A stretch of DNA of 64,000 nucleotides from Zhongshania marina (lineage in GTDB: Bacteria > Pseudomonadota > Gammaproteobacteria > Pseudomonadales > Spongiibacteraceae): the NCBI RefSeq assembly GCF_002915595.1, contig NZ_PQGG01000012.1, positions 1 through 64,000 on the forward strand, given 5' to 3'. Positions 1 through 64,000 of the stretch are shown here, piece by piece. The notes below the pieces were generated by a model. The model saw only the letters and a list, made by a program, of their open reading frames with translations. It did no database searches and was not told the origin of the DNA. Each line of letters opens with the position of its first letter. Within the stretch, counting starts at the first letter, position 1. Both the position numbers and the translations under genes were made by a program.

Positions 1-20
1 ACCCGTAGTGCATTTAGGAA
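1..20 (+). repeat. IS left terminal inverted repeat
   Basis: Reads ACCCGTAGTGCATTTAGGAA. It pairs with the reverse complement of 953-972 with a single mismatch (A versus G at position 7). Confidence 0.9.
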
Positions 21-83
21 GGAGGTAAGTTACTCACCCTCATAAAGAGGTTATCATTAGTTTACGAGAAAAATGGTAACGAG

Positions 84-2305
<2,222 letters not shown>

Positions 2306-2372
2306 AAGAGAAGGGCGCTTGTCGGCGCTCTAATCTCTATCTTTAAACTGTGACAGCTTCAATATAAACTTG

Positions 2373-3605
2373 TTAAACAGAGCGTTCTTTACCGCTTGCC
2401 GCCCGCTTTTTATCGTCGGTCTGTACATAGACAGTGTCGGTTGTAGACATACTCGCATGACCTAGATCCTCAGATACATCTTTAAGCGCGCGGCCACGTT
2501 CAATCTCTAAACTCGCGCCGGTATGGCGTAGCCAATGGGTTGTCGCTTCTTTGAATTTGCTAGCATTATCCTCACCGTAGCGCGCCTTCATTTGCTCGTA
2601 AGCCTGATCAAATACTTCTTGTACCAAACGTGACAATTGCCGCGCCGTCATTCCACCGCGACCGCGAATTTTTTCAATAATAGGGTGGTTTTCACCCGCT
2701 ACCGGTAACTTATTCAGGCCTCGATGCTGTCTATATCGTGTCAAATACGCTAGAAAGCTCGGTGGCACAGTAATATCGCGAACTTTTCGGCCCTTGCCAT
2801 AAATTTTTAACCACCAGTTATTGTCATTATCTTTCCAAAAATGACTCATTATTGGCGACCATTCTGGACGGTCCGAATACTCAGATATTCGGAGAAATAG
2901 CGTTTTTAAAGAGGCAATCAGGAATAAACTGCGCTCGTATCTCGAGTCTTCGTCAGCCATTGCGTGGGCAACCTGCAAAAGAAATTGCCACTGATCCTCG
3001 CTTAAGCGTTTTACATCTTTAACCTGAGCGTCTCTAATTAAGTAGCGACAATCTTTTTTGGCAATTTGTACGGGGTTGCCGTAGCAGTATTCTTCATCGG
3101 TCAAATGTTTGTAAAACGCATTCACGGCGGTGAAGCTTGCTTGCAGGGTTTCTTGCGAGGGGTGGTATTTCTTTTTGTCAGGCTTCGAGTTGTCGCCTTT
3201 GGCAGTCATCAATCTAAATGGTGCCCATTCAGGATTACTGATGTATAAGCCACCTTTAAGATGAAATTTCTCTACATTAGATAGGCATATCCACGTTAAG
3301 GGTGGTCGCCAGCAAAAATCAATATATTCTAAGATGTCAGATTTCCGGTATTCATCGATGGGCTTGTCCTTAATTAAAAACGCCCAAAGCAGAAACTTTT
3401 CGATCTCTGAACGAAATCGTGTGTAAGTATGCTCAGATTTGTTTCGACCGATATAACAGAGAAATTCGTGACCCCAGCGCCATGCCTTAGATTTCCATTC
3501 ATCTGCATCAGCGAGTAACGATGCTAAATCGGGAAATTCCTCAATTTTTACAGCTTTAAGATCCTTGTAAGTTGGGTACAAAGGAATCGGTCTAGGAATA
3601 GCCAT
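2373..3605 (-). CDS. Tyrosine recombinase / phage-type integrase
   Basis: A 410-residue site-specific recombinase of the lambda-integrase superfamily. The N-terminal part (about 40-180) looks like a SAM-like core-binding region, and the catalytic domain follows. Probable catalytic residues are Arg239 (LFLRISEY), Lys271 (YGKGRK), His357 and Arg360 (HWLRHTG), His383 (LGHAS) and the nucleophile Tyr393 (TVYVQ). All are present, so the enzyme is probably functional. It stands alone: no excisionase, phage or conjugation genes are visible, and it points toward the metal-efflux remnant and the IS. This marks 1-3605 as the edge of an acquired or decaying island. No tRNA target is visible beside it. 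Integron-type features and the XerC/D partner context are lacking. Confidence 0.88.
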   Translation of the reverse strand: MAIPRPIPLYPTYKDLKAVKIEEFPDLASLLADADEWKSKAWRWGHEFLCYIGRNKSEHTYTRFRSEIEKFLLWAFLIKDKPIDEYRKSDILEYIDFCWRPPLTWICLSNVEKFHLKGGLYISNPEWAPFRLMTAKGDNSKPDKKKYHPSQETLQASFTAVNAFYKHLTDEEYCYGNPVQIAKKDCRYLIRDAQVKDVKRLSEDQWQFLLQVAHAMADEDSRYERSLFLIASLKTLFLRISEYSDRPEWSPIMSHFWKDNDNNWWLKIYGKGRKVRDITVPPSFLAYLTRYRQHRGLNKLPVAGENHPIIEKIRGRGGMTARQLSRLVQEVFDQAYEQMKARYGEDNASKFKEATTHWLRHTGASLEIERGRALKDVSEDLGHASMSTTDTVYVQTDDKKRAASGKERSV

Positions 3606-3671
3606 GTTTTATCCTGATACCTGATTTAGCGCACATAGACGAATATCCGCATTGTAGCAGCCTATACTCAC

Positions 3672-3701
3672 TATTTCCAATACTGGAGAGTATCGGAAAT
3701 A
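3672..3701. repeat. Near-perfect 13-bp inverted repeat upstream of the integrase
   Basis: The arms TATTTCCAATACT and AGTATCGGAAATA pair at 12 of 13 positions around a 4-nt loop. It lies about 70 bp upstream of the recombinase start, between the recombinase and the divergent eptA. It could be a regulator-binding operator, a recombination core site or an RNA hairpin. The TCTTTT that follows is too weak to call it a terminator. Confidence 0.5.
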
Positions 3702-3800
3702 TCTTTTGGTATGCTTAGCAACTCAAGCACCCCTTTAGTTCTGTGGGTGGATTATTAGGATTGATGCGCTCTATCACGTCGGTTAACGCACAAAATAAAC

Positions 3801-3817
3801 CTTAAGACTCTCTTAAC
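3801..3817 (+). promoter_or_regulatory. PmrA-like direct-repeat box upstream of eptA
   Basis: CTTAAG, five bases, CTTAAC. This closely fits the known PmrA/BasR binding pattern of two YTTAAK hexamers spaced by 5 bp. Its end is 65 bp before the eptA start codon. A further half-site-like TTTAAG occurs at 3833-3838. No pmrAB genes lie in the window. Assignment to PmrA is inferred from the motif and from the identity of the gene downstream, since eptA is the classical PmrA target. Confidence 0.5.
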
Positions 3818-3882
3818 TATGATCGAATAAAGTTTAAGTACTGCTGATTTGCTGTACCCACGATATCGAGAAAACTTGCTTA

Positions 3883-5538
3883 ATGAACACTTCGCCTAAG
3901 TTTAGACCTCTAATAAAAAAGTTACTCCCTGAATACTTAACATTGATTATTCTGGCGTTATTTTTGTGCCTGAGCGCAAATCTGAGATTCTTCCAAAAAG
4001 TATTAGACATATACCCCTGGGCTAGCAACCAAGGATTCATTTGTTCTTTGGTCTTGCTGCTGTTTGCATGCCTACTTTTTTTTGCGGCGCTTTTTAGTGT
4101 TGTTCTGTCGGTTAGAGTGACGGCGGTGATATTTTTATTAGTCGCTGCCTCTAGCGCACATTTTTCGGACAGCTTCGGCACGGTTATAGATAGCGACATG
4201 CTGCGAAATGTATTAGAAACAAATGTAGCTGAATCGGCCGATTTATTAAACCCATCGCTTGGTTTACGGCTTTTATTGTTAGGCTTTCTACCCGCCCTGT
4301 TTATTTGGCGTTTTTCCGCAAGTGGCACTGGGTTTATAAGCTCGGCGCTGAAAAATGGGCTTATTTCGATAATTACGTTAGGCATCGCAGCTGCTTGTAT
4401 CGCTGGTTTTAGCAGTCAATATGCGAGTTTCTTTAGGGAGCATAAGCCGGTTAGGTACTATATCAACCCCGCCTACCCTATCTATTCGGCAATTAACTTG
4501 GGCGCTAGCTTTATACCTAAAGGCCCACCGCGACCCTTTCAAGCACTGCAAGCACAGGCAAATATCGTTGAAGAACAAGAAGCACACTCGGAGCTAATTG
4601 TTCTAGTGATAGGTGAAACGGCTAGAGCGGATCACTTTTCATTGAATGGCTATGAACGTGAAACGAACCCTCAGCTTGCCAAACAGGATCGTCTAATCAG
4701 CTATTCCAATATCCAGTCCTGCGGTACAGCAACGGCGATTTCGGTGCCCTGCATGTTTTCCTATTCGACACACGCTAATTTTGACCTGAAGAGCGCTCGA
4801 AACACGGAAAACGGTTTAGATTTGCTAAAGTCTGCGGGTGTTAATGTGTTGTGGCGAGATAATAATTCTGACTCAAAGGGGGTGGCAGATAGAGTAGAGT
4901 ATGAAAATTTTAGATCGCCAGGCCTTAATCCGATATGCGATTCAGAATGCCGAGATATAGGAATGTTAGGAGGCCTTCAGGAGTATGTTGACGGTCATTC
5001 TGGCGATACCCTAATTGTGCTTCATCAAATGGGTAGCCACGGCCCAGCTTACTTTGCGCGCTATCCAAAGGAATTTGAGAAATTTACACCTTCCTGCAGA
5101 TCTGCAGAGCTTTCTGAATGCAGCCAACAGGAGGTTATCAACGCCTACGACAACACTATTTTATACACAGACTATTTTCTATCTCAGGTAATTCGATTTT
5201 TAGAATCAAACTCCAGCCGTTATGAGACAGCGATGTTTTACGTAAGCGATCATGGTGAATCCCTCGGTGAATCTGGAATCTACCTGCATGGCATGCCCTA
5301 CGGCTTCGCTCCTAGGGCGCAAACTCACGTCCCGGTGTTAGCTTGGGTTGGTGCGTCATCTGATATTGATTACGAACAGAGCAAATTACTAAAGGACACC
5401 GCAAATACCCACGATGCGGTTTTTGATACCTTGATGACTATATTCGAAGTAACGACATCGTTACTTCCTACGTCAGCAGCGCAGCTAGTTATACTTAAAC
5501 CTGAGGAGGAAGAGGAAGTAGCCAGTGTCCCCCACTAA
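3883..5538 (+). CDS. eptA: Lipid A phosphoethanolamine transferase (EptA/PmrC/MCR type)
   Basis: An inner-membrane enzyme that transfers phosphoethanolamine from phosphatidylethanolamine to lipid A on the periplasmic side. This lowers surface charge and raises tolerance to polymyxins and cationic peptides. The 551 residues comprise about five N-terminal transmembrane helices (roughly 18-35, 50-70, 75-95, 128-145, 158-176) and a periplasmic sulfatase-fold domain from about 235. Residues matching the MCR-1/EptA active site are visible: Glu245 (VIGETARADH), the nucleophile Thr284 in the CGTATAISVPC context, Asp456-His457 (VSDHGESLGE) and His469. Paired cysteines in the periplasmic domain are as expected for the family. 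A PmrA-like box precedes it, and the next gene overlaps its 3' end by 14 bp, which implies coupled translation. It is the chromosomal EptA type, with nothing to indicate recent mobility except its position beside the integrase region. Confidence 0.9.
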   Translation: MNTSPKFRPLIKKLLPEYLTLIILALFLCLSANLRFFQKVLDIYPWASNQGFICSLVLLLFACLLFFAALFSVVLSVRVTAVIFLLVAASSAHFSDSFGTVIDSDMLRNVLETNVAESADLLNPSLGLRLLLLGFLPALFIWRFSASGTGFISSALKNGLISIITLGIAAACIAGFSSQYASFFREHKPVRYYINPAYPIYSAINLGASFIPKGPPRPFQALQAQANIVEEQEAHSELIVLVIGETARADHFSLNGYERETNPQLAKQDRLISYSNIQSCGTATAISVPCMFSYSTHANFDLKSARNTENGLDLLKSAGVNVLWRDNNSDSKGVADRVEYENFRSPGLNPICDSECRDIGMLGGLQEYVDGHSGDTLIVLHQMGSHGPAYFARYPKEFEKFTPSCRSAELSECSQQEVINAYDNTILYTDYFLSQVIRFLESNSSRYETAMFYVSDHGESLGESGIYLHGMPYGFAPRAQTHVPVLAWVGASSDIDYEQSKLLKDTANTHDAVFDTLMTIFEVTTSLLPTSAAQLVILKPEEEEEVASVPH

Positions 5539-6220
5539 ACATATTGCTGCCTCTCTTGCCGCCCTAGTCGCGTTAATGGTCTTTTTTGAGCTTACAAACT
5601 TCGATCTCTGGGTGCAAGACTTTCTATACACGCCACAATCTGAAGAATGGCTGTTAAGCACATCGAACTCGCCACTCTATTTTATTTTTTATGATGGCCC
5701 TAAAAAGTTACTAGTCTTTTTTGAGTTGGCTTTATTGTTTGTGGCTATTTTTTTCAATCAGCGAGGTCTATTCAAGCACTATCAGCAGGGTATTTTGATC
5801 GTGTTGATTGCCCTACCACTTGGGCCCGCTCTGGTGTCGTCGTTAAAAAGCAGCACAAATGTCGCCTGCCCCTATGCTCTTGTGGATTACGGTGGGAAAT
5901 TATCCTATATAGGCGTCTTAGAATCCTACCCAGAAGACAGCCAACCACAAAAGCGGCAGCGATGTTTTCCAGCAGGCCACGCGAGCGGTGGGTTTGCGCT
6001 ATTGGCGCTCTACTACCTACCCAAGTCCCGACGCAATAAAAATAAGATGCTTGCTCTGGCAATGATTGCCGGTACTTTAATGGGGGGTTACAAGATGATG
6101 GTTGGACACCACTTTCTAAGCCATACATTGGTATCAATGGTGATTTGCTGGCTAGTTGTGAATATTGTCGCCCTGTTGGTCTTACCGTGGCGAAGTATGA
6201 ACTCTTCAGTGCTCGATTAG
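5525..6220 (+). CDS. PAP2-family membrane phosphatase, probable lipid A phosphatase (LpxE/LpxF-like)
   Basis: A 231-residue polytopic inner-membrane phosphatase of the PAP2/type 2 phosphatidic acid phosphatase superfamily. Three motifs are visible: K108-x6-CP (the variant of KX6RP with Cys in place of Arg), the central FPAGHASG with His152 (normally SGH), and K190-x5-H196-x3-H200 in place of the usual R-x5-H-x3-D. Predicted membrane segments lie at about 7-23, 62-78, 90-107, 153-166, 174-190 and 200-223. It starts inside eptA with a 14-bp overlap, so the two are almost certainly co-translated. Paired LpxE and EptA enzymes are known in Helicobacter, where one removes the lipid A 1-phosphate and the other adds phosphoethanolamine. 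A similar role, or recycling of a phosphorylated lipid, is inferred here. Undecaprenyl-pyrophosphatase or phosphatidylglycerophosphatase activity is the alternative. Confidence 0.78.
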   Translation: MSPTKHIAASLAALVALMVFFELTNFDLWVQDFLYTPQSEEWLLSTSNSPLYFIFYDGPKKLLVFFELALLFVAIFFNQRGLFKHYQQGILIVLIALPLGPALVSSLKSSTNVACPYALVDYGGKLSYIGVLESYPEDSQPQKRQRCFPAGHASGGFALLALYYLPKSRRNKNKMLALAMIAGTLMGGYKMMVGHHFLSHTLVSMVICWLVVNIVALLVLPWRSMNSSVLD

Positions 6221-6445
6221 CCCCCCCTCTCGCGAAGCCAAGTAATCGATGAACACACTGAGTGAGTGCTTATTTTTTGAGCAGCGATGCTTATTGTTTT
6301 TTTAGTCAACATAGAAATGTAGCGTGCTTTAACGCCATCATACGTGGTTCTCCGGAGCGGTCTGTATTATGATTATGCCGGTTCTTACTCTGGCTGACGC
6401 TCCGTCATCCGTGCCTGAATGATAACTAATAAGGATTGTAATTCT

Positions 6446-7951
6446 ATGGATCAAAGTATGGTGCGCGCCTTTGCGGGCAATTTTCTCGGTAATGCGCCAT
6501 TGTGGTATAAAAAAACCATCATTGGCTTCTTGATATTAAATCCCATCCTGTTTTATACGGCCGGCCCTTTTGTAGCAGGCTGGGCGCTTATTGCGGAGTT
6601 TATTTTTGCCCTCGCGATGGCATTGAAGTGCTACCCCCTCCAGCCTGGCGGCTTACTTGCCATTGAGGCTATCGTGATCGGGATGGCATCGCCAGAAACC
6701 GTGTACATGGAGGCTAAAAACAATTTCGAAGTAATCCTGCTGCTCGTATTTATGGTCGCAGGTATCTACTTCATGAAGAACCTGCTGTTATTTGTTTTTA
6801 CCAAATTATTGCTTGGAATTCGCTCTAAGATAGCCTTGTCATTGGTCTTCTCGAGTATGGCAGCCATACTAAGTGCCTTCCTAGATGCTTTAACAGTAAC
6901 GGCAGTGTTGATCGCTGTAGGTATTGGCTTTTATTCGGTGTATCACCGCGTAGCCTCCGGCGGGCACCATTCACACCATGATCATGATCATGGCGATGAC
7001 AATAAAGTCACAGAAAATTCTCGCGCTGACCTTGAACAATTTCGTGCCTTCCTGCGCAGTTTGCTAATGCACGGCGCGGTGGGTACTGCGCTTGGCGGTG
7101 TGTGTACATTGGTCGGTGAGCCGCAAAACCTACTGATTGCAGAAAAAATGGGCTGGAGCTTTATTCACTTTTTCCAAGTGATGGCGCCAATTACCATGCC
7201 GGTTTTATTTGCTGGTCTTTGCACCTGTGCCTTACTAGAAGTGTTTGGCTGGTTTGGCTACGGCGCAAAATTGCCTGATTCAGTGCGCAATGTTCTAGTT
7301 GAATACGATAAAGAGCAAGATGAGAAAAGAACCCCCTCGGACGTTGCAGAGCTTATTATTCAAGGCTTAGTCGCCATATTTTTAGTCATCGGACTAGCCT
7401 TGCATTTGGCTCCCGTGGGCTTGATTGGTTTAACGATTATTGTATTGCAAACGGCCTTTAACGGTATCGTTGATGAACATCGCATTGGTCACGCCTTTGA
7501 AGAGGCACTGCCCTTTACCGCCTTATTGGTCGTGTTCTTTGCCATTGTTGGGGTAATTCACGAGCAGCATTTATTCAAGCCGATTATCGACTCGGTACTG
7601 GCAATGGAAGGCCAAGCTCGTACTGTCATGTTCTTCGTTGCTAACGGCTTGCTAAGTGTGATCAGCGATAACGTGTTTGTGGCAACAGTTTATATCAATG
7701 AAGTGAAAGCAGCCTTTGATGCGGGTAATCTGACCCGTGAAGAACTCGAGCACTTGGCTGTCGCCATCAATACTGGAACGAATATCCCCAGTGTTGGCAC
7801 GCCAAATGGTCAGGCGGCGTTCTTGTTCTTATTGACCTCTGCCCTCGCCCCGCTGATTCGTTTGTCTTACGGTAAAATGGTTATTATGGCTCTGCCATAT
7901 ACCATCGTAATGAGCAGCGTTGCAGTTACTGCAGTGTGGTTCTTTGATTAA
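6446..7951 (+). CDS. nhaB: Na+/H+ antiporter NhaB
   Basis: An electrogenic inner-membrane sodium/proton antiporter for sodium and pH homeostasis. The first ATG in frame is at 6419. The start chosen is ATG 6446, because the protein then begins as E. coli NhaB does (residues before NFLGxxPxWYK) and AAGGA precedes it at 6431-6435. The 501 residues carry the family segments [36 protein letters not shown] and the C-terminal [37 protein letters not shown]. The cytoplasmic or periplasmic loop at about 172-190 is unusually rich in histidine and aspartate (HHSHHDHDH at 174-182), unlike the E. coli protein. A strong hairpin terminator follows. In P. aeruginosa nhaB also lies close to fimL. Confidence 0.95.
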
Positions 7952-7974
7952 AACCTTAGTCAAAAGCACTCACT

Positions 7975-8000
7975 AAAAAAGGGCCACGCGGCCCTTTTTT
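7975..8000. terminator. Bidirectional rho-independent terminator
   Basis: A GGGCC/GGCCC stem extended by six A:T pairs on each side, with a T run on both strands. It lies between the 3' ends of nhaB (+) and the pseudopilin gene (-), so it can serve both. Confidence 0.85.
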
Positions 8001-8021
8001 AGTTTTAAAGATCGTAACATT

Positions 8022-8519
8022 CTAGTCGAAATAATTTTCGTCGCTACGAAACCGAATAGAAATATCCTGATTCATTTTCTTACCATTAGGTTTTGCGTCA
8101 GCACCAAGAGTGGTTATTTCAAAGCCAGGAGGAGAATCAGAGCTCTTATATAAATAGGCATTATTCCATGGGTCTTGGGTAAGGCTAGCGCGGCCGATAT
8201 AAGGCCCCTTCCATAACGGCGCCAACGGAGGCGTTTGAGGCTGTATATAAAGCGCCGCCAAGCCTTGCTGGCTGCTTGGGTAGCGTTTGTTATCGAGCTT
8301 GTATTGGTGTAAGGCCGTAGATAGGCGCCTAAAATCGTTATTTACCTGCTCACTCATCGCGCTTCCGAGCCGCTGATAAATAATACTGCCGACTGCAAGA
8401 GCAATGGCAGCGGTAATAGCCAGGATTAATAGTAACTCCCAGCGTTTAATGCCCTGCTGGCGGTGTCGGCTTGGCGTTTTTTCCAGGCTTTTTTCTTTAG
8501 CGCAGAGTACGTCAGTCAA
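8022..8519 (-). CDS. Orphan GspG-like type II secretion pseudopilin
   Basis: A 165-residue pilin-like protein. After a basic 23-residue leader ending in Gly comes the N-methylation/helix region IKRWELLLILAITAAIAL, with Glu at mature position +5 but Ile rather than Phe or Met at +1. The C-terminal half has the major-pseudopilin signature: NKRYPSSQQGLAAL, WKGPYIG, DPWNNAYLY, PGFEITTLGADAKPNG and a terminal DI segment. The mature protein would be anchored in the inner membrane after prepilin peptidase processing. The start is TTG at 8519, preceded by GAGTGG on the minus strand. No ATG exists upstream of the pilin helix in this frame. No other gsp gene is nearby. It could be a minor pilin used by a remote T2SS or type IV pilus, or a free-standing descendant. 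The next gene on the strand, sohB, lies 75 bp upstream. Confidence 0.75.
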   Translation of the reverse strand: MTDVLCAKEKSLEKTPSRHRQQGIKRWELLLILAITAAIALAVGSIIYQRLGSAMSEQVNNDFRRLSTALHQYKLDNKRYPSSQQGLAALYIQPQTPPLAPLWKGPYIGRASLTQDPWNNAYLYKSSDSPPGFEITTLGADAKPNGKKMNQDISIRFRSDENYFD

Positions 8520-8594
8520 ATATTTACCACTCTTTAAACTGATACTTAATATTAGTTTTAATACGCTTATGCGCGATAGGCTAACTGCCTAATT

Positions 8595-9629
8595 TCATAC
8601 ATTCCAGCGACTTTGGCTTAATTTACCTATAACCGCATTAAGGCTGCGGCTAAGTGCGCCCTCGGCGGCAAAGCCCAAGCGTTCAGGTAAACTGCGCTTT
8701 TGACGATATTTAACAGAAAATATATCGGTATCGGCTCGCTTGCTTAGCAGGTAGTCGTCACTGGTACGAATTTCATCTATTAACTTCTGATCTAGAGCAC
8801 GTTTCCCGTACCACACCTCGCCGGTTGCGATATGATCGATATCGAGTTCTGGTCGATTCTCGCTGACAAATTCTTTAAATAGAACGTGGGTATCCTCAAG
8901 CTCTTCTTTAAATTTTTGCCGACCCTCTTCAGTGTTTTCGCCAACCATCGTCAAGGTACGCTTATGGGCACCTGCGGTATGTAGCTCTATGTCAACATCG
9001 TGCTTTTTTAATAGCCGGTTAAAGTTTGGAAGTTGCGCAACTACTCCAATCGAACCGATGACTGCAAATGGGGCTGCCAGTATACGATTACCAATACACG
9101 CCATCATATAGCCGCCGCTAGCAGCAACGCGATCTATAGCGATAGTAAGTGGAATACCGTGACTCCGAATACGTTGCAATTGCGATGACGCCAACCCGTA
9201 GCTATGTACCATTCCACCCGGGCTTTCTAATCTGAGTAGAATTTCGTCTTCAGGCTTGGCAACAGTGAGTACAGCGGATATTTCATGGCGGAGAAATTCC
9301 ACCTCAGAAGCGCTCATATCACCGTCAAAATCGAGCACAAATAAGCGTTTACGCTGCTCTTGGGTGTTTTTCTTGCGATCCTGCTTTTCTTGCTTCTTCT
9401 TAGCTTTACGCTCTTTTTTAAAGGCGTCTTCGTCGAGAATTTCGAACTTCAGCATGTCTTCCCAATCCTCAAACTTGTGGTTTAAGGTGGTGACTTCTAT
9501 ATGCCCTTCACTGCTATCCCGCTTATTGCGCTGACTCGCTACGGCGATGGCACTGACAACAACGATAACGGCAACAAGGATAGTGACCGATTTGGCCAAA
9601 AATAAGCCGTATTCCGATAAAAATTCCAA
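8595..9629 (-). CDS. sohB: Inner-membrane peptidase SohB (S49 family)
   Basis: A serine protease of the SppA/SohB family, anchored by one N-terminal transmembrane helix (about 13-31) with the protease domain in the periplasm. It can substitute partly for DegP in E. coli. Residues 60-95 form a highly charged Lys/Glu-rich linker as in other SohB proteins. The Ser/Lys dyad is Ser171 (RVAASGGYMMA) and Lys223 (HKRTLTMVGENTEEG). ESPGGMVHSYGLASSQL precedes it. The start is TTG at 9629. The protein then begins MEFLSEYGLFLAKS, matching the E. coli N-terminus, and GGGAG lies 8 bp upstream, so the non-ATG start is well supported. Length 344 is normal. Confidence 0.93.
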   Translation of the reverse strand: MEFLSEYGLFLAKSVTILVAVIVVVSAIAVASQRNKRDSSEGHIEVTTLNHKFEDWEDMLKFEILDEDAFKKERKAKKKQEKQDRKKNTQEQRKRLFVLDFDGDMSASEVEFLRHEISAVLTVAKPEDEILLRLESPGGMVHSYGLASSQLQRIRSHGIPLTIAIDRVAASGGYMMACIGNRILAAPFAVIGSIGVVAQLPNFNRLLKKHDVDIELHTAGAHKRTLTMVGENTEEGRQKFKEELEDTHVLFKEFVSENRPELDIDHIATGEVWYGKRALDQKLIDEIRTSDDYLLSKRADTDIFSVKYRQKRSLPERLGFAAEGALSRSLNAVIGKLSQSRWNV

Positions 9630-9689
9630 CTAAGTACTCCCAGATTGGTATAAAAAGTGGCACATAGTGTTATGTGAAGGACCGCTAAG

Positions 9690-10337
9690 TCAAGTTGGCC
9701 AATTGCCTAAGGCCTTGACTGCTATTGGGTTTTCGGCCCGAATAAATAAGCCGCTACGCCCTAAGTAGACGTTAAACTGCGCGCCATCAACCATTGGGGC
9801 AAAAACCGCGTTCCCATAGTCGGCCTCTACCCATTTATGAAAAAATTCGCTGCGGCGCAACCAAGTCCATATGTCTACGGGTTCAGAAAGATTTATTAAA
9901 TAAACGGTGCGAGTTAAATTACGCTCTTCTTCTATGCTTTGGTAACGACCAGTCAGGCGCTCTAGACGGAATAGATTGTCAAAGCCCAAGCGGGCGACCG
10001 GCAAAGCCCAACGGATGACTCTGCTGTCGAGCTGCCATTGATCCCCCATTAAAAGAAAGGTTTGCATGGGTTCTTCGTTAGCGGTATCTACGCTGACAAT
10101 ATATTGCTGCTTCTCTTTGCCTGCGATAAAAACTCTTGCCACAAGCTGTTCATCTGCTAAATGACGGTAGCTATAAACGTCTTTAGTAACAATCACAGCC
10201 ATAGCAGTGAAACTTACGGATAAGATTACCGCGAGAAGACCACTGAAGACGTGTCGTCGCAGGCGTAAGACAGCCATAAGACACAGCAAAACGCCAAAAC
10301 CTGTCAATATCAATAATATTTGGTCTAGACCGATCAT
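9690..10337 (-). CDS. Conserved membrane protein of unknown function next to fimL
   Basis: A 215-residue protein with two N-terminal transmembrane helices (about 5-23 and 31-50), then a soluble, probably periplasmic, domain of about 160 residues. That domain is rich in beta-like strands and aromatic residues (WQLDSRVIRWALP, LTGRYQSIEEERN, DIWTWLRRSEFF). It has no recognised catalytic motif. It begins 12 bp after the fimL stop on the same strand with AAGGAT upstream, so it is likely in the fimL transcript. The architecture resembles small membrane proteins often annotated loosely as efflux proteins in pseudomonads, but the sequence gives no support for transport. Function unknown. Confidence 0.7.
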   Translation of the reverse strand: MIGLDQILLILTGFGVLLCLMAVLRLRRHVFSGLLAVILSVSFTAMAVIVTKDVYSYRHLADEQLVARVFIAGKEKQQYIVSVDTANEEPMQTFLLMGDQWQLDSRVIRWALPVARLGFDNLFRLERLTGRYQSIEEERNLTRTVYLINLSEPVDIWTWLRRSEFFHKWVEADYGNAVFAPMVDGAQFNVYLGRSGLFIRAENPIAVKALGNWPT

Positions 10338-10349
10338 TTTTGCATATCC

Positions 10350-12053
10350 TTAACTTGCAAGCTTCAGAGTGGCAATGCTGTCCTCAGCAACTTTAAGAAT
10401 CCCTTCATCTGCAATATGCCGCCGACCTAACTCGTTCAGGTAGTATTCGATACTAATCATGGCATCGGCGAGGGTTTCCAAGGCTTGTACATCTGAAGCG
10501 GGGTTTACGGCGTCACGCTCAACAAATCGCCTCATAAATTGGCTAGCGCCCAATGTCACTTCTGGTAATTTGCTGGCATTGATCATCTGAAATGCACCGC
10601 GTACCGAATCTAGTAGCTGCGGTAGATTTGCAATATGGGTAGCGTCAAATCCAGAATCGATGTAGGCCGAAATAGCGCGTTTTACCAGCCCGATTGCTGC
10701 TTTAGACTCTTCTATGACGATACTTTTCGCTTCGCTAACTTGATTATCCACACTAATAGCATCGCGACGCTCTAAGCTAAGCTCACCTAAATCTTCATAG
10801 TTCAATTTTCGGCGATCAATCTGAGCCAAACTGCTGTCGATGAACAATAATGTTTCCGCCAAGTCTTCGAGCCGGCTACGTTCTTGGCTCAAATCGCTTC
10901 CTTCTAAGGCTCGTAGGGCATCAGCGTGCTCTATAAGGGTTGACGCTAAAGACGGTAAATTAAGCACTCGGAGAATGTCTGCACTTTGCTTTAATACTGC
11001 GGTAAGTGGCGCTATTTCTTCGCTTTCGCTTCTCTGGTGTAGAGCCAGCAGCTCTAGCACATCTTTAGCGTGGCGTAGCTCGGTGCGCAGCTCATGGATC
11101 ACCGATGAGACAGTATCGTAACTCAGGCCCAACATAATGCCGCGCAGTGTTTTGAGCTGCTCATCGTTAATGTCAGCGGCGTGTATGCGCGCTACTTTTA
11201 CAACTTTGCCAACTAAACCTTCTTTATAAGCACTGAGCGACAGCAGAAAACAAAGCTCCCTCTCCAGCACTTCGTTAATAACCATGCGATTTTTTAGTCG
11301 CGCCCGCATCTGACCTTCTAAGCCTGCTAATACACGCTTGCGATGAGGGTTTAGCTCTAGGCCATTATTTACAAACGCTTCTAGCAGGGCGTCGGCTAAC
11401 AGCCAAAATCGTTGCTGGGGACCAGCTTCGATCGTGCTGCGAAGACGTCTAATCGCTCGCGACATAATGGTGAGTTGCATGGGGTTATGCGCATCACGCA
11501 GCAAGCCTAATAAGCCGCTTTGATAAAGGTGGTTGATACGCTTTAAGTTTTCTATAAACGCTGTCTCAGCTAAAGGCGTTCCCTGTATGCGTATATTTGA
11601 ATCACGACTAAACAAACTTTCATCGGACTGAGAAAAATAGCTATCCGGTAAAAGTAATTGATTGTGTGCGGCACGCAGTTCGTTTACATGAGCGATAACA
11701 AGCTGAGGAATCTCTGATTGCCTAGACTGTACAAATTCTAAATAACGGGGCAGCACAAAGAACGCTGTACTCAGCGCATTTAGCCGCCCTTCGGGAACCG
11801 CATTTATACTTTTAAGAATGGCACCACATAACATTCGCATTTCGTCGGCGAGCAAGGCTGCCCCCGGAATTTGGAGCAAACGCAGCGTGCCGCCGATTTG
11901 CCGCAAATTTGCTTCGCACTGCTCAAGCAGGGCTAGGTTATGCCGTTCAGACAAAAATGTTTCAAAAACATTGGTGGCTTGTTGCAAGGTTTTCGCTAGC
12001 TCTTCTTCAACCATCGCATAGGAGCTTGTATTTATTTCTACTTTCAGTGCCAC
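10350..12053 (-). CDS. fimL: FimL-like scaffold protein (ChpA N-terminal homologue)
   Basis: A 567-residue, mostly alpha-helical cytoplasmic protein. The N-terminal block (LAKTLQQATNVFETFL, NLRQIGGTLRLLQIPGAALLADEMRML) closely matches the first repeats of the chemosensory histidine kinase ChpA. Later helical repeats resemble degenerate Hpt modules. No kinase, receiver or CheW domain is present. In P. aeruginosa FimL promotes adenylate cyclase (CyaB) activity and so type IV pilus twitching and virulence regulation, acting with FimV and the Pil-Chp system. The gene's place near nhaB, dnaQ and rnhA is the same there. The start is GTG at 12053 with AAGGAT just upstream. No pilus genes are in this window, so the partner system must be elsewhere. 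Confidence 0.85.
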   Translation of the reverse strand: MALKVEINTSSYAMVEEELAKTLQQATNVFETFLSERHNLALLEQCEANLRQIGGTLRLLQIPGAALLADEMRMLCGAILKSINAVPEGRLNALSTAFFVLPRYLEFVQSRQSEIPQLVIAHVNELRAAHNQLLLPDSYFSQSDESLFSRDSNIRIQGTPLAETAFIENLKRINHLYQSGLLGLLRDAHNPMQLTIMSRAIRRLRSTIEAGPQQRFWLLADALLEAFVNNGLELNPHRKRVLAGLEGQMRARLKNRMVINEVLERELCFLLSLSAYKEGLVGKVVKVARIHAADINDEQLKTLRGIMLGLSYDTVSSVIHELRTELRHAKDVLELLALHQRSESEEIAPLTAVLKQSADILRVLNLPSLASTLIEHADALRALEGSDLSQERSRLEDLAETLLFIDSSLAQIDRRKLNYEDLGELSLERRDAISVDNQVSEAKSIVIEESKAAIGLVKRAISAYIDSGFDATHIANLPQLLDSVRGAFQMINASKLPEVTLGASQFMRRFVERDAVNPASDVQALETLADAMISIEYYLNELGRRHIADEGILKVAEDSIATLKLAS

Positions 12054-12229
12054 ACAGTATCCTTATAGCCCATAGGGCTCGCCATGAAGTTCTGCTTTGA
12101 ATTAGTCGCTTAACTACTGGTTATATATGACTATTTAGCATCAAAAACATGATATGCACAGCATTATTATGGGTTCTGGCTACAAAATTGCGTCGCTCTC
12201 GCAAGGTATATACATGCTTAGAAGGCAGA

Positions 12230-12955
12230 TTATTCTTCTGATGTGCGTCGCCAAACACAGTTGCCACCGCTTGCCTTATCTACCTCAGCCAATTGCTGCT
12301 GATGTAAGGCTAACTCTTCTGCAGTGGCTGAAATAACCCGCAATCGGCGCGGAGCACTAGCCAAGCGTCTATGGTCGCTAGCGGCGCCACCTTCATTTTG
12401 CTGTGAGCCATCGTCGGCAGCTAAGGCCAGTGCGGTTTGACCGCCAGTCATTAGTAAATAGACGTCGGCGAGAATCTCTGCATCTAGCAAAGCACCATGC
12501 AGGTCGCGTTGAGAGTTATCGACATAGTAACGCTGACATAGCGCATCTAGGCTATTCCGCTGGCCGGGATGCTTTTGCCTCGCCATAATCAACGTATCTA
12601 CTACGCCGCAGATAGTGCTAATTTTGGGTCTCTTATTTTGCAACAATGCAAATTCGGCGTCGATAAAGCCAACGTCAAAGGGCGCGTTGTGAATAATAAG
12701 CTCGGCGCCCTGAATGAAGTCGAAGAATTCATCAGCAATTTGAGCGAAACGAGGCTTGTCTTTTAACATCTCATTCGTGATGCCATGGACTTCAATCGCC
12801 CCCGCCTCTACCTCTCGGTCTGGGTTTATGTATTGATGGTAGTGGCGTCCAGTCAGCTTTCTATTGACGAGTTCAACACAGCCAATTTCAATAATACGGT
12901 GCCCTGAAGCATGATCTAAGCCGGTGGTCTCTGTATCTAATACAATTTGCCGCAT
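12230..12955 (-). CDS. dnaQ: DNA polymerase III epsilon subunit (3'-5' proofreading exonuclease)
   Basis: The 241-residue proofreading subunit of the replicative polymerase core. DEDDh exonuclease motifs are complete: Asp7 and Glu9 (LDTETTG), Asp94 (HNAPFD), His153 and Asp158 (HGALLDAE). QTALAL at 173-178 is a good match to the internal sliding-clamp-binding motif. The C-terminal tail is Ala/Gln-rich and probably carries the alpha-subunit-binding segment. The ATG overlaps the rnhA stop codon by one base (TAATG), so the two genes are translationally coupled. In E. coli dnaQ and rnhA are adjacent but divergent, while here they are in tandem. Confidence 0.95.
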   Translation of the reverse strand: MRQIVLDTETTGLDHASGHRIIEIGCVELVNRKLTGRHYHQYINPDREVEAGAIEVHGITNEMLKDKPRFAQIADEFFDFIQGAELIIHNAPFDVGFIDAEFALLQNKRPKISTICGVVDTLIMARQKHPGQRNSLDALCQRYYVDNSQRDLHGALLDAEILADVYLLMTGGQTALALAADDGSQQNEGGAASDHRRLASAPRRLRVISATAEELALHQQQLAEVDKASGGNCVWRRTSEE

Positions 12956-13407
12956 TACACGTTCTCTAATTCGTCGATGCCACGATTGGCTAACATATCC
13001 GCAATCTCGTTCTCGCGGTGTCCGCTATGGCCTTTTACCCAGCGCCAATCTATTTGGTGGCCCTCGCTTGCCGCATCCAGCTGCTGCCACAAATCAGCAT
13101 TTTTAACTGGCTGCTTCGCGGCGGTTTTCCAGCCACGTTTTTTCCAATTAATCATCCACTCGGTGATGCCTTGACGAACGTATTGCGAGTCTGTGGTTAA
13201 CACCACCTCGCAGGGCCTAGTTAAAGCCCGCAAGGCTTCGATTGCCGCCATCAACTCCATACGATTATTCGTCGTCGCCGCTTCTCCACCAAATAGACTC
13301 TTCTCTTTACCTTGGTAGCGCAGCAATGCCCCCCAGCCGCCAGGGCCTGGATTGCCACGGCAGGCTCCATCGGTGAAAATTTCAACTTTCTCTTGGGTTT
13401 TGCTCAT
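12955..13407 (-). CDS. rnhA: Ribonuclease HI
   Basis: Degrades the RNA strand of RNA:DNA hybrids (R-loops, Okazaki primers). The 150-residue length is standard. The catalytic carboxylates are Asp13 ([11 protein letters not shown]), Glu51 (RMELMAA), Asp73 (TTDSQY) and Asp137 (EIADMLA). His127 in the KGHSGH loop and the basic handle ([20 protein letters not shown]) are present. Its start lies within the end of the upstream methyltransferase gene (26-bp overlap), and its stop overlaps the dnaQ start. The order methyltransferase-rnhA-dnaQ is therefore a compact operon. Confidence 0.96.
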
Positions 13408-14179
13408 AATCAGCTCGTGATTTTATCGTTCGGGTTGCGCCCGCCATTGCTGGATGACGAAGTATTTTCGCCCGACGAGCTAGATTTTGTGCCGAGGGAC
13501 TTAATGGAGCGCGGTATTTTGTCGCGCTTAAGATGAAAACGCCACCCATTGGTATATTTTTGGGAACGGCTTTGTGGGCCATAAAATAATTTGGACTGCT
13601 AATCGGCACACGATGGAAACCATATTCCACCACATTTACTTCAAAACCAAGCAATGACAACCAATCGTGTAAACGATGGATGGGCAAACGATGATTTTGC
13701 CACATGGCACTGCGCTTGAGCCGACCTAGCACTCCTCGCATCGCCAACAAGGAATAGGGATTTATTCCGCATATCACCACCTTACCGTGGGGTACGATGA
13801 CACGCTCAACTTCGCGGAGCACTTTGTGCGGATTGTCTACAAACTCTAATAAGTGATGCAGCACGACGACATCTTGAGATTCATTGGCGACTGGCAAGTG
13901 CTCAAAATCGCATACAACATCAAGCACTTGGCTCAAACCGTAGTGCTGCATACCGCCAAGACAAAACTGACGTTGGAAAACGTCGCTGGCTATCGGGCAA
14001 CGCTCAGGGATTACACTCAGGTTCAATAAATTGTACTTAGCGGTCGAGGCATCACTGATGGCATCAGCGATTAAAGGCCGCTCTTCGGCAAGTACTGTGC
14101 GGCCTACCGGGCCGTAGAACCACTTTCGAAGGGCCGGCAGAAGTATCTCTGGAGAGTGCTGGGTTCGCCATTTTGCCAT
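13382..14179 (-). CDS. Class I SAM-dependent methyltransferase (Methyltransf_11 type)
   Basis: About 265 residues from ATG 14179. This start is preferred over the longer frame because AGAGGT lies 4 bp upstream and the extension has no family character. Visible parts are an N-terminal WFYGPVGR segment, a degenerate nucleotide-binding region around [13 protein letters not shown], and the diagnostic post-motif [15 protein letters not shown] followed by [24 protein letters not shown]. The substrate is unknown. The gene is conserved next to gloB and rnhA in pseudomonads. It diverges from gloB across an 83-bp spacer and overlaps rnhA by 26 bp. Because motif I lacks the usual GxGxG, loss or change of activity is possible. 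Confidence 0.82.
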
Positions 14180-14262
14180 ATTTACCTCTCTAACGAATTC
14201 CCTTTGACGCCTATTGCAGGGGAACGCAGGAATGTTTATGCTTCGCTGTCCGACCAAAAATA

Positions 14263-15042
14263 ATGATTATGCTGTCAATATCACCCATTTCTGCATTTAG
14301 CGACAACTATATCTGGTGTGTCGCACGTCACGGAGAGGCAATTATTGTCGATCCCGGCGACGCCACGCCTGTACTACAGCACTTAAAAGAAATGGGGCTG
14401 ACACTGTCTGCGATCATTATTACACATCACCACTATGACCACGTAAATGGTATTGAGTTGCTCCTTGAGCACTATCCCAATATTCCCGTTTACGGCCCAG
14501 AAAATCAATGCGCTAGCATTGGCTATCGCCTTAAACACGATGACTGCATTACCCTGCTAAATCAAACATTTAAGATTCTAGCCGTTCCTGGGCACACACT
14601 TGATCATATCGCCTATTACCTAGAAAATGCCGATTCTGGTCCTGCCTTATTCTGTGGCGATACCTTGTTCGCCGGTGGTTGTGGTCGACTTTTTGAAGGT
14701 ACTCCGGAACAAATGCTTACTTCGCTTGGACTAATCCAAGCCTTACCGGCCAATACTGCCATCTATTGCGCCCATGAATACACCGTAAACAACCTTCGCT
14801 TTGCCCGTGAAGTAGAACCTGACAACAGCGAGTTGCTGGTGCGGTTTGAGAATGCACAGGCAATGAGGACTGATAATATACCGACCGTTCCATCCAAATT
14901 GGCACTCGAATTGCTGACCAATCCATTTTTAAGAACAGATAACTCAGCGGTACAGGAACGAGTAGCTACGTACGCCGAGCTTAAGTATTGGAATCAAAAC
15001 GATATTTTTGCGAATTTGCGTGCATGGAAGGATGACTTTTGA
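14263..15042 (+). CDS. gloB: Hydroxyacylglutathione hydrolase (glyoxalase II)
   Basis: A cytosolic metallo-beta-lactamase-fold enzyme that hydrolyses S-lactoylglutathione to D-lactate and glutathione, the second step of methylglyoxal detoxification. The 259 residues carry the binuclear metal site: THHHYDH (His55, His57, Asp59, His60), His111 (VPGHTLDH), Asp133 (FCGDTLF) and His171 (CAHEYT). The C-terminal substrate-binding residues around NNLRFA and the LRAWKDDF ending fit the family. ATG at 14263 or 14269 could start it, and neither has a strong ribosome binding site. mltD follows in the same direction after a short gap. Confidence 0.95.
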   Translation: MIMLSISPISAFSDNYIWCVARHGEAIIVDPGDATPVLQHLKEMGLTLSAIIITHHHYDHVNGIELLLEHYPNIPVYGPENQCASIGYRLKHDDCITLLNQTFKILAVPGHTLDHIAYYLENADSGPALFCGDTLFAGGCGRLFEGTPEQMLTSLGLIQALPANTAIYCAHEYTVNNLRFAREVEPDNSELLVRFENAQAMRTDNIPTVPSKLALELLTNPFLRTDNSAVQERVATYAELKYWNQNDIFANLRAWKDDF

Positions 15043-15066
15043 ACGACGTTAACGAATATATTGATA

Positions 15067-16812
15067 ATGACAACGATCTGTAAATACTTGAATAAGTTAG
15101 TTTTTGGTGCAGTGATACTATCGCTGCTGGCTGCCTGTGCGCAAACGCCACAGCGCAGTACACGAGCCAAACACGATCAGCTTTACTGCGATCGAAGTGA
15201 AAACCGAAGCTCCAAACTGTGCAGATATCAAGAAGTTGTAGAACGCCGAAAAGGTGGAAGTGATCCCGCAAAAGAGACACTGGATGGTCTAAAACCTAAG
15301 CCCCGCAGCACTGTGCAAGCCGCAAAAATTAGCAAAGTAACTCCTACTCAAATCAAGAAAACTAGCGTTGCAAAAGTTACTACCGAAAAGCCAGAAGCTG
15401 CAATAGACGAACCCACAGCGCGTCCGTCGCAAAAATACCCACAAGTGTGGCCCAGATTAGCGTCAGATCTTCGTTTCAATACCTTAGCTAGACACGCGGC
15501 TGTTGAAGAGCGGGAGGAGTGGTATGCAGAACACTCTTATTACCTCGCAAATATCAGCAAACGGGCTTCCCGCTACATTTACTATATTTTAGAAAACTTA
15601 GAAGAGCGCGATATGCCTGCGGATTTGGCGTTACTGCCATTCGTCGAGAGTGCTTATGACCCCTTCGCTTATTCCCACGGTCGCGCCTCTGGTTTGTGGC
15701 AATTTGTTCCCAACACCGCTAAACATCTGGGTATAGAGCAAAACTGGTGGTATGACGGACGTCGTGATGTTCTTACGGCTACAGATTCTGCCCTCGACTA
15801 TCTTGCTGACTTAAATAAACGCTTCGATGGCGACTGGCTGCTGACACTCGCCGCATATAATGCCGGCGCAGGTACGGTAAATAAAGCTATCAACAAGAAC
15901 AAAAAGAAGGGCTTACCTACCGATTTTTGGTCTTTGAAACTGCCAAAAGAAACCAAAAACTATATCCCTAAAATGTTAGCGCTGGTAAAGATTTTCAAGA
16001 ATCCAGCATCCTATAATTTAACCCTACCTTCAGTGCCGAATGAGCCGCACTTCCTCAAGGTGAACACAGGCAGCCAGCTCGACCTTGCCCAAGCGGCAAA
16101 ATTAGCGGAAATCAGCGTAGATGAATTGTATCGCCTAAACCCGGGCTTTAATCGTTGGGTTACGGCGCCGGAAGGCCCGCACAGACTCTTGATTCCAAGG
16201 GAAAAAGCGCGATTATTTGCGTCGCGTTTAATAAAAATTCCAGCGCGAGACCGCGTTCGCTGGCAGCAGTACAAAATTCAACGTGGTGATAATTTAGTTT
16301 CTATAGCCCGTCGTCACCATGTAGATGTGGCTACTTTACGCGCCAGTAATCAGCTCGATAGCGATGTTTTGCAAGTTGGTCACGTTTTACTTATTCCAGA
16401 TGCAGGAAATGGCGTTTCTCCTCTAAATGACTTAAATCGCGGCTTGGCATCTACCAATGCTTCACGCATTGAGTACAAAGTTAGTAGCGGCGACACAATT
16501 AGCGGTATAGCAAATAAATACGGAGTGACCAGCAAGCAGATATTTGCATGGAATAAACTCTCTAGCGAATCCGTCATAAAGCCAGGGCAAAAGTTGGTTG
16601 TTTGGGGAAAGGCGCCCCAGCAATCGAACAAAGGTATTATTCGCAAAGTTGGTTACAAAGTGCGCGATGGCGATTCGCTCTCGGTAATCGCTAGTCGTTT
16701 CAACCTCAGGATACGGGATATACTTGAGTGGAACTCGATCAAGACCAGCCAGTATCTGCGCCCAGGGCAATCATTAACTTTGTATGTAGACATCACACAC
16801 GCCGATCTTTAA
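15067..16812 (+). CDS. mltD: Membrane-bound lytic murein transglycosylase D
   Basis: A lipoprotein that cleaves peptidoglycan glycan strands to 1,6-anhydromuramoyl products. ATG 15067 gives 581 residues (TTG at 15061 is the alternative). A signal peptide ends in lipobox LLAAC, with the lipidated Cys near residue 24. After a linker comes the SLT domain with catalytic Glu near 194 (PFVESAYDP) and the supporting motifs ASGLWQFVPNTA and LAAYNAGAGTVNKAI. Three LysM repeats follow at about 402-444, 469-513 and 529-574, each with the YKVxxGD start, for glycan binding. E. coli MltD has two LysM repeats, so this one is longer at the C-terminus. A peptide ABC transporter begins 54 bp downstream. The pairing, seen also in Pseudomonas, suggests uptake of wall-derived peptides. 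Confidence 0.94.
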   Translation: MTTICKYLNKLVFGAVILSLLAACAQTPQRSTRAKHDQLYCDRSENRSSKLCRYQEVVERRKGGSDPAKETLDGLKPKPRSTVQAAKISKVTPTQIKKTSVAKVTTEKPEAAIDEPTARPSQKYPQVWPRLASDLRFNTLARHAAVEEREEWYAEHSYYLANISKRASRYIYYILENLEERDMPADLALLPFVESAYDPFAYSHGRASGLWQFVPNTAKHLGIEQNWWYDGRRDVLTATDSALDYLADLNKRFDGDWLLTLAAYNAGAGTVNKAINKNKKKGLPTDFWSLKLPKETKNYIPKMLALVKIFKNPASYNLTLPSVPNEPHFLKVNTGSQLDLAQAAKLAEISVDELYRLNPGFNRWVTAPEGPHRLLIPREKARLFASRLIKIPARDRVRWQQYKIQRGDNLVSIARRHHVDVATLRASNQLDSDVLQVGHVLLIPDAGNGVSPLNDLNRGLASTNASRIEYKVSSGDTISGIANKYGVTSKQIFAWNKLSSESVIKPGQKLVVWGKAPQQSNKGIIRKVGYKVRDGDSLSVIASRFNLRIRDILEWNSIKTSQYLRPGQSLTLYVDITHADL

Positions 16813-16866
16813 CGGCGTTTTGATATAGTATAGCCTCTTCGCTTTCTTCAGGTTTTTACTGCGTTT

Positions 16867-17898
16867 ATGACAGGCTATTTTGTTCGCCGCTTTTTATTAA
16901 TTATTCCTACCTTTATTGGGATAACACTTCTGGTGTTTGCCATCACTCGTGTGGTGCCTGGCGGCCCTATCGAGCGGATGATGACCCAAATTCAGCTGGG
17001 TGGAGAGACCGGTTCACTGCATCGCAGCCAAGGTGGCGGCACCCTTTCCGACGAACAAATGGAAGAATTGAAGCGCTATTACGGCTTTGATAAGCCCATG
17101 TTATCGAGCTATGCAATCTGGCTTAAAAAAGTCCTACAGTTCGATTTAGGGCATTCAACCCGCTACCAAGATCCAGTGTGGGAAATTATTAAAGAGCGTT
17201 TCCCAATCTCCATATTCTATGGCCTCAGCACCCTAGTTTTAACCTACGCTGTCTGTATTCCACTGGGTTTAGCCAAGGGCATGTACCACGGCAGCACCCT
17301 CGATAGCTGGTCCTCTGCGGTGGTATTTTTAGGTTACGCCCTTCCCAGCTACGTGATTGGTATTGCTTTGATTTCGCTGTTTGCAGGTTATTGGGATATG
17401 TTTCCCTTAGGTGGCTTTGTCAGTGACAACTATGAGGAATTTAGCGCCTGGGGAAAGGCCAAAGATATTTTTAGTCACGCGGTGCTACCCCTAATTGCCT
17501 ACCTAGCGGGGAGCTTCGCGGTAACTACGTTAATGATGAAAAACTCGCTAATGGATAATTTATCTGCAGATTATATGCGCACTGCTGCAGCCAAAGGCTT
17601 AAGTCGCAGCGAAAGCGTACGCAAACACGCCCTTCGCAATAGTTTAATTCCAGTCGCGACCTCTTTTGGCAGCAACATCTCTCTGCTCCTAGGTGGCTCA
17701 TTTCTTATTGAAACCATCTTCAACATAGACGGCATTGGTCTTCTTGGCTACGAGGCGATTATCGAGCGCGATTACCCCATCGTAATGGGCATATTAGTTA
17801 TCTCCTCGCTTCTGTATTTACTGGGAAATATTTTATCGGATATCTGCGTAGCCCTAGTTGATCCCCGCATTCGGTTTGGTGGAGGTCGTGGCGCATGA
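16867..17898 (+). CDS. yejB: Oligopeptide ABC transporter permease, YejB type
   Basis: A 343-residue inner-membrane permease of the Opp/Dpp family, first of two in the complex. It starts with the typical YFVRRFLLIIPTFIGITLLVFAI helix and has about six transmembrane segments. The EAA loop that contacts the ATPase is at about 235-262 (DYMRTAAAKGLSRSESVRKH). It has the PGGPIE segment and the long insertion after it (about 36-70) that separate YejB from DppB. YejABEF imports oligopeptides including microcin C and antimicrobial peptides in enterics. The downstream gene overlaps by 4 bp (ATGA). Confidence 0.88.
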   Translation: MTGYFVRRFLLIIPTFIGITLLVFAITRVVPGGPIERMMTQIQLGGETGSLHRSQGGGTLSDEQMEELKRYYGFDKPMLSSYAIWLKKVLQFDLGHSTRYQDPVWEIIKERFPISIFYGLSTLVLTYAVCIPLGLAKGMYHGSTLDSWSSAVVFLGYALPSYVIGIALISLFAGYWDMFPLGGFVSDNYEEFSAWGKAKDIFSHAVLPLIAYLAGSFAVTTLMMKNSLMDNLSADYMRTAAAKGLSRSESVRKHALRNSLIPVATSFGSNISLLLGGSFLIETIFNIDGIGLLGYEAIIERDYPIVMGILVISSLLYLLGNILSDICVALVDPRIRFGGGRGA

Positions 17899-18941
17899 AT
17901 GTGTTTAAAAATCCAGTCGCTAAAAAGCGCTGGCAGCGCTTTCGTCAATCCCGCCGCGGCTACTATTCCGCATGGATACTACTGGTATTAACACTGTGCA
18001 GTTTTGGCGCGGAGTTGTTTGCGAACAATCGCGCTATTGTTGTCGTTTACCAAGGGCAATGGCACTTTCCAATTTATGGTGATGTACTGTCCGGCAAGGA
18101 CTTCGGCCTAGACTACAGCTATGAGGTTAACTATCGAGAGTTAAAAGCGAGTTTAAGCGAGGAGCCAAACAGCTGGGTATTAATGCCAGCTATACCCTTC
18201 AGCCCGCTTGAAACAGATTTAATTGCCGGCGACTTCCCTCCCCATGCGCCATCTGTGGATACTCGCCATTATCTTGGCACTGACACCAGTGGTCGAGATG
18301 TAGCCGCCCGCCTTATTTATGGATTCAGAACAGCGATTGTGTTTTCACTCTTGCTGCTATTTTTTAATTACTCAGTGGGTGTTGCGATTGGTTGCATGAT
18401 GGGGTTTTGGGGCGGCGCCTTCGACTTATTCTTTCAGCGCATTATAGAAATTTGGTCCAACATCCCCTTCCTTTACGTCATTATGATTGTCGCGTCAGTG
18501 ATCACCCCAGGGTTTTGGACCTTGCTGTTTATCATGGCCTTTTTCGGCTGGACGAGTATGACCTGGTATATGCGAACCGCGACGTACAAAGAAGTCGCCA
18601 GAGATTATGTCATGGCTGCCCGCGCCCTTGGTGCTTCTGGGCCACGGATTGTGTTTAGGCATATATTGCCAAACAGCGTGTCTACACTGGTGACCTTTGT
18701 ACCCTTTTCAGTTGCATCGGGCATCACTTCACTTACCGCTTTGGACTATCTGGGTTTTGGCCTGCCACCACCAGTGTCAAGCTGGGGAGAGTTACTTAAA
18801 CAAGGCACCGAAAACCTTGAGGCGCTTTGGCTGGTTGGCTCTGTTGTTTCAGCTATGACCGTGATTTTAATGCTGGTCGCATACATTGGTGAAGCAATAC
18901 GCGATGCCTACGATCCGCGAAAATTCAGCTTTTATGAATAA
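17895..18941 (+). CDS. yejE: Oligopeptide ABC transporter permease, YejE type
   Basis: A 348-residue second permease. After a first transmembrane helix there is an enlarged periplasmic region (about 40-125, with FPPHAPSxDTRHYLGTDTSGRDVAARLIYGFR) that is characteristic of YejE. The transmembrane core and EAA loop (YVMAARALGASGPRIVFRH, about 235-255) follow. It overlaps yejB by 4 bp, and the substrate-binding-protein gene starts inside its last codons. The five genes thus form a tightly coupled operon. Confidence 0.88.
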   Translation: MNVFKNPVAKKRWQRFRQSRRGYYSAWILLVLTLCSFGAELFANNRAIVVVYQGQWHFPIYGDVLSGKDFGLDYSYEVNYRELKASLSEEPNSWVLMPAIPFSPLETDLIAGDFPPHAPSVDTRHYLGTDTSGRDVAARLIYGFRTAIVFSLLLLFFNYSVGVAIGCMMGFWGGAFDLFFQRIIEIWSNIPFLYVIMIVASVITPGFWTLLFIMAFFGWTSMTWYMRTATYKEVARDYVMAARALGASGPRIVFRHILPNSVSTLVTFVPFSVASGITSLTALDYLGFGLPPPVSSWGELLKQGTENLEALWLVGSVVSAMTVILMLVAYIGEAIRDAYDPRKFSFYE

Positions 18942-20757
18942 GTCCTATATGCGTAATATTTTGCTCTGCATCCTCGCCGCACTTGCTGGTTTTATGAGTC
19001 TTGGCGTGCAAGCCCTGCCAGAAAAATTGCCCAGCGATTTAGTATGGCAAAGTAATTTAAACGATCCGATTTTTGCTGATCCACGCGCACAGCGCGGCGG
19101 TCGCTACCGGAGTTTTGTCATTACCTTCCCACTAACATTGCGCTTAGTTGGGCCTGACTCCAACGGCAGCTTCGCAAGCTATATGCGCGCGAATAATATG
19201 AGTTTGGTCGGCATTCATCCCAATACCCGAAATCCAATTCCGGAATTAGCGACGCAGTGGGCGTTTGGTGACGACGGCCACAGTATTTATTTTCGACTCG
19301 ACCCGGACGCGCGCTGGTCTGATGGCACACCGGTCACCGCCGATGACTACGTATTTGGCTTGGAATTTATGCGCTCAAAGTTCATTTTGGCGCCTTGGTA
19401 CAACAATTATTTCAGTGAAATCATCACTGATCTCGTTAAGTACGATGACTACACAATAGGTATTGAGGGTGCCAACCCCAAACCAGAGGATGAGATGCTG
19501 TTTGAATACAGCGTTTCACCTGTGCCTGCGCATTTCCATAAACTCGACGAAAATTGGGTTCGAGATTATAACTGGCGTATTGAACCTAATACCGGCCCTT
19601 ATCAAATTAGCGAAATTCGCAAAGGTAAATATGTAGAATTTACCCGCAAAAATGACTGGTGGGCTAATGACAAACGGTATTTTAAATATCGCTATAACCC
19701 CGACCACATTCGCGTAAAGCTCATCCGCGATTTTAATATTGCCTACCAATATTTTCGGAAAGGTGAATTAGATACCTTCCCATTGTTGATGCCGCGTTTT
19801 TGGCACAAAAAGGCCCAAGGCGATATATATGAGAATGGCTACGCAGGAAAAATTAAATTTTATAACGACGTGCCGCAGCCGATCAGCGGATTGTTCCTAA
19901 ATGAAGACGCAGCGCCCCTCGACGACGTAAACGTCCGTTACGCCATTGCCCATGCCTTAAATGTCGATAAAGTAATAAACACTGTACTTCACGGTGATTA
20001 CGAGCGATTGCAAACAGCACACGACGGATTTGGTGATTACAGCAATACTTCGATCCGCGCCCGCAAATTTGATCTTAAAAAAGCTGCAGAGTATCTCGAC
20101 AACGCTGGTTGGAGCGAGCGCAATAGCGACGGCATTCGGGTGAAGGACGGCAAGCCCCTCAAAATCCGAATCACCTATTTTAGAAGTGAACATAACGATC
20201 GTCTTGTTATTCTTGCCCAAGAAGCCCGCAAAGCCGGTATCGACTTCCAATTGCAGCTATTAGATATGTCTGCCGCGTTTAAGCAGATTATGGAAAACAA
20301 ACACCAAGCAGCGTGGATGGGATGGGCTGGCGGTGGATTGTCGCCCCGCTATTGGGAGTTTTATCACTCTGACAATGCCCATAAGCCTCAGACGAATAAC
20401 ATTACCAATACCGACGATAAAGTGCTCGATGCGAAAATAATGGCCTATCGCAGCGCCACCGATAAGGCTACGCGGGTTAGGCTTGCCCATGAGTTAGAGC
20501 AGATGATCCACGATCAAGGCTCGTTTATTCCCACATTTAAAGTGCCCTATACCCGCGAGGCTTTCTGGCGCTGGATAAAACTGCCTGCGAATCACGCCAC
20601 CAGAACCAGCGATGTCGTTTTTGACCCTCTGGGCGGCACCGGCGGGCTGTTTTGGATCGACACCGAACAACAGCAGGCAACGCTAGAAGCCAAATCAGAC
20701 GGTAAAGTATTGCCAAAAATCATGATCATAGATAAGACTTGGGCGGTAACACCATGA
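18934..20757 (+). CDS. yejA: Periplasmic oligopeptide-binding protein, YejA type
   Basis: A solute-binding protein (SBP_bac_5) of about 607 residues. ATG 18934 overlaps the end of yejE by 8 bp and gives a clean signal peptide (basic start, hydrophobic LLCILAALAGFMSL, cleavage after VQA). A longer in-frame start inside yejE would bury the signal peptide and is not favoured. Family features include the RGGRYR segment near the N-terminus, WSDGTPVTADDYVFGLEFM, FYNDVPQPISGLFLN and RITYFRSEHNDRL. It delivers peptides to the YejBE permease. In YejABEF operons of enterics the binding protein is first, whereas here it comes after the permeases. Confidence 0.88.
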   Translation: MNKSYMRNILLCILAALAGFMSLGVQALPEKLPSDLVWQSNLNDPIFADPRAQRGGRYRSFVITFPLTLRLVGPDSNGSFASYMRANNMSLVGIHPNTRNPIPELATQWAFGDDGHSIYFRLDPDARWSDGTPVTADDYVFGLEFMRSKFILAPWYNNYFSEIITDLVKYDDYTIGIEGANPKPEDEMLFEYSVSPVPAHFHKLDENWVRDYNWRIEPNTGPYQISEIRKGKYVEFTRKNDWWANDKRYFKYRYNPDHIRVKLIRDFNIAYQYFRKGELDTFPLLMPRFWHKKAQGDIYENGYAGKIKFYNDVPQPISGLFLNEDAAPLDDVNVRYAIAHALNVDKVINTVLHGDYERLQTAHDGFGDYSNTSIRARKFDLKKAAEYLDNAGWSERNSDGIRVKDGKPLKIRITYFRSEHNDRLVILAQEARKAGIDFQLQLLDMSAAFKQIMENKHQAAWMGWAGGGLSPRYWEFYHSDNAHKPQTNNITNTDDKVLDAKIMAYRSATDKATRVRLAHELEQMIHDQGSFIPTFKVPYTREAFWRWIKLPANHATRTSDVVFDPLGGTGGLFWIDTEQQQATLEAKSDGKVLPKIMIIDKTWAVTP

Positions 20758-21737
20758 GTTTGCTGTCGATTCAAAACTTATCGGTTTCTATTCTCGGTGA
20801 CGATGGTATTGCTCGCGAATTGGTCAGCTCTATCTCATTCGATATCGCCGCTGGAGAAACACTTGGTCTAGTCGGCGAATCGGGTTGCGGTAAAAGTCTT
20901 ACCGCCATGTCGATCTTAGATTTGCTACCCAAACCCCAAGCTAGCCGCAGCAATGGCAAAGTACTTTTTAAGGGCGAAGATATCGGCAGTACAAATCAAA
21001 CCCGCCTGCGACAAATTCGCGGTAAAAATATCGCGGTTATTTTCCAAGACCCAATGACCGCATTAAACCCGGTACAATCCGTGGCGCAGCAAATAGGTGA
21101 AGTGCTAAGAATTCATTTTCCAGAGCAATCCCGCCAACAACACGGCCAGCGCATACTTGAGTTACTGCGGGAAGTCGGTATACCAGCGCCGGAAGCACGC
21201 TTGTCGGCCTATCCCCATCAACTTTCTGGTGGCATGCGGCAAAGGGTGATGATTGCAATGGCCCTAGCCTGTGAGCCAGATCTCTTAATTGCAGACGAGC
21301 CCACCACGGCTTTAGACGTCACAATCCAGTCGCAAATAGTCCGTTTATTGAAGGGGTTGCAGGCCAAAAATGGTATGGCAATGTTATTCATCACCCACGA
21401 CCTCGCACTGGTGTCGCAGGTGAGTGATCATATTGCGGTGATGTACGCCGGTAAAATTGCAGAATACGGCAAAGCCCGCGATGTCTTTGCGACGCCGCAC
21501 CACCCCTACACACAGAGTTTGTTGGCCGCGCTGCCCGGCATTCATCACCAAGCCAAATCACCACTACTCGCTTTGGAAGGGCAGGTACCCGCCATTGAGA
21601 ACATGCCAAGCGGCTGCCGTTTCGCCAATCGCTGTCGCTACGTTGCCGAGCTTTGCCACAACAAGACGCCGCTAGCAGAGCATATAAGTGAAACAAATAC
21701 TGTGGCATGCCATCGCTGGAAGGAGATAAGGTCATGA
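20754..21737 (+). CDS. Peptide ABC transporter ATP-binding subunit (DppD/OppD-like)
   Basis: About 327 residues. ATG 20754 overlaps the previous stop as ATGA. It carries Walker [10 protein letters not shown]-loop [10 protein letters not shown], signature LSGGMRQRV, Walker [13 protein letters not shown] and the switch His in ITHDLA. The C-terminal oligopeptide-type domain has the cysteine cluster ([15 protein letters not shown]) seen in the Opp/Dpp group, some members of which bind an iron-sulfur cluster there. With the next gene it makes the two halves of the ATPase. In enteric YejF the two halves are fused in one chain, so this operon has the unfused form. Confidence 0.9.
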
Positions 21738-22729
21738 GCGAGGCGATTTTAGATGTGCGCGGCTTAAAACTGCAATTCTCCCAGCGCAGCGGCGTTTTCG
21801 GTCGCGATCGCGCTGTGGTAAGAGCGGTAGATGATGTCAGCTTTGAATTGCGCAAAGGTGAAACCCTCGGTTTGGTCGGGGAATCAGGTTGCGGTAAAAG
21901 CAGCTTGGGCAAAACGCTGCTAAACCTCCATAAACCCACTGCCGGTGAAGTGATTTATCAAGGTAAAAACATCGCCGGCTTGTCTGACAAAGCAATGCGG
22001 GAATATCGCCGCTCTCTGCAAATCATCTTTCAAGACCCCTTCGAATCCCTAAATAGCCGCCACACCGTGTCTGCCATTTTAGAGGAACCGCTACTGATCC
22101 ACCGCATCGGCGACCGCAGCAGCCGCGCTCAACGCGTAACCGAACTATTAGATATGGTGGGCTTGCCAAGCTCAGCTGCCAATAAATATCCCCACGAGTT
22201 TTCTGGTGGGCAACGTCAGCGCATTGGCATTGCGCGGGCCATTGCCTTAAATCCCAGTGTGTTGATTTGCGATGAGGCGGTCTCAGCATTAGATGTGTCA
22301 GTACAGGCCCAAATACTGAATTTATTATTGGAAATACAACGCGAACTCCATCTGAGTATGTTGTTTATATCCCATGATCTTGGCGTTGTGCGCCATATGA
22401 GTGACCGAATCGCGGTAATGTATTTAGGGCAAATCGTAGAGATCGGAGATGCCCAAGCTATTTATGAGCAGGCGCGCCACCCATACACCCAAGGTTTGCT
22501 AGCTGCTATTCCGCGACTCGGAAGCTCACCAGAGGAAAATAGCCAAATAGGTGGTGATATCCCCTCACCTATGGCCCCGCCGGCTGGCTGCCGTTTTCAC
22601 ACGCGCTGCGCCTATGCGCAAGCCGAATGCAGTACGCAAGCACCTGAGCTGCGCGCCGAATCTGCTAGCCATTTTACAGCCTGCCACTTTTGGGAAGAGC
22701 TAAAATTACGCGAGTTTACCCCCGCGTAA
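21734..22729 (+). CDS. Peptide ABC transporter ATP-binding subunit (DppF/OppF-like)
   Basis: About 331 residues, starting at ATG 21734, which overlaps the previous stop by 4 bp. Walker [11 protein letters not shown]-loop [11 protein letters not shown], signature FSGGQRQRI, Walker [19 protein letters not shown] and ISHDLG are all visible. The C-terminal region has the [13 protein letters not shown] cysteine cluster of oligopeptide importers. It is the last gene of the mltD-linked transporter operon. The 132-bp gap to the AraC-type gene shows only a weak long-range inverted repeat (ACCCCG/CGGGGT) and no clear terminator. Confidence 0.9.
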
Positions 22730-22861
22730 AGAAAACCCCGATGATAGCGTCCATTTTTAATACAATACGGGGTAAACTCTGATCTTTTAATTACTTGCCC
22801 TGCTATAAGCCAAGCCATTCAAACAGGGCCTAATCGCAAGTTCATACATTTAAGGTTTAGC

Positions 22862-23959
22862 GTGCGTAACATCTACCCGTCACACAAAGATCGCGTTCCG
22901 CTTAAATATGCGCGCAGTATGCTGCAGGTGGCTGAGGCGCAAGGTTACAGCAGCGAAGAATTATTAAGATCTTTAGATTTGCCCATCGATCCTATGGCGC
23001 CTAATGCAGATTTAAGCACACTTATCGACGGTCGTTATTACAGTCAAATTTACCGCCGTGTAATGTGGCTGCTGCAGGACGAATCATTCGGGCTCGGCTT
23101 AGATCAGCGCACCCCAGCCGGCAGCTTCAGAATGCTCTGCTTGTTTATTATTCATTGTGAAACACTAGAGCATGCCCTGCGCCGTGCCGCCGAATTTATT
23201 AATTTTTGTCGCACGCTTACCGATACAGCGAGCAGCTATGAAAAGCCGATCGAACGATTCGGTGATGGCACTGCACTTTATCGCTTTCCAGAAAATGTCG
23301 ACCTTGTTGCCTTCGATGACATAAATGCCACCGGCACCACAATAGCTCATACGATGGCCATCTGGCGCCGTTTTTGCCAGTGGCTAATCGGTAAACCTTT
23401 AGACTTAATCGCCGTTCATTTACAGGCAGATGCGCCTGAGCAAGCTGAATATTTTGAACAATTGTTTGGCTGCGAAATTCATTTTGGCAGCGAGCACAAT
23501 GCCTTTGTGCTCGCAGAGTATTGTCTAGACTGCCCGCTCATCCACACTGAAGAGTCACTGTATAAATTTCTTCGCAATGCGCCCTACCATTTATTGGTCT
23601 CGCAGGAAGATGACGACAGCTCTTTACTTTCACAAATGAAGCGTATTGTTGGAAGCGACTTAAGTCACGAATTTCCGAGTGTTGTGCTTATGGCGGAGCA
23701 ATTGAATATGTCGGTACGCACGCTGCGCCGACGCCTAAAGGACCTAGACACCACCTACCAATGCTTTAAAGATGAGCTTCGCCAAGAGCACGCTACCCGC
23801 TGGCTTAATCAACCGGAATTGAAAATTAACGCAGTGTCGGCCTTGTTGGGCTTTGACGAACCCAGCGCCTTTCACCGCTCGTTTAAAAAGTGGACGGGGA
23901 TGACACCAGGGGAATATCGCGCCAGCCGCCGGCCAAACACAAGTATTAAAAGGTCTTAA
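22862..23959 (+). CDS. AraC-family transcriptional regulator (arabinose-binding-like N-terminal domain)
   Basis: 365 residues. The N-terminal 200 residues match the OruR/ArgR-type ligand-binding domain that opens with VPLKYARSMLQVAEAQGYSSEELLRSLDL and includes FRMLCLFIIHCETLEHALRRAAEF. The C-terminal double helix-turn-helix is at about 270-355 (MAEQLNMSVRTLRRRLKDLDTTY, INAVSALLGFDEPSAFHRSFKKWTGMTPGEYR). The start is GTG at 22862 with AAGGT upstream. This subfamily often controls catabolic genes such as those for fatty acids or amines. No obvious target operon adjoins it, since the gene downstream encodes a phosphatase. The ligand is unknown. Confidence 0.9.
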   Translation: MRNIYPSHKDRVPLKYARSMLQVAEAQGYSSEELLRSLDLPIDPMAPNADLSTLIDGRYYSQIYRRVMWLLQDESFGLGLDQRTPAGSFRMLCLFIIHCETLEHALRRAAEFINFCRTLTDTASSYEKPIERFGDGTALYRFPENVDLVAFDDINATGTTIAHTMAIWRRFCQWLIGKPLDLIAVHLQADAPEQAEYFEQLFGCEIHFGSEHNAFVLAEYCLDCPLIHTEESLYKFLRNAPYHLLVSQEDDDSSLLSQMKRIVGSDLSHEFPSVVLMAEQLNMSVRTLRRRLKDLDTTYQCFKDELRQEHATRWLNQPELKINAVSALLGFDEPSAFHRSFKKWTGMTPGEYRASRRPNTSIKRS

Positions 23960-23999
23960 TTTTACCTTATCTAATATATTAACAATATGAGTTAACTAA

Positions 24000-24893
24000 A
24001 TGAACACAATAGATTTTCTTCATGCCACCCCGCAGCCATACACAGAGTCTATACCAGCACAAACACGTGCTATTCCAGCCCTGCTACCACCTACTCAGCG
24101 AGAGGCACTACGTAAATTATCGTTTGATCGTATGCATAATTTCCGCGACCTTGGAGGCTATCGCACCAGCGATAATCGGCAACTAAAGTGGGGACGTATT
24201 TATCGATCAGACAAGCTGTCGTCACTCTCAGAAGAGGATCAAAACTTCATATTGCGCTTAGGTATAAGCCAAATCAGTGATTTTCGCTCTGATGAGGAGC
24301 GACAAGATGCCCCACATAAGCTCCCTTCTAACGCCGGAATCACTATCAATGAATTACCGATCCCGCTCGAGGCCGCTCAAATTGAACGTGTCGCTGCGCG
24401 CTTACAAGAGGAAAATGTCACCGCCGACGATATGGGGCATTTTTTAGTCGAGGCGAATCGGGAAATGGTAGAGCGCTATACTCCGGTTTATAAGCAGTGG
24501 TTACAATCCCTTTTAAGCGAAGAAAGTTACCCGCAGGTCTTCCATTGTACGGCGGGCAAAGACCGCACAGGATTTGGCGCAGCGTTGCTGTTAAGTATCC
24601 TTGGGGTGCCGCATGACGTAATTGTGCAGGACTACCTCGCGACCAACACCTACACCGCCGCTAGAGTCGATCACATTGTGCAATATGTGAATGAGAAAAC
24701 GATGCACCAAGTCAATCAAGACGTTGTGCGGGTTTTGTTTACCGTACAAAAGCACTACTTAGCTGAAGCATTTAAAGCCATCGAAGAAGAATACGGCGAC
24801 ATCGATAATTATATAGAAACGGCATTAGGTTTTACTCAAACAGAACGTGCGACATTACAAACTCTACTGCTTGAACCGGTTAGTCAATATTGA
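24000..24893 (+). CDS. Tyrosine/serine phosphatase (Y_phosphatase3 family)
   Basis: A 297-residue dual-specificity-type phosphatase. The N-terminal motif FRDLGGYRTSDNRQLKWGRIYRSDKLS and the P-loop HCTAGKDRTG (Cys183 nucleophile, Arg189) identify the bacterial MptpB-like group, which can act on phosphotyrosine, phosphoserine and sometimes phosphoinositides. No signal peptide is visible. It lies 40 bp after the AraC-type regulator, and its stop codon overlaps the rlmG start by one base (TGATG). The substrate is unknown. Confidence 0.88.
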   Translation: MNTIDFLHATPQPYTESIPAQTRAIPALLPPTQREALRKLSFDRMHNFRDLGGYRTSDNRQLKWGRIYRSDKLSSLSEEDQNFILRLGISQISDFRSDEERQDAPHKLPSNAGITINELPIPLEAAQIERVAARLQEENVTADDMGHFLVEANREMVERYTPVYKQWLQSLLSEESYPQVFHCTAGKDRTGFGAALLLSILGVPHDVIVQDYLATNTYTAARVDHIVQYVNEKTMHQVNQDVVRVLFTVQKHYLAEAFKAIEEEYGDIDNYIETALGFTQTERATLQTLLLEPVSQY

Positions 24894-26023
24894 TGGTAGA
24901 CCTCGCACTATTTGATTCTCCATTTGGCGTACTGCAGCTTAGCCGTCGCCCGCACCGCTCACGAGAAACTCTGCAGCCGTGGGATGCGGCAGATGAATAC
25001 CTACTTCAGCACATTGCCGAGCAAGACATTCCCGCTCATAGCCGCTTTCTTATTGTTAATGATGCACAAGGCAGTCTTTGCAGCGCACTGTCGGCCTACG
25101 ATTGTACGCTCTGGGCTGACTCTGCAATAAGCCAATTGTCAGCCACTGAAAACTGCGCTCGCAATCAGTGTAAGCCGCCACATTTTTTGCCGGCGACAGA
25201 CATTCCCCAAGGGGAATTTGATTATATTTTATACAAACTGCCCAAAAGCCGATCATTATTAAAGTATCAACTCACGCATTTAAGTGGGCTGTTAAACTCA
25301 GCAGATTGCTTCACTGCGGCAGCGATGGCGCGGCATATTGACCATCACATTGTCGCTGCTTTTGCGGATTATTTAGCCCCTGCCCGCCCGAGTTTGGCAC
25401 GCAAGAAAGCCCGCCTCATCCATTTGCTTGAAAAGCCTACCCCCAAAACCGTGGGCGACGATAGTAAAGTATTAACTATCCCTGACTACAACTTGGTACT
25501 TCACAATCGTGCCAATGTATTTTCCCGCGACAAACTTGATCGCGGTAGTCGCTTGATGTTGAGCGGTATGGAAAAACTCCCTGCGGCGGAGCGCATTGCT
25601 GACTTGGCCTGTGGCAACGGCTTGCTGGGAATACACGCCGCACGGCTTTGGCCAAACGCGACAATCTCGTTTTTCGATGACTCATATTTAGCACTCGATT
25701 CCGCCCGCAAAAATATCGGCGTTAATACCTGCATGGCCGGGGCAAACACCAGTTTCACGCCAGATGACTGCTTATCTAACTACGATGGTCAGCCCTTTGA
25801 TTTGATTTTATGCAACCCACCATTTCACCAAGACCATCATGTGGGTGACCATATTGCCCAGCAAATGTTTCGCGACGCTCTCAAACATATAGCCCCCAAT
25901 GGCCGCTTATGTGTTGTGGGAAATCGTCACCTTGGCTATCACGTCGTCCTCAAAAAATTATTCGGCCACTGCGATGTCATCGCCTCTGACCCCAAGTTTG
26001 TCGTCTTAGCCGCCTACTGCTAA
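24893..26023 (+). CDS. rlmG: 23S rRNA (guanine-1835-N2)-methyltransferase RlmG
   Basis: A SAM-dependent methyltransferase of 376 residues. The N-terminal half is a catalytically inactive duplicated domain beginning near LQPWDAADEYLLQHI, with LIVNDAQGSLCSAL as in E. coli RlmG. The C-terminal half is catalytic: ADLACGNGLLGIHAA (motif I) and LILCNPPFHQDHHVGD (NPPF motif of N2-guanine methyltransferases). It starts at ATG 24893 overlapping the phosphatase stop. RsmC has the same fold, but the N-terminal match favours RlmG. Confidence 0.92.
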   Translation: MVDLALFDSPFGVLQLSRRPHRSRETLQPWDAADEYLLQHIAEQDIPAHSRFLIVNDAQGSLCSALSAYDCTLWADSAISQLSATENCARNQCKPPHFLPATDIPQGEFDYILYKLPKSRSLLKYQLTHLSGLLNSADCFTAAAMARHIDHHIVAAFADYLAPARPSLARKKARLIHLLEKPTPKTVGDDSKVLTIPDYNLVLHNRANVFSRDKLDRGSRLMLSGMEKLPAAERIADLACGNGLLGIHAARLWPNATISFFDDSYLALDSARKNIGVNTCMAGANTSFTPDDCLSNYDGQPFDLILCNPPFHQDHHVGDHIAQQMFRDALKHIAPNGRLCVVGNRHLGYHVVLKKLFGHCDVIASDPKFVVLAAYC

Positions 26024-26112
26024 ACCACATTCAACCCCGCCAAACGGATGATGCCACCACAGTCTGCGAATGCTACTTTAGCGCCAATTCATTTTTAATA
26101 AGCAGCTTTGTA

Positions 26113-26604
26113 ATGCCAATCCATGTTCTCTTTGTTTGTCTGGGTAATATCTGCCGCTCCCCCGCCGCCCAAGGCGTATTCGAGCACCTCATTCAAGCGG
26201 CAGGGCTAGAAACACAAATCACCGTTGATTCCTGTGGCACAGCGGCCTTTAACATCGGCAAATCACCAGATTCTCGCTCGATTAGTGCCGCTAAAAAACG
26301 CGGCTATGCCATAGAACAACAGATCGCCCGCCAAATCGACGACACCGACTATGAACGGGCCCACTATGTTGTGGCCATGGATAGAATGAACCTAACTAAT
26401 GTTAGCGCATGGGCACCGCCCAGCTACCAAGGCGAGATAAAGTTATTAATGAATTACAGCGCCGGCGCCGGCAATAGCCAAGTTCCTGATCCGTATTACG
26501 ACGACGAAAACGCCTTTGATCAAGTCATCGGCCAAATTGAAATAGCGGCGCAGGGCCTGTTCAAGTATATCTGTGAGAAGCACGCTTTAAGGGCCATCAA
26601 CTAA
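26113..26604 (+). CDS. Low-molecular-weight protein-tyrosine phosphatase
   Basis: A 163-residue cytosolic phosphatase. The P-loop CLGNICRSP near the N-terminus (Cys9 nucleophile, Arg15) and the general-acid loop DPYYDDENAF near 124 are intact. It is a free-standing member, without the tyrosine kinase (Wzc) or capsule genes that accompany Wzb-type enzymes. It is the second tyrosine phosphatase within 2.2 kb, of a family unrelated to the first. Confidence 0.92.
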   Translation: MPIHVLFVCLGNICRSPAAQGVFEHLIQAAGLETQITVDSCGTAAFNIGKSPDSRSISAAKKRGYAIEQQIARQIDDTDYERAHYVVAMDRMNLTNVSAWAPPSYQGEIKLLMNYSAGAGNSQVPDPYYDDENAFDQVIGQIEIAAQGLFKYICEKHALRAIN

Positions 26605-26647
26605 AGTTGGTTTGCGGCCATCAATATAAAAATAATAGGAAACTACC

Positions 26648-27520
26648 ATGCAATTCGTTCTTTCGACCTCATTTAGCAGTGTCGCCGATTTAAAGGAACT
26701 GGCGAAGACCGCCGATAGCTGTGGCTGGGAGGCAATGTCGTTTTCTGATCACGTTGTGAACCCCCAAACCATCAAAACCCCCTACCCCTACACCGAAAAT
26801 GGCGAGCGGCGCTGGCAGGCTTTTACCGACTGGCCAGACCCTTGGGTAATGATTGGGGCCTTGGCGAGCATTACCAAAAATCTAAAATTCACCAATAATA
26901 TTTTTGTATTGCCCATGCGCAATCCGTTTTTGGTGGCTAAGGCCATCAGTACCGCCGCCATTATTTCTGATAACCGGGTCATTCCTGCTATTGGCGTTGG
27001 TTGGTCAAAAGACGAATTTGAACTACTTCAACAAGATTTCCACACTAGGGGCAAACGCGCAGACGAGATGGTAGAAATTATGCGCCTGCTATGGACTGGT
27101 GAACTGGTTGAGTACCAAGGTAAACACTACCAATTTGATGCCTTAGAAATGAACCCCGCCCCCAGCGCCTACATCCCAATTTGGGTAGGTGGTATCAGTG
27201 AGGCAGCGATGCGCCGTGCTGCGCGAATAGCAGACGGCTGGGTAACCGATTTGCAAAGCAGTGCTGAGATATTGAGCTGCGTGCAGCGAATACAGCAATA
27301 CCGCAAAGAATACGGACGTGAAAATCTACCCTTTTCAGTCATGGCAACCCCCTCCGACGCCTTTACCATCGATGGCTACAAGCGGCTTGAAGACGGCGGC
27401 GTTAGCCATATCCTGACTCAACCATGGCCGTTCTATTATGGTGACACCCAGGAACTGGCCAAGAAAATTGACGGCATTAAGCGTTATGCAGACGACTACA
27501 TCGCAGAGTTAAACACCTAG
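26648..27520 (+). CDS. LLM-class (luciferase-like, F420/flavin-dependent) oxidoreductase
   Basis: A 290-residue TIM-barrel oxidoreductase of the luciferase-like superfamily, close to the group annotated as F420-dependent (TIGR03619-type). Visible family features are WEAMSFSDHVV, VLPMRNPFLVAKAIST, IGVGWSKDEFELL with RGKRADEMVEIMRLLW, and PIWVGGISEAAMRRAARIADGW. The cofactor cannot be fixed from sequence, and FMN is more likely in a gammaproteobacterium without visible F420 genes. Its 3' end overlaps the convergent rlmD gene by 4 bp, so no terminator separates them. The substrate is unknown. Confidence 0.85.
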   Translation: MQFVLSTSFSSVADLKELAKTADSCGWEAMSFSDHVVNPQTIKTPYPYTENGERRWQAFTDWPDPWVMIGALASITKNLKFTNNIFVLPMRNPFLVAKAISTAAIISDNRVIPAIGVGWSKDEFELLQQDFHTRGKRADEMVEIMRLLWTGELVEYQGKHYQFDALEMNPAPSAYIPIWVGGISEAAMRRAARIADGWVTDLQSSAEILSCVQRIQQYRKEYGRENLPFSVMATPSDAFTIDGYKRLEDGGVSHILTQPWPFYYGDTQELAKKIDGIKRYADDYIAELNT

Positions 27521-28830
27521 CGCTGCAAAAGCACGGCGCTTTCTACATGGTAGGTATGCGGAAACATATCTGCCATTGCGGCCTCGACAATTTTAAATTT
27601 AGCTTGCCGCAAAATAGCTAAATCTCGGGCCAGCGTTGCTGGATCGCAGGATACGTACACAATATGTGTAACGGCCTTGTGTGCGGCAATTTTCTCGCAC
27701 AGCGCTTTCGCGCCAGCACGAGGTGGATCGAGTATCACTTTGCGGCAATTGGCGGGAATACTAATTGCCGTATCATCAAATAAATCCGCACAAAAATAAC
27801 TTGCCGACAAGCCGTAGTCCAAGGCCTGCTGATTCGCGCTATTTATCATCTTCTCACCAGCGTCAAACCCCATAACCTCTGCACCGGCTTTCGCCAATGG
27901 CAAGCTGAAGTTGCCCAAACCACAAAAGTAATCGCTTATTAGCTCACCAGCTTGTGGTGCAAGCCATTTTAGGCAAAGTTCGACGATCTGCTGATTTACC
28001 CTACCATTTACTTGAGTAAAATCCCCGGCTTGGTATCGCAGCGCTACGGAGTTTGCAGTGTTATATTGCAGCGGCGAATTCGCTCCCAACCACTCTGGCC
28101 CCTTGCTGCCAATTACGCTGTGCAAGAAGGCAGGCGCGACGATGCTGGCAGATAATTCTTCGCAACGCTTAATATCTACATAGCCATCTTTTCTAATGAG
28201 AATAGCAACGCGACCATCGCGATCAGCGGTAAAACTTACCTCGGCCCTTGCCTTGTCGCCCAAGAAACCTTGAATGGCAGTTTTTGATAATGCCAATGTC
28301 GTGTTCAGGCTGTCTTCCAATAAGGGACATTGCTCAAGCGCAATGATGTTGTGGCTCGCTCGGGCTTTAAATCCAAGCACCCCATCTGAATACGCCAAGC
28401 GTGCTCGGTGGCGATAGGCTCTATCATCAGCGCTGATCTCCGCCACTGATATAGCAGACGCGCTATTTGCGCTGAGAACTTTTTCTAATTTAGAGCGTTT
28501 AAATTTTAACTGCGCGGCATATTGAAGGTGTTGTAATTGGCAACCACCGCATTGCTCGTAAATTTCGCAAATAGGGTCATTGCGATCTGCTGAGGTTTCT
28601 AGCAACTCAAGCAACTCTGCTTCATCAAATCGTTTGTGGACCCGGGTGATTTTTGCCATAACAACTTCCGTCGGCAGTGCCCCGCTTACAAACACTACTT
28701 TATTCTGATGACGGCCAACACCGCGACCATCATCTGCCAGACTTTCAATCGTCAATTCAATCGTTTGGGGATGCACCTGAGGACGCGTTTTTTTGGCAGG
28801 CTTGAAGGTGTTAATTCGGTGCTTAGCCAT
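27517..28830 (-). CDS. rlmD: 23S rRNA (uracil-1939-C5)-methyltransferase RlmD
   Basis: An RNA m5U methyltransferase of about 437 residues from ATG 28830. It has an N-terminal TRAM domain (IELTIESLADDGRGVGRHQNKVVFVSGALP), the [4Fe-4S] cysteines (CEIYEQCGGCQLQHL and a further Cys before CPLLEDSL), motif I DYFCGLGNFSLPLA, LDPPRAG and the catalytic Cys in YVSCDPATLARDL. The RlmD rather than TrmA assignment rests on the TRAM domain and iron-sulfur site. A longer in-frame start upstream is not favoured because ATG 28830 overlaps the stop of the preceding small gene as TAATG. Confidence 0.94.
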   Translation of the reverse strand: MAKHRINTFKPAKKTRPQVHPQTIELTIESLADDGRGVGRHQNKVVFVSGALPTEVVMAKITRVHKRFDEAELLELLETSADRNDPICEIYEQCGGCQLQHLQYAAQLKFKRSKLEKVLSANSASAISVAEISADDRAYRHRARLAYSDGVLGFKARASHNIIALEQCPLLEDSLNTTLALSKTAIQGFLGDKARAEVSFTADRDGRVAILIRKDGYVDIKRCEELSASIVAPAFLHSVIGSKGPEWLGANSPLQYNTANSVALRYQAGDFTQVNGRVNQQIVELCLKWLAPQAGELISDYFCGLGNFSLPLAKAGAEVMGFDAGEKMINSANQQALDYGLSASYFCADLFDDTAISIPANCRKVILDPPRAGAKALCEKIAAHKAVTHIVYVSCDPATLARDLAILRQAKFKIVEAAMADMFPHTYHVESAVLLQR

Positions 28831-29105
28831 TATCGCAAAGCCTTTGTGGGTAGAAAATGGCGGTATTGCGCGAGACACTCTTGCTTGCGCTGCGCCAATG
28901 CTCGTTGTTGATCAGCGCTTTCGGCTTCATATTTAGAAAGGTCATCGCAGGAAAGCTCGGACGGAGAGCGCTCTCTTGTGTCTACTCGCATTTGCGGTGT
29001 CAATTTCACTAGCGGTAAATCAGTCTCGTCGCTGCCATAAGCGCCGCCTACACCAAAGCACATAATTAGCAGAATGCACGATAGCTTTTGGCCGTATAGG
29101 CGCAT
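28830..29105 (-). CDS. Small secreted protein of unknown function, overlapping the rlmD start
   Basis: Starting at ATG 29105 this gives 91 residues: a basic start, a hydrophobic stretch (LSCILLIMCFGVGGAYG) that fits a cleavable signal peptide, and a mature part of about 67 residues. The mature part has a charged coiled-coil-like region and two cysteines (SCDDLSKYEAES and QECLAQYRHFLP) that could form a disulfide. The frame extends further upstream but without plausible coding character. Its TAA overlaps the rlmD ATG by one base, which argues that it is translated. No family is recognised. Confidence 0.6.
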   Translation of the reverse strand: MRLYGQKLSCILLIMCFGVGGAYGSDETDLPLVKLTPQMRVDTRERSPSELSCDDLSKYEAESADQQRALAQRKQECLAQYRHFLPTKALR

Positions 29106-29270
29106 TAAATGACTGGCAATACTGAATATATTTTGGCTCACTCGGCAATATTCCCCTGAATTTCGCAGTATTTTACCCCTCTGGCGCGGTGCTGGATATT
29201 TAATTGGCATACTTTTCAGTTAGAATGGTTGGCTGAATTACGCTTATATGTATCCGAAACCGGAAGTATT

Positions 29271-30344
29271 ATGTCTAACACTGTAATTGAAAACGTAAAT
29301 GTCGATGCGCAGGAAATCCTGATTACTCCTGCCGCATTAAAAGCCGCCCTTCCCATGAGTGACGCCGCTAGGGAAGTTATTTCTAAGGGCCGCGAAACCG
29401 TCAGAAATATTCTAGACGGTAAAGACCATCGCATGTTTGTGGTTGTGGGCCCCTGCTCCATCCACGACGTCGATGCTGCTATGGATTACGCTCGTCGCTT
29501 AAAAGCCCTAGCTGACGAAGTCAGCGATACCCTCGTTATTATTATGCGGGTCTATTTTGAAAAGCCGCGCACAACGGTTGGCTGGAAAGGCTTAATCAAC
29601 GACCCTTATCTAAATGACACCTTCAAAATTGAAGAGGGTTTGCATATTGGCCGTAAATTACTTCTAGACATCAGCGAGCTGGGTTTACCTACGTCAACCG
29701 AAGCCTTAGACCCTATTTCGCCCCAGTATTTGCAAGATTGTATTTCATGGTCAGCGATAGGTGCGCGCACTACCGAGTCGCAAACCCACCGTGAAATGGC
29801 AAGCGGCCTGTCTTCAGCGGTAGGTTTTAAAAATGGTACTGACGGCGGTTTAACGGTTGCATTAAACGCGATCGGTTCAGCGGTTAAACCCCACCGTTTT
29901 CTGGGTATAAATGGCGACGGTCAAGTTGCGGTTATTCATACCCGCGGCAACGCCTACACCCACATTGTTCTTCGCGGTGGTAGCCAAGGCCCTAACTACG
30001 ACTCAGTGCACATTAAATTATGTGAAGCAGAATTAGATAAATCAGGCATTCCGCTAAATATTATGGTGGATACGAGCCATGCCAATTCTAGCAAGCAGCC
30101 TTCTTTGCAGCCGCTGGTTATTGAAAACGTAACCAATCAGGTACTCGAAGGAAATACCTCAATTATCGGCTTGATGATCGAAAGTAATATCAATGCTGGC
30201 AACCAAAGTATTCCAGAAGATTTATCGAAACTGGCTTATGGGGTTTCGGTAACCGATGGCTGTATTGGCTGGGAAGAAACAGAAACCGCCCTGCGGACGA
30301 TGCGTGAAAAGCTTAAAGATGTGCTACCTAAGCGCAAGCGCTAA
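29271..30344 (+). CDS. 3-deoxy-7-phosphoheptulonate synthase (DAHP synthase, type I)
   Basis: The first step of the shikimate pathway: condensation of phosphoenolpyruvate and erythrose-4-phosphate. 357 residues from ATG 29271, with GGAAG upstream. Class I alpha (AroFGH) hallmarks are intact: VVGPCSIHD, RVYFEKPRTTVGWKGLINDP, GARTTESQTHREMASGLSSAVGFKNGTDGG, DTSHANSSKQP and ESNINAGNQS. Which feedback class it belongs to (Phe, Tyr or Trp) cannot be safely read here. It is monocistronic and followed by a strong terminator. PpsA in the same window can supply its phosphoenolpyruvate, though they are not linked. Confidence 0.94.
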   Translation: MSNTVIENVNVDAQEILITPAALKAALPMSDAAREVISKGRETVRNILDGKDHRMFVVVGPCSIHDVDAAMDYARRLKALADEVSDTLVIIMRVYFEKPRTTVGWKGLINDPYLNDTFKIEEGLHIGRKLLLDISELGLPTSTEALDPISPQYLQDCISWSAIGARTTESQTHREMASGLSSAVGFKNGTDGGLTVALNAIGSAVKPHRFLGINGDGQVAVIHTRGNAYTHIVLRGGSQGPNYDSVHIKLCEAELDKSGIPLNIMVDTSHANSSKQPSLQPLVIENVTNQVLEGNTSIIGLMIESNINAGNQSIPEDLSKLAYGVSVTDGCIGWEETETALRTMREKLKDVLPKRKR

Positions 30345-30362
30345 GCACGTCAAAAATAGATT

Positions 30363-30388
30363 AAAGCGCCTTCGGGCGCTTTTTTTTC
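30363..30388 (+). terminator. Rho-independent terminator of the DAHP synthase gene
   Basis: Stem AAAGCGCC/GGCGCTTT closed by a TTCG tetraloop and followed by a run of T residues. Confidence 0.9.
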
Positions 30389-30470
30389 GCCCTAGTTTTA
30401 TAAGAAAAATCTAAACCTCGTAAATCAGCGTAGAAACAATGCTCCACAACCATAATGCATGGTTATTTTT

Positions 30471-30497
30471 GCCCCTTACGATAAGGGGCTTTTTTTT
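30471..30497 (+). terminator. Second plus-strand terminator hairpin
   Basis: Stem GCCCCTTA/TAAGGGGC with a 3-nt loop, then eight T residues on the plus strand. The convergent endonuclease gene ends at 30500 on the other strand, and the T run is not on that strand. The hairpin is therefore either a back-up terminator for the DAHP synthase gene or the end of a short transcript starting in 30389-30470. Confidence 0.75.
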
Positions 30498-30499
30498 GC

Positions 30500-31237
30500 C
30501 TATAGCTGCATTTCTAACTCTGCATACAGCCCACAATGATCAGACAGCGAACGCCACGGCTCACCACTTAAGCGCTTGGCCGCTACCGCATTAAAACCTC
30601 GGTAATATATTCGATCTAGACGCAGTACCGGCCGCTTGGCGGGAAAGGTCTTGGCAAGCTTGCCCGTTACCGCCACCGAGGCCTCACGCAGTTTGAGAGT
30701 ATGAGTAAAACGCAAATGCAGCGAACCGCTCCAGTCATTAAAATCACCGGCAATTATTAACGGGGCGCCCGCGGGTACTTTTTCTTCAATAACCGCCATC
30801 AAGCGTTTAAATTGCTGATGGCGCTCCCAACCCAGCAAACCCATGTGCACGCAAATAATGTAAATCCCAGGCTCAATAAGGCTAAGTAGTAAGCCCCGCT
30901 GCGAGCGCGGATACAAAGAGATATCGACGTTTTGGCTGTCAATAATGGGGTACTTACTCAGAATGGCATTGCCATGATGACCGTGGTCGTAGACCGCGTT
31001 TTTACCGTAAGAAAAGTGTGGCCACACCGAGTCAGCAAGAAACTCGAGCTGGTGCTCGTCGACCCAGCCTTCAACCCGCGCCGCGTGGCGGCTATTCTTG
31101 CCTACCACTTCTTGAAGAAAGACCACTTCGGCGTCGACACGACGCACGCTCTCACGGATTTGTTTTAGCAAAAATTGCCGGTTAGCTGAGCAAAAGCCCT
31201 TGTGTACATTGTACGACAGCACCCTCAGTACCGACAT
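30500..31237 (-). CDS. Endonuclease/exonuclease/phosphatase-family protein (YbhP-like)
   Basis: A 245-residue metal-dependent hydrolase of the EEP fold (DNase I/APE1/inositol phosphatase relatives). Visible residues are Asn in SYNVHKG, Glu in VVFLQEVVG, the catalytic His in CVHMGLLGWERHQQ, Asp and Asn in IAGDFNDW, and the terminal SLSDHCGLYAEL. There is no signal peptide. The closest familiar protein is E. coli YbhP, whose substrate is undefined and whose gene adjoins a cardiolipin synthase. It is last in a three-gene minus-strand operon after ychJ (8-bp gap). Confidence 0.85.
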   Translation of the reverse strand: MSVLRVLSYNVHKGFCSANRQFLLKQIRESVRRVDAEVVFLQEVVGKNSRHAARVEGWVDEHQLEFLADSVWPHFSYGKNAVYDHGHHGNAILSKYPIIDSQNVDISLYPRSQRGLLLSLIEPGIYIICVHMGLLGWERHQQFKRLMAVIEEKVPAGAPLIIAGDFNDWSGSLHLRFTHTLKLREASVAVTGKLAKTFPAKRPVLRLDRIYYRGFNAVAAKRLSGEPWRSLSDHCGLYAELEMQL

Positions 31238-31245
31238 TCAACCTC

Positions 31246-31725
31246 CTACGCTAGGTGACACTTCTTTAGCTTCCGACCGCTTCCACACCAACAAGGTTCG
31301 TTTCGGCTTAACGAAATTGGCGGCAGAATATCGCCATCCACGTAAAACCAGCGCTCATCTTCAAATACAAAGCGTGAGCGCTCGTGAAGTTGGCCGCCCT
31401 CATCATCCTGAGTAAAAAAGGCTGCAAACTCCACCTCACCGGCTTTGTCGCCAAGCAGACCGCGCTGACAGCGAATGACTTTAAGCTGCCGCCATTGTGT
31501 GCCTGCAAAGCTTTTAAGTAGCGCTTTTCGCGTTTCTTTCGCGCGGATATCTTTCTGGAGTGTCGCCAATAAATAGTCAGGATTTCGAAGACAAAAAGCG
31601 CTGTACCGCGAACGCATTAAGGCCTCTGCAGTGGGTGCACTTTCTGCACCCGACAGGTAGCGATCACAGCAATCAATAAATGCGTTTTCGCTACCGCAAT
31701 GACAAGTAGGTGCTACAGATGACAT
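31246..31725 (-). CDS. ychJ: YchJ-family SEC-C motif protein (UPF0225)
   Basis: 159 residues with a zinc-binding SEC-C motif at each end: CHCGSENAFIDCC near the N-terminus and EPCWCGSGRKLKKCH at the C-terminus. The middle YchJ domain includes ALMRSRYSAFCLRNPDYLLAT. The function is not established for the family. SEC-C motifs of SecA bind zinc and SecB or ribosome partners. It starts 2 bp after the thioesterase gene, so it is co-transcribed. Confidence 0.93.
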   Translation of the reverse strand: MSSVAPTCHCGSENAFIDCCDRYLSGAESAPTAEALMRSRYSAFCLRNPDYLLATLQKDIRAKETRKALLKSFAGTQWRQLKVIRCQRGLLGDKAGEVEFAAFFTQDDEGGQLHERSRFVFEDERWFYVDGDILPPISLSRNEPCWCGSGRKLKKCHLA

Positions 31726-31727
31726 GG

Positions 31728-32144
31728 TTAATAATGAGCTGGTGCGGTAACGTCACTGATATCAGATGCTTCCCAGTCACTAGGCAAGGCCGTAGAGCTG
31801 CGGGTTTCACGGTCAAAACCGACTAATACCGTTTGGCAGCTTGTCGCTTTTTCACCGTTGGCGTATATAACATGCTCAATAGTCATACTTTTAGTGCCCT
31901 TTTTTGAGCACCAAGTATCAACGACAACACTGTGGTCAAAACAAATTTCTCGAAGCATATCCATCTTTACGCTAGCAACAACGTGGGAAGGATTGGGGCG
32001 ACCGCTGATATTAGAAATATTTCTAAAGAATGTGACCCGCGCTAAATCAAAATATTGGGCGTAATAACTGTTTGAAACATGACCAAGGATATCTAGATCA
32101 GAAAATCGCACCTGAATCTCAGTGCGTGAATGGGGTAGCTGCAT
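31728..32144 (-). CDS. Acyl-CoA thioesterase, 4HBT hotdog family
   Basis: 138 residues with the 4-hydroxybenzoyl-CoA thioesterase signature RFSDLDILGHVSNSYYAQYFDLAR. The Asp (about 17) and following His-Val-Ser-Asn loop are typical of the catalytic site (usually HVNN, here HVSN). It is the first gene of a thioesterase-ychJ-endonuclease operon. The acyl chain specificity is unknown. Confidence 0.87.
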   Translation of the reverse strand: MQLPHSRTEIQVRFSDLDILGHVSNSYYAQYFDLARVTFFRNISNISGRPNPSHVVASVKMDMLREICFDHSVVVDTWCSKKGTKSMTIEHVIYANGEKATSCQTVLVGFDRETRSSTALPSDWEASDISDVTAPAHY

Positions 32145-32163
32145 AGTGTTTTTTCCTTGGGGA

Positions 32164-32186
32164 CCAGCTCTTTTAAAAAGAGCTGG
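32164..32186. terminator. Hairpin between nfuA and the thioesterase operon
   Basis: The arms CCAGCTCTTTT and AAAAGAGCTGG are perfectly complementary around a single base, giving a stem of about nine stable pairs. It lies just downstream of nfuA on the minus strand. The T run is poor on that strand and better on the plus strand (GGCTTTT), so terminator function is only tentative. A processing or attenuation hairpin is the alternative. Confidence 0.45.
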
Positions 32187-32210
32187 CTTTTAGAAGGGTA
32201 AGCAATTGTT

Positions 32211-32813
32211 CTATTTAAAATACGCGTTTTCAGTATTGCTGTGGTCAGTGCTGTCTTTTACACCGGCCAAACCGGGGACTTTTTCCATCAAGGTTTTCTC
32301 AACGCCCTCTTTAAGGGTGACATCGACCATACCGCAGCCCTGACAGCCGCCACCAAATTTTAAAATGGCGAATTTCTCGTCGGTAAGCTCCTGCAACGAC
32401 ACCTCACCACCGTGCGCTGCAAGCGAAGGGTTTACCTCGTTGTATAGCACGTAGTTAATTTGATCTTCCAAGGGGCTATTTGCGTCGACGCGGGGCAAAC
32501 GCGCATTTGGCGCTTTAATTGTCAGCTGCCCGCCCATCCGGTCTTTGGAATAATCAATCAGTGCTTCATCTAAAAATGGGATGCTGCGGCCTTCAAAGTA
32601 GGCTTTAAATTTTGGATAGTCGCGCACTTCGTCATTGTCGGTCATATCGCCTTCGCGGCAATAGGCGATACAAGTCTCGGCTTTTGGTGTTCCTGGTTGT
32701 GTAATGAACACCCGTACGCCAATCACGTCTTCCTGCTTCTGTAAAAGCTCCGCAAGGTAGTCTTGGGCAGACTCGGTGATGGTCAAATTAACGGCTGTTT
32801 GCTCTGTTGACAT
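32211..32813 (-). CDS. nfuA: Fe-S biogenesis protein NfuA
   Basis: A 4Fe-4S carrier/scaffold that delivers clusters to apoproteins such as aconitase and lipoyl synthase. ATG 32813 with AGAGG upstream gives 200 residues. The N-terminal degenerate A-type domain ([15 protein letters not shown]) lacks the cluster cysteines as expected, and the C-terminal Nfu domain has GGGCQGCG (Cys157, Cys160) within [12 protein letters not shown]. It is divergent from metH across about 150 bp, and the same neighbourhood is found in Pseudomonas. Confidence 0.95.
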
Positions 32814-32963
32814 AATAACCTCTATATATCTCGCTGTTTTGCCAAACAATTTCTATGCTGGGCCGTGTATCTGTTAGAATTGCGTAGTTTACCACGAAGC
32901 CCATTCCGGCCACAGTCCGAGACGCGCTTTAGTACTTTAATTGTTTTATATATCAGGATATTC

Positions 32964-35900
32964 ATGAGTCAGTCCACGCCCCGCACGACATTGTTAAAGC
33001 AAGCTCTTCAAAATCGCATCTTGATTATTGATGGGGCTATGGGCAGCTTAATTCAAAGTTATAAGCTCGAGGAAAAGGACTACCGTGGCTCACGCTTTGC
33101 CGATTTCCATAAGGATTTAAAGGGCAATAACGATCTGCTAACGCTGACACGACCTGATGTTATTCGTGAAATTCATCAGGCTTATCTCGATTCCGGTGCG
33201 GATGTTATTGAGACCAATACCTTTAACTCCACCGTAGTTGCCCAAGATGATTATGAATTGGGCGATATTGCCGAGGAATTAAATCGCGTCGGCGCAACCT
33301 TGGCGCGTGAAGTTGCCGACGCAGAAACCGCTAAAAATCCAGATAAACCGCGTTTTGTTGCCGGTGTAATCGGGCCCACCCCGCGTACTGCATCCATTTC
33401 GCCAGATGTAAACGACCCCGGTGCTCGTAACATCAACTTTGACCAGCTCGTTGAAAATTACTACGCAGCGACCCGCGGACTCATAGACGGTGGCGCCGAC
33501 ATTCTGATGATTGAGACTGTGTTCGACAGCCTCAACGCCAAAGCGGCGGTATACGCCGTGCTGCAGTACTTTGAAGACAGCGGAAAAGAATTGCCGATTA
33601 TGATTTCGGTGACTTTTCCAGACACCAGCGGCAGAACCCTATCTGGGCAAACACCAACAGCATTTTGGAATTCAATTGCCCATGCTAAACCACTGATCAT
33701 CGGTACTAATTGTGGCCGCAGATTCAGTGAGATACGCCCATTTGTTGAAGAGCTTTGTGAAGCCTCAAACTGCTATTTTAGCGGTCACTTCAACGCCGGC
33801 TTACCCAATGAATTTGGCGAATACGACGAGACCCCAGAAGACATGCACGGCGAGCTCAAAGAATTTGCCCAGCGCGGATTTCTGAATTTAGTTGGTGGCT
33901 GCTGCGGCACTACACCGGCCCACATCAAAGCAATTGGCGAAGCGATGGATGGCATTGCCCCCCGCCCGCTGCCAACACGCGAACCGATTTGTCGCCTAGC
34001 CGGTCTTGAGCCCTTTCACATTGGCCCTGACTCTCTATTCGTCAACGTCGGAGAGCGTTGCAATGTTACCGGTTCAGCCGTATTTAAACGCCTGATTTTA
34101 GAAAACGATTACGACGCTGCCCTCTCAGTTGCCCGCCAGCAAGTCGAGAATGGCGCCCAAGTCATCGATATCAATATGGATGAAGGCATGCTCGATGCGC
34201 AAAATGCCATCGTGACCTTCTTAAATCTTGTAGCTGCCGAACCTGATATTTGCCGGGTGCCCATCATGGTCGATTCATCCAAATGGGATGTGATCGAGGC
34301 CGGATTAAAATGCATTCAAGGCAAGCCCATTGTTAACTCCATATCGCTCAAAGAAGGCGAACAAGAGTTCCGCGAACGCGCCCGCTCCTGCTTAAAATAC
34401 GGTGCCGCCGTGGTCGTCATGGCCTTTGATGAAGATGGCCAAGCTGACACCTTTAAGCGCAAGGCAGAGATCTGCAAGCGCAGCTACGACATCTTGGTGG
34501 ATGAAATAGGCTTCCCAGCGCAAGATATAATTTTTGACCCCAATATCTTCGCGGTCGCCACCGGCATTGACGAGCACAACAACTACGCCGTCGATTTTAT
34601 TGAGGCCACCGCCTACATCAAAAAAGAGCTGCCCTATGCAATGGTGTCGGGTGGCGTGTCGAACGTGTCCTTCTCATTCCGTGGCAACAACCCCGTGCGC
34701 GAGGCAATCCACTCGGTATTTTTATACCACGCCATTAAAGCCGGTATGGACATGGGGATTGTAAATGCCAGCCAGCTAGCGATATACGACGACCTACCGA
34801 CGGAATTACGTGAGCACGTTGAGGATGTCATCCTAAATCGTCGCAGTGATAGCACCGAGCGTCTGCTGAATATCGCCGATAAATATAAGGGTGATGGCAG
34901 CACCGCCGAAAACAAAGAAGACCTTAGCTGGCGCGAGTTACCGGTAAACAAGCGCATTGAACACGCCTTGGTTAAAGGTATTTCAACGTATATAGAAGAA
35001 GATGCAGAGGCCGCCCGCGCCGCTGCTGTTAAACCTATCGATGTTATCGAAGGCGCACTGATGGACGGCATGAACGTCGTTGGCGATCTCTTTGGCGATG
35101 GCAAAATGTTCCTGCCCCAGGTGGTGAAATCTGCCCGCGTTATGAAGCAAGCGGTCGCCTACCTCAACCCCTTTATTGAGGCCGGCAAAGAAGTCGGCGC
35201 CAAGGCAAACGGTAAGGTTTTAATGGCAACCGTTAAGGGCGATGTTCACGACATTGGTAAAAATATTGTCGGCGTTGTGCTGCAATGTAATAACTTTGAG
35301 GTTATCGACCTCGGCGTGATGGTGCCCTGCGACAAGATACTCGAAACCGCAAAACGCGAAAACGTCGATATTATTGGTCTTAGCGGCTTAATTACCCCCT
35401 CCCTAGACGAGATGGTTCATGTTGCGAGCGAAATGCAGCGTCAAGGTTTTAATATTCCGCTCATGATCGGCGGAGCGACTACCTCGAAGGCACACACTGC
35501 GGTCAAAATTGAGCCCAAATACAAAAACGACGCCACGGTATATGTTCCAGACGCCTCTCGCAGTGTGGCGGTTGCCACCCAATTGATTAGCGAGGATCTA
35601 AAAGCTGCCTTTGTCGAAGCCAGGAAAGACGAATACGAGCGTGTGCGTGCACGCCGCGAAGGGAATCAAGGTAAAAAGCGCTTACATAGCTATGAAGCAG
35701 CCTGCGAGCTGGCCTACCAGTGGGACTGGGAGAACTACACTCCACCTACACCAAGCTTTTTGGGCACGCGCACCTTCACGGATTATCCACTGGAGGAACT
35801 GCGTGAAACCATCGATTGGACGCCCTTCTTTATATCTTGGGGATTGGCAGGCAAATACCCCAAGATTTTAAAAGACGAAACAGTGGGTGAAGCAGCACGC

Positions 35901-36662
35901 AATCTATTTGATGACGCACAAAAAATGCTCGACCACATTATTAGCAATAAACTGCTGCAAGCGAATGGCGTTATTGGCTTCTGGCCAGCGCGGCGCGCAG
36001 GTAGCGACGATATTGCGGTTTTTGACCCAAACAGCAACGAACAACTGGCAACCCTGCACCATCTTCGCCAGCAATCACAAAAGCCCGATGATAAGCCCCA
36101 AATGAGTTTGGCGGATTATATTGCCCCGGAATCCAGCGGGCTTAGCGATTACGTGGGCGGCTTTGCGGTAACTACTGGCTTGGGTGCTGATGAGCTTGCG
36201 GCTAAATACGAAAAAGCCAATGACGACTACAATTCGATTATGGTCAAAGCACTTGCAGATCGCTTAGCCGAGTCGTTTGCCGAAACCTTGCACCGTCGTG
36301 TTCGCAAAGAATTCTGGCCCTATGCGCCAGACGAAAACTTAAGCAATGAAGAGTTAATTAAAGAAAAGTATCAAGGTATTCGCCCTGCACCAGGCTACCC
36401 CGCCTGCCCTGACCACACTGAGAAAACAACGCTCTTTAATTTACTAGATGCGACAAATGAAACCGGTATTGTGTTAACAGAACATTTAGCGATGCATCCT
36501 GCTGCCGCGGTAAGCGGGTTTTATTACTCCCATCCGCAGTCTCGTTATTTTGCCGTTGGCCGTATTGGCAAAGATCAGGTCGCCGATATTGCCAAACGAA
36601 AAGGCATGGAAATGGCCACAATGGAGCGCTGGTTGTCGCCAATCTTGGATTACGACCCCTAG
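32964..36662 (+). CDS. metH: Cobalamin-dependent methionine synthase
   Basis: Transfers methyl from 5-methyltetrahydrofolate to homocysteine via methylcobalamin. ATG 32964 with CAGGA upstream gives 1,232 residues in four modules. The homocysteine domain has zinc cysteines Cys250, Cys313 and Cys314, aligned with E. coli Cys247/310/311. The folate (pterin-binding) domain runs about 350-620 ([15 protein letters not shown]). The B12 domain runs about 650-890, with the cobalt-ligand His762 in GDVHDIGKN. The C-terminal AdoMet reactivation domain contains [15 protein letters not shown]. Near Cys250 the sequence is [10 protein letters not shown] rather than the common GxNCALG, and [10 protein letters not shown] replaces SAHPNAGLPN. 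No cobalamin riboswitch is recognisable in the short 5' region. Confidence 0.96.
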
Positions 36663-36707
36663 TCGTAAATAGATATCTGCCAATTGGATATAAAGTAAGG
36701 GGATCAA

Positions 36708-36917
36708 ATGGAAGAACAAGACGAAAAGACTCAACGGCCGGGGCCGCTTGCAGTGATTGGCAGCGTAGTAGCCGCTGCCTTTGGTGTGCAGAGCAGTCGC
36801 AATCGCGAGCGCGACTTTACTCACGGCCGTTTTAGGAATTACGCTATCACCGCAATAATCTTTGTTGGTGTTTTTATTGCAACGGTTTTTAGCATTGTAA
36901 AAATGGTTTTAAGCTAA
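36708..36917 (+). CDS. DUF2970 small membrane protein
   Basis: 69 residues with the DUF2970 core: IGSVVAAAFGVQSSRNRERDF, a short polar stretch, then one transmembrane helix (about 46-67). A strong AAGGGG ribosome binding site lies upstream of the ATG. It follows metH by 45 bp and is closed by a terminator. Function unknown. The family is common in gammaproteobacteria. Confidence 0.85.
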   Translation: MEEQDEKTQRPGPLAVIGSVVAAAFGVQSSRNRERDFTHGRFRNYAITAIIFVGVFIATVFSIVKMVLS

Positions 36918-36946
36918 ACCCCAAAAGCGTATAAAAACGCAGCTAT

Positions 36947-36974
36947 AAAAAAAGCCGCAGAAGCGGCTTTTTTT
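36947..36974. terminator. Bidirectional terminator between DUF2970 gene and small minus-strand ORF
   Basis: Stem GCCGC/GCGGC with seven A:T pairs extending it on each side, so both strands end in a T run. It is placed between two converging 3' ends. Confidence 0.88.
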
Positions 36975-36990
36975 ATGGGCTTTGTTGCGA

Positions 36991-37110
36991 CTAGGTTGGC
37001 ATACCGTGCAACCAGTAAACAACGGTGCCGACAACAATCGCTAAAATAGCAATGGAAGCACAAACATCGGCGAAGTTATCATCGCGCTCTTCTTGGGTTT
37101 GATCAGACAT
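36991..37110 (-). CDS. 39-residue small membrane protein, unrecognised
   Basis: ATG at 37108-37110 and TAG at 36991-36993 encode 39 residues. An acidic, polar N-terminus (MSDQTQEERDDNFADVC) is followed by one hydrophobic helix (about 17-33, ending VVYWLHGMPT). GAGG lies 5 bp before the ATG, and a bidirectional terminator lies 17 bp past the stop. The composition (charged head, single helix, aromatic cap) is that of a genuine single-pass mini-protein, topologically N-in. It lies between the DUF2970 gene and cysI on the opposite strand. No family is recognised. Coding is inferred from the ribosome binding site, terminator and residue pattern. Confidence 0.65.
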   Translation of the reverse strand: MSDQTQEERDDNFADVCASIAILAIVVGTVVYWLHGMPT

Positions 37111-37425
37111 GGGAGCCTCATAATACGATTGAAAGAAGCCGAAGTTCGGCATATAAAAGTCGGCGCCATTGTAGCAAAAAACCGCAAATGGGTTAGCTTT
37201 AATTCCGTAATTTAACGCGAATACTTAGCGCAATATGCAGTATATCGACCAGCTGTATAAGCGATACTCATAAAATTCGTTAGTCGAATATCGGCTTAGT
37301 CTTTACCATTAGCCATGTAAAAACGTGAACTTAGCTCGTTTTAAGCGTAAAATACCCTCCGGTTTTTACTGCAGCGCAGCTACAAAGCGTATTTGCCCGC
37401 CAAAACTCTTAAGACAAAGGTTTCT
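37111..37425. other. 315-bp upstream region of cysI and the small ORF
   Basis: AT-rich, no gene. It holds the divergent promoters of the small minus-strand ORF and of cysI. A short inverted repeat ATTCG-N5-CGAAT lies at about 37276-37290. A CysB-type site is expected before a sulfite reductase gene but cannot be assigned with confidence by eye. Confidence 0.4.
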
Positions 37426-39069
37426 ATGTACACTTACGATCACTTTGACCGTCAGATTGTCAGTCAGCGCGTTGCGCAATTTCGCGACCAAACCCAGCGC
37501 TATCTCGACGGTAAAATTACAGACGAGCAGTTTCTGCCGCTACGTCTGCAAAATGGCCTATACATTCAGCGCCTAGCGCCAATGATGCGGATTGCGGTGC
37601 CCTACGGCACTTTAAGCGCAACGCAGTTGCGCAAGCTCGCCTCTATCAGCCGCAAATACGATAAAGGCTATGCGCATATCAGCACCCGTCAAAACGTGCA
37701 GCTTAACTGGCCGAAACTTGAAGAAGTGCCCGATATTTTAGCTGAGCTACTTGAAGTTGAGATGCACGCCGTACAAACCAGCGGTAACTGCATTCGCAAC
37801 ACCACCGCCGACCAATTCTCTGGTGTAGCGGCAGATGAGGTAGAAGACGCCCGTCCTTATTGCGAAATTATCCGTCAGTGGTCGACCTTCCATCCTGAAT
37901 TTGCCTTTCTACCTCGCAAATTTAAAATTGCAGTATGCGGCTCTGAATCTGATCGCGTAGCGATTATGATGCACGATATCGGTCTGCAAATTGTTCACGA
38001 CGCTAACGGCGAAACCGCGTTTAAAGTCTTTGTTGGTGGCGGACTTGGCCGCACACCGGTTATCGGCAGCCTAATCCATGACAAGCTAGAGCCGAAACAC
38101 CTGCTGACTTACTTAGAAGCCATTCTGCGGGTATACAACCAACTTGGCCGTCGCGACAACAAGTTTAAAGCACGTATTAAAATACTTGTCCGCGCTATGG
38201 GCGCCGAAACCTTTAAAGCCGAAGTCGAAAAAGAATGGGCACACATTAAGGACGGTGATTTGAGCCTGAGCAATGAAGAAATAGATCGCGCCAAATCTTT
38301 CTTTGTGCCGCCTAGCTACAAAACCTTGCCACAGCAAGACCTGCAGGCCTTAGCCTTAGAAAGTGCCGATTTTGCACGCTGGCTGCAACACAACACCCAC
38401 GAGCACAAAGTTTCTGGCTACCGCATAGTTACCTTAGCCCTGAAAACCGTGGGCGTTGCCCCCGGAGACATCACTGCCGAGCAATTCGAAGCCGTAGCGG
38501 ATCTGTCTGAGCGCTATGGCTTTGGCGAAATCCGCAGCACACACCAGCAAAACTTAGTGCTGCCAGACGTTCAACAAACTGATCTTTTCGCCTTGTGGAA
38601 GGAGCTAGTTGAATTAGAAGTGGCCTCGCCGACCGTTGGTACATTAAACGACATTATCTGCTGCCCCGGCGGTGATTTCTGCTCTTTAGCTAATGCGAAA
38701 TCTATTCCTATTGCCGAAGCTATTCAGCGTCGATTCGATGATATCGACTATGTTTATGATCTCGGTGAAATAGAACTCAATATTTCTGGCTGCATGAATG
38801 CCTGCGGTCACCACCATATTGGCAATATTGGGATTCTAGGCGTGGATAAAAAAGGCCAGGAATTTTACCAAGTGTCTCTTGGTGGCAGCCAAGGTCTGGA
38901 CGCCTCACTCGGTTCAATATTGGGCCCCTCCTTCGCGCAGGACGAAGTCCCCAATATTATCGAAAAAGTATTAGAAACCTATGTAGATTTACGCCAGCCG
39001 GAAGAACGCTTTTTAGACACCTTCCGCCGCGTTGGCATCGACCCCTTTAAGGAGCGCGCCTATGCCTAA
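37426..39069 (+). CDS. cysI: Sulfite reductase hemoprotein (nitrite/sulfite reductase family)
   Basis: A siroheme [4Fe-4S] enzyme reducing sulfite to sulfide in cysteine biosynthesis. The start is ATG 37426, with AAGG 5 bp upstream, giving 547 residues. Two ferredoxin-like half-domains are followed by the siroheme/cluster ligands CCPGGDFCSLANAK and NISGCMNACGHHHIG. NCIRNTTADQFSG and YDKGYAHISTRQNVQLNWP are siroheme and substrate contacts. The organisation resembles P. aeruginosa CysI, a single-chain type paired with a DUF934 protein rather than with a CysJ flavoprotein. Confidence 0.92.
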   Translation: MYTYDHFDRQIVSQRVAQFRDQTQRYLDGKITDEQFLPLRLQNGLYIQRLAPMMRIAVPYGTLSATQLRKLASISRKYDKGYAHISTRQNVQLNWPKLEEVPDILAELLEVEMHAVQTSGNCIRNTTADQFSGVAADEVEDARPYCEIIRQWSTFHPEFAFLPRKFKIAVCGSESDRVAIMMHDIGLQIVHDANGETAFKVFVGGGLGRTPVIGSLIHDKLEPKHLLTYLEAILRVYNQLGRRDNKFKARIKILVRAMGAETFKAEVEKEWAHIKDGDLSLSNEEIDRAKSFFVPPSYKTLPQQDLQALALESADFARWLQHNTHEHKVSGYRIVTLALKTVGVAPGDITAEQFEAVADLSERYGFGEIRSTHQQNLVLPDVQQTDLFALWKELVELEVASPTVGTLNDIICCPGGDFCSLANAKSIPIAEAIQRRFDDIDYVYDLGEIELNISGCMNACGHHHIGNIGILGVDKKGQEFYQVSLGGSQGLDASLGSILGPSFAQDEVPNIIEKVLETYVDLRQPEERFLDTFRRVGIDPFKERAYA

Positions 39070-39541
39070 TATCATCAAAAACAAACAAGTCTGCGATGAT
39101 AGCTGGCAGGTTTGGCGCGAGACCGACATCCTACCAAGCAGCGGCGGCTACATTGTGCCGTTAACGCTTTGGAAGGCACACAAAGAAGAGCTGAAAAGCC
39201 TCGGCAGCATTGCGGTTTTTCTAGCCAGTGATGAATCACCTAAAGCCCTAGCTGATGATATCGCTGAACTTGACCTGATCGCAGTAGACTTCCCCAAATT
39301 TGCCGATGGCCGTGGTTTTTCCTACGGCCGTGAGCTCCGCGAGCAATTAGGCTACACCGGCGAATTACGCGCTATTGGTGATTTCATCCGCGATCAGCTG
39401 TATTTCCTAAATCGCTGCGGCTTTAACAGCTTTGCGTTAGAAACCAGTGATCTTGAAGAATCCTTAGCGAGCTTTAATGATTTTACAGAAAGCTATCAAG
39501 CTGGTATTGATCAGCGCTTACCGCTGTTTCGCCGCCGCTAG
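39062..39541 (+). CDS. DUF934 protein, sulfite-reduction accessory
   Basis: 159 residues from ATG 39062, overlapping the cysI end by 8 bp. The core includes LDLIAVDFPKFADGRGFSYGRELREQLGYTGELRAIGDFIRDQLYFLNRCGFNSF in segments typical of DUF934 (KFxDGRGxSxAxxLR, and RCGF near the end). This family is nearly always found next to CysI of this class and is presumed to help sulfite reduction. The biochemical role is not known. Confidence 0.88.
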   Translation: MPNIIKNKQVCDDSWQVWRETDILPSSGGYIVPLTLWKAHKEELKSLGSIAVFLASDESPKALADDIAELDLIAVDFPKFADGRGFSYGRELREQLGYTGELRAIGDFIRDQLYFLNRCGFNSFALETSDLEESLASFNDFTESYQAGIDQRLPLFRRR

Positions 39542-39565
39542 ACTTTCCAGTAAGCAGCCTTACTT

Positions 39566-39592
39566 AAATGCCGTCATCTGACGGCATTTTTT
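39566..39592 (+). terminator. Rho-independent terminator of cysI-DUF934
   Basis: Stem AAATGCCGTC/GACGGCATTT around ATCT, followed by T residues. Confidence 0.88.
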
Positions 39593-39663
39593 ATTCCTAG
39601 TATTGTTTCACGGCAAAGGCCTGTGTGATGATGATTTTCCCAGCGCAGTTTGAGGTATAAGGC

Positions 39664-40830
39664 GTGGAAGCGAGTCTGACATCATCTTTTTTTATGATAT
39701 TCAGCGGTGCCGCAGTTCTCGCGTCAATCGCGCTTTACACCAGACAACCACTATTGATTGCCTATATTGCCTTGGGCGCCATTATCGGCCCTTACGGCAC
39801 AGGCTGGGTAACGGATTTAAAGCTACTTGCCGAAATTGCCGAGTTTGGCATCATCTTTTTGCTGTTTTTACTTGGCTTGGATATGCAGCCCAAGTCGCTG
39901 TACAGCACGCTCAAAAAAGCAACCGTTGTCGCACTGCTTAGCTCATTGGCGTTTGCTGCCATCGGCTTCGGACTCGCCTACAGCTTTGGATTTACCCCTA
40001 CTGAGAGCCTTATTATTGGCGCGGCGATGATGTTTTCGAGCACCATCATCGGTATAAAGCTATTACCGACGACAGCCCTTCATCACCGCTATACCGGTGA
40101 ACTAATGGTCGGCTTGTTGTTGCTGCAAGATATCATCGCCATTTTTGTATTATTAATTTTGTTTAGCATGAGCCAAGGCGAATTCTCCGCTGCTAACTTG
40201 CTGAGAACACTGGTCGCTCTACCAGCTTTAATAGCGATTGCATTTGCAGTGGTAAGGTTTGTATTACTGCCAATGCTGACGAAATTTGACCGCTTCCACG
40301 AATATATATTTTTACTCGCCATCGGTTGGTGTTTGGGAATGAGTGAAGCGGCACATAGCTTAGGTTTGTCCGCTGAAATTGGTGCATTTTTAGCTGGAAT
40401 CAGCTTAGCAACTAGCCCGATTTCTCAATATATCGCGATCAATTTAAAACCGCTTAGGGATTTTTTCTTAATATTGTTTTTCTTTTCACTGGGCGCGCGT
40501 TTTGATTTAAGCGTATTAGCAGATATTTTGGTGTCGGCGATTTTACTTGCCGCCCTCATCCTGATTCTCAAACCCATTATTTTCCGCTATTTAATACACA
40601 GCATGAGCGAAACCAAAAAACTTGCCTGGGATTTAGGATTTCGTATGGGGCAAATCAGCGAGTTTTCATTACTGATTGCCTATGTCGCGGCAGAAATGTT
40701 GCTGATAGGACGAGAAGCCTCCCATCTTATACAGGCTACGGCGATTATTAGCTTTGTCGTATCGTCGTATATCGTGGTGTTTAACTATCCGAGCCCAATT
40801 GGTATCTCAGATAAATTGCGGCGAGACTAA
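39664..40830 (+). CDS. Kef-type (CPA2) cation:proton antiporter, membrane domain only
   Basis: 388 residues, about 12 transmembrane helices, no C-terminal TrkA-N or other regulatory domain. Family cues are AYIALGAIIGPYGTG, LAEIAEFGIIFLLFLLGLDM, AAMMFSSTIIGIKLLP, LLLLQDIIAI (Asp of the ion site) and GAFLAGISLA. The start is GTG 39664 with GAGG 8 bp upstream. It is probably a K+ or Na+/H+ exchanger, and specificity cannot be read. It stands alone between two terminator-bounded units. Confidence 0.88.
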   Translation: MEASLTSSFFMIFSGAAVLASIALYTRQPLLIAYIALGAIIGPYGTGWVTDLKLLAEIAEFGIIFLLFLLGLDMQPKSLYSTLKKATVVALLSSLAFAAIGFGLAYSFGFTPTESLIIGAAMMFSSTIIGIKLLPTTALHHRYTGELMVGLLLLQDIIAIFVLLILFSMSQGEFSAANLLRTLVALPALIAIAFAVVRFVLLPMLTKFDRFHEYIFLLAIGWCLGMSEAAHSLGLSAEIGAFLAGISLATSPISQYIAINLKPLRDFFLILFFFSLGARFDLSVLADILVSAILLAALILILKPIIFRYLIHSMSETKKLAWDLGFRMGQISEFSLLIAYVAAEMLLIGREASHLIQATAIISFVVSSYIVVFNYPSPIGISDKLRRD

Positions 40831-40849
40831 AAGCCTCGCCTAAATGCGA

Positions 40850-41419
40850 CTATTTAAATACCACAGAGAAAGTCACGGGTACCACGAGATCTATACTAGC
40901 TAAACCCGCCAAGCTGCGTAATTTAGCTATACCAGGGGCTAATTCGAAGCTATTTGCACTGACGAATGCAGGGGAATTTGTCACTGCGTGAAAAGCGCCA
41001 TCTTTACGCTTGGTCACTGTGACATCAAACTTCACCTCAGCGCTCTTGCCATGCAGCTCAAGCTCGCCCTTTAAAGCAACAGACTTCTGCTCACCGATCG
41101 CAAGCTCATTTAAGGCTTTCATGTCTAACTCCGTGCTGTACACGGCACGAGCAAACTTATCAATCTCAAACAAATGTTCGCGCATACGCTCATTGCGAAT
41201 ATCGATGCCACTCGCAACACTACTTAGATCGATATTGAGCACTGCCTTACCCGATTTTTCATCAATACTACCTGTCAACGAGGTAAAGCTCATCAGCTCG
41301 GCAACTGTGTCATTCTTTACCGTCACAAAATTCATCACCGAGGATTCTTTGTCTAATTCAAGTGCGTTCAAGCCTCCCAGCGGTAATGAAAGTACAAGCG
41401 CATATACTAGCTTTTTCAT
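40850..41419 (-). CDS. YceI-family periplasmic protein
   Basis: 189 residues from ATG 41419, with AGGAGAGA just upstream. The signal peptide is MKKLVYALVLSLPLGGLNA. The mature lipocalin-like YceI domain is expected to bind isoprenoid or other amphiphilic lipids: WxxD-like start LDKESSVMNFVTVKN, SLTGSIDEKSGKAVLNIDLSSVASGIDIRNERMREHLFEIDKF, and the closing ASIDLVVPVTF. The role is unknown. It is a single gene convergent with the antiporter gene. Confidence 0.87.
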   Translation of the reverse strand: MKKLVYALVLSLPLGGLNALELDKESSVMNFVTVKNDTVAELMSFTSLTGSIDEKSGKAVLNIDLSSVASGIDIRNERMREHLFEIDKFARAVYSTELDMKALNELAIGEQKSVALKGELELHGKSAEVKFDVTVTKRKDGAFHAVTNSPAFVSANSFELAPGIAKLRSLAGLASIDLVVPVTFSVVFK

Positions 41420-41547
41420 CAATCTCTCCTTTTCGTCTTTAAATGCCTTAAAAATCAACAAACGGAACGAATAAAGTTCACCATATCACTGCAAATTCAG
41501 ACAGTAAGAATGACAAACTATTCAATAAAGCCACTAATAAATTGGGC

Positions 41548-41581
41548 AAAAAAAAGCCCGACTGTTTAAGCCGGGCTTTTT
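41548..41581 (-). terminator. Rho-independent terminator of etfBA
   Basis: Stem AAAAGCCCG/CGGGCTTTT. On the minus strand it follows etfA and ends in a run of eight T residues. Confidence 0.87.
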
Positions 41582-41602
41582 ACACAACTTGTTAATGAGT
41601 AC

Positions 41603-42532
41603 TTAGAGGCTTGAATCAAGCTCTGGTACAGCATCAAACAAATCAGCAACCAGGCCGTAATCAGCAACCTGGAAGATCGGAGCATCTTCGTCTTTGTTGA
41701 TAGCAACAATGACTTTAGAGTCTTTCATACCAGCCAAATGCTGAATTGCACCAGAAATACCTACAGCAATATACAGGCCAGGTGCAACGATCTTACCGGT
41801 CTGACCAACCTGCATATCGTTAGGTACAAAGCCCGCATCAACAGCCGCGCGTGAAGCACCAACCGCTGCACCAAGTTTGTCAGCCAAAGAATACAACATG
41901 GCAAAGTTATCGCCATTTTGCATGCCGCGACCACCTGAAACAACGACGCTGGCCGCAGTTAAGTCAGGGCGATCACTCTTAGCGACTTCTTCACGCACAT
42001 AGCTTGAGTTACCCGCGTCATGTGCGCTAGCAACTGCTTCAACCGACGCGCTGCCACCTTCCGCCGCAACGGCGTCAAAAGCAGTTGCACGAACAGTTAT
42101 CACTTTAATCGCGTCTGAAGACTGTACAGTAGCAATTACGTTACCTGCGTAGATTGGGCGCTTGAAAGTATCAGCACTTTCTACAGAGATAATTTCAGAA
42201 ATCTGAGCCACATCTAGCAAGGCAGCTGCACGCGGAAGCGTGTTTTTACCGTTGGTAGTAGCGGGCGCCAAAATGTAGCCGTAGTCTTTACCAAGCTCAG
42301 CAACCAATAAGCTGACGTTTTCAGCCAACTGATGACCGTAAGCAGCGTTGTCAGCGCAAAGTACTTTGCCAACGCCTTCGATTTTTGCCGCAGCTTCAGC
42401 AGCTGCACCGCAGCCTTCACCAGCAACTAGAACTGTAATATCGCCACCGATGGCTTTCGCAGCGGCAACAGTATTTAAAGTAGCGCCTTTAATAGAGGCG
42501 TTATCGTGTTCTGCAAGAATTAAAATACTCAT
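41603..42532 (-). CDS. etfA: Electron transfer flavoprotein alpha subunit
   Basis: 309 residues. With EtfB it takes electrons from acyl-CoA and other dehydrogenases and passes them to ETF:ubiquinone oxidoreductase. The N-terminal alpha/beta part ([28 protein letters not shown]) and the FAD domain ([63 protein letters not shown] in segments) are complete. The ATG overlaps the etfB stop by one base (TGATG). A terminator follows. Confidence 0.96.
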
Positions 42533-43281
42533 CAGATTACCTTCGCCTCGTTTTTCAGCTTATCAACAAGTTCGGCAACGTCAGCGACTTTGATACCAGC
42601 TTGACGCTCCGCAGGCGGCTCTACCTTGAGGGTAGTTACTCGTGGAGTCACATCAACACCCAGATCTTCTGGTGTCATTGTGTCTAAAGGCTTTTTCTTC
42701 GCCTTCATAATGTTTGGCAATGAAGCGTAGCGAGGCTCATTTAAGCGCAGGTCAGTAGTTACCACTGCAGGCAGCGCCAATTTAACAACTTGCGAACCGG
42801 TATCAACTTCACGGGTAACGGTTACTGAATCGCCTTCTACAACAACTTCTGAAGCGAAAGTACCCTGTGACATACCAGTTAATGCAGCAAGCATCTGACC
42901 GGTTTGGTTGTTATCACCGTCGATAGCCTGCTTACCAAGAATAACCATTTTTGGCTCTTCTTTTTCTACAACTGCTTTTAGCAATTTAGCAATAGCCAAT
43001 GGTTGAACCTCTACATCGGTTTCAACCAAGATGCCGCGGTCGGCACCGAGGGCCAGTGCAGTACGAATCTGCTCTTGGCATACTTTAGCACCAATAGAGA
43101 CAGCAACTATTTCAGTTACCACGCCTTTTTCTTTCAGACGTACAGCCTCTTCAATGGCAATTTCGCAAAATGGGTTAATAGCCATTTTGACATTATTCAG
43201 ATCAACGCCAGTTCCGTCCGACTTCGGACGTACTTTTACGTTGTAGTCAACTACTCGTTTGACAGCAACCAGAACCTTCAT
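42532..43281 (-). CDS. etfB: Electron transfer flavoprotein beta subunit
   Basis: 249 residues with the ETF-beta pattern: [63 protein letters not shown] (AMP-binding loop) and the ETF-beta signature [21 protein letters not shown]. First gene of the etfBA pair, with GGGGAA before the ATG. It diverges from the ETF:ubiquinone oxidoreductase gene across 388 bp, so both partners may share control. Confidence 0.96.
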
Positions 43282-43669
43282 GGATTCCCCAGTACACGCG
43301 TAAATTAAATGGAATGGCTTTATATCCCTACGCTGTGGAACCGTAAATCGATCCCAACCGGATAAAGCCTCTTTTCAAAGCGCCGTTATATTGACGTGTA
43401 TAAGACCTAAGGTCAATAAATGTGGGATATTCATCAAGCGAATAACGATTATTAGCTAGCTAATCGTATTTTCATTTCATATGAATAAGCATTTGTTTAA
43501 AAAAGATTTTTTTTCGCCTTGAGGAATCAGGTCGTTTTGACTAGAGAAGAATAAAACTAAGGCTAAAGTAGCGTTTTAGAGGCTCAAGTTTTATAATTCG
43601 CGCTTTTAATCAGTCATAAATCGCCCAAAATAAGGGCAATGCTGGTAAAGCATACAGAGGAGAGAGTCT
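43282..43669. other. 388-bp divergent promoter region between etfB and ETF-QO
   Basis: No gene is seen. It contains a perfect 14-bp palindrome (43451-43464), a GACCT-A-AGGTC repeat at 43404-43414 nested in a TTGAC/GTCAA pair, and long A/T runs. These are plausible regulator sites. Regulation of ETF genes by PsrA or FadR-type factors is known in relatives, but neither consensus is clearly matched. Confidence 0.5.
43451..43464. promoter_or_regulatory. Perfect palindrome ATTAGCTAGCTAAT, candidate operator
   Basis: A 14-bp perfect dyad, near the middle of the divergent etf intergenic region (170 bp from etfB, 205 bp from ETF-QO). It has a form that suits a dimeric repressor. Confidence 0.45.
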
Positions 43670-45325
43670 GTGGAACGCGAATCAATGGAATTTGACGTCC
43701 TGATAGTTGGTGCCGGCCCTGCCGGATTGGCTGCGGCGTGTAAAATTCGGCAATTAAGCGAAAGTACCGGAAAAGACATCAGTGTTTGTGTTGTAGAAAA
43801 AGGCTCTGAAGTCGGTGCCCACATTCTTTCTGGTGCGGTTTTTGAACCCACCGCATTAAACGAACTTTTCCCAGACTGGAAAGAAAAAGGCGCACCGCTA
43901 AACACACCGGTCACAGGCGATGATATTTACTATATGACCAGCGCCGAGAAGGCTATTAAGGTGCCCGGTTTTGCCGTGCCTAAAACCATGCACAACGAAG
44001 GCAATTATATTATTAGCCTTGGTAATCTGTGCCGCTGGTTAGCAGAACAAGCAGAAGGTATGGGCGCAGAAATTTACCCAGGCTTTGCCGCTGCTGACGT
44101 TTTATTCCATGAAGATGGCAGCGTAAAAGGTGTCGTTACCGGCGACATGGGTATCGCCGAAGACGGTAGCCAAAAAGACAGCTACATGCCTGGCATGGAG
44201 CTTCACGCCAAATACACCCTGTTTGCGGAAGGCTGCCGCGGACATTTAGGCAAGCGCCTAATGGAGAAGTTTGACCTTAATGCGGGCAAAGATCCTCAGC
44301 ATTATGGCATTGGTATTAAAGAGCTGTGGAAAATTGACCCTGCCAAGCATGAAGAAGGCAAGGTTATGCACGCTGCAGGCTGGCCTCTAGCTGAAAACGG
44401 CGCAGCGGGTGGTAGCTTTCTATACCATATTGAAGACAATCAGGTATCAATTGGCCTCATTACAGACCTTTGCTACGACAACCCTTATTTGTCGCCCTTC
44501 GAAGAGTTCCAACGCTTTAAAAAACACCCTACCGTTATGCAATACCTAGAAGGTGGCGAGCGTATTTCTTACGGTGCCCGCGCTATAGCGAAAGGTGGCT
44601 TGCAGTCTCTACCCAAAATGACCTTCCCCGGCGGCCTATTAATTGGTTGTGACGCGGGCACCCTAAACTTCGCCAAGATCAAGGGCAGCCATACAGCGAT
44701 GAAATCCGGCATGATTGCCGCAGAAGTTGTTCACAAGGCTATTACTGAAAATGAAGCCACTGGTGCAGAATTAAGCGAGTACACCACTGCCTTTGAAAAC
44801 TCCTCAGTTTACAAAGAGCTATACGAGCAGCGTAACTTTGGCCCCGCGCAACACAAATGGGGTAATTTCTTTGGCTCTGCTTACGCCTTTGTTGATCTTA
44901 ATATCTTTGGTGGCAAACTTCCGTGGACGCTGGGCGATAGCCACCCAGATCACGCTGAAATGAAGCTAGCGGCTGAAAGTAAAAAGATTACCTACCCCAA
45001 GCCAGACAACAAGATCACCTTCGACCGATTGACCTCGGTATTTTTGTCAAACACCAACCATGAAGAAGATCAGCCTTGTCACTTAACGCTCAAAGATCCC
45101 GAGCTGCCAATCCGTGACAATCTACCCAAATATGCAGAGCCAGCACAGCGTTACTGCCCTGCCGGCGTCTATGAAGTGGTAGAAGATGCTGAGGGAACGC
45201 CGAAGTTTCAAATCAACGGTCAAAACTGCGTTCACTGCAAGACCTGCGACATTAAGGACCCCGCTCAGAATATCGTTTGGGTTACGCCTGAAGGCTTGGG
45301 TGGACCAAATTATCCAAACATGTAG
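43670..45325 (+). CDS. Electron transfer flavoprotein:ubiquinone oxidoreductase
   Basis: A 551-residue peripheral membrane flavoprotein that moves electrons from reduced ETF to the quinone pool. It has an N-terminal FAD dinucleotide fold (FDVLIVGAGPAGLAAA), GSEVGAHILSGAVFEP, the quinone-binding central part, and a C-terminal [4Fe-4S] ferredoxin motif (CPAGVYE then CVHCKTCDIKDP) ending NIVWVTPEGLGGPNYPNM. The start is GTG 43670 because GAGGAGAGAG lies directly upstream; ATG 43685 is the alternative. Confidence 0.95.
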   Translation: MERESMEFDVLIVGAGPAGLAAACKIRQLSESTGKDISVCVVEKGSEVGAHILSGAVFEPTALNELFPDWKEKGAPLNTPVTGDDIYYMTSAEKAIKVPGFAVPKTMHNEGNYIISLGNLCRWLAEQAEGMGAEIYPGFAAADVLFHEDGSVKGVVTGDMGIAEDGSQKDSYMPGMELHAKYTLFAEGCRGHLGKRLMEKFDLNAGKDPQHYGIGIKELWKIDPAKHEEGKVMHAAGWPLAENGAAGGSFLYHIEDNQVSIGLITDLCYDNPYLSPFEEFQRFKKHPTVMQYLEGGERISYGARAIAKGGLQSLPKMTFPGGLLIGCDAGTLNFAKIKGSHTAMKSGMIAAEVVHKAITENEATGAELSEYTTAFENSSVYKELYEQRNFGPAQHKWGNFFGSAYAFVDLNIFGGKLPWTLGDSHPDHAEMKLAAESKKITYPKPDNKITFDRLTSVFLSNTNHEEDQPCHLTLKDPELPIRDNLPKYAEPAQRYCPAGVYEVVEDAEGTPKFQINGQNCVHCKTCDIKDPAQNIVWVTPEGLGGPNYPNM

Positions 45326-45393
45326 TTGGTAACTAGCTTTAAATAAATAGCATAAACAATTGTTTTTGTTTAATTTTATTTTTTTATACTGAA

Positions 45394-45434
45394 ATTGCAG
45401 CCACCTAGCTTCTATCGAGCTAGGTGGCTGCAAT
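45394..45434. repeat. Perfect 17-bp hairpin downstream of ETF-QO
   Basis: The arms ATTGCAGCCACCTAGCT and AGCTAGGTGGCTGCAAT are fully complementary around a 7-nt loop (TCTATCG). It lies 69 bp past the ETF-QO stop. No T run follows on the plus strand, and an A/T-rich tract precedes it. It may be an mRNA-stabilising or processing hairpin, an atypical terminator, or a small repeat element. The rest of 45326-45671 holds the ppsA terminator and no gene. Confidence 0.7.
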
Positions 45435-45618
45435 GCTTCAAGACCCACCTCTTCTTTTCGCCAACCTACCGCCAAAATCACCGTCAATACGGTGCTTAAC
45501 CCCTTTATGAATAGTCGTCTCAATCTTGTGCTGCGAGTCTTCGCAAGGCATTAACAGCTTAAGTCCCACCCATAAAACGGCCCTGCTCGCTTGCCTTTCA
45601 TTTCACCTTACTTAGCTC

Positions 45619-45649
45619 AAAAAAAATCCCCGCACGAAGGCGGGGATTT
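45619..45649 (-). terminator. Rho-independent terminator of ppsA
   Basis: Stem AAATCCCCGC/GCGGGGATTT around ACGAAG. On the minus strand it ends in a run of eight T residues just after the ppsA stop. Confidence 0.88.
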
Positions 45650-45671
45650 CATTAGCAATCCAACTAATAGA

Positions 45672-48044
45672 TTAGGTTTTTAGCTTATCCGCTAAAAATA
45701 ACCACGTATCCAATACCGAGTCTGGATTCAGTGAGACGCTATCAATACCCTGCTCCATTAGCCACTGGGCAAAATCGGGGTGGTCTGAAGGACCTTGCCC
45801 ACAAATGCCAATGTATTTACCCTGCTTTTTACAGGCGTCAATGGCCAGTTTTAAGAGAGCTTTTACCGCGTCATTACGCTCATCAAACAAGTGCGCGATC
45901 AATCCAGAATCTCGATCTAGGCCAAGCGTGAGCTGGGTTAAATCATTTGAACCGATCGAGAAGCCATCAAAATACTGCAAGAATTGCTCTGCCAGCAAGG
46001 CATTGGCCGGTAGCTCGCACATCATGACGACGCGCAGACCATTTTCACCCCGCTTTAGACCATTGGCTTCTAGAAGCTCAATAACCTGCTTGGCCTCACC
46101 CACGGTGCGTACGAAGGGCACCATGATTTCGACGTTAGTTAAATCCATGTCGTCACGGACTTTTCTTAACGCGCGACATTCCAGTTCAAAGCACTCGCGG
46201 AATGAATCTGAGATGTAACGAGACGCACCACGGAAGCCCAACATGGGGTTTTCTTCCGACGGTTCATACAAGCTACCGCCAATAAGGTGAGCGTATTCAT
46301 TGGATTTAAAATCTGACATCCGCACGATAACGCGCTTGGGATAGAACGCACTGGCGATGGTTGATATACCTTCCACCAATTTCTCGACGTAGAAATCGAC
46401 AGGGCTGGCATAACCGGCGATACGGCGTTTAACTGCGGCTTGCACGTCGCGGGGAATATCGTCGTAATTGATCAACGCCTTGGGGTGAACGCCAATCATG
46501 CGGTTAATAATGAACTCTAGGCGCGCTAAACCAACCCCCGCATTAGGATAGCCCTGGAAGTCAAATGCGCGATCGGGATTACCAACATTCATCATCACTT
46601 TAAAGGGCAGATCTGGCATGGCATCAAGCTTATTGCGATTGATGTCAAAATCGAGAATCCCCTCATACACCATACCGGTGTCGCCTTCCGCGCAGGACAC
46701 CGTCACAGGGGTGCCGTCTTTTAGTAGCTCTGTCGCATCACCACAACCGACGACTGCGGGAATGCCAAGCTCACGGGCTATAATCGCCGCGTGGCAGGTA
46801 CGGCCACCGCGATTGGTAACAATCGCTGAGGCGCGCTTCATGACCGGCTCCCAATCTGGGTCAGTCATATCTGTTACCAGTACGTCGCCCTGCTGAACTT
46901 GATCCATTTCGCTAATATTATCAATCACACGGACTGGCCCAGCGCCTATGCGCTGACCAATCGAGCGACCTTCACACAATACTGCGCCTTTTTCTTTGAG
47001 GAGATAGCGTTCCATCAAGGTGGTAGATTCGCGACTCTTAACCGTTTCTGGGCGAGCCTGAACAATATAAAGCTTGCCGTCGTCACCGTCTTTTGCCCAT
47101 TCGATATCCATCGGACGACCATAGTGCTTCTCGATGGTCATGGCTTGCTTGGCAAGGCCGAGTACTTCTTCGTCATTCAAACAAAATTGATTGCGATCTT
47201 CTTCACTCACATCGACTGTTTCTACAGATTTACCGGCACTAGCATCACTGCCGTAAATCATCTTGATCATTTTGCTGCCGAGGTTGCGACGCAGAACCGC
47301 TGGGCGATCTTTTTCAAGCGTTGCTTTATGAACATAGAATTCATCGGGGTTTACTGCACCCTGCACAACGGTTTCACCCAAACCATAAGACGCAGTGATG
47401 AATACCACGCCATCAAAGCCGGACTCTGTATCCATAGAGAACATAACGCCGGCAGCGCCTGTTTCTGACCGTACCATGCGCTGTATGCCTGCCGACAAGG
47501 CAACGTCTGCATGTTCAAATCCTTGGTGAACGCGATAGGCAATCGCGCGGTCATTGTAGAGCGAGGCGAACACTTCCTTGATAGCGATCATAATATTGTC
47601 GAGGCCGCGAATATTCAGGAAGGTTTCCTGCTGGCCAGCGAAAGATGCATCAGGTAAATCTTCTGCGGTTGCTGATGAACGCACAGCAAAAGACATAGAT
47701 TCATTGCCATCCACCAGCTTGGCGTAGGCTTCAACAACAGCGGCGTTAAGCGCCTCAGGGAACGGGGTTTCTACGATCCACTGACGAATCTTTTTGCCGA
47801 CAAGGGCCAGATTTTTAACATCGTCAATATCAAAGCCGTCTAACTCGGCAATGATTCGGTCGTTTAAACCACTTTGCTGTAGGAAATCACGGAAGGCGTC
47901 AGCGGTAGTTGCGAAGCCGCCAGGAACCGAAACCCCAAGCTGAGATAGCTGGCTGATCATTTCGCCCAATGACGCGTTTTTGCCGCCAACTCGGTCAACA
48001 TCGTTCATTCCAAGGTCGTCAAACCAGATTACATATTCAGACAC
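45672..48044 (-). CDS. ppsA: Phosphoenolpyruvate synthase
   Basis: Makes phosphoenolpyruvate, AMP and Pi from pyruvate and ATP for gluconeogenesis. 790 residues: an ATP-grasp domain ([35 protein letters not shown]), the swivelling phosphohistidine domain with His418 in [17 protein letters not shown], and the PEP-binding C-terminal barrel ([38 protein letters not shown]). Thr416, two residues before the His, is the site that PpsR would phosphorylate. The start is GTG 48044 with GGGAG 6 bp upstream. It is divergent from ppsR. Confidence 0.96.
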
Positions 48045-48068
48045 GGGTATCTCCCATTTTACAAAGCG

Positions 48069-48081
48069 ACCGTATTACGGT
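48069..48081. promoter_or_regulatory. Dyad ACCGTA-T-TACGGT between ppsA and ppsR
   Basis: A perfect 6+1+6 inverted repeat, 25 bp from the ppsA start, in the 130-bp divergent spacer. A possible operator; no known factor is assigned. Confidence 0.35.
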
Positions 48082-48174
48082 TATAAGGGTGCAAGAATTT
48101 AACACGGGCTATACTAAAGTAAGTAATTTGGAAATTCCCGTCGAAAAACACAGAGACTTAGGTAAAAAAACTAC

Positions 48175-48993
48175 ATGACTCGTCCGGCCTTTTTTATATC
48201 AGACAGTACCGGCATTACCGCTGAAACCCTAGGAAGCAGTGTTTTAGCGCAATTTGAAAGCCAAAAATTTGAGCACATTATTGTCCCCTACGTAGATAAT
48301 GCTGAAAAAGCGCAATCAGCCGTAGAGAAAATTAATCGCGCCGCCGATGCTTGCGGTAAGCAGCCCATTGTTTTCGACACCTTGGTTGACGAAAACCTGC
48401 GCGCCATCATTGCCACCAGCAAAGGCTTTATCGTTGATGTGTTGGGCACCTTTGTTGGCCAACTAGAAGCGGCGCTGGGGGAAAAGCCTTCCCGCACCGT
48501 TGGCCGCCTACAGAATGCCGATAAAGATATGCTTTATAAGCAGCGTATTGATGCGGTCAATTATGCACTAGACAATGACGATGGCGCGCGGCTAAACCGC
48601 TACGATCAAGCCGAAGTGATTTTGATCGGTGTCTCACGCAGCGGCAAAACGCCAACCTGTCTTTATTTGGCCATGCAGTCAGGGATATTTGTCGCAAACT
48701 ACCCAATCACTGACGAGGATATGGAAAGCGACCGTTTACCAAAGGCGCTAATGGATCACCGCAGCCGATTATTTGGGCTCACCATCGAGGCCGAACGTCT
48801 TGCTGCAATCCGCAGCGAACGCAGACCCGACACCCGCTACGCCTCGCTTCGCCAATGCGAAGACGAACTTCGGCAAGCAGAAGCCATGTTTAAACGATTT
48901 GGCATTCCCTATCTTGATATTACCCATGCCTCGGTTGAAGAAATCGCTACCCGAGTATTAATGGATACAGGACTACGCGGCCATAAGCGTTAA
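48175..48993 (+). CDS. ppsR: PEP synthase regulatory protein (bifunctional kinase/pyrophosphorylase)
   Basis: 272 residues of the DUF299 family. It inactivates PpsA by ADP-dependent phosphorylation of the Thr next to the active His and reactivates it by Pi-dependent removal. The N-terminal ISDSTGITAETLG, DTLVDENLR and the P-loop GVSRSGKTPT (152-161) followed by NYPITDEDMESDRLP are characteristic. It is encoded back-to-back with its target ppsA, the usual arrangement. Confidence 0.95.
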   Translation: MTRPAFFISDSTGITAETLGSSVLAQFESQKFEHIIVPYVDNAEKAQSAVEKINRAADACGKQPIVFDTLVDENLRAIIATSKGFIVDVLGTFVGQLEAALGEKPSRTVGRLQNADKDMLYKQRIDAVNYALDNDDGARLNRYDQAEVILIGVSRSGKTPTCLYLAMQSGIFVANYPITDEDMESDRLPKALMDHRSRLFGLTIEAERLAAIRSERRPDTRYASLRQCEDELRQAEAMFKRFGIPYLDITHASVEEIATRVLMDTGLRGHKR

Positions 48994-49000
48994 TAGCCCA

Positions 49001-50197
49001 ATGGAACATGACACCACTGTGAATAGCGATCAAATACCTCCAGAAAACAGCTACCGCTCCAACACGGCAATGGTTCTACCAGGCGGCGGTGCGCGGGCTG
49101 CCTATCAGGTCGGCGTACTTAAAGCACTGGCGGAAATACACGGGAGTCGCCCAGGCAACCCCTTCCCTATTTTGGCAGGCACCTCGGCAGGGGGAATAAA
49201 CGCGGTTTCTATGGCGGCGGGAGCGCACCATTTTACCGGTACGGTTGAAAAGCTAGAAATGCTTTGGCGCAATCTGACAACCGATAAAATATATCGAGCC
49301 GATTTTTTTGGAGTGATGCGCAATGCTCTGCGATTAGCAGTCTCGCTGTTTAGTTCAGGCTCATCCGACGGCAAACCTGTTGCTCTGCTAGACAATAGCC
49401 CGCTGCGGGCATTACTAAATGAACACGTAAAATTTGAAAATATTGGTCGCAATATTTTGAATGGTGATTTAGACGCACTATGCCTCACCGCCATGAACTA
49501 TACCCAAGGTGTGTCTGAGACCTTTTTCCAAGGCGGGCCTCAATACGCGGGCTGGCAGCGCTGGCGTCGGCAAGGATTGGCAACCCCAATCCAACTTCAG
49601 CACCTTATGGCGTCGAGCGCCATCCCAACCATATTTCCGCCGGCTAAATTAGGCCGCGACTACTATGGCGACGGCGCACTGCGCCAATTAACGCCGATTA
49701 GCCCAGTCATTCATCTTGGTGCAAATCGCGTATTAGTTATTCCCGCTAACGGTCACAAACGGCAATACCCAAAGCTTCCTCAAGAAATTAAGTCTCCAGG
49801 CTTTGGGCAAATCATTGGTCACCTACTGAATAGCGCCTTTATAGATAGTATCGAAACCGATATAGAGCGCTTAGAACGCATTAATGAATTGGTACGCCTC
49901 ATACCCGAAGAAGATCAAAGTATGATGGGTAAAGAGCTACTACCTATAGACTGCCTCGTTATTAGCCCCAGCGAAGACATAGACCGTATCGCCGACGAAC
50001 ACGTCAACGAGCTGCCCCGCTCTTTACGCATATTCCTGCGCCGCACCGGCAGCACTGGCAATAGCGGTGGTGGCGTCAGTATCGCTAGTTACCTGCTGTT
50101 CACCCCTGAGTACTGTGGCAAATTAATTGACCTCGGCTATCGCGATGGCATGAAACAACAAGAACAATTGGAAGCATTCCTTTACCGCGACAAATAG
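49001..50197 (+). CDS. Patatin-like phospholipase
   Basis: 398 residues. The Ser-Asp dyad of the patatin fold is complete: oxyanion loop LPGGGARAAYQVGVLKAL, nucleophile Ser62 in AGTSAGGINA, and Asp224 in YYGDGALRQL. A C-terminal extension of about 150 residues is of the type seen in RssA/YchK-unrelated DUF3336-free members. No signal peptide and no beta-barrel domain are present, so it is cytoplasmic rather than PlpD-like. It begins 7 bp after ppsR and is probably co-transcribed with it. The physiological lipid is unknown. Confidence 0.88.
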   Translation: MEHDTTVNSDQIPPENSYRSNTAMVLPGGGARAAYQVGVLKALAEIHGSRPGNPFPILAGTSAGGINAVSMAAGAHHFTGTVEKLEMLWRNLTTDKIYRADFFGVMRNALRLAVSLFSSGSSDGKPVALLDNSPLRALLNEHVKFENIGRNILNGDLDALCLTAMNYTQGVSETFFQGGPQYAGWQRWRRQGLATPIQLQHLMASSAIPTIFPPAKLGRDYYGDGALRQLTPISPVIHLGANRVLVIPANGHKRQYPKLPQEIKSPGFGQIIGHLLNSAFIDSIETDIERLERINELVRLIPEEDQSMMGKELLPIDCLVISPSEDIDRIADEHVNELPRSLRIFLRRTGSTGNSGGGVSIASYLLFTPEYCGKLIDLGYRDGMKQQEQLEAFLYRDK

Positions 50198-50300
50198 GCA
50201 ATTTCGCTTCGCACCCGCCATTGTTGAATCTCAATCAACGAAACCTATGACACTCAATTTCCGCCGCTGCCTAAGGCTTAAATAAAAAAAACATCGGCGC

Positions 50301-50356
50301 CTTGCTAGCGAGCCTTACATTCGCTGGGCAAGAACCAAAATCGTCGTATCCGACGA
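50301..50356 (+). other. Two adjacent hairpins upstream of the TonB receptor
   Basis: At 50301-50332 an imperfect stem pairs CTTGC/GCAAG and AGCGA/TCGCT with a small bulge. At 50341-50356 TCGTCG/CGACGA closes a TATC tetraloop. Both lie about 100-150 bp before the receptor start. They could be a leader RNA structure or the 3' end of the patatin transcript. No T run is present. Confidence 0.35.
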
Positions 50357-50452
50357 AGTGGCATAGAAAGAAATAAGCGACCTTTGCGGCTACTAATAAT
50401 AATTTTTTCTTGCCTTAGCTCCCTCTTAATAAGATTTATACAAAGGATTGCA

Positions 50453-52804
50453 ATGAAGCTCGTTCTTGATAATTATCAGCGCCGCGTGCTCCCCTTCTCT
50501 ACTGGCTTAGCCTTGGCAATATTATCTGCCATTTCTAATCCTGTGATGGCGAATGAAAATTCAGGAAACGATGCAGCAAAAACTATGTCGCAAAATAACC
50601 GACTTTTAGAGGAGGTGGTGGTCACCGCCCGAAAGCGTGAAGAAAATATTCAAGACATCCCCATCGCAATTGCGGCTTTCTCTGCTGAGAAATTAGATGC
50701 AGCCGGGGTGGAAAGCGCACAGGGATTAACAAAAATTACCCCCGGCCTCGTTTTTGCTAATACCTTTGGTTACTACATCGCCTTTTTACGCGGCATCGGC
50801 TCTGAGGCTTTTTTACCTTCCGCTGACCCCAGCGTACCCATTTACGTCGACGATATAAACCAAGTTGCCGCGCAAGGCTCTATTGATTCTCTCGTCGCGA
50901 TTGAACGGGTAGAAGTCCTAAAGGGGCCTCAGGGCACCCTATTCGGTCGCAATGCCCTCGGTGGCGCGATTCGAATCATTACCGCCGACCCTGACGACGA
51001 GAGCTTCTTTGGTGAAATTAAAATTGATAGTGGGCACTTTGATGTCGTGGACGCCTCAGGCCTGTCCTCCAGCCTATTTTTAAATATACCGATTGTTGAA
51101 GGCCTAGCAGCGACATTTTCCGGCACATTGCGCAATCAAGAACCAATCTACACCAACGATTTAGGCGGAAAAGTATACGACGAAGAGTTAAACGCTGGGC
51201 GCATTAAGCTTAAGTGGTGGGCAAGTGAAAATATCGATATAACCCTCAGTGCCGCACAGGAAAAAGGCCAGTCTTCGGGGGGCTTAACCTCCGAGGGTAG
51301 CAACCCGTATTTACTTTGTGCGACCTGTAGCCCAGACCCCGAATTTGATTACCACGTAGCCCACAATACCGATTCAGGGTTTGAATCAGAGCGAACCTTG
51401 GTGTCAGCTCGTCTCAACTGGAGCCTTCCCTACTTCGACTTTATCGCATTAGCGTCTGACCAAGAACTCATTGTTCCCTACGGCATTGGCGATCTTGACT
51501 ACACCAGCACCCCACTTTTTGTAGCAGAAGTACCCCGTCAATTTGTCGAACAAAAAACATTTGAGGCCCGCATTGAATCAAATGAGCAATCACCCTGGAG
51601 CGATTACCTAGTTTGGGTAGCGGGTATGTATTATCTTGAATCCGCCGGTGGCTACGACCCTCTTTATTTACGGTTTGGTAGCAATGCCTTAGAAAATGGC
51701 CTGCCAATACCAATTGAATTACCTAGTGGGCTTGGGGATTTATTAGATGTCGATGCCGCCCTCGCCTCCAACGGCGTATTAGAAACCGAGTCGCTATCAG
51801 GATTTGCGGAAGGCACCGCCTTGCTGCCCTATTCTTTTGATTTCAGTCTCGGGGTGCGCTACGACACAGAAACCCGTAATGTCGCAAATTCCTCCCTCAG
51901 CGCCATTAATCCGCTAACGGGAGATGCAATATCGGTTATCAACTTTAACGTGCCCGAGGCAACGACGGAGCGAGTTAGCCCCCGTGCCTCACTCAAATGG
52001 AGTTTCACCCAGGGACAGATCTACGCCTCCTATTCTGTCGGCTATTTAAGCCCCACCTATAACACGGTTAACTTCCTCGTTGCGCCAAGTTTTGTCGATC
52101 AGGAAGAAGACACCGCCTACGAACTCGGTTTTAAGGGCAGCTGGTTAGACAACACTCTTTCATTAGAGGGGGCAATTTTCTATACCGAACGCGAAAATAT
52201 CATTACCGCAATCACCTCTTTGGCATCTGGCGGCGCAGTGAATTTTTATAATGGCGGCGACGGGGTGATAAAAGGTGCTGAGCTAAGCCTGCAAGCCCAA
52301 CCAATGCCAAATCTTAACCCAGGCTTGGCGGTGATTGCTGGCGCGACCTACTTAGATGCCAAGTACCATAATTACCCTGAAGGACGCGGCTTTGATGAAG
52401 GTACTGGGTTACCCTTCGGCCCAGACGCCGTCGGCTTACCGGCGCGGGATTTCTCTGGAAACGATATCGTCAACACGCCGGACTGGACCGCATCAGCGAC
52501 CATCTTACAGTACCTGCCATTACCCAATGACTGGGGTAATCTAGAGTTTGCTGCAGACACTTACTACAACACCGGCTCTTATTTCAGTGCGCAAAACACC
52601 TCCCTCGTCGAACAACCAAAATACCATTTAATTGGTGCCCGCATTGGCTATTTTTACGAGCCATATGGTTTGCAAATTACCCTCTACGGCGAAAACCTAA
52701 CGGATGAACGCTATTATTCTAGCGCTGTAAATTTAGATTTTGGGCCGGGACGCACGCTAGCCGCTCCGCGTAAATATGGCCTGCGTGCCAAATGGACGTT
52801 TTAG
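50453..52804 (+). CDS. TonB-dependent outer-membrane receptor
   Basis: ATG 50453 with AAAGGA 5 bp upstream gives 783 residues; the longer frame upstream has no ribosome binding site. A signal peptide ends near NPVMA. The TonB box (LEEVVVTARKREEN) and plug domain follow (DIPIAIAAFSAEKL, GLTKITPGLVF, VEVLKGPQGTLFGRNALGGAIRIITADP), then the 22-strand barrel ending in RKYGLRAKWTF with the terminal Phe needed for assembly. The QDIPIAI-type plug is typical of the broad receptor group of sphingomonads and marine gammaproteobacteria that may import complex organic substrates rather than siderophores. No regulator or inner-membrane transporter adjoins it, so the ligand is unknown. Confidence 0.9.
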   Translation: MKLVLDNYQRRVLPFSTGLALAILSAISNPVMANENSGNDAAKTMSQNNRLLEEVVVTARKREENIQDIPIAIAAFSAEKLDAAGVESAQGLTKITPGLVFANTFGYYIAFLRGIGSEAFLPSADPSVPIYVDDINQVAAQGSIDSLVAIERVEVLKGPQGTLFGRNALGGAIRIITADPDDESFFGEIKIDSGHFDVVDASGLSSSLFLNIPIVEGLAATFSGTLRNQEPIYTNDLGGKVYDEELNAGRIKLKWWASENIDITLSAAQEKGQSSGGLTSEGSNPYLLCATCSPDPEFDYHVAHNTDSGFESERTLVSARLNWSLPYFDFIALASDQELIVPYGIGDLDYTSTPLFVAEVPRQFVEQKTFEARIESNEQSPWSDYLVWVAGMYYLESAGGYDPLYLRFGSNALENGLPIPIELPSGLGDLLDVDAALASNGVLETESLSGFAEGTALLPYSFDFSLGVRYDTETRNVANSSLSAINPLTGDAISVINFNVPEATTERVSPRASLKWSFTQGQIYASYSVGYLSPTYNTVNFLVAPSFVDQEEDTAYELGFKGSWLDNTLSLEGAIFYTERENIITAITSLASGGAVNFYNGGDGVIKGAELSLQAQPMPNLNPGLAVIAGATYLDAKYHNYPEGRGFDEGTGLPFGPDAVGLPARDFSGNDIVNTPDWTASATILQYLPLPNDWGNLEFAADTYYNTGSYFSAQNTSLVEQPKYHLIGARIGYFYEPYGLQITLYGENLTDERYYSSAVNLDFGPGRTLAAPRKYGLRAKWTF

Positions 52805-52922
52805 CAAGAACTAGTTAATTAAGAAAACCGAGGACAGCTAATACCTAAGAAATAAGAACGCAAAGGTATTAGCTGTGAATCTGGAAACTTACTAGAAAGG
52901 ATGTGAGTGCTGTCGGTGAACG

Positions 52923-53369
52923 CTATTTAACGCCAATAATGGCGTATAGGCCTTTAAAACGAACTGCCACCTCGCCGTTTACGATGATTTCCGAGCTGAG
53001 GTCGATTTTGGCTTTGCCTCTTTCTTCAAAGCGATGGAAAAAGTTTTCCCAATTTTTTTCATCGCTAACTAAAGAGCTGGCCACAATATCGCCGGTGACG
53101 GGCTTTAAATACTCGATAGAGGCTTCAGCAACCACAATGTCGGGATCGAGACCGTAGTCAACACAGCGCATATACACCATGCCCCAACACGCCATAACCG
53201 CGACAACGTAAATACTGCCACCAAAGGCAGTCAATTTATCATTAATGCTGGGTGCCAAGGGCGCATGCAATCGCAAGCTACTGCCGTCGTAGTGCTCAAC
53301 ACTGATTTGCATGTGCTGCGCCGTTGGCAGGTATTTCCCTATAAAATCGTCTAGCGCCGCTCCGCTCAT
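52923..53369 (-). CDS. YiiD C-terminal-type hotdog thioesterase
   Basis: 148 residues of the putative thioesterase family that forms the C-terminal domain of YiiD/FabY (PF09500). Segments LHAPLAPSINDKLTAFGGSIYVVAVMACWGMVYM and EASIEYLKPVTGDI show the hotdog helix and substrate-loop pattern. It starts 3 bp after the meaB stop and is the last gene of the propionate operon. A role in hydrolysing or clearing acyl-CoA from the pathway is inferred. Confidence 0.82.
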   Translation of the reverse strand: MSGAALDDFIGKYLPTAQHMQISVEHYDGSSLRLHAPLAPSINDKLTAFGGSIYVVAVMACWGMVYMRCVDYGLDPDIVVAEASIEYLKPVTGDIVASSLVSDEKNWENFFHRFEERGKAKIDLSSEIIVNGEVAVRFKGLYAIIGVK

Positions 53370-53372
53370 TGA

Positions 53373-54344
53373 TCAGGCATCCGGTTTAAAAAGGAGATTA
53401 ATCAGCCGCGTAGCCGCCAAATAAGGTGTGGTTTCACCCATCGTAACTTTCTGGTTTAACTCAGGGAGTAACACTTTTACTTCGGGGTTTTGCTTTAGCT
53501 TCATGTCGAGCATTTCATGCAGCAATTTATTCATCCACTCACGAGCCTGGCGCGAACGCTTTTCCTGCAGTGAACCGTTCTTAGTGGCATCAATTTTAAA
53601 GCCGCTAATCATGCCCCAAATTGCTTCGATATTTTCATTCTTCAGCGCCGAACAACTCATTACCTGAGGCGTCCAAAAGCTGTTTTGCCGCAATAAATGT
53701 AAGGCATTCTCGTAGTGACGACGGGTTTGCTGGGCAAGATTAATACTCTCTCCGTCGGCCTTATTTATTACTAAGGCGTCGGCAAGTTCGATAATGCCTT
53801 TTTTAATACCCTGCAATTCATCGCCGGCATTGGGCAGCATCAGTACCATAAAGAAATCGACCATACTGGCGACTTCATATTCGGACTGCCCTACACCTAC
53901 GGTTTCCACCAAAATCACGTCGTAACCAGCGGCTTCACAGAGCAACATGGTTTCACGGGTTTTTTGCGCCACACCACCCAAAGAACCTTCAGAGGGCGAC
54001 GGGCGAATAAACGCGTCTTTACTGCGGGACAACAATTCCATGCGGGTTTTGTCGCCCAAAATAGAACCGCCGGCAATTGGCGAACTAGGATCAACCGCCA
54101 ATACTGCAACGCGCTTACCTTGGCTTAATAAATACAGGCCAAAAGCTTCAATAAAGGTGGATTTACCGACACCGGGAATACCGGTAATGCCAATGCGGAT
54201 ACTATTTCCCGTATGGGGAAGAAGTTGCTCCAGCAATAATTGCGCTTCGCTACGGTGCTCAACCCGCTTGCTCTCAACCAAGGTAATCGCCTTGGCCAGA
54301 GCACGGGAGTTACCGGCTTGGAGTGCTTGAATGTCTATAGCCAT
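53373..54344 (-). CDS. meaB: Methylmalonyl-CoA mutase-associated GTPase MeaB
   Basis: A 323-residue G3E-family GTPase that gates cobalamin loading and protects the mutase. Walker A GITGIPGVGKST (53-63), VLAVDPSSP, the switch region GDKTRMELLSRSKDAFIRPSPSEGSLGGVAQKTRE in parts, VETVGVGQSE, and the NKAD guanine motif are complete. It lies immediately downstream of the mutase gene, as in many bacteria. The 85-bp spacer before it carries a palindromic TCTGAC-rich stretch. Confidence 0.95.
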   Translation of the reverse strand: MAIDIQALQAGNSRALAKAITLVESKRVEHRSEAQLLLEQLLPHTGNSIRIGITGIPGVGKSTFIEAFGLYLLSQGKRVAVLAVDPSSPIAGGSILGDKTRMELLSRSKDAFIRPSPSEGSLGGVAQKTRETMLLCEAAGYDVILVETVGVGQSEYEVASMVDFFMVLMLPNAGDELQGIKKGIIELADALVINKADGESINLAQQTRRHYENALHLLRQNSFWTPQVMSCSALKNENIEAIWGMISGFKIDATKNGSLQEKRSRQAREWMNKLLHEMLDMKLKQNPEVKVLLPELNQKVTMGETTPYLAATRLINLLFKPDA

Positions 54345-54354
54345 AATGAAAACG

Positions 54355-54425
54355 CTAGAGGTCAGATGTCTGACGTCAGAGGTAAGAGCCGCACGTCCGA
54401 CTTCCGATCTCTGACACCAGACTCA
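54355..54425. repeat. TCTGAC/GTCAGA-rich palindromic spacer between mutase and meaB
   Basis: The 85-bp gap contains repeated GTCAGA/TCTGAC units in both orientations, including the perfect 12-bp palindrome TCTGACGTCAGA at 54369-54380, AGGTCAGA and GTCAGAGGT copies, and TCTCTGACACCAGACTC at its right end. It resembles a small intergenic repeat element rather than ordinary spacer. It has no coding potential and no terminator T run. Confidence 0.6.
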
Positions 54426-54429
54426 CCAC

Positions 54430-56589
54430 TTAGCCCTTATACGCCTCATTCACCGCATCCAACACGCCGCGCGCGGCTAGTGGAATTTTAGTGCCTGGGC
54501 CAAAGATGCCTTTCACTCCGGCTTGGTATAGGAAGTCGTAGTCTTGGCGTGGAATAACACCGCCAGCGATAACGATGATGTCGTCGGCACCGACTTTTTT
54601 GAGTTCGGCGATAAGCTCAGGAATCAGTGTTTTATGACCCGCTGCCTGTGACGATACACCAACAACGTGTACGTCGTTTTCTACTGCTTGCTTGGCCACT
54701 TCTTCTGGTGTTGAGAACATTGGCGACAGGTCAATATCAAAACCTACGTCAGCAAAGGCGGTGGCGATAACTTTAGCGCCGCGATCGTGACCGTCTTGCC
54801 CCATTTTGCACACTAGCATACGTGGACGACGGCCGTGTTTCTCGCTGAAGTCTTCGATGTCTTTGGTGATTCCCTGCCAATTTTCATCGTCTTGGTAAGC
54901 GCTGCCGTATACACCAGACACGGTTTGCGCTTGGGCATTAAAGCGACCAAATTCACGTTCCATAGCGAAGGATATCTCCCCAACCGTTGCGCGCAGACGA
55001 GTTGCTTTAACCGCGAGGTCTAACAGATTACCTTCACCGGTTAATGCGCACTGATAAATTGCTTCCAGCGCATCTTCAACGGCAGCTTCGTCGCGCTCGG
55101 CACGAATTTTTGCCAATGCCGCAACCTGGGATTCACGCACTGCATTGTTGTCGATATCTAGAACTTCAACGTCGTCTTCTTCCGCTAAGGTGTATTTGTT
55201 TACACCGACGATAACGTCTTCGCCACGGTCAATACGGGCTTGTTTGCGAGCAGCAGATTCTTCGATACGCAGCTTAGGCAGACCAGTTTCAATCGCCTTA
55301 GCCATACCGCCCTTCTCTTCCACTTCTTGGATGAGTTCCCATGCGCGGTCAGCGATATCTTTTGTCAGTGATTCCATCATGTAAGAACCGCCCCAAGGAT
55401 CGACAACCTTGGTGATGCCGGTTTCTTCTTGAATGATGAGCTGGGTATTACGCGCAATACGTGAGGAGAACTGGGTTGGCAGTGCAATTGCCTCGTCTAA
55501 AGCGTTGGTATGCAGTGACTGGGTGCCACCAAATACCGCCGCCATCGCCTCGATAGTGGTACGAACAATATTGTTGTAGGGGTCTTGTTCGGTCAATGAC
55601 CAGCCCGAGGTTTGGCTGTGGGTACGCAGCATTTTAGAGCGCGAGTTTTTTGGTTCGAACTCGCTAACAATTTTCGACCACAGCAAACGTGCGGCGCGCA
55701 TCTTGGCAATTTCCATATAGAAATTCATGCCAATGCCCCAGAAGAAAGACAGACGACCAGCAAATTTGTCGATGTCTAAACCGGCGGCAATTGCCGTGCG
55801 AATATATTCTTTACCGTCTGCTAGAGTGTAAGCCAGCTCAAGCGCGGCGTCGGCGCCCGCTTCCTGAATATGGTAGCCAGAAATAGAAATGGTATTGAAT
55901 TTCGGCATATTGTCAGACGCGTATGCGATGATGTCGCCGATAATTTTCATTGAAGGCAGTGGTGGGTAAATATAGGTATTACGCACCATGAATTCTTTCA
56001 GAATGTCGTTCTGAATTGTACCGGACAACTGATCTTGACCTACGCCCTGCTCTTCAGCGGCAACGATATAACCCGCCAAAACTGGCAATACAGCGCCGTT
56101 CATGGTCATGGAAACTGAGACTTTATCCAGCGGGATTTCGTTGAATAACACCTTCATGTCTTCAACTGAGTCGATGGCCACACCGGCTTTACCCACATCA
56201 CCGGTGACTCGCGGATGATCAGAGTCATAACCACGGTGAGTTGCCAAGTCGAATGCTACTGAAACGCCCTGCCCACCAGCAGCTAATGCTTTACGGTAAA
56301 AGGCGTTAGATTCTTCAGCGGTAGAAAAGCCAGCGTACTGACGAATTGTCCACGGACGGCCAGCGTACATTGTCGGCTGTGGGCCGCGAATAAATGGCTC
56401 AACACCAGGTAAGGTATTGGTGTATGGCAGATCCTGAGTATCTTCTTTGGTGTACAAAGGCTTTACATCTATACCTTCTGGGGTGTGCCAAACTAAATCC
56501 TCAAGCGTTTGGTTGCCTTTGGCGAGGGTTTTATTCGCCATTGCTTTCCACTCGTCTACGGAAGTCTCGGGAGCTTTGTAATCAGCCAT
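54430..56589 (-). CDS. scpA: Methylmalonyl-CoA mutase
   Basis: An adenosylcobalamin enzyme converting (R)-methylmalonyl-CoA to succinyl-CoA. The 719-residue single chain is the homodimer (E. coli Sbm-like) large-subunit form. The substrate barrel includes [46 protein letters not shown] and [14 protein letters not shown]. The C-terminal B12 domain has the cobalt-ligand His601 in [10 protein letters not shown], then [16 protein letters not shown] and [11 protein letters not shown]. It needs the epimerase upstream to supply the R isomer. MeaB follows. Confidence 0.97.
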
Positions 56590-56714
56590 ACATGTACCTG
56601 TCTGTTTTCGTGAGGGTCAGTGTTTAGGGAAGATGCCGAGGCGGACCTCCCCTAGTAAAACGTGATCGTGCCGCTTATGTGTATCACCACCGGATACGCG
56701 GCATCGCTCGACAT

Positions 56715-57128
56715 TTAGTGGTGATCATCTCCTGGTTGGCTCAACTCAATGAGTACGCCATCGCAGGATTTAGGATGAATAAAGATAACCTGGCAATTAT
56801 GTGCACCCAGCGATGGCGCATCGCTAAGAAATTGATAGCCCAGTGCTTTTAAGCGAGCGACATCGGCAATAATATCATCAGTGCTAAAGCACAAATGGTG
56901 CAAGCCACCTGGCTTTTTCTCTAGGTATTTGGCAATGGGGCCTTCGCCACGCAATGGACTAACCAGCTCGATGCTGGTGGATTTCAGTGGAAAGAACGCC
57001 GTCGAGGTTTTGGCTGTTTCAACCTCTTCAGTGCCTTCGTAAGTCAAACCAAAATCTTCTAAAAACCGCTTGATAGCTTTTTCTAAATCGGGAACTGCGA
57101 CCGCAATATGATCAAGACCAGTAATCAT
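56715..57128 (-). CDS. mce: Methylmalonyl-CoA epimerase
   Basis: 137 residues of the glyoxalase/VOC fold that interconverts (S)- and (R)-methylmalonyl-CoA. Metal ligands are visible in LDHIAVAVPDL (His), HHLCFSTDDI (His) and LIELSQP (Glu). AGGAG lies 8 bp before the ATG. It lies between the carboxylase and mutase genes, matching its step in the pathway. Confidence 0.94.
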   Translation of the reverse strand: MITGLDHIAVAVPDLEKAIKRFLEDFGLTYEGTEEVETAKTSTAFFPLKSTSIELVSPLRGEGPIAKYLEKKPGGLHHLCFSTDDIIADVARLKALGYQFLSDAPSLGAHNCQVIFIHPKSCDGVLIELSQPGDDHH

Positions 57129-57185
57129 GTGAATACTCCTAATGGTTAAATAAACGGCCGGCTGCGCACAGCCGGCCTATAACAT

Positions 57186-60080
57186 TTACTTAAGGGTCGC
57201 CAAAAACTCGATAGTCTTAGCGCGGCGAGCCTCAGCAATTTCCTCAGGGGTTTCCACAACAATTTTTTCGTCAGGGATGATCTTGAACAATGGCTGACCT
57301 TTCTTAATGATCACACCATCACCCTCAACCAAAACCTTGTCGATAGTACCGGAGAACGGCGCCACTACTTTGTTGAACATCTTCATAACTTCAACAATGT
57401 AAAGGGTGTCGCCCGCTTCGAAATGGTCGCCGGCGTTCACAAATACGTCCATACCTGGCGCTTCACGGGGGTAGAACATACCACCACTTGCTGCCAAGAC
57501 TTCGTCTGATTTCGCTGCTGGTGGCGGTACCAAAACTTTGGCCATACGCTTTTGCAGCGCTTCATCAGTAAGACGATCTGGAATATTAATACTTAAATCA
57601 GCGTTAACACTCAATTCACAGAAGCCAGTTTTGTCAGCTATATACGCCAGCACTGACAAGACTTCCGTACCTGCAAAGTAACCGGCGTGGGCGCTGCGCA
57701 CCGCAGCCCATTGCTCCGCGCTAAAGCCTTTAGGTGCTTTGTCAGACGCAAGAAGCGCCTCAAGCGCAGGGAAATCCGCCGCATCGACTTTTTCATTTAG
57801 CGCTTTATAGAAACTAACAGCCGAGCTCAATATCTCGTGATCGTGATCCCAGATCATGTAACGGGCAGGTTTACCCGTTTCAAAATCCATATTGAGGTAG
57901 TGATACAGCTTGTCTAGCAGTTCAATAGGGTTAACGGCCCATTTGATTTTGCCGTTTTCAATCTGCAGGCTGTTTTTATTCATGCTCAGCCAGCCAGCCA
58001 TATAGTGCGGCTCAGCGAACAAGCGCTCCAGCGGACGGGTCATCAGCAGCTTTTTGGCGTCGAGTGCTTCTGCCCAAGCCGCTGCGTTGTGACCGGCTTG
58101 ACTGACATAGCGCTGGCGAATTTCTGCATAGGCAACGTCTAGGTCGATTTGGTTGGCCTGCTCTTTCAACAAGCCTACCGCCGTCAAATAAGGCACGATA
58201 AAACGGGTTGAAGGACGTGCGTTTATGCCGTTGCCAATAAACCAGTGAACCAAACCGTAGTGGAATTCTAGGTTTGTCGCTAAATCCTTACCACGCAGTT
58301 CAGTGCGGCGCAGAATCTCTGCCAGACGCTGGTAGCTTGCCAGACGGGTTTCACCAGTCGTCAGCAATAAGGCAATATTCGAGTCATACGCACCGGCAAG
58401 GTGGTATTTCATGAATACGTCGGTATCTGGGTTATGGGTAGAAATACCTTGGTCATCACGGATTTCACCAGGAATCGCATTTGACCAGTTTTCAATTACG
58501 CCGCCAGCATGGGGCTGCAGCGCTTGGTTGGTCGCGTTCATACGCGCTTCAACCGAGGTTTTTTCCCGCAAAATACGCGTTGGCTTAGGTAATCTTTTAC
58601 CGTGACGCGCCAATAACACCATCACTTCAACCAAGCTTTCTGCGATGAAGTAATCACCCGAGTCGTCTGGGTTGGTGAACTTGAGCTTGTAGCAAAGCTC
58701 GGTAACTCGGTGCTCTACCTGGATACGGGTATTCATTTCCATGAAGTAATGAGACTCACCGTCGACGATACACTCAAAGGTGCCGACCGAGTCCAATTTC
58801 ACCGCTTCACCAAAAACCGCGCCCTCGTGTTCCATGCGCTGCAATATCACGAGATCTTTCTTGAGTTGCTCCGCTTCGTCTTTGCTACCCGCCGCTTCCG
58901 CAACTGCAATAGCCGCTTCCAACTCTTCTTCTGTAACAGACACCTCTAACAGCTTTTGCTCGTGCATTTGCAATGAACAGTCGCGACCACCCATCGTCAT
59001 ACACCATTCGCCATTACCCACCACCTGAATTTCTTGGTGACGGGTGGTGTCGATATTCATTTCGATAAGAACGTTTTTGTTGTCGCCCACACCATTGGTT
59101 TTAAGTTCGATCAAACATTCTTGTACCAGTGATGGGACCTTGGCAGCCGCTTTTTCTACTTTTTCTTCAATCGTCGCACCTTCATACGAATTGGCAGACT
59201 GAAGAATACGCTGGCCTTTACCACCGCCACCGGCAATGGCTTTAAGGCGGAAACGGTTGTTTGGCTTTTCTGCCAACATACGCTTGGCTTCAACTTGTAA
59301 GGCAAGACCAATATCCGCAGCAGTAATAATATCGATACCGGCAGCGTAAGATGCAGCCAGCAAAGCGAGTGCTTTTTCTTCTGCATCTTTACATGCAGCA
59401 AAATCGACATCTAGGTTATTGTCTTTCGCGCACTTCTCTAGGCCGTCAACGCCGTATTTGGCGAATAGCGCCAAGCTGGTTGCGTTGTTCACACCGGGCG
59501 TAACCGATACGCCAGTTTCCAAGGCGGTGCGTTTTGCCTGATCTTTCATACCGGCGGATTTTTGAGTGAAAGAGCAAGGCCCAATAAAATTCAGCCCAGC
59601 TTTTTCCATTGATTCCACCATTTCGGCGTCTTCCGACATAAAACCATAGCCGGCGAAAATAGCGTTGTAGCCATTATCGTAGGCAATGCGGATGATCTGC
59701 TGAATACGGCGAATACGCTCTTCCTTGGTGGCACCTGTGTAATCCGGCACGCGGTGAACGCGGTTTGGATCAGTCAGGGTGCGCAGCTCAGGTGCCAAAG
59801 CATTGGTATAAGTAATGGAGTCTTTTTCTGAGAGCAAAATACCGTAGTGGTTTATGCCCATTTCGTCGAAGACATCCATCGCTTCTTTACGAATTGGGCC
59901 ACGGCAAATTATCAATGGTTTCAAATCATTACAGGCGAAACTTCTAGTCCATGCTGTGTTTGATTTAGCGAGCTGACGGTCCTTGTGCACCATCGGATTG
60001 TTTAGGTAGTAATTGTTACTTGCTTGCACGTCGAATAACCTCGTTAGCGAATCGTCTTGAGTCAATGAATTACGGAACAT
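57186..60080 (-). CDS. Acyl-CoA (propionyl-CoA) carboxylase biotin carboxylase/carrier subunit, enlarged
   Basis: 964 residues, well above the usual 650-720 of PccA-type subunits. The order is an atypical N-terminal extension (1-52), a biotin carboxylase with preATP-grasp and ATP-grasp parts (IFAGYGFMSEDAEMVE, NFIGPCSFTQKSAGMKDQAKRTA, AIAGGGGKGQRI, MNTRIQVEHRVTELCYKLKF), a long helical middle (about 600-850), and a biotinyl domain. The biotin attachment Lys is at about 900 in VEVMKMFNKV, followed by an unusual 30-residue charged tail. Within the ATP-grasp region there is an inserted segment (about 215-245). Co-transcription with the carboxyltransferase (18-bp gap), epimerase and mutase points to propionyl-CoA as substrate. 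A broader acyl-CoA range is possible. Confidence 0.86.
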   Translation of the reverse strand: MFRNSLTQDDSLTRLFDVQASNNYYLNNPMVHKDRQLAKSNTAWTRSFACNDLKPLIICRGPIRKEAMDVFDEMGINHYGILLSEKDSITYTNALAPELRTLTDPNRVHRVPDYTGATKEERIRRIQQIIRIAYDNGYNAIFAGYGFMSEDAEMVESMEKAGLNFIGPCSFTQKSAGMKDQAKRTALETGVSVTPGVNNATSLALFAKYGVDGLEKCAKDNNLDVDFAACKDAEEKALALLAASYAAGIDIITAADIGLALQVEAKRMLAEKPNNRFRLKAIAGGGGKGQRILQSANSYEGATIEEKVEKAAAKVPSLVQECLIELKTNGVGDNKNVLIEMNIDTTRHQEIQVVGNGEWCMTMGGRDCSLQMHEQKLLEVSVTEEELEAAIAVAEAAGSKDEAEQLKKDLVILQRMEHEGAVFGEAVKLDSVGTFECIVDGESHYFMEMNTRIQVEHRVTELCYKLKFTNPDDSGDYFIAESLVEVMVLLARHGKRLPKPTRILREKTSVEARMNATNQALQPHAGGVIENWSNAIPGEIRDDQGISTHNPDTDVFMKYHLAGAYDSNIALLLTTGETRLASYQRLAEILRRTELRGKDLATNLEFHYGLVHWFIGNGINARPSTRFIVPYLTAVGLLKEQANQIDLDVAYAEIRQRYVSQAGHNAAAWAEALDAKKLLMTRPLERLFAEPHYMAGWLSMNKNSLQIENGKIKWAVNPIELLDKLYHYLNMDFETGKPARYMIWDHDHEILSSAVSFYKALNEKVDAADFPALEALLASDKAPKGFSAEQWAAVRSAHAGYFAGTEVLSVLAYIADKTGFCELSVNADLSINIPDRLTDEALQKRMAKVLVPPPAAKSDEVLAASGGMFYPREAPGMDVFVNAGDHFEAGDTLYIVEVMKMFNKVVAPFSGTIDKVLVEGDGVIIKKGQPLFKIIPDEKIVVETPEEIAEARRAKTIEFLATLK

Positions 60081-60098
60081 ATACCTACACCGCGAGAA

Positions 60099-61832
60099 TT
60101 AATGGAATTCCCGCTGCGTGCCACTCATAGGCTCAGGCTTATAAGCCTTGAGGTGCAGTTCCAGTTGTTCACCCAATACCTTGCGCAGGTCAGAGGGCAT
60201 GACGATCTGGGATATTGATCCCAGGCTTAGTGCTTCATTCGGATTCATCAGCTCACGCTCATAGCGTTGGGTCAGTAGCAATTCTTCCTGCTTCTGCCAC
60301 GCCGCTACAGCGTCTTTTGCAGCTGCGGCAGCTTCTGACTCAGGCATTCCAGCCTTCACATTTTGCGCGGTGAGTTCCGCAATTTTTGGTTTCACAGAGG
60401 TCCGTATTTTGCGCACCTCGTCTTTATAAACATATTCAACACCCGCTGGCCCCATAACCGCCAAACGGGTTGTTGGCAGCGCACAGACAAAATCTGCACC
60501 CGTTGGGTAGTTGTTGAATGCCGCGTAGGCGCCACCAAAAGCGTTGCGAACAATCATCAGGAAACGCGGAGTGCGAAGATCAATGATCGCATCTAGCATA
60601 GCGCGACCAGCTTGAACGATACCGCCCGCCTCCTGCTCTTTGCCAGGCAGGAAGCCCGTGGTGTCTTCCATAAAGATCACTGGGATGTTGTACACATTAC
60701 AGAAGCGGATGAAGCGCGCGTTTTTATACGCCGCATCAATATCGATCTGACCAGAGGCAACCGCCGAGTTATTGGCCACAAAACCGACGACGTTACCGCC
60801 CATACGACCCAGCGCGCAGACAGTGTTACGAGCGCGCTCAGGCTGAATTTCAAAGAAATCGCCGTGATCACACATCTGCTGAATGATAATGCTGATATCA
60901 AATGGGGTGTTAAAACCAGTGGGGCTGTTAAAGGCTTTCTTCAATAACAGGTCAATATCCCAAGTTTTACGGCTGATTGGGTCAGAGGTGGGCTGAAAGG
61001 CAGGCGCTTCAGCGCTGTTGTTCGGCAAATAGTTCAGCAGTTCTTTTACTTTGCGCAATGCCGCCACTTCGTCAGGCACAACAAAGTCAGTCACACCCGA
61101 TTTAGAGTGGACACTAGGACCACCTAGCTCATCGGCAGTGACGTCTTCACCAAGCACCGATTTAACAACGCCGGGGCCAGTCAAACCAAAAAAGGTTTCA
61201 TTGGGTTGAATAACGAATGAGCCTTGACGCGGCAAATAAGAACCACCGCCCGCATTGTAGCCAAACATGCACATAATTGACGGTACAACGCCGTTGATAT
61301 GACGCAGTGCGGTAAAGGCTTCTGCGTAGCCGTCCAAACCACCCACACCGGCGGGAATGTATGCACCGGCAGAGTCATTCATGCCAACAAGCGGAATACC
61401 AAGCTTGCCTGCAAGTTTAAACAGATTAGCCAACTTGCTACCGTTGGTTGCGTCCATAGAGCCGGCGCGAACGGTGAAGTCGTGGCCATACATGGCCACA
61501 TCGCGGCCATTTACTTTAACGATAGCGGTCACCAAAGACGCGCCATCTAAATTCTTACCCCAGTTTTGGTAAAGGATTTTAGCTTCAGTGCCGGCATCAG
61601 CCAGTACATCAATCCTTTCCCAAATGGTCATACGCTTCTTTTCATGCTGCTTTTGAATGCCTTTAACACCGGCCATTTTCTTAGGACGTTGTTGAAGATC
61701 ATAACCAGCTTGAAGCGCTGCTTCGTATAAACCAGGATCGTAATCGATTTGACCAGGGACGGTGAACTCGAGCTCTGCTTTCGTCTCGAAGGGGTTTTCC
61801 AGTGAGGGTATCGTCGTAGCTATTTTTGTCAT
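60099..61832 (-). CDS. Acyl-CoA (propionyl-CoA) carboxylase carboxyltransferase subunit
   Basis: About 577 residues from ATG 61832 (GGAA 9 bp upstream); ATG 61853 is also possible. Two crotonase-like halves are visible. The N half includes [24 protein letters not shown] and [33 protein letters not shown]. The C half includes [46 protein letters not shown] and [36 protein letters not shown]. It is longer than standard PccB (510-540) because of N-terminal and C-terminal additions (Ala/Glu-rich region about 515-545). First gene of the propionyl-CoA to succinyl-CoA operon. Confidence 0.9.
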
Positions 61833-62197
61833 GCCTGTCAGTTCCAGCTGCATTTCATTTATAGGTAACCCGCGCTCATACCGCAAGCATTGACACTTTG
61901 ATGTGTGGGCTAGAGTGAGATTCTTCGATCCCTATCACTGCTTGTTTATCAAAGGGGCATTACGCCAGCTGACATATTGAACTGCGGATGAATGAGAATA
62001 ACCGTTCTGTGTGGTGCGATGACGGCTTGGTGTTTCTCAAAGCGGCGGCTAACATTACTGGCAAAGGGCCTCTCTGTCAATCCAAACGGCCGTCCTGAGA
62101 CTTTGCTCAATTAGATAAAACACTAGATTTTTCAGCCTCATAGCACGTAAAATCGCCATCTACCAGTAGCGTTTGACCGACCACCGAGCAACATCCC
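61833..62197. other. 365-bp divergent spacer between the carboxylase operon and pabB
   Basis: No gene, RNA or convincing hairpin is seen. It must hold the promoters of the propionate operon (-) and of pabB (+). No regulator gene adjoins it. Confidence 0.5.
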
Positions 62198-63553
62198 ATG
62201 GCTAGCCTTCGTCGCATATTGTTACCCTACACCTGCGACAGCTGTGCCCTATTTGCAAAGCTTAAACACCTCCCTTTTCCGGTTTTTCTAGACAGTGCCG
62301 CACCATTTAGCGACTACGGTCGTTTCGATATTATTTGCGCTCAGCCGGAAAAGATAATTTCATTTAAATCAAATAATTATGAAAACATTGATACATTCTT
62401 GTTTAATAGTGAAAAGCTTTTAAAGACTGTTAGCGACACCTACCTTCACGCCGATGACCTTCCTTTCTGTGGGGGGGCTATTGGCTATTTGAGCTACAAT
62501 TTTGGCGAACTCAGCCTCGGTAAACGCGAACCAGCAACAACCAGCACGACCGCCTATCCACCTGAGGCCCACATTGGTATTTATCCTTGGGTCATTGTGG
62601 TAGACCATGAACGCCAGCGCTGTGAATTGGTAGCACAAGCCAGCCTTAGCGAGCAAAGCTTGGCGGAAATAGAACGGTTGATTTTGAATGAGCTTGAAAC
62701 GCCGACTGAGCTGCTGCCATTCAAACTTAACGGCGAATTTAATAGCTCATTAAATGCGACCAAATATCAACAGGCCTTCAAGCGTATTCAAGACTACATC
62801 CGCGCCGGTGATTGCTACCAGATCAACCTTACCCGTGCCTTCAGCGCGCCCTATGAGGGCGATTCTTGGCAGGCATACCGAGGACTAAGGGAAGCGGCAG
62901 CGGCGCCCTACTCGGCCTACATTGACCTAGGTGAAAGCCAAATTTTGAGTTTCTCTCCCGAGCGCTTGCTGTCAGCCAATAACGCCGCCCTGCAAACTCA
63001 ACCCATTAAAGGCACCGCAGCCCGCGATCCTGACCCAGACAAAGATCTGGCTTTGGCCAAGGCACTGCAACAAAGCACTAAGAATCGCGCAGAGAACGTG
63101 ATGATTGTCGATCTGCTACGCAATGACTTCAGCAAAAGCTGCGTGGCCGCCTCTGTTAAAACGGAACAACTTTGCGAATTGCAGAGCTTTCGCACCGTAC
63201 ACCATTTAGTGAGCACCGTGTCTGGCCAATTACGACCAGATTGCTCTCCCTTTAATGCTTTGTTGAACTGTTTTCCTGGAGGATCTATCACCGGCGCCCC
63301 CAAACATCGTGCAATGGAAATCATTCGAGAAATCGAACCACATCAGCGCGGCGTGTATTGCGGAAGCATTTTCTATTTAGGTGCTGGCGGAAAAATGGAC
63401 AGCAATATCACCATCCGCAGCTTTGTGTGTGCAGATAATACAATTACCGGGTGGGCGGGAGGCGGCATTGTGGCCGATTCAGATGTCGATGAGGAATTTG
63501 TCGAAACGGAAACAAAAATCGGCAAGCTCCTGCAGGCGCTTGCCGATTTATAG
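62198..63553 (+). CDS. pabB: Aminodeoxychorismate synthase component I
   Basis: Makes 4-amino-4-deoxychorismate from chorismate and ammonia (from PabA) for folate synthesis. 451 residues with the chorismate-binding domain: GDCYQINLTRAF, SFSPERLL, IKGTAARDPDPDKD, NRAENVMIVDLLRND, GGSITGAPKHRAMEIIREIEP and GRGVYCGSI-like (QRGVYCGSIFYL). The Lys in PIKGT separates PabB from anthranilate synthase TrpE, which has Ala there. The neighbouring thrH gene on the other strand is the same arrangement as in Pseudomonas. Confidence 0.93.
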   Translation: MASLRRILLPYTCDSCALFAKLKHLPFPVFLDSAAPFSDYGRFDIICAQPEKIISFKSNNYENIDTFLFNSEKLLKTVSDTYLHADDLPFCGGAIGYLSYNFGELSLGKREPATTSTTAYPPEAHIGIYPWVIVVDHERQRCELVAQASLSEQSLAEIERLILNELETPTELLPFKLNGEFNSSLNATKYQQAFKRIQDYIRAGDCYQINLTRAFSAPYEGDSWQAYRGLREAAAAPYSAYIDLGESQILSFSPERLLSANNAALQTQPIKGTAARDPDPDKDLALAKALQQSTKNRAENVMIVDLLRNDFSKSCVAASVKTEQLCELQSFRTVHHLVSTVSGQLRPDCSPFNALLNCFPGGSITGAPKHRAMEIIREIEPHQRGVYCGSIFYLGAGGKMDSNITIRSFVCADNTITGWAGGGIVADSDVDEEFVETETKIGKLLQALADL

Positions 63554-63560
63554 CGTGAAC

Positions 63561-64000
63561 TTACAGGCTTAGATTACGATTTGAAGCCTTAATAAACTCT
63601 AATTTCAATGCTTCGTAGTCATGCACCGCAGGGAATTGCGGAAACTCGCGAATCACATTATCTGGCGCCTTAAATAAAATACCCGCATCAGCCTCAGCCA
63701 ACATGGTGGTGTCGTTATAGGAATCACCAGCGGCGATAATACGGTAGTAAAGGGTTTTAAGCGCCAATACCGACTGACGCTTTGGGTTTACTTGGCGGAT
63801 GCGGTAGTCAACAACTTTGCCAAGGCTATCAGTTTCTAATTTATGGCAGAGCAATGTCGGCCAACCAAGCTGCTTCATCAGCGGTGCGGCAAATTCGTAG
63901 AATGTATCTGACAAAATAATGACCTGAAAACGCTCACGCAGCCAATCCAGAAACTCTCGCGCCCCCTCCATTGGCGACATATCGGCAATCACTTCTTGAA
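63561..64000 (-). CDS. thrH: Phosphoserine phosphatase / homoserine phosphotransferase ThrH, partial
   Basis: A HAD-superfamily enzyme that dephosphorylates phosphoserine and can transfer the phosphate to homoserine. The C-terminal 146 or so residues are in the window and the frame runs off the right edge, so the N-terminal DxD motif is missing only because of the window limit. Visible are motif II region ILSDTFYEFAAPLMKQLGWPTLLCHKLE (in part), the motif III Lys in PKRQSV and motif IV AAGDSYNDTTML, then ILFKAPDNVIREFPQFPAV, which is nearly identical to the P. aeruginosa protein as remembered. It is convergent with pabB with a 7-bp gap. Confidence 0.93.
   Translation of the reverse strand, partial: QEVIADMSPMEGAREFLDWLRERFQVIILSDTFYEFAAPLMKQLGWPTLLCHKLETDSLGKVVDYRIRQVNPKRQSVLALKTLYYRIIAAGDSYNDTTMLAEADAGILFKAPDNVIREFPQFPAVHDYEALKLEFIKASNRNLSL

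What the first reader, a model, noticed from the sequence alone, without database searches (positions are those of the whole stretch)
3801..3838. PmrA-like box in front of eptA
CTTAAG-N5-CTTAAC is a near match to the two-hexamer PmrA site known upstream of eptA/pmrC in enterics and Pseudomonas, with a third TTTAAG half-site 21 bp on. If real, it predicts that lipid A phosphoethanolamine addition here is induced by a PmrAB-like system (metal, low Mg or cationic peptides). Nearby loss of a metal pump would be of interest for such metal sensing.
Basis: partly seen in the sequence, partly recalled or inferred. Interest (0 to 1): 0.55.

Follow-up and report, generated by a model that had tools for sequence, protein, structure and literature searches.

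The report
PmrA/QseB-type activator site driving eptA
In a marine bacterium of or near the genus Zhongshania, a lipid A modification gene carries a conserved activator-type promoter, and the only other exact copy of its core in the genome starts a ten-gene operon that encodes the likely regulator, an iron-permease-like protein and a LuxI-fold enzyme.

Summary
CTTAAG-N5-CTTAAC at 3801-3817 is the best match in the window, and its core CTTAAG-N5-CTTAA occurs exactly twice in the 4.13-Mb genome. The other copy starts a ten-gene operon: LuxI/FeeM-fold 'thermostable hemolysin', AMP ligase, haem-oxygenase-like protein, SDR, TPR-like protein, PmrA/QseB-like regulator, QseC-like kinase, cupredoxin, FTR1, orf. 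In the genus the exact box precedes eptA in 7 of 9 eptA-bearing genomes and that operon in 11 of 12. The five genus genomes without the regulator have no eptA, T_hemolysin gene or exact box. A TAnnnT -10 lies at one fixed distance in 25 of 26 aligned promoters, as in an activator-dependent promoter. The third half-site shares the last base of the -10, lies 3' of it and is not conserved. The regulator keeps PmrA's key DNA-reading residues but is neither a PmrA nor a QseB by model cut-offs; its kinase resembles QseC, so Fe3+/low-Mg2+ sensing is not established. Most likely this regulator activates eptA-pap2 together with its own operon. Binding and signal are inferred, not shown.

The parts
3801..3806 (+). 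first half-site CTTAAG of the PmrA/QseB-type box
   Evidence: exact box in 7 of 9 genus genomes with eptA
3812..3817 (+). second half-site CTTAAC (CTTAA kept in the aligned promoters by choice of pattern; last base varies)
3828..3833 (+). -10 element TAAAGT, 10 bp after the second half-site
   Evidence: TAnnnT at this offset in 25 of 26 aligned promoters; promoter activity inferred
3833..3838 (+).
   Evidence: TTAA at this offset in 0 of 25 other promoters
3883..5538 (+). eptA, lipid A phosphoethanolamine transferase (controlled gene)
   Evidence: NF028537 624 bits, cut-off 500; PF08019 and PF00884
5525..6220 (+). pap2, PAP2-family phosphatase overlapping the end of eptA (likely same transcript)
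   Evidence: PF01569; NF028538 PAP2 lipid A phosphatase 170 bits, below its cut-off of 275; next to eptA in all 10 fetched places of relatives with a long eptA

Best explanation
The box and the -10 form one activator-dependent sigma-70-type promoter. A phosphorylated dimer of the PmrA/QseB-type regulator on contig C23 binds the two direct-repeat hexamers head to tail, 11 bp apart, in place of a proper -35, and switches on eptA-pap2. The same regulator switches on its own ten-gene operon from an equal promoter (positive feedback). Its QseC-like kinase partner senses an envelope signal. The result is joint induction of lipid A phosphoethanolamine addition, a PAP2 phosphatase, an FTR1/cupredoxin pair and a small acyl-chemistry pathway. 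Shown by sequence: box, -10, conservation, the regulator's co-occurrence and recognition helix, gene order. Inferred: binding, activation, phosphorylation, co-transcription, signal.
For: Only two exact core boxes in the genome, one at eptA and one about 50 bp before the operon that holds the regulator. Exact box upstream of eptA in 7 of 9 genus genomes that have eptA, and upstream of the T_hemolysin gene in 11 of 12; G007, the twelfth, has a relaxed box with the same -10. In G002, where the enzyme genes were not found, the box stands about 180 bp before regulator-kinase-cupredoxin-FTR1. The five genus genomes without the regulator (of 18; E<=1e-50) have no exact box, eptA or T_hemolysin gene. 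TAnnnT at one fixed offset in 25 of 26 promoters, though the promoters were chosen by the box alone. The regulator carries equivalents of His193, His195, Asn188, Arg171, Arg198 and Arg210 of Klebsiella PmrA (PMC3973317, passages; mapped by motif); Lys153 is Arg and Thr187 is Ser; none of the genome's other 6 BasR-like regulators has both histidines. E. coli eptA and qseB have the same kind of box.
Against: No binding or expression data. Genome-wide counts of the pattern are not above the reversed-pattern control, and 12 of 36 distinct exact sites in the genus lie elsewhere (hand count). G010 and the two long eptA copies of G011 (L008, L024) lack the exact box, and so do 4 of 6 non-genus genomes with long eptA homologues. 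G004, without the regulator at E<=1e-50, still has a box-like promoter at a TlpA-like gene, so another regulator can use similar sites. Regulators beside the T_hemolysin genes of G026 and G039 fall outside the clade. The genus genomes are related, so they are not independent trials.
Confidence: 0.77

Rival explanations
1. The box is bound by another OmpR-family regulator of the genome (PhoP-, CusR- or PhoB-like), not the C23 one.
For: Seven OmpR-family regulators match BasR at E<=1e-10; G004 has a box-like promoter without the C23-type regulator.
Against: Only the C23 regulator has the PmrA/QseB recognition helix; the other six differ at His193 and/or His195. In the genus, 12 of 13 genomes with the C23-type regulator have at least one exact box and 0 of 5 without it, and the second exact box of the own genome is at its own operon.
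Confidence: 0.12
2. The regulator represses, or merely occupies, the promoter, and eptA is driven mainly by something else.
For: OmpR-family regulators can do both (general knowledge); in E. coli a pmrA qseC double mutant has raised eptA (PMC10729948, passages).
Against: The -10 stands at one fixed distance with the hexamers where a -35 would be, the layout expected for activation (reading of layout is inference).
Confidence: 0.08
3. Chance near-palindrome without function.
For: Genome-wide counts do not exceed the reversed control; at 2 mismatches the window holds what chance gives.
Against: Conserved position in 7 of 9 genus genomes plus G038 and G030, with diverged surroundings, and the fixed -10.
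Confidence: 0.02

Closest known systems
PmrA box of eptA/pmrC (E. coli, Salmonella, Klebsiella)
   Same: Two (C/T)TTAA(G/T) hexamers with N5, upstream of eptA; E. coli K-12 eptA has CTTAAGGTTGGCTTAAT at -63; same key DNA-reading residues in the regulator.
   Different: Regulator not next to eptA but on another contig in a biosynthetic operon; below the PmrA equivalog cut-off; kinase nearer QseC than PmrB.
QseBC (PreAB) two-component system
   Same: Kinase best matches QseC; E. coli qseB has a like box, CTTAACAACTTCTTAAG at -102; Salmonella preAB shows positive autoregulation and was found in a screen for regulators of pmrCAB (PMC2653508, passages).
   Different: Regulator in a clade of its own (99/95), not with E. 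coli QseB; linked to FTR1, cupredoxin and an acyl-chemistry gene set.
LuxI/LasI AHL synthases and FeeM N-acyl amino acid synthase
   Same: Predicted fold of the operon's first protein: TofI 2.5e-6, LasI 8.3e-6, FeeM 1.8e-5.
   Different: 8-15% identity; annotated 'thermostable hemolysin' (PF12261); no product known.

Membership tests
PmrA-regulated promoter (PmrA box) | Two YTTAAK hexamers in direct repeat with N5 | tested here: met
   11 of 12 positions at 3801-3817; last base C instead of G/T, so a strict YTTAAK scan misses it
PmrA-regulated promoter (PmrA box) | Placed before eptA/pmrC and conserved there | tested here: met
   exact in 7 of 9 genus genomes with eptA; also G038 and G030, 2 of 6 outside the genus
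PmrA-regulated promoter (PmrA box) | Bound by a PmrA protein | not testable with these tools
   needs purified regulator
PmrAB two-component system | Regulator above the PmrA equivalog cut-off (NF007928, 330 bits) | tested here: not met
   246 bits
PmrAB two-component system | PmrA DNA-contact residues named by Lou et al. (His193, His195, Asn188, Lys153, Thr187, Arg171, Arg198, Arg210) | tested here: met
   six of eight identical, Lys153 to Arg and Thr187 to Ser; E. coli QseB also has the two histidines
PmrAB two-component system | PmrB-type kinase with short periplasmic loop and ExxE motifs (criterion recalled) | tested here: not met
   QseC-length loop; no literal ExxE in first 170 residues, one ExxD
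QseBC two-component system | Regulator and kinase above QseB/QseC cut-offs | tested here: not met
   213 of 345 and 221 of 475 bits
QseBC two-component system | Grouping with E. coli QseB in a tree | tested here: not met
   own clade of 23 rows, 99/95; only one QseB and one PmrA reference in the tree
EptA | Lipid A phosphoethanolamine transferase family cut-off | tested here: met
   NF028537 624 bits, cut-off 500; below the stricter EptA equivalog NF008619 (457 of 660)
AHL / N-acyl amino acid synthase | Fold | tested here: met
   Foldseek top 16 matches are AHL synthases and FeeM, TM 0.45-0.52 by query and 0.54-0.65 by target length; model pLDDT 86.7, of the Zhongshania aquimaris protein
AHL / N-acyl amino acid synthase | Catalytic residues and product | not tested
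   no assay; residues not mapped

The most novel reading that the evidence does not exclude
The operon makes an N-acyl compound through its LuxI/FeeM-fold enzyme, and the QseC-like kinase reads that compound (or the iron or membrane state it sets). Lipid A decoration by eptA-pap2 would then be tied to a self-made acyl signal or envelope amphiphile and to FTR1-type iron handling: a third branch of PmrA/QseB signalling, with its own product.
Probability: 0.15. Interest if true: 0.8.

Novelty: new variant of a known kind. Interest (0 to 1): 0.5.

Why it matters
It indicates that control of eptA by a PmrA/QseB-type box reaches marine bacteria far from the enterics, and it identifies the likely regulator by sequence alone. 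It also ties lipid A modification to a conserved ten-gene operon with a LuxI-fold enzyme and an FTR1-family permease, which makes the natural signal for eptA directly testable in bacteria not known as pathogens (general knowledge). The MCR models match this eptA (MCR-6 488, MCR-2 479, MCR-1 476 bits, all below their cut-offs), and a PAP2 gene also sits near MCR-1 (name of NF028536), so the native control of such pairs bears on where mobile colistin-resistance cassettes come from.

Tried and rejected
Third half-site: rejected. Excess of boxes genome-wide: not found. Exact-core placements in the 18 genus genomes (own included) sum to 41 against 35 for the reversed control; the argument rests on position, not number. 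Counting palindromic pairs once, the genus has 36 distinct exact sites: 8 at eptA (one at a fragment in G011), 11 at the T_hemolysin gene, 1 at the regulator gene of G002, 4 at a BamA-like gene, 12 elsewhere (hand count). One of the 12 (G011, L143 2284) looks like an eptA promoter cut off by a transposon. Three further relaxed matches with a -10 in the own genome (C25:181401, C25:306790, C44:231411) overlap gene ends or lie inside an ORF. A BamA-like outer-membrane gene has the box in G003, G005, G006, G016, and G038 without the -10; 9 of its 14 homologues lack a good box, and none was found in the own genome at E<=1e-40. A TlpA-like thioredoxin gene has box-like promoters in G005, G006, G007, G008, G016, and in G004 without the regulator. 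Literature: the library (open-access PMC only) held no paper with both 'thermostable hemolysin' and PmrA, with 'PmrA box', 'half-site' and eptA, with 'thermostable hemolysin', N-acyl and acyltransferase, or with Zhongshania and phosphoethanolamine; the titles and abstract starts listed showed nothing on the operon. The exact tests treat related genomes as independent and are only a guide.

Rows left out or changed: one search contained one wrongly cut row (G050_L105), noticed from its stop codon and replaced; only one search is used. The 26 promoters leave out L076 (G017), whose promoter equals L075 over the stretch shown, the G011 eptA fragment, the BamA-like and TlpA-like promoters, and all loci without an exact box in the right orientation. 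Five of the 13 named loci (L123-L127) lie at the same places as G009, G005, G017, G003 and G016 and are not counted twice. In one search an overlap filter hid some matches (for example the T_hemolysin match in L123-L127 and the regulator in L124, L126, L127), so gene order there is taken from L128 and L130-L135.

Full report
WHAT IS THERE. The window is the start of contig C4 of a 4.13-Mb genome. At 3801-3817 stands CTTAAG-ACTCT-CTTAAC, 82 bp before the ATG of eptA (3883-5538), followed by an overlapping pap2 gene (5525-6220) and nhaB (6419-7951). eptA passes the lipid A phosphoethanolamine transferase model (NF028537, 624 bits, cut-off 500).

IS IT MORE THAN CHANCE? At loose stringency no: 20 matches with up to 2 mismatches in the window against 21.3 expected, and a strict YTTAAK-N5-YTTAAK scan of the genome gives 17 against 19 for the reversed control and misses this site, whose last base is C. 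The exact core CTTAAG-N5-CTTAA occurs twice in the genome, and the reversed control also twice. The signal is in the place. The second copy lies about 50 bp before an operon that contains the genome's best PmrA homologue (48% to E. coli BasR). I searched 57 genomes (own included; 18 of the genus). eptA at 55% identity or more was found in 9 of 18 genus genomes, and the exact box is within 160 bp upstream of the match in 7 of these 9. The misses are G010 and G011; G011 has two long copies without the box and a short eptA fragment with it. Outside the genus, 2 of 6 genomes with long homologues at 37-50% have it (G038, G030).

THE OTHER PROMOTER. The first gene of the operon encodes a 'thermostable hemolysin' family protein (PF12261). 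Among 18 genus genomes 12 have it, and 11 of the 12 have the exact box within 132 bp upstream of the match; the twelfth (G007) has TTTAAG-N5-TTTAAG with the same -10. Of 8 other genomes with a homologue, one (G026) has the exact box and three more (G024, G046, G039) a relaxed box with -10; four (G022, G023, G038, G045) have neither. Among 8 further named loci (L128-L135), 5 have the exact box in the right orientation, L132 has it only on the other strand at the contig edge, and L133 and L134 have none. In G002, where no T_hemolysin gene was found, the box stands about 180 bp upstream of regulator-kinase-cupredoxin-FTR1. The simplest reading is autoregulation.

PROMOTER ANATOMY. I aligned 26 box promoters (9 eptA, 16 operon, 1 regulator gene) on the box alone. 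A TAnnnT starts exactly 27 bases after the first box base in 25 of 26; the exception is eptA of G038. In the window it is TAAAGT, 3828-3833. It begins 10 bp after the second hexamer, so the hexamers lie where a -35 would be contacted. That is the layout of promoters activated by OmpR/PhoB-type regulators (general knowledge).

THE REGULATOR. In the genus, the C23-type regulator (63-100% identity) is in 13 of 18 genomes, within about 5 kb of the T_hemolysin gene in 12. The five without it at E<=1e-50 (G001, G004, G013, G014, G015) have no exact box, no eptA and no T_hemolysin gene. Seven OmpR-family regulators of the own genome match BasR at E<=1e-10. Only the C23 one keeps both histidines that Lou et al. 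call highly likely determinants of Klebsiella PmrA base specificity (His193, His195; PMC3973317, passages only), plus equivalents of Asn188, Arg171, Arg198 and Arg210; Lys153 is Arg and Thr187 is Ser (mapped by motif). E. coli QseB also has the two histidines, and E. coli qseB has such a box in its own upstream region, so the box does not tell PmrA from QseB. In a tree of 45 rows the genus regulators, that of Microbulbifer, six other named loci, G024, G030 and G050 form a clade of 23 (99/95) apart from BasR and QseB (one reference each). The regulators beside the T_hemolysin genes of G026 and G039 fall outside it, on the QseB side, so the operon type and the clade do not coincide fully. Model scores are below the equivalog cut-offs of PmrA and QseB. 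The kinase is nearer QseC than PmrB, with a long periplasmic domain and no literal ExxE. I call the regulator PmrA/QseB-type and not PmrA.

THE OPERON. Gene order (L040, minus strand): T_hemolysin, AMP-binding ligase, haem-oxygenase-like iron protein (PF14518), SDR, TPR-like protein, regulator, kinase, cupredoxin, FTR1-family permease (PF03239 33.8 bits, cut-off 25.3; EfeU model 52 of 255), orf. That it is one transcript is inferred. The order is kept in Microbulbifer guangxiensis, Aestuariicella albida, Pseudomaricurvus, and in Porticoccaceae, Cellvibrionales and other MAG loci (L129 is cut by the contig end, and FTR1 was not detected in L134). The AlphaFold model of the Zhongshania aquimaris T_hemolysin protein (pLDDT 86.7) matches AHL synthases TofI, LasI, RpaI, BjaI and the N-acyl amino acid synthase FeeM best. 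An N-acyl product is therefore plausible but unproven.

MOBILITY. eptA-pap2 sits beside nhaB in the own genome, G017, G006, G005 and G016, all with the box; in G002 and G009 it has the box but nhaB was not found in the 15 kb fetched; in G010 and G011 neither box nor nhaB was found with the long copy fetched. A tyrosine recombinase gene on the opposite strand stands directly upstream in the own genome, G006, G009 (fragment) and G011 (at the eptA fragment). The box is kept in both settings, so it seems to travel with the gene.

HOW IT MOST LIKELY WORKS. An envelope signal activates the QseC-like kinase; the phosphorylated regulator binds both box promoters; eptA-pap2 and the operon rise together with positive feedback. 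Salmonella PmrA is activated by Fe3+ through PmrB (PMC3531487, passages) and the QseC orthologue PreB has a putative iron site (PMC2653508, passages); with FTR1 and cupredoxin in the operon, iron or copper is the first guess for the signal here, but this is inference. Confidence that the C23 regulator activates eptA through this box: 0.77.

VERDICT. A real regulatory element of a known kind, with a regulator that is a distinct branch and an unexpected partner operon.

Noticed in passing
window 1-2305; G000 C21:214935-216728: An IS982-family copy (NF033520) splits a CusA/CzcA-type heavy-metal RND gene: model positions 1-600 end contig C21 and 595-1045 start this window, both next to the same IS, with a shared 9-base flank seen by eye. 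Another CusA/CzcA gene over the family cut-off (open frame 1042 aa) is at C21:201522-204638.
   Followed up: partly
window 3675-3698: Inverted motif TTCCAATAC-N6-GTATCGGAA between the start of the tyrosine recombinase gene (2373-3605, minus) and the eptA promoter; also beside the same recombinase in G009 and G011, not found in this form in G006; possibly a recombination site.
   Followed up: partly
L143 (G011) 2284-11470: Two box promoters, one with a short eptA fragment, are followed by 1000-residue ORFs that look like Tn3-type transposases (name recalled, not tested): apparent eptA copies cut by transposons.
   Followed up: no
L040:9017-9745 and relatives: 'Thermostable hemolysin' (PF12261) proteins are predicted to have the fold of AHL / N-acyl amino acid synthases; the annotation is probably misleading.
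   Followed up: partly
L150, L151, L154 (G003, G006, G005): A BamA-like outer-membrane protein gene has the same box and -10 at about -70 to -90; likely further regulon member, not found in the own genome.
   Followed up: partly
L153, L155-L159: TlpA-like thioredoxin genes with box-like promoters in six genus genomes, one of them (G004) without the C23-type regulator.
   Followed up: no
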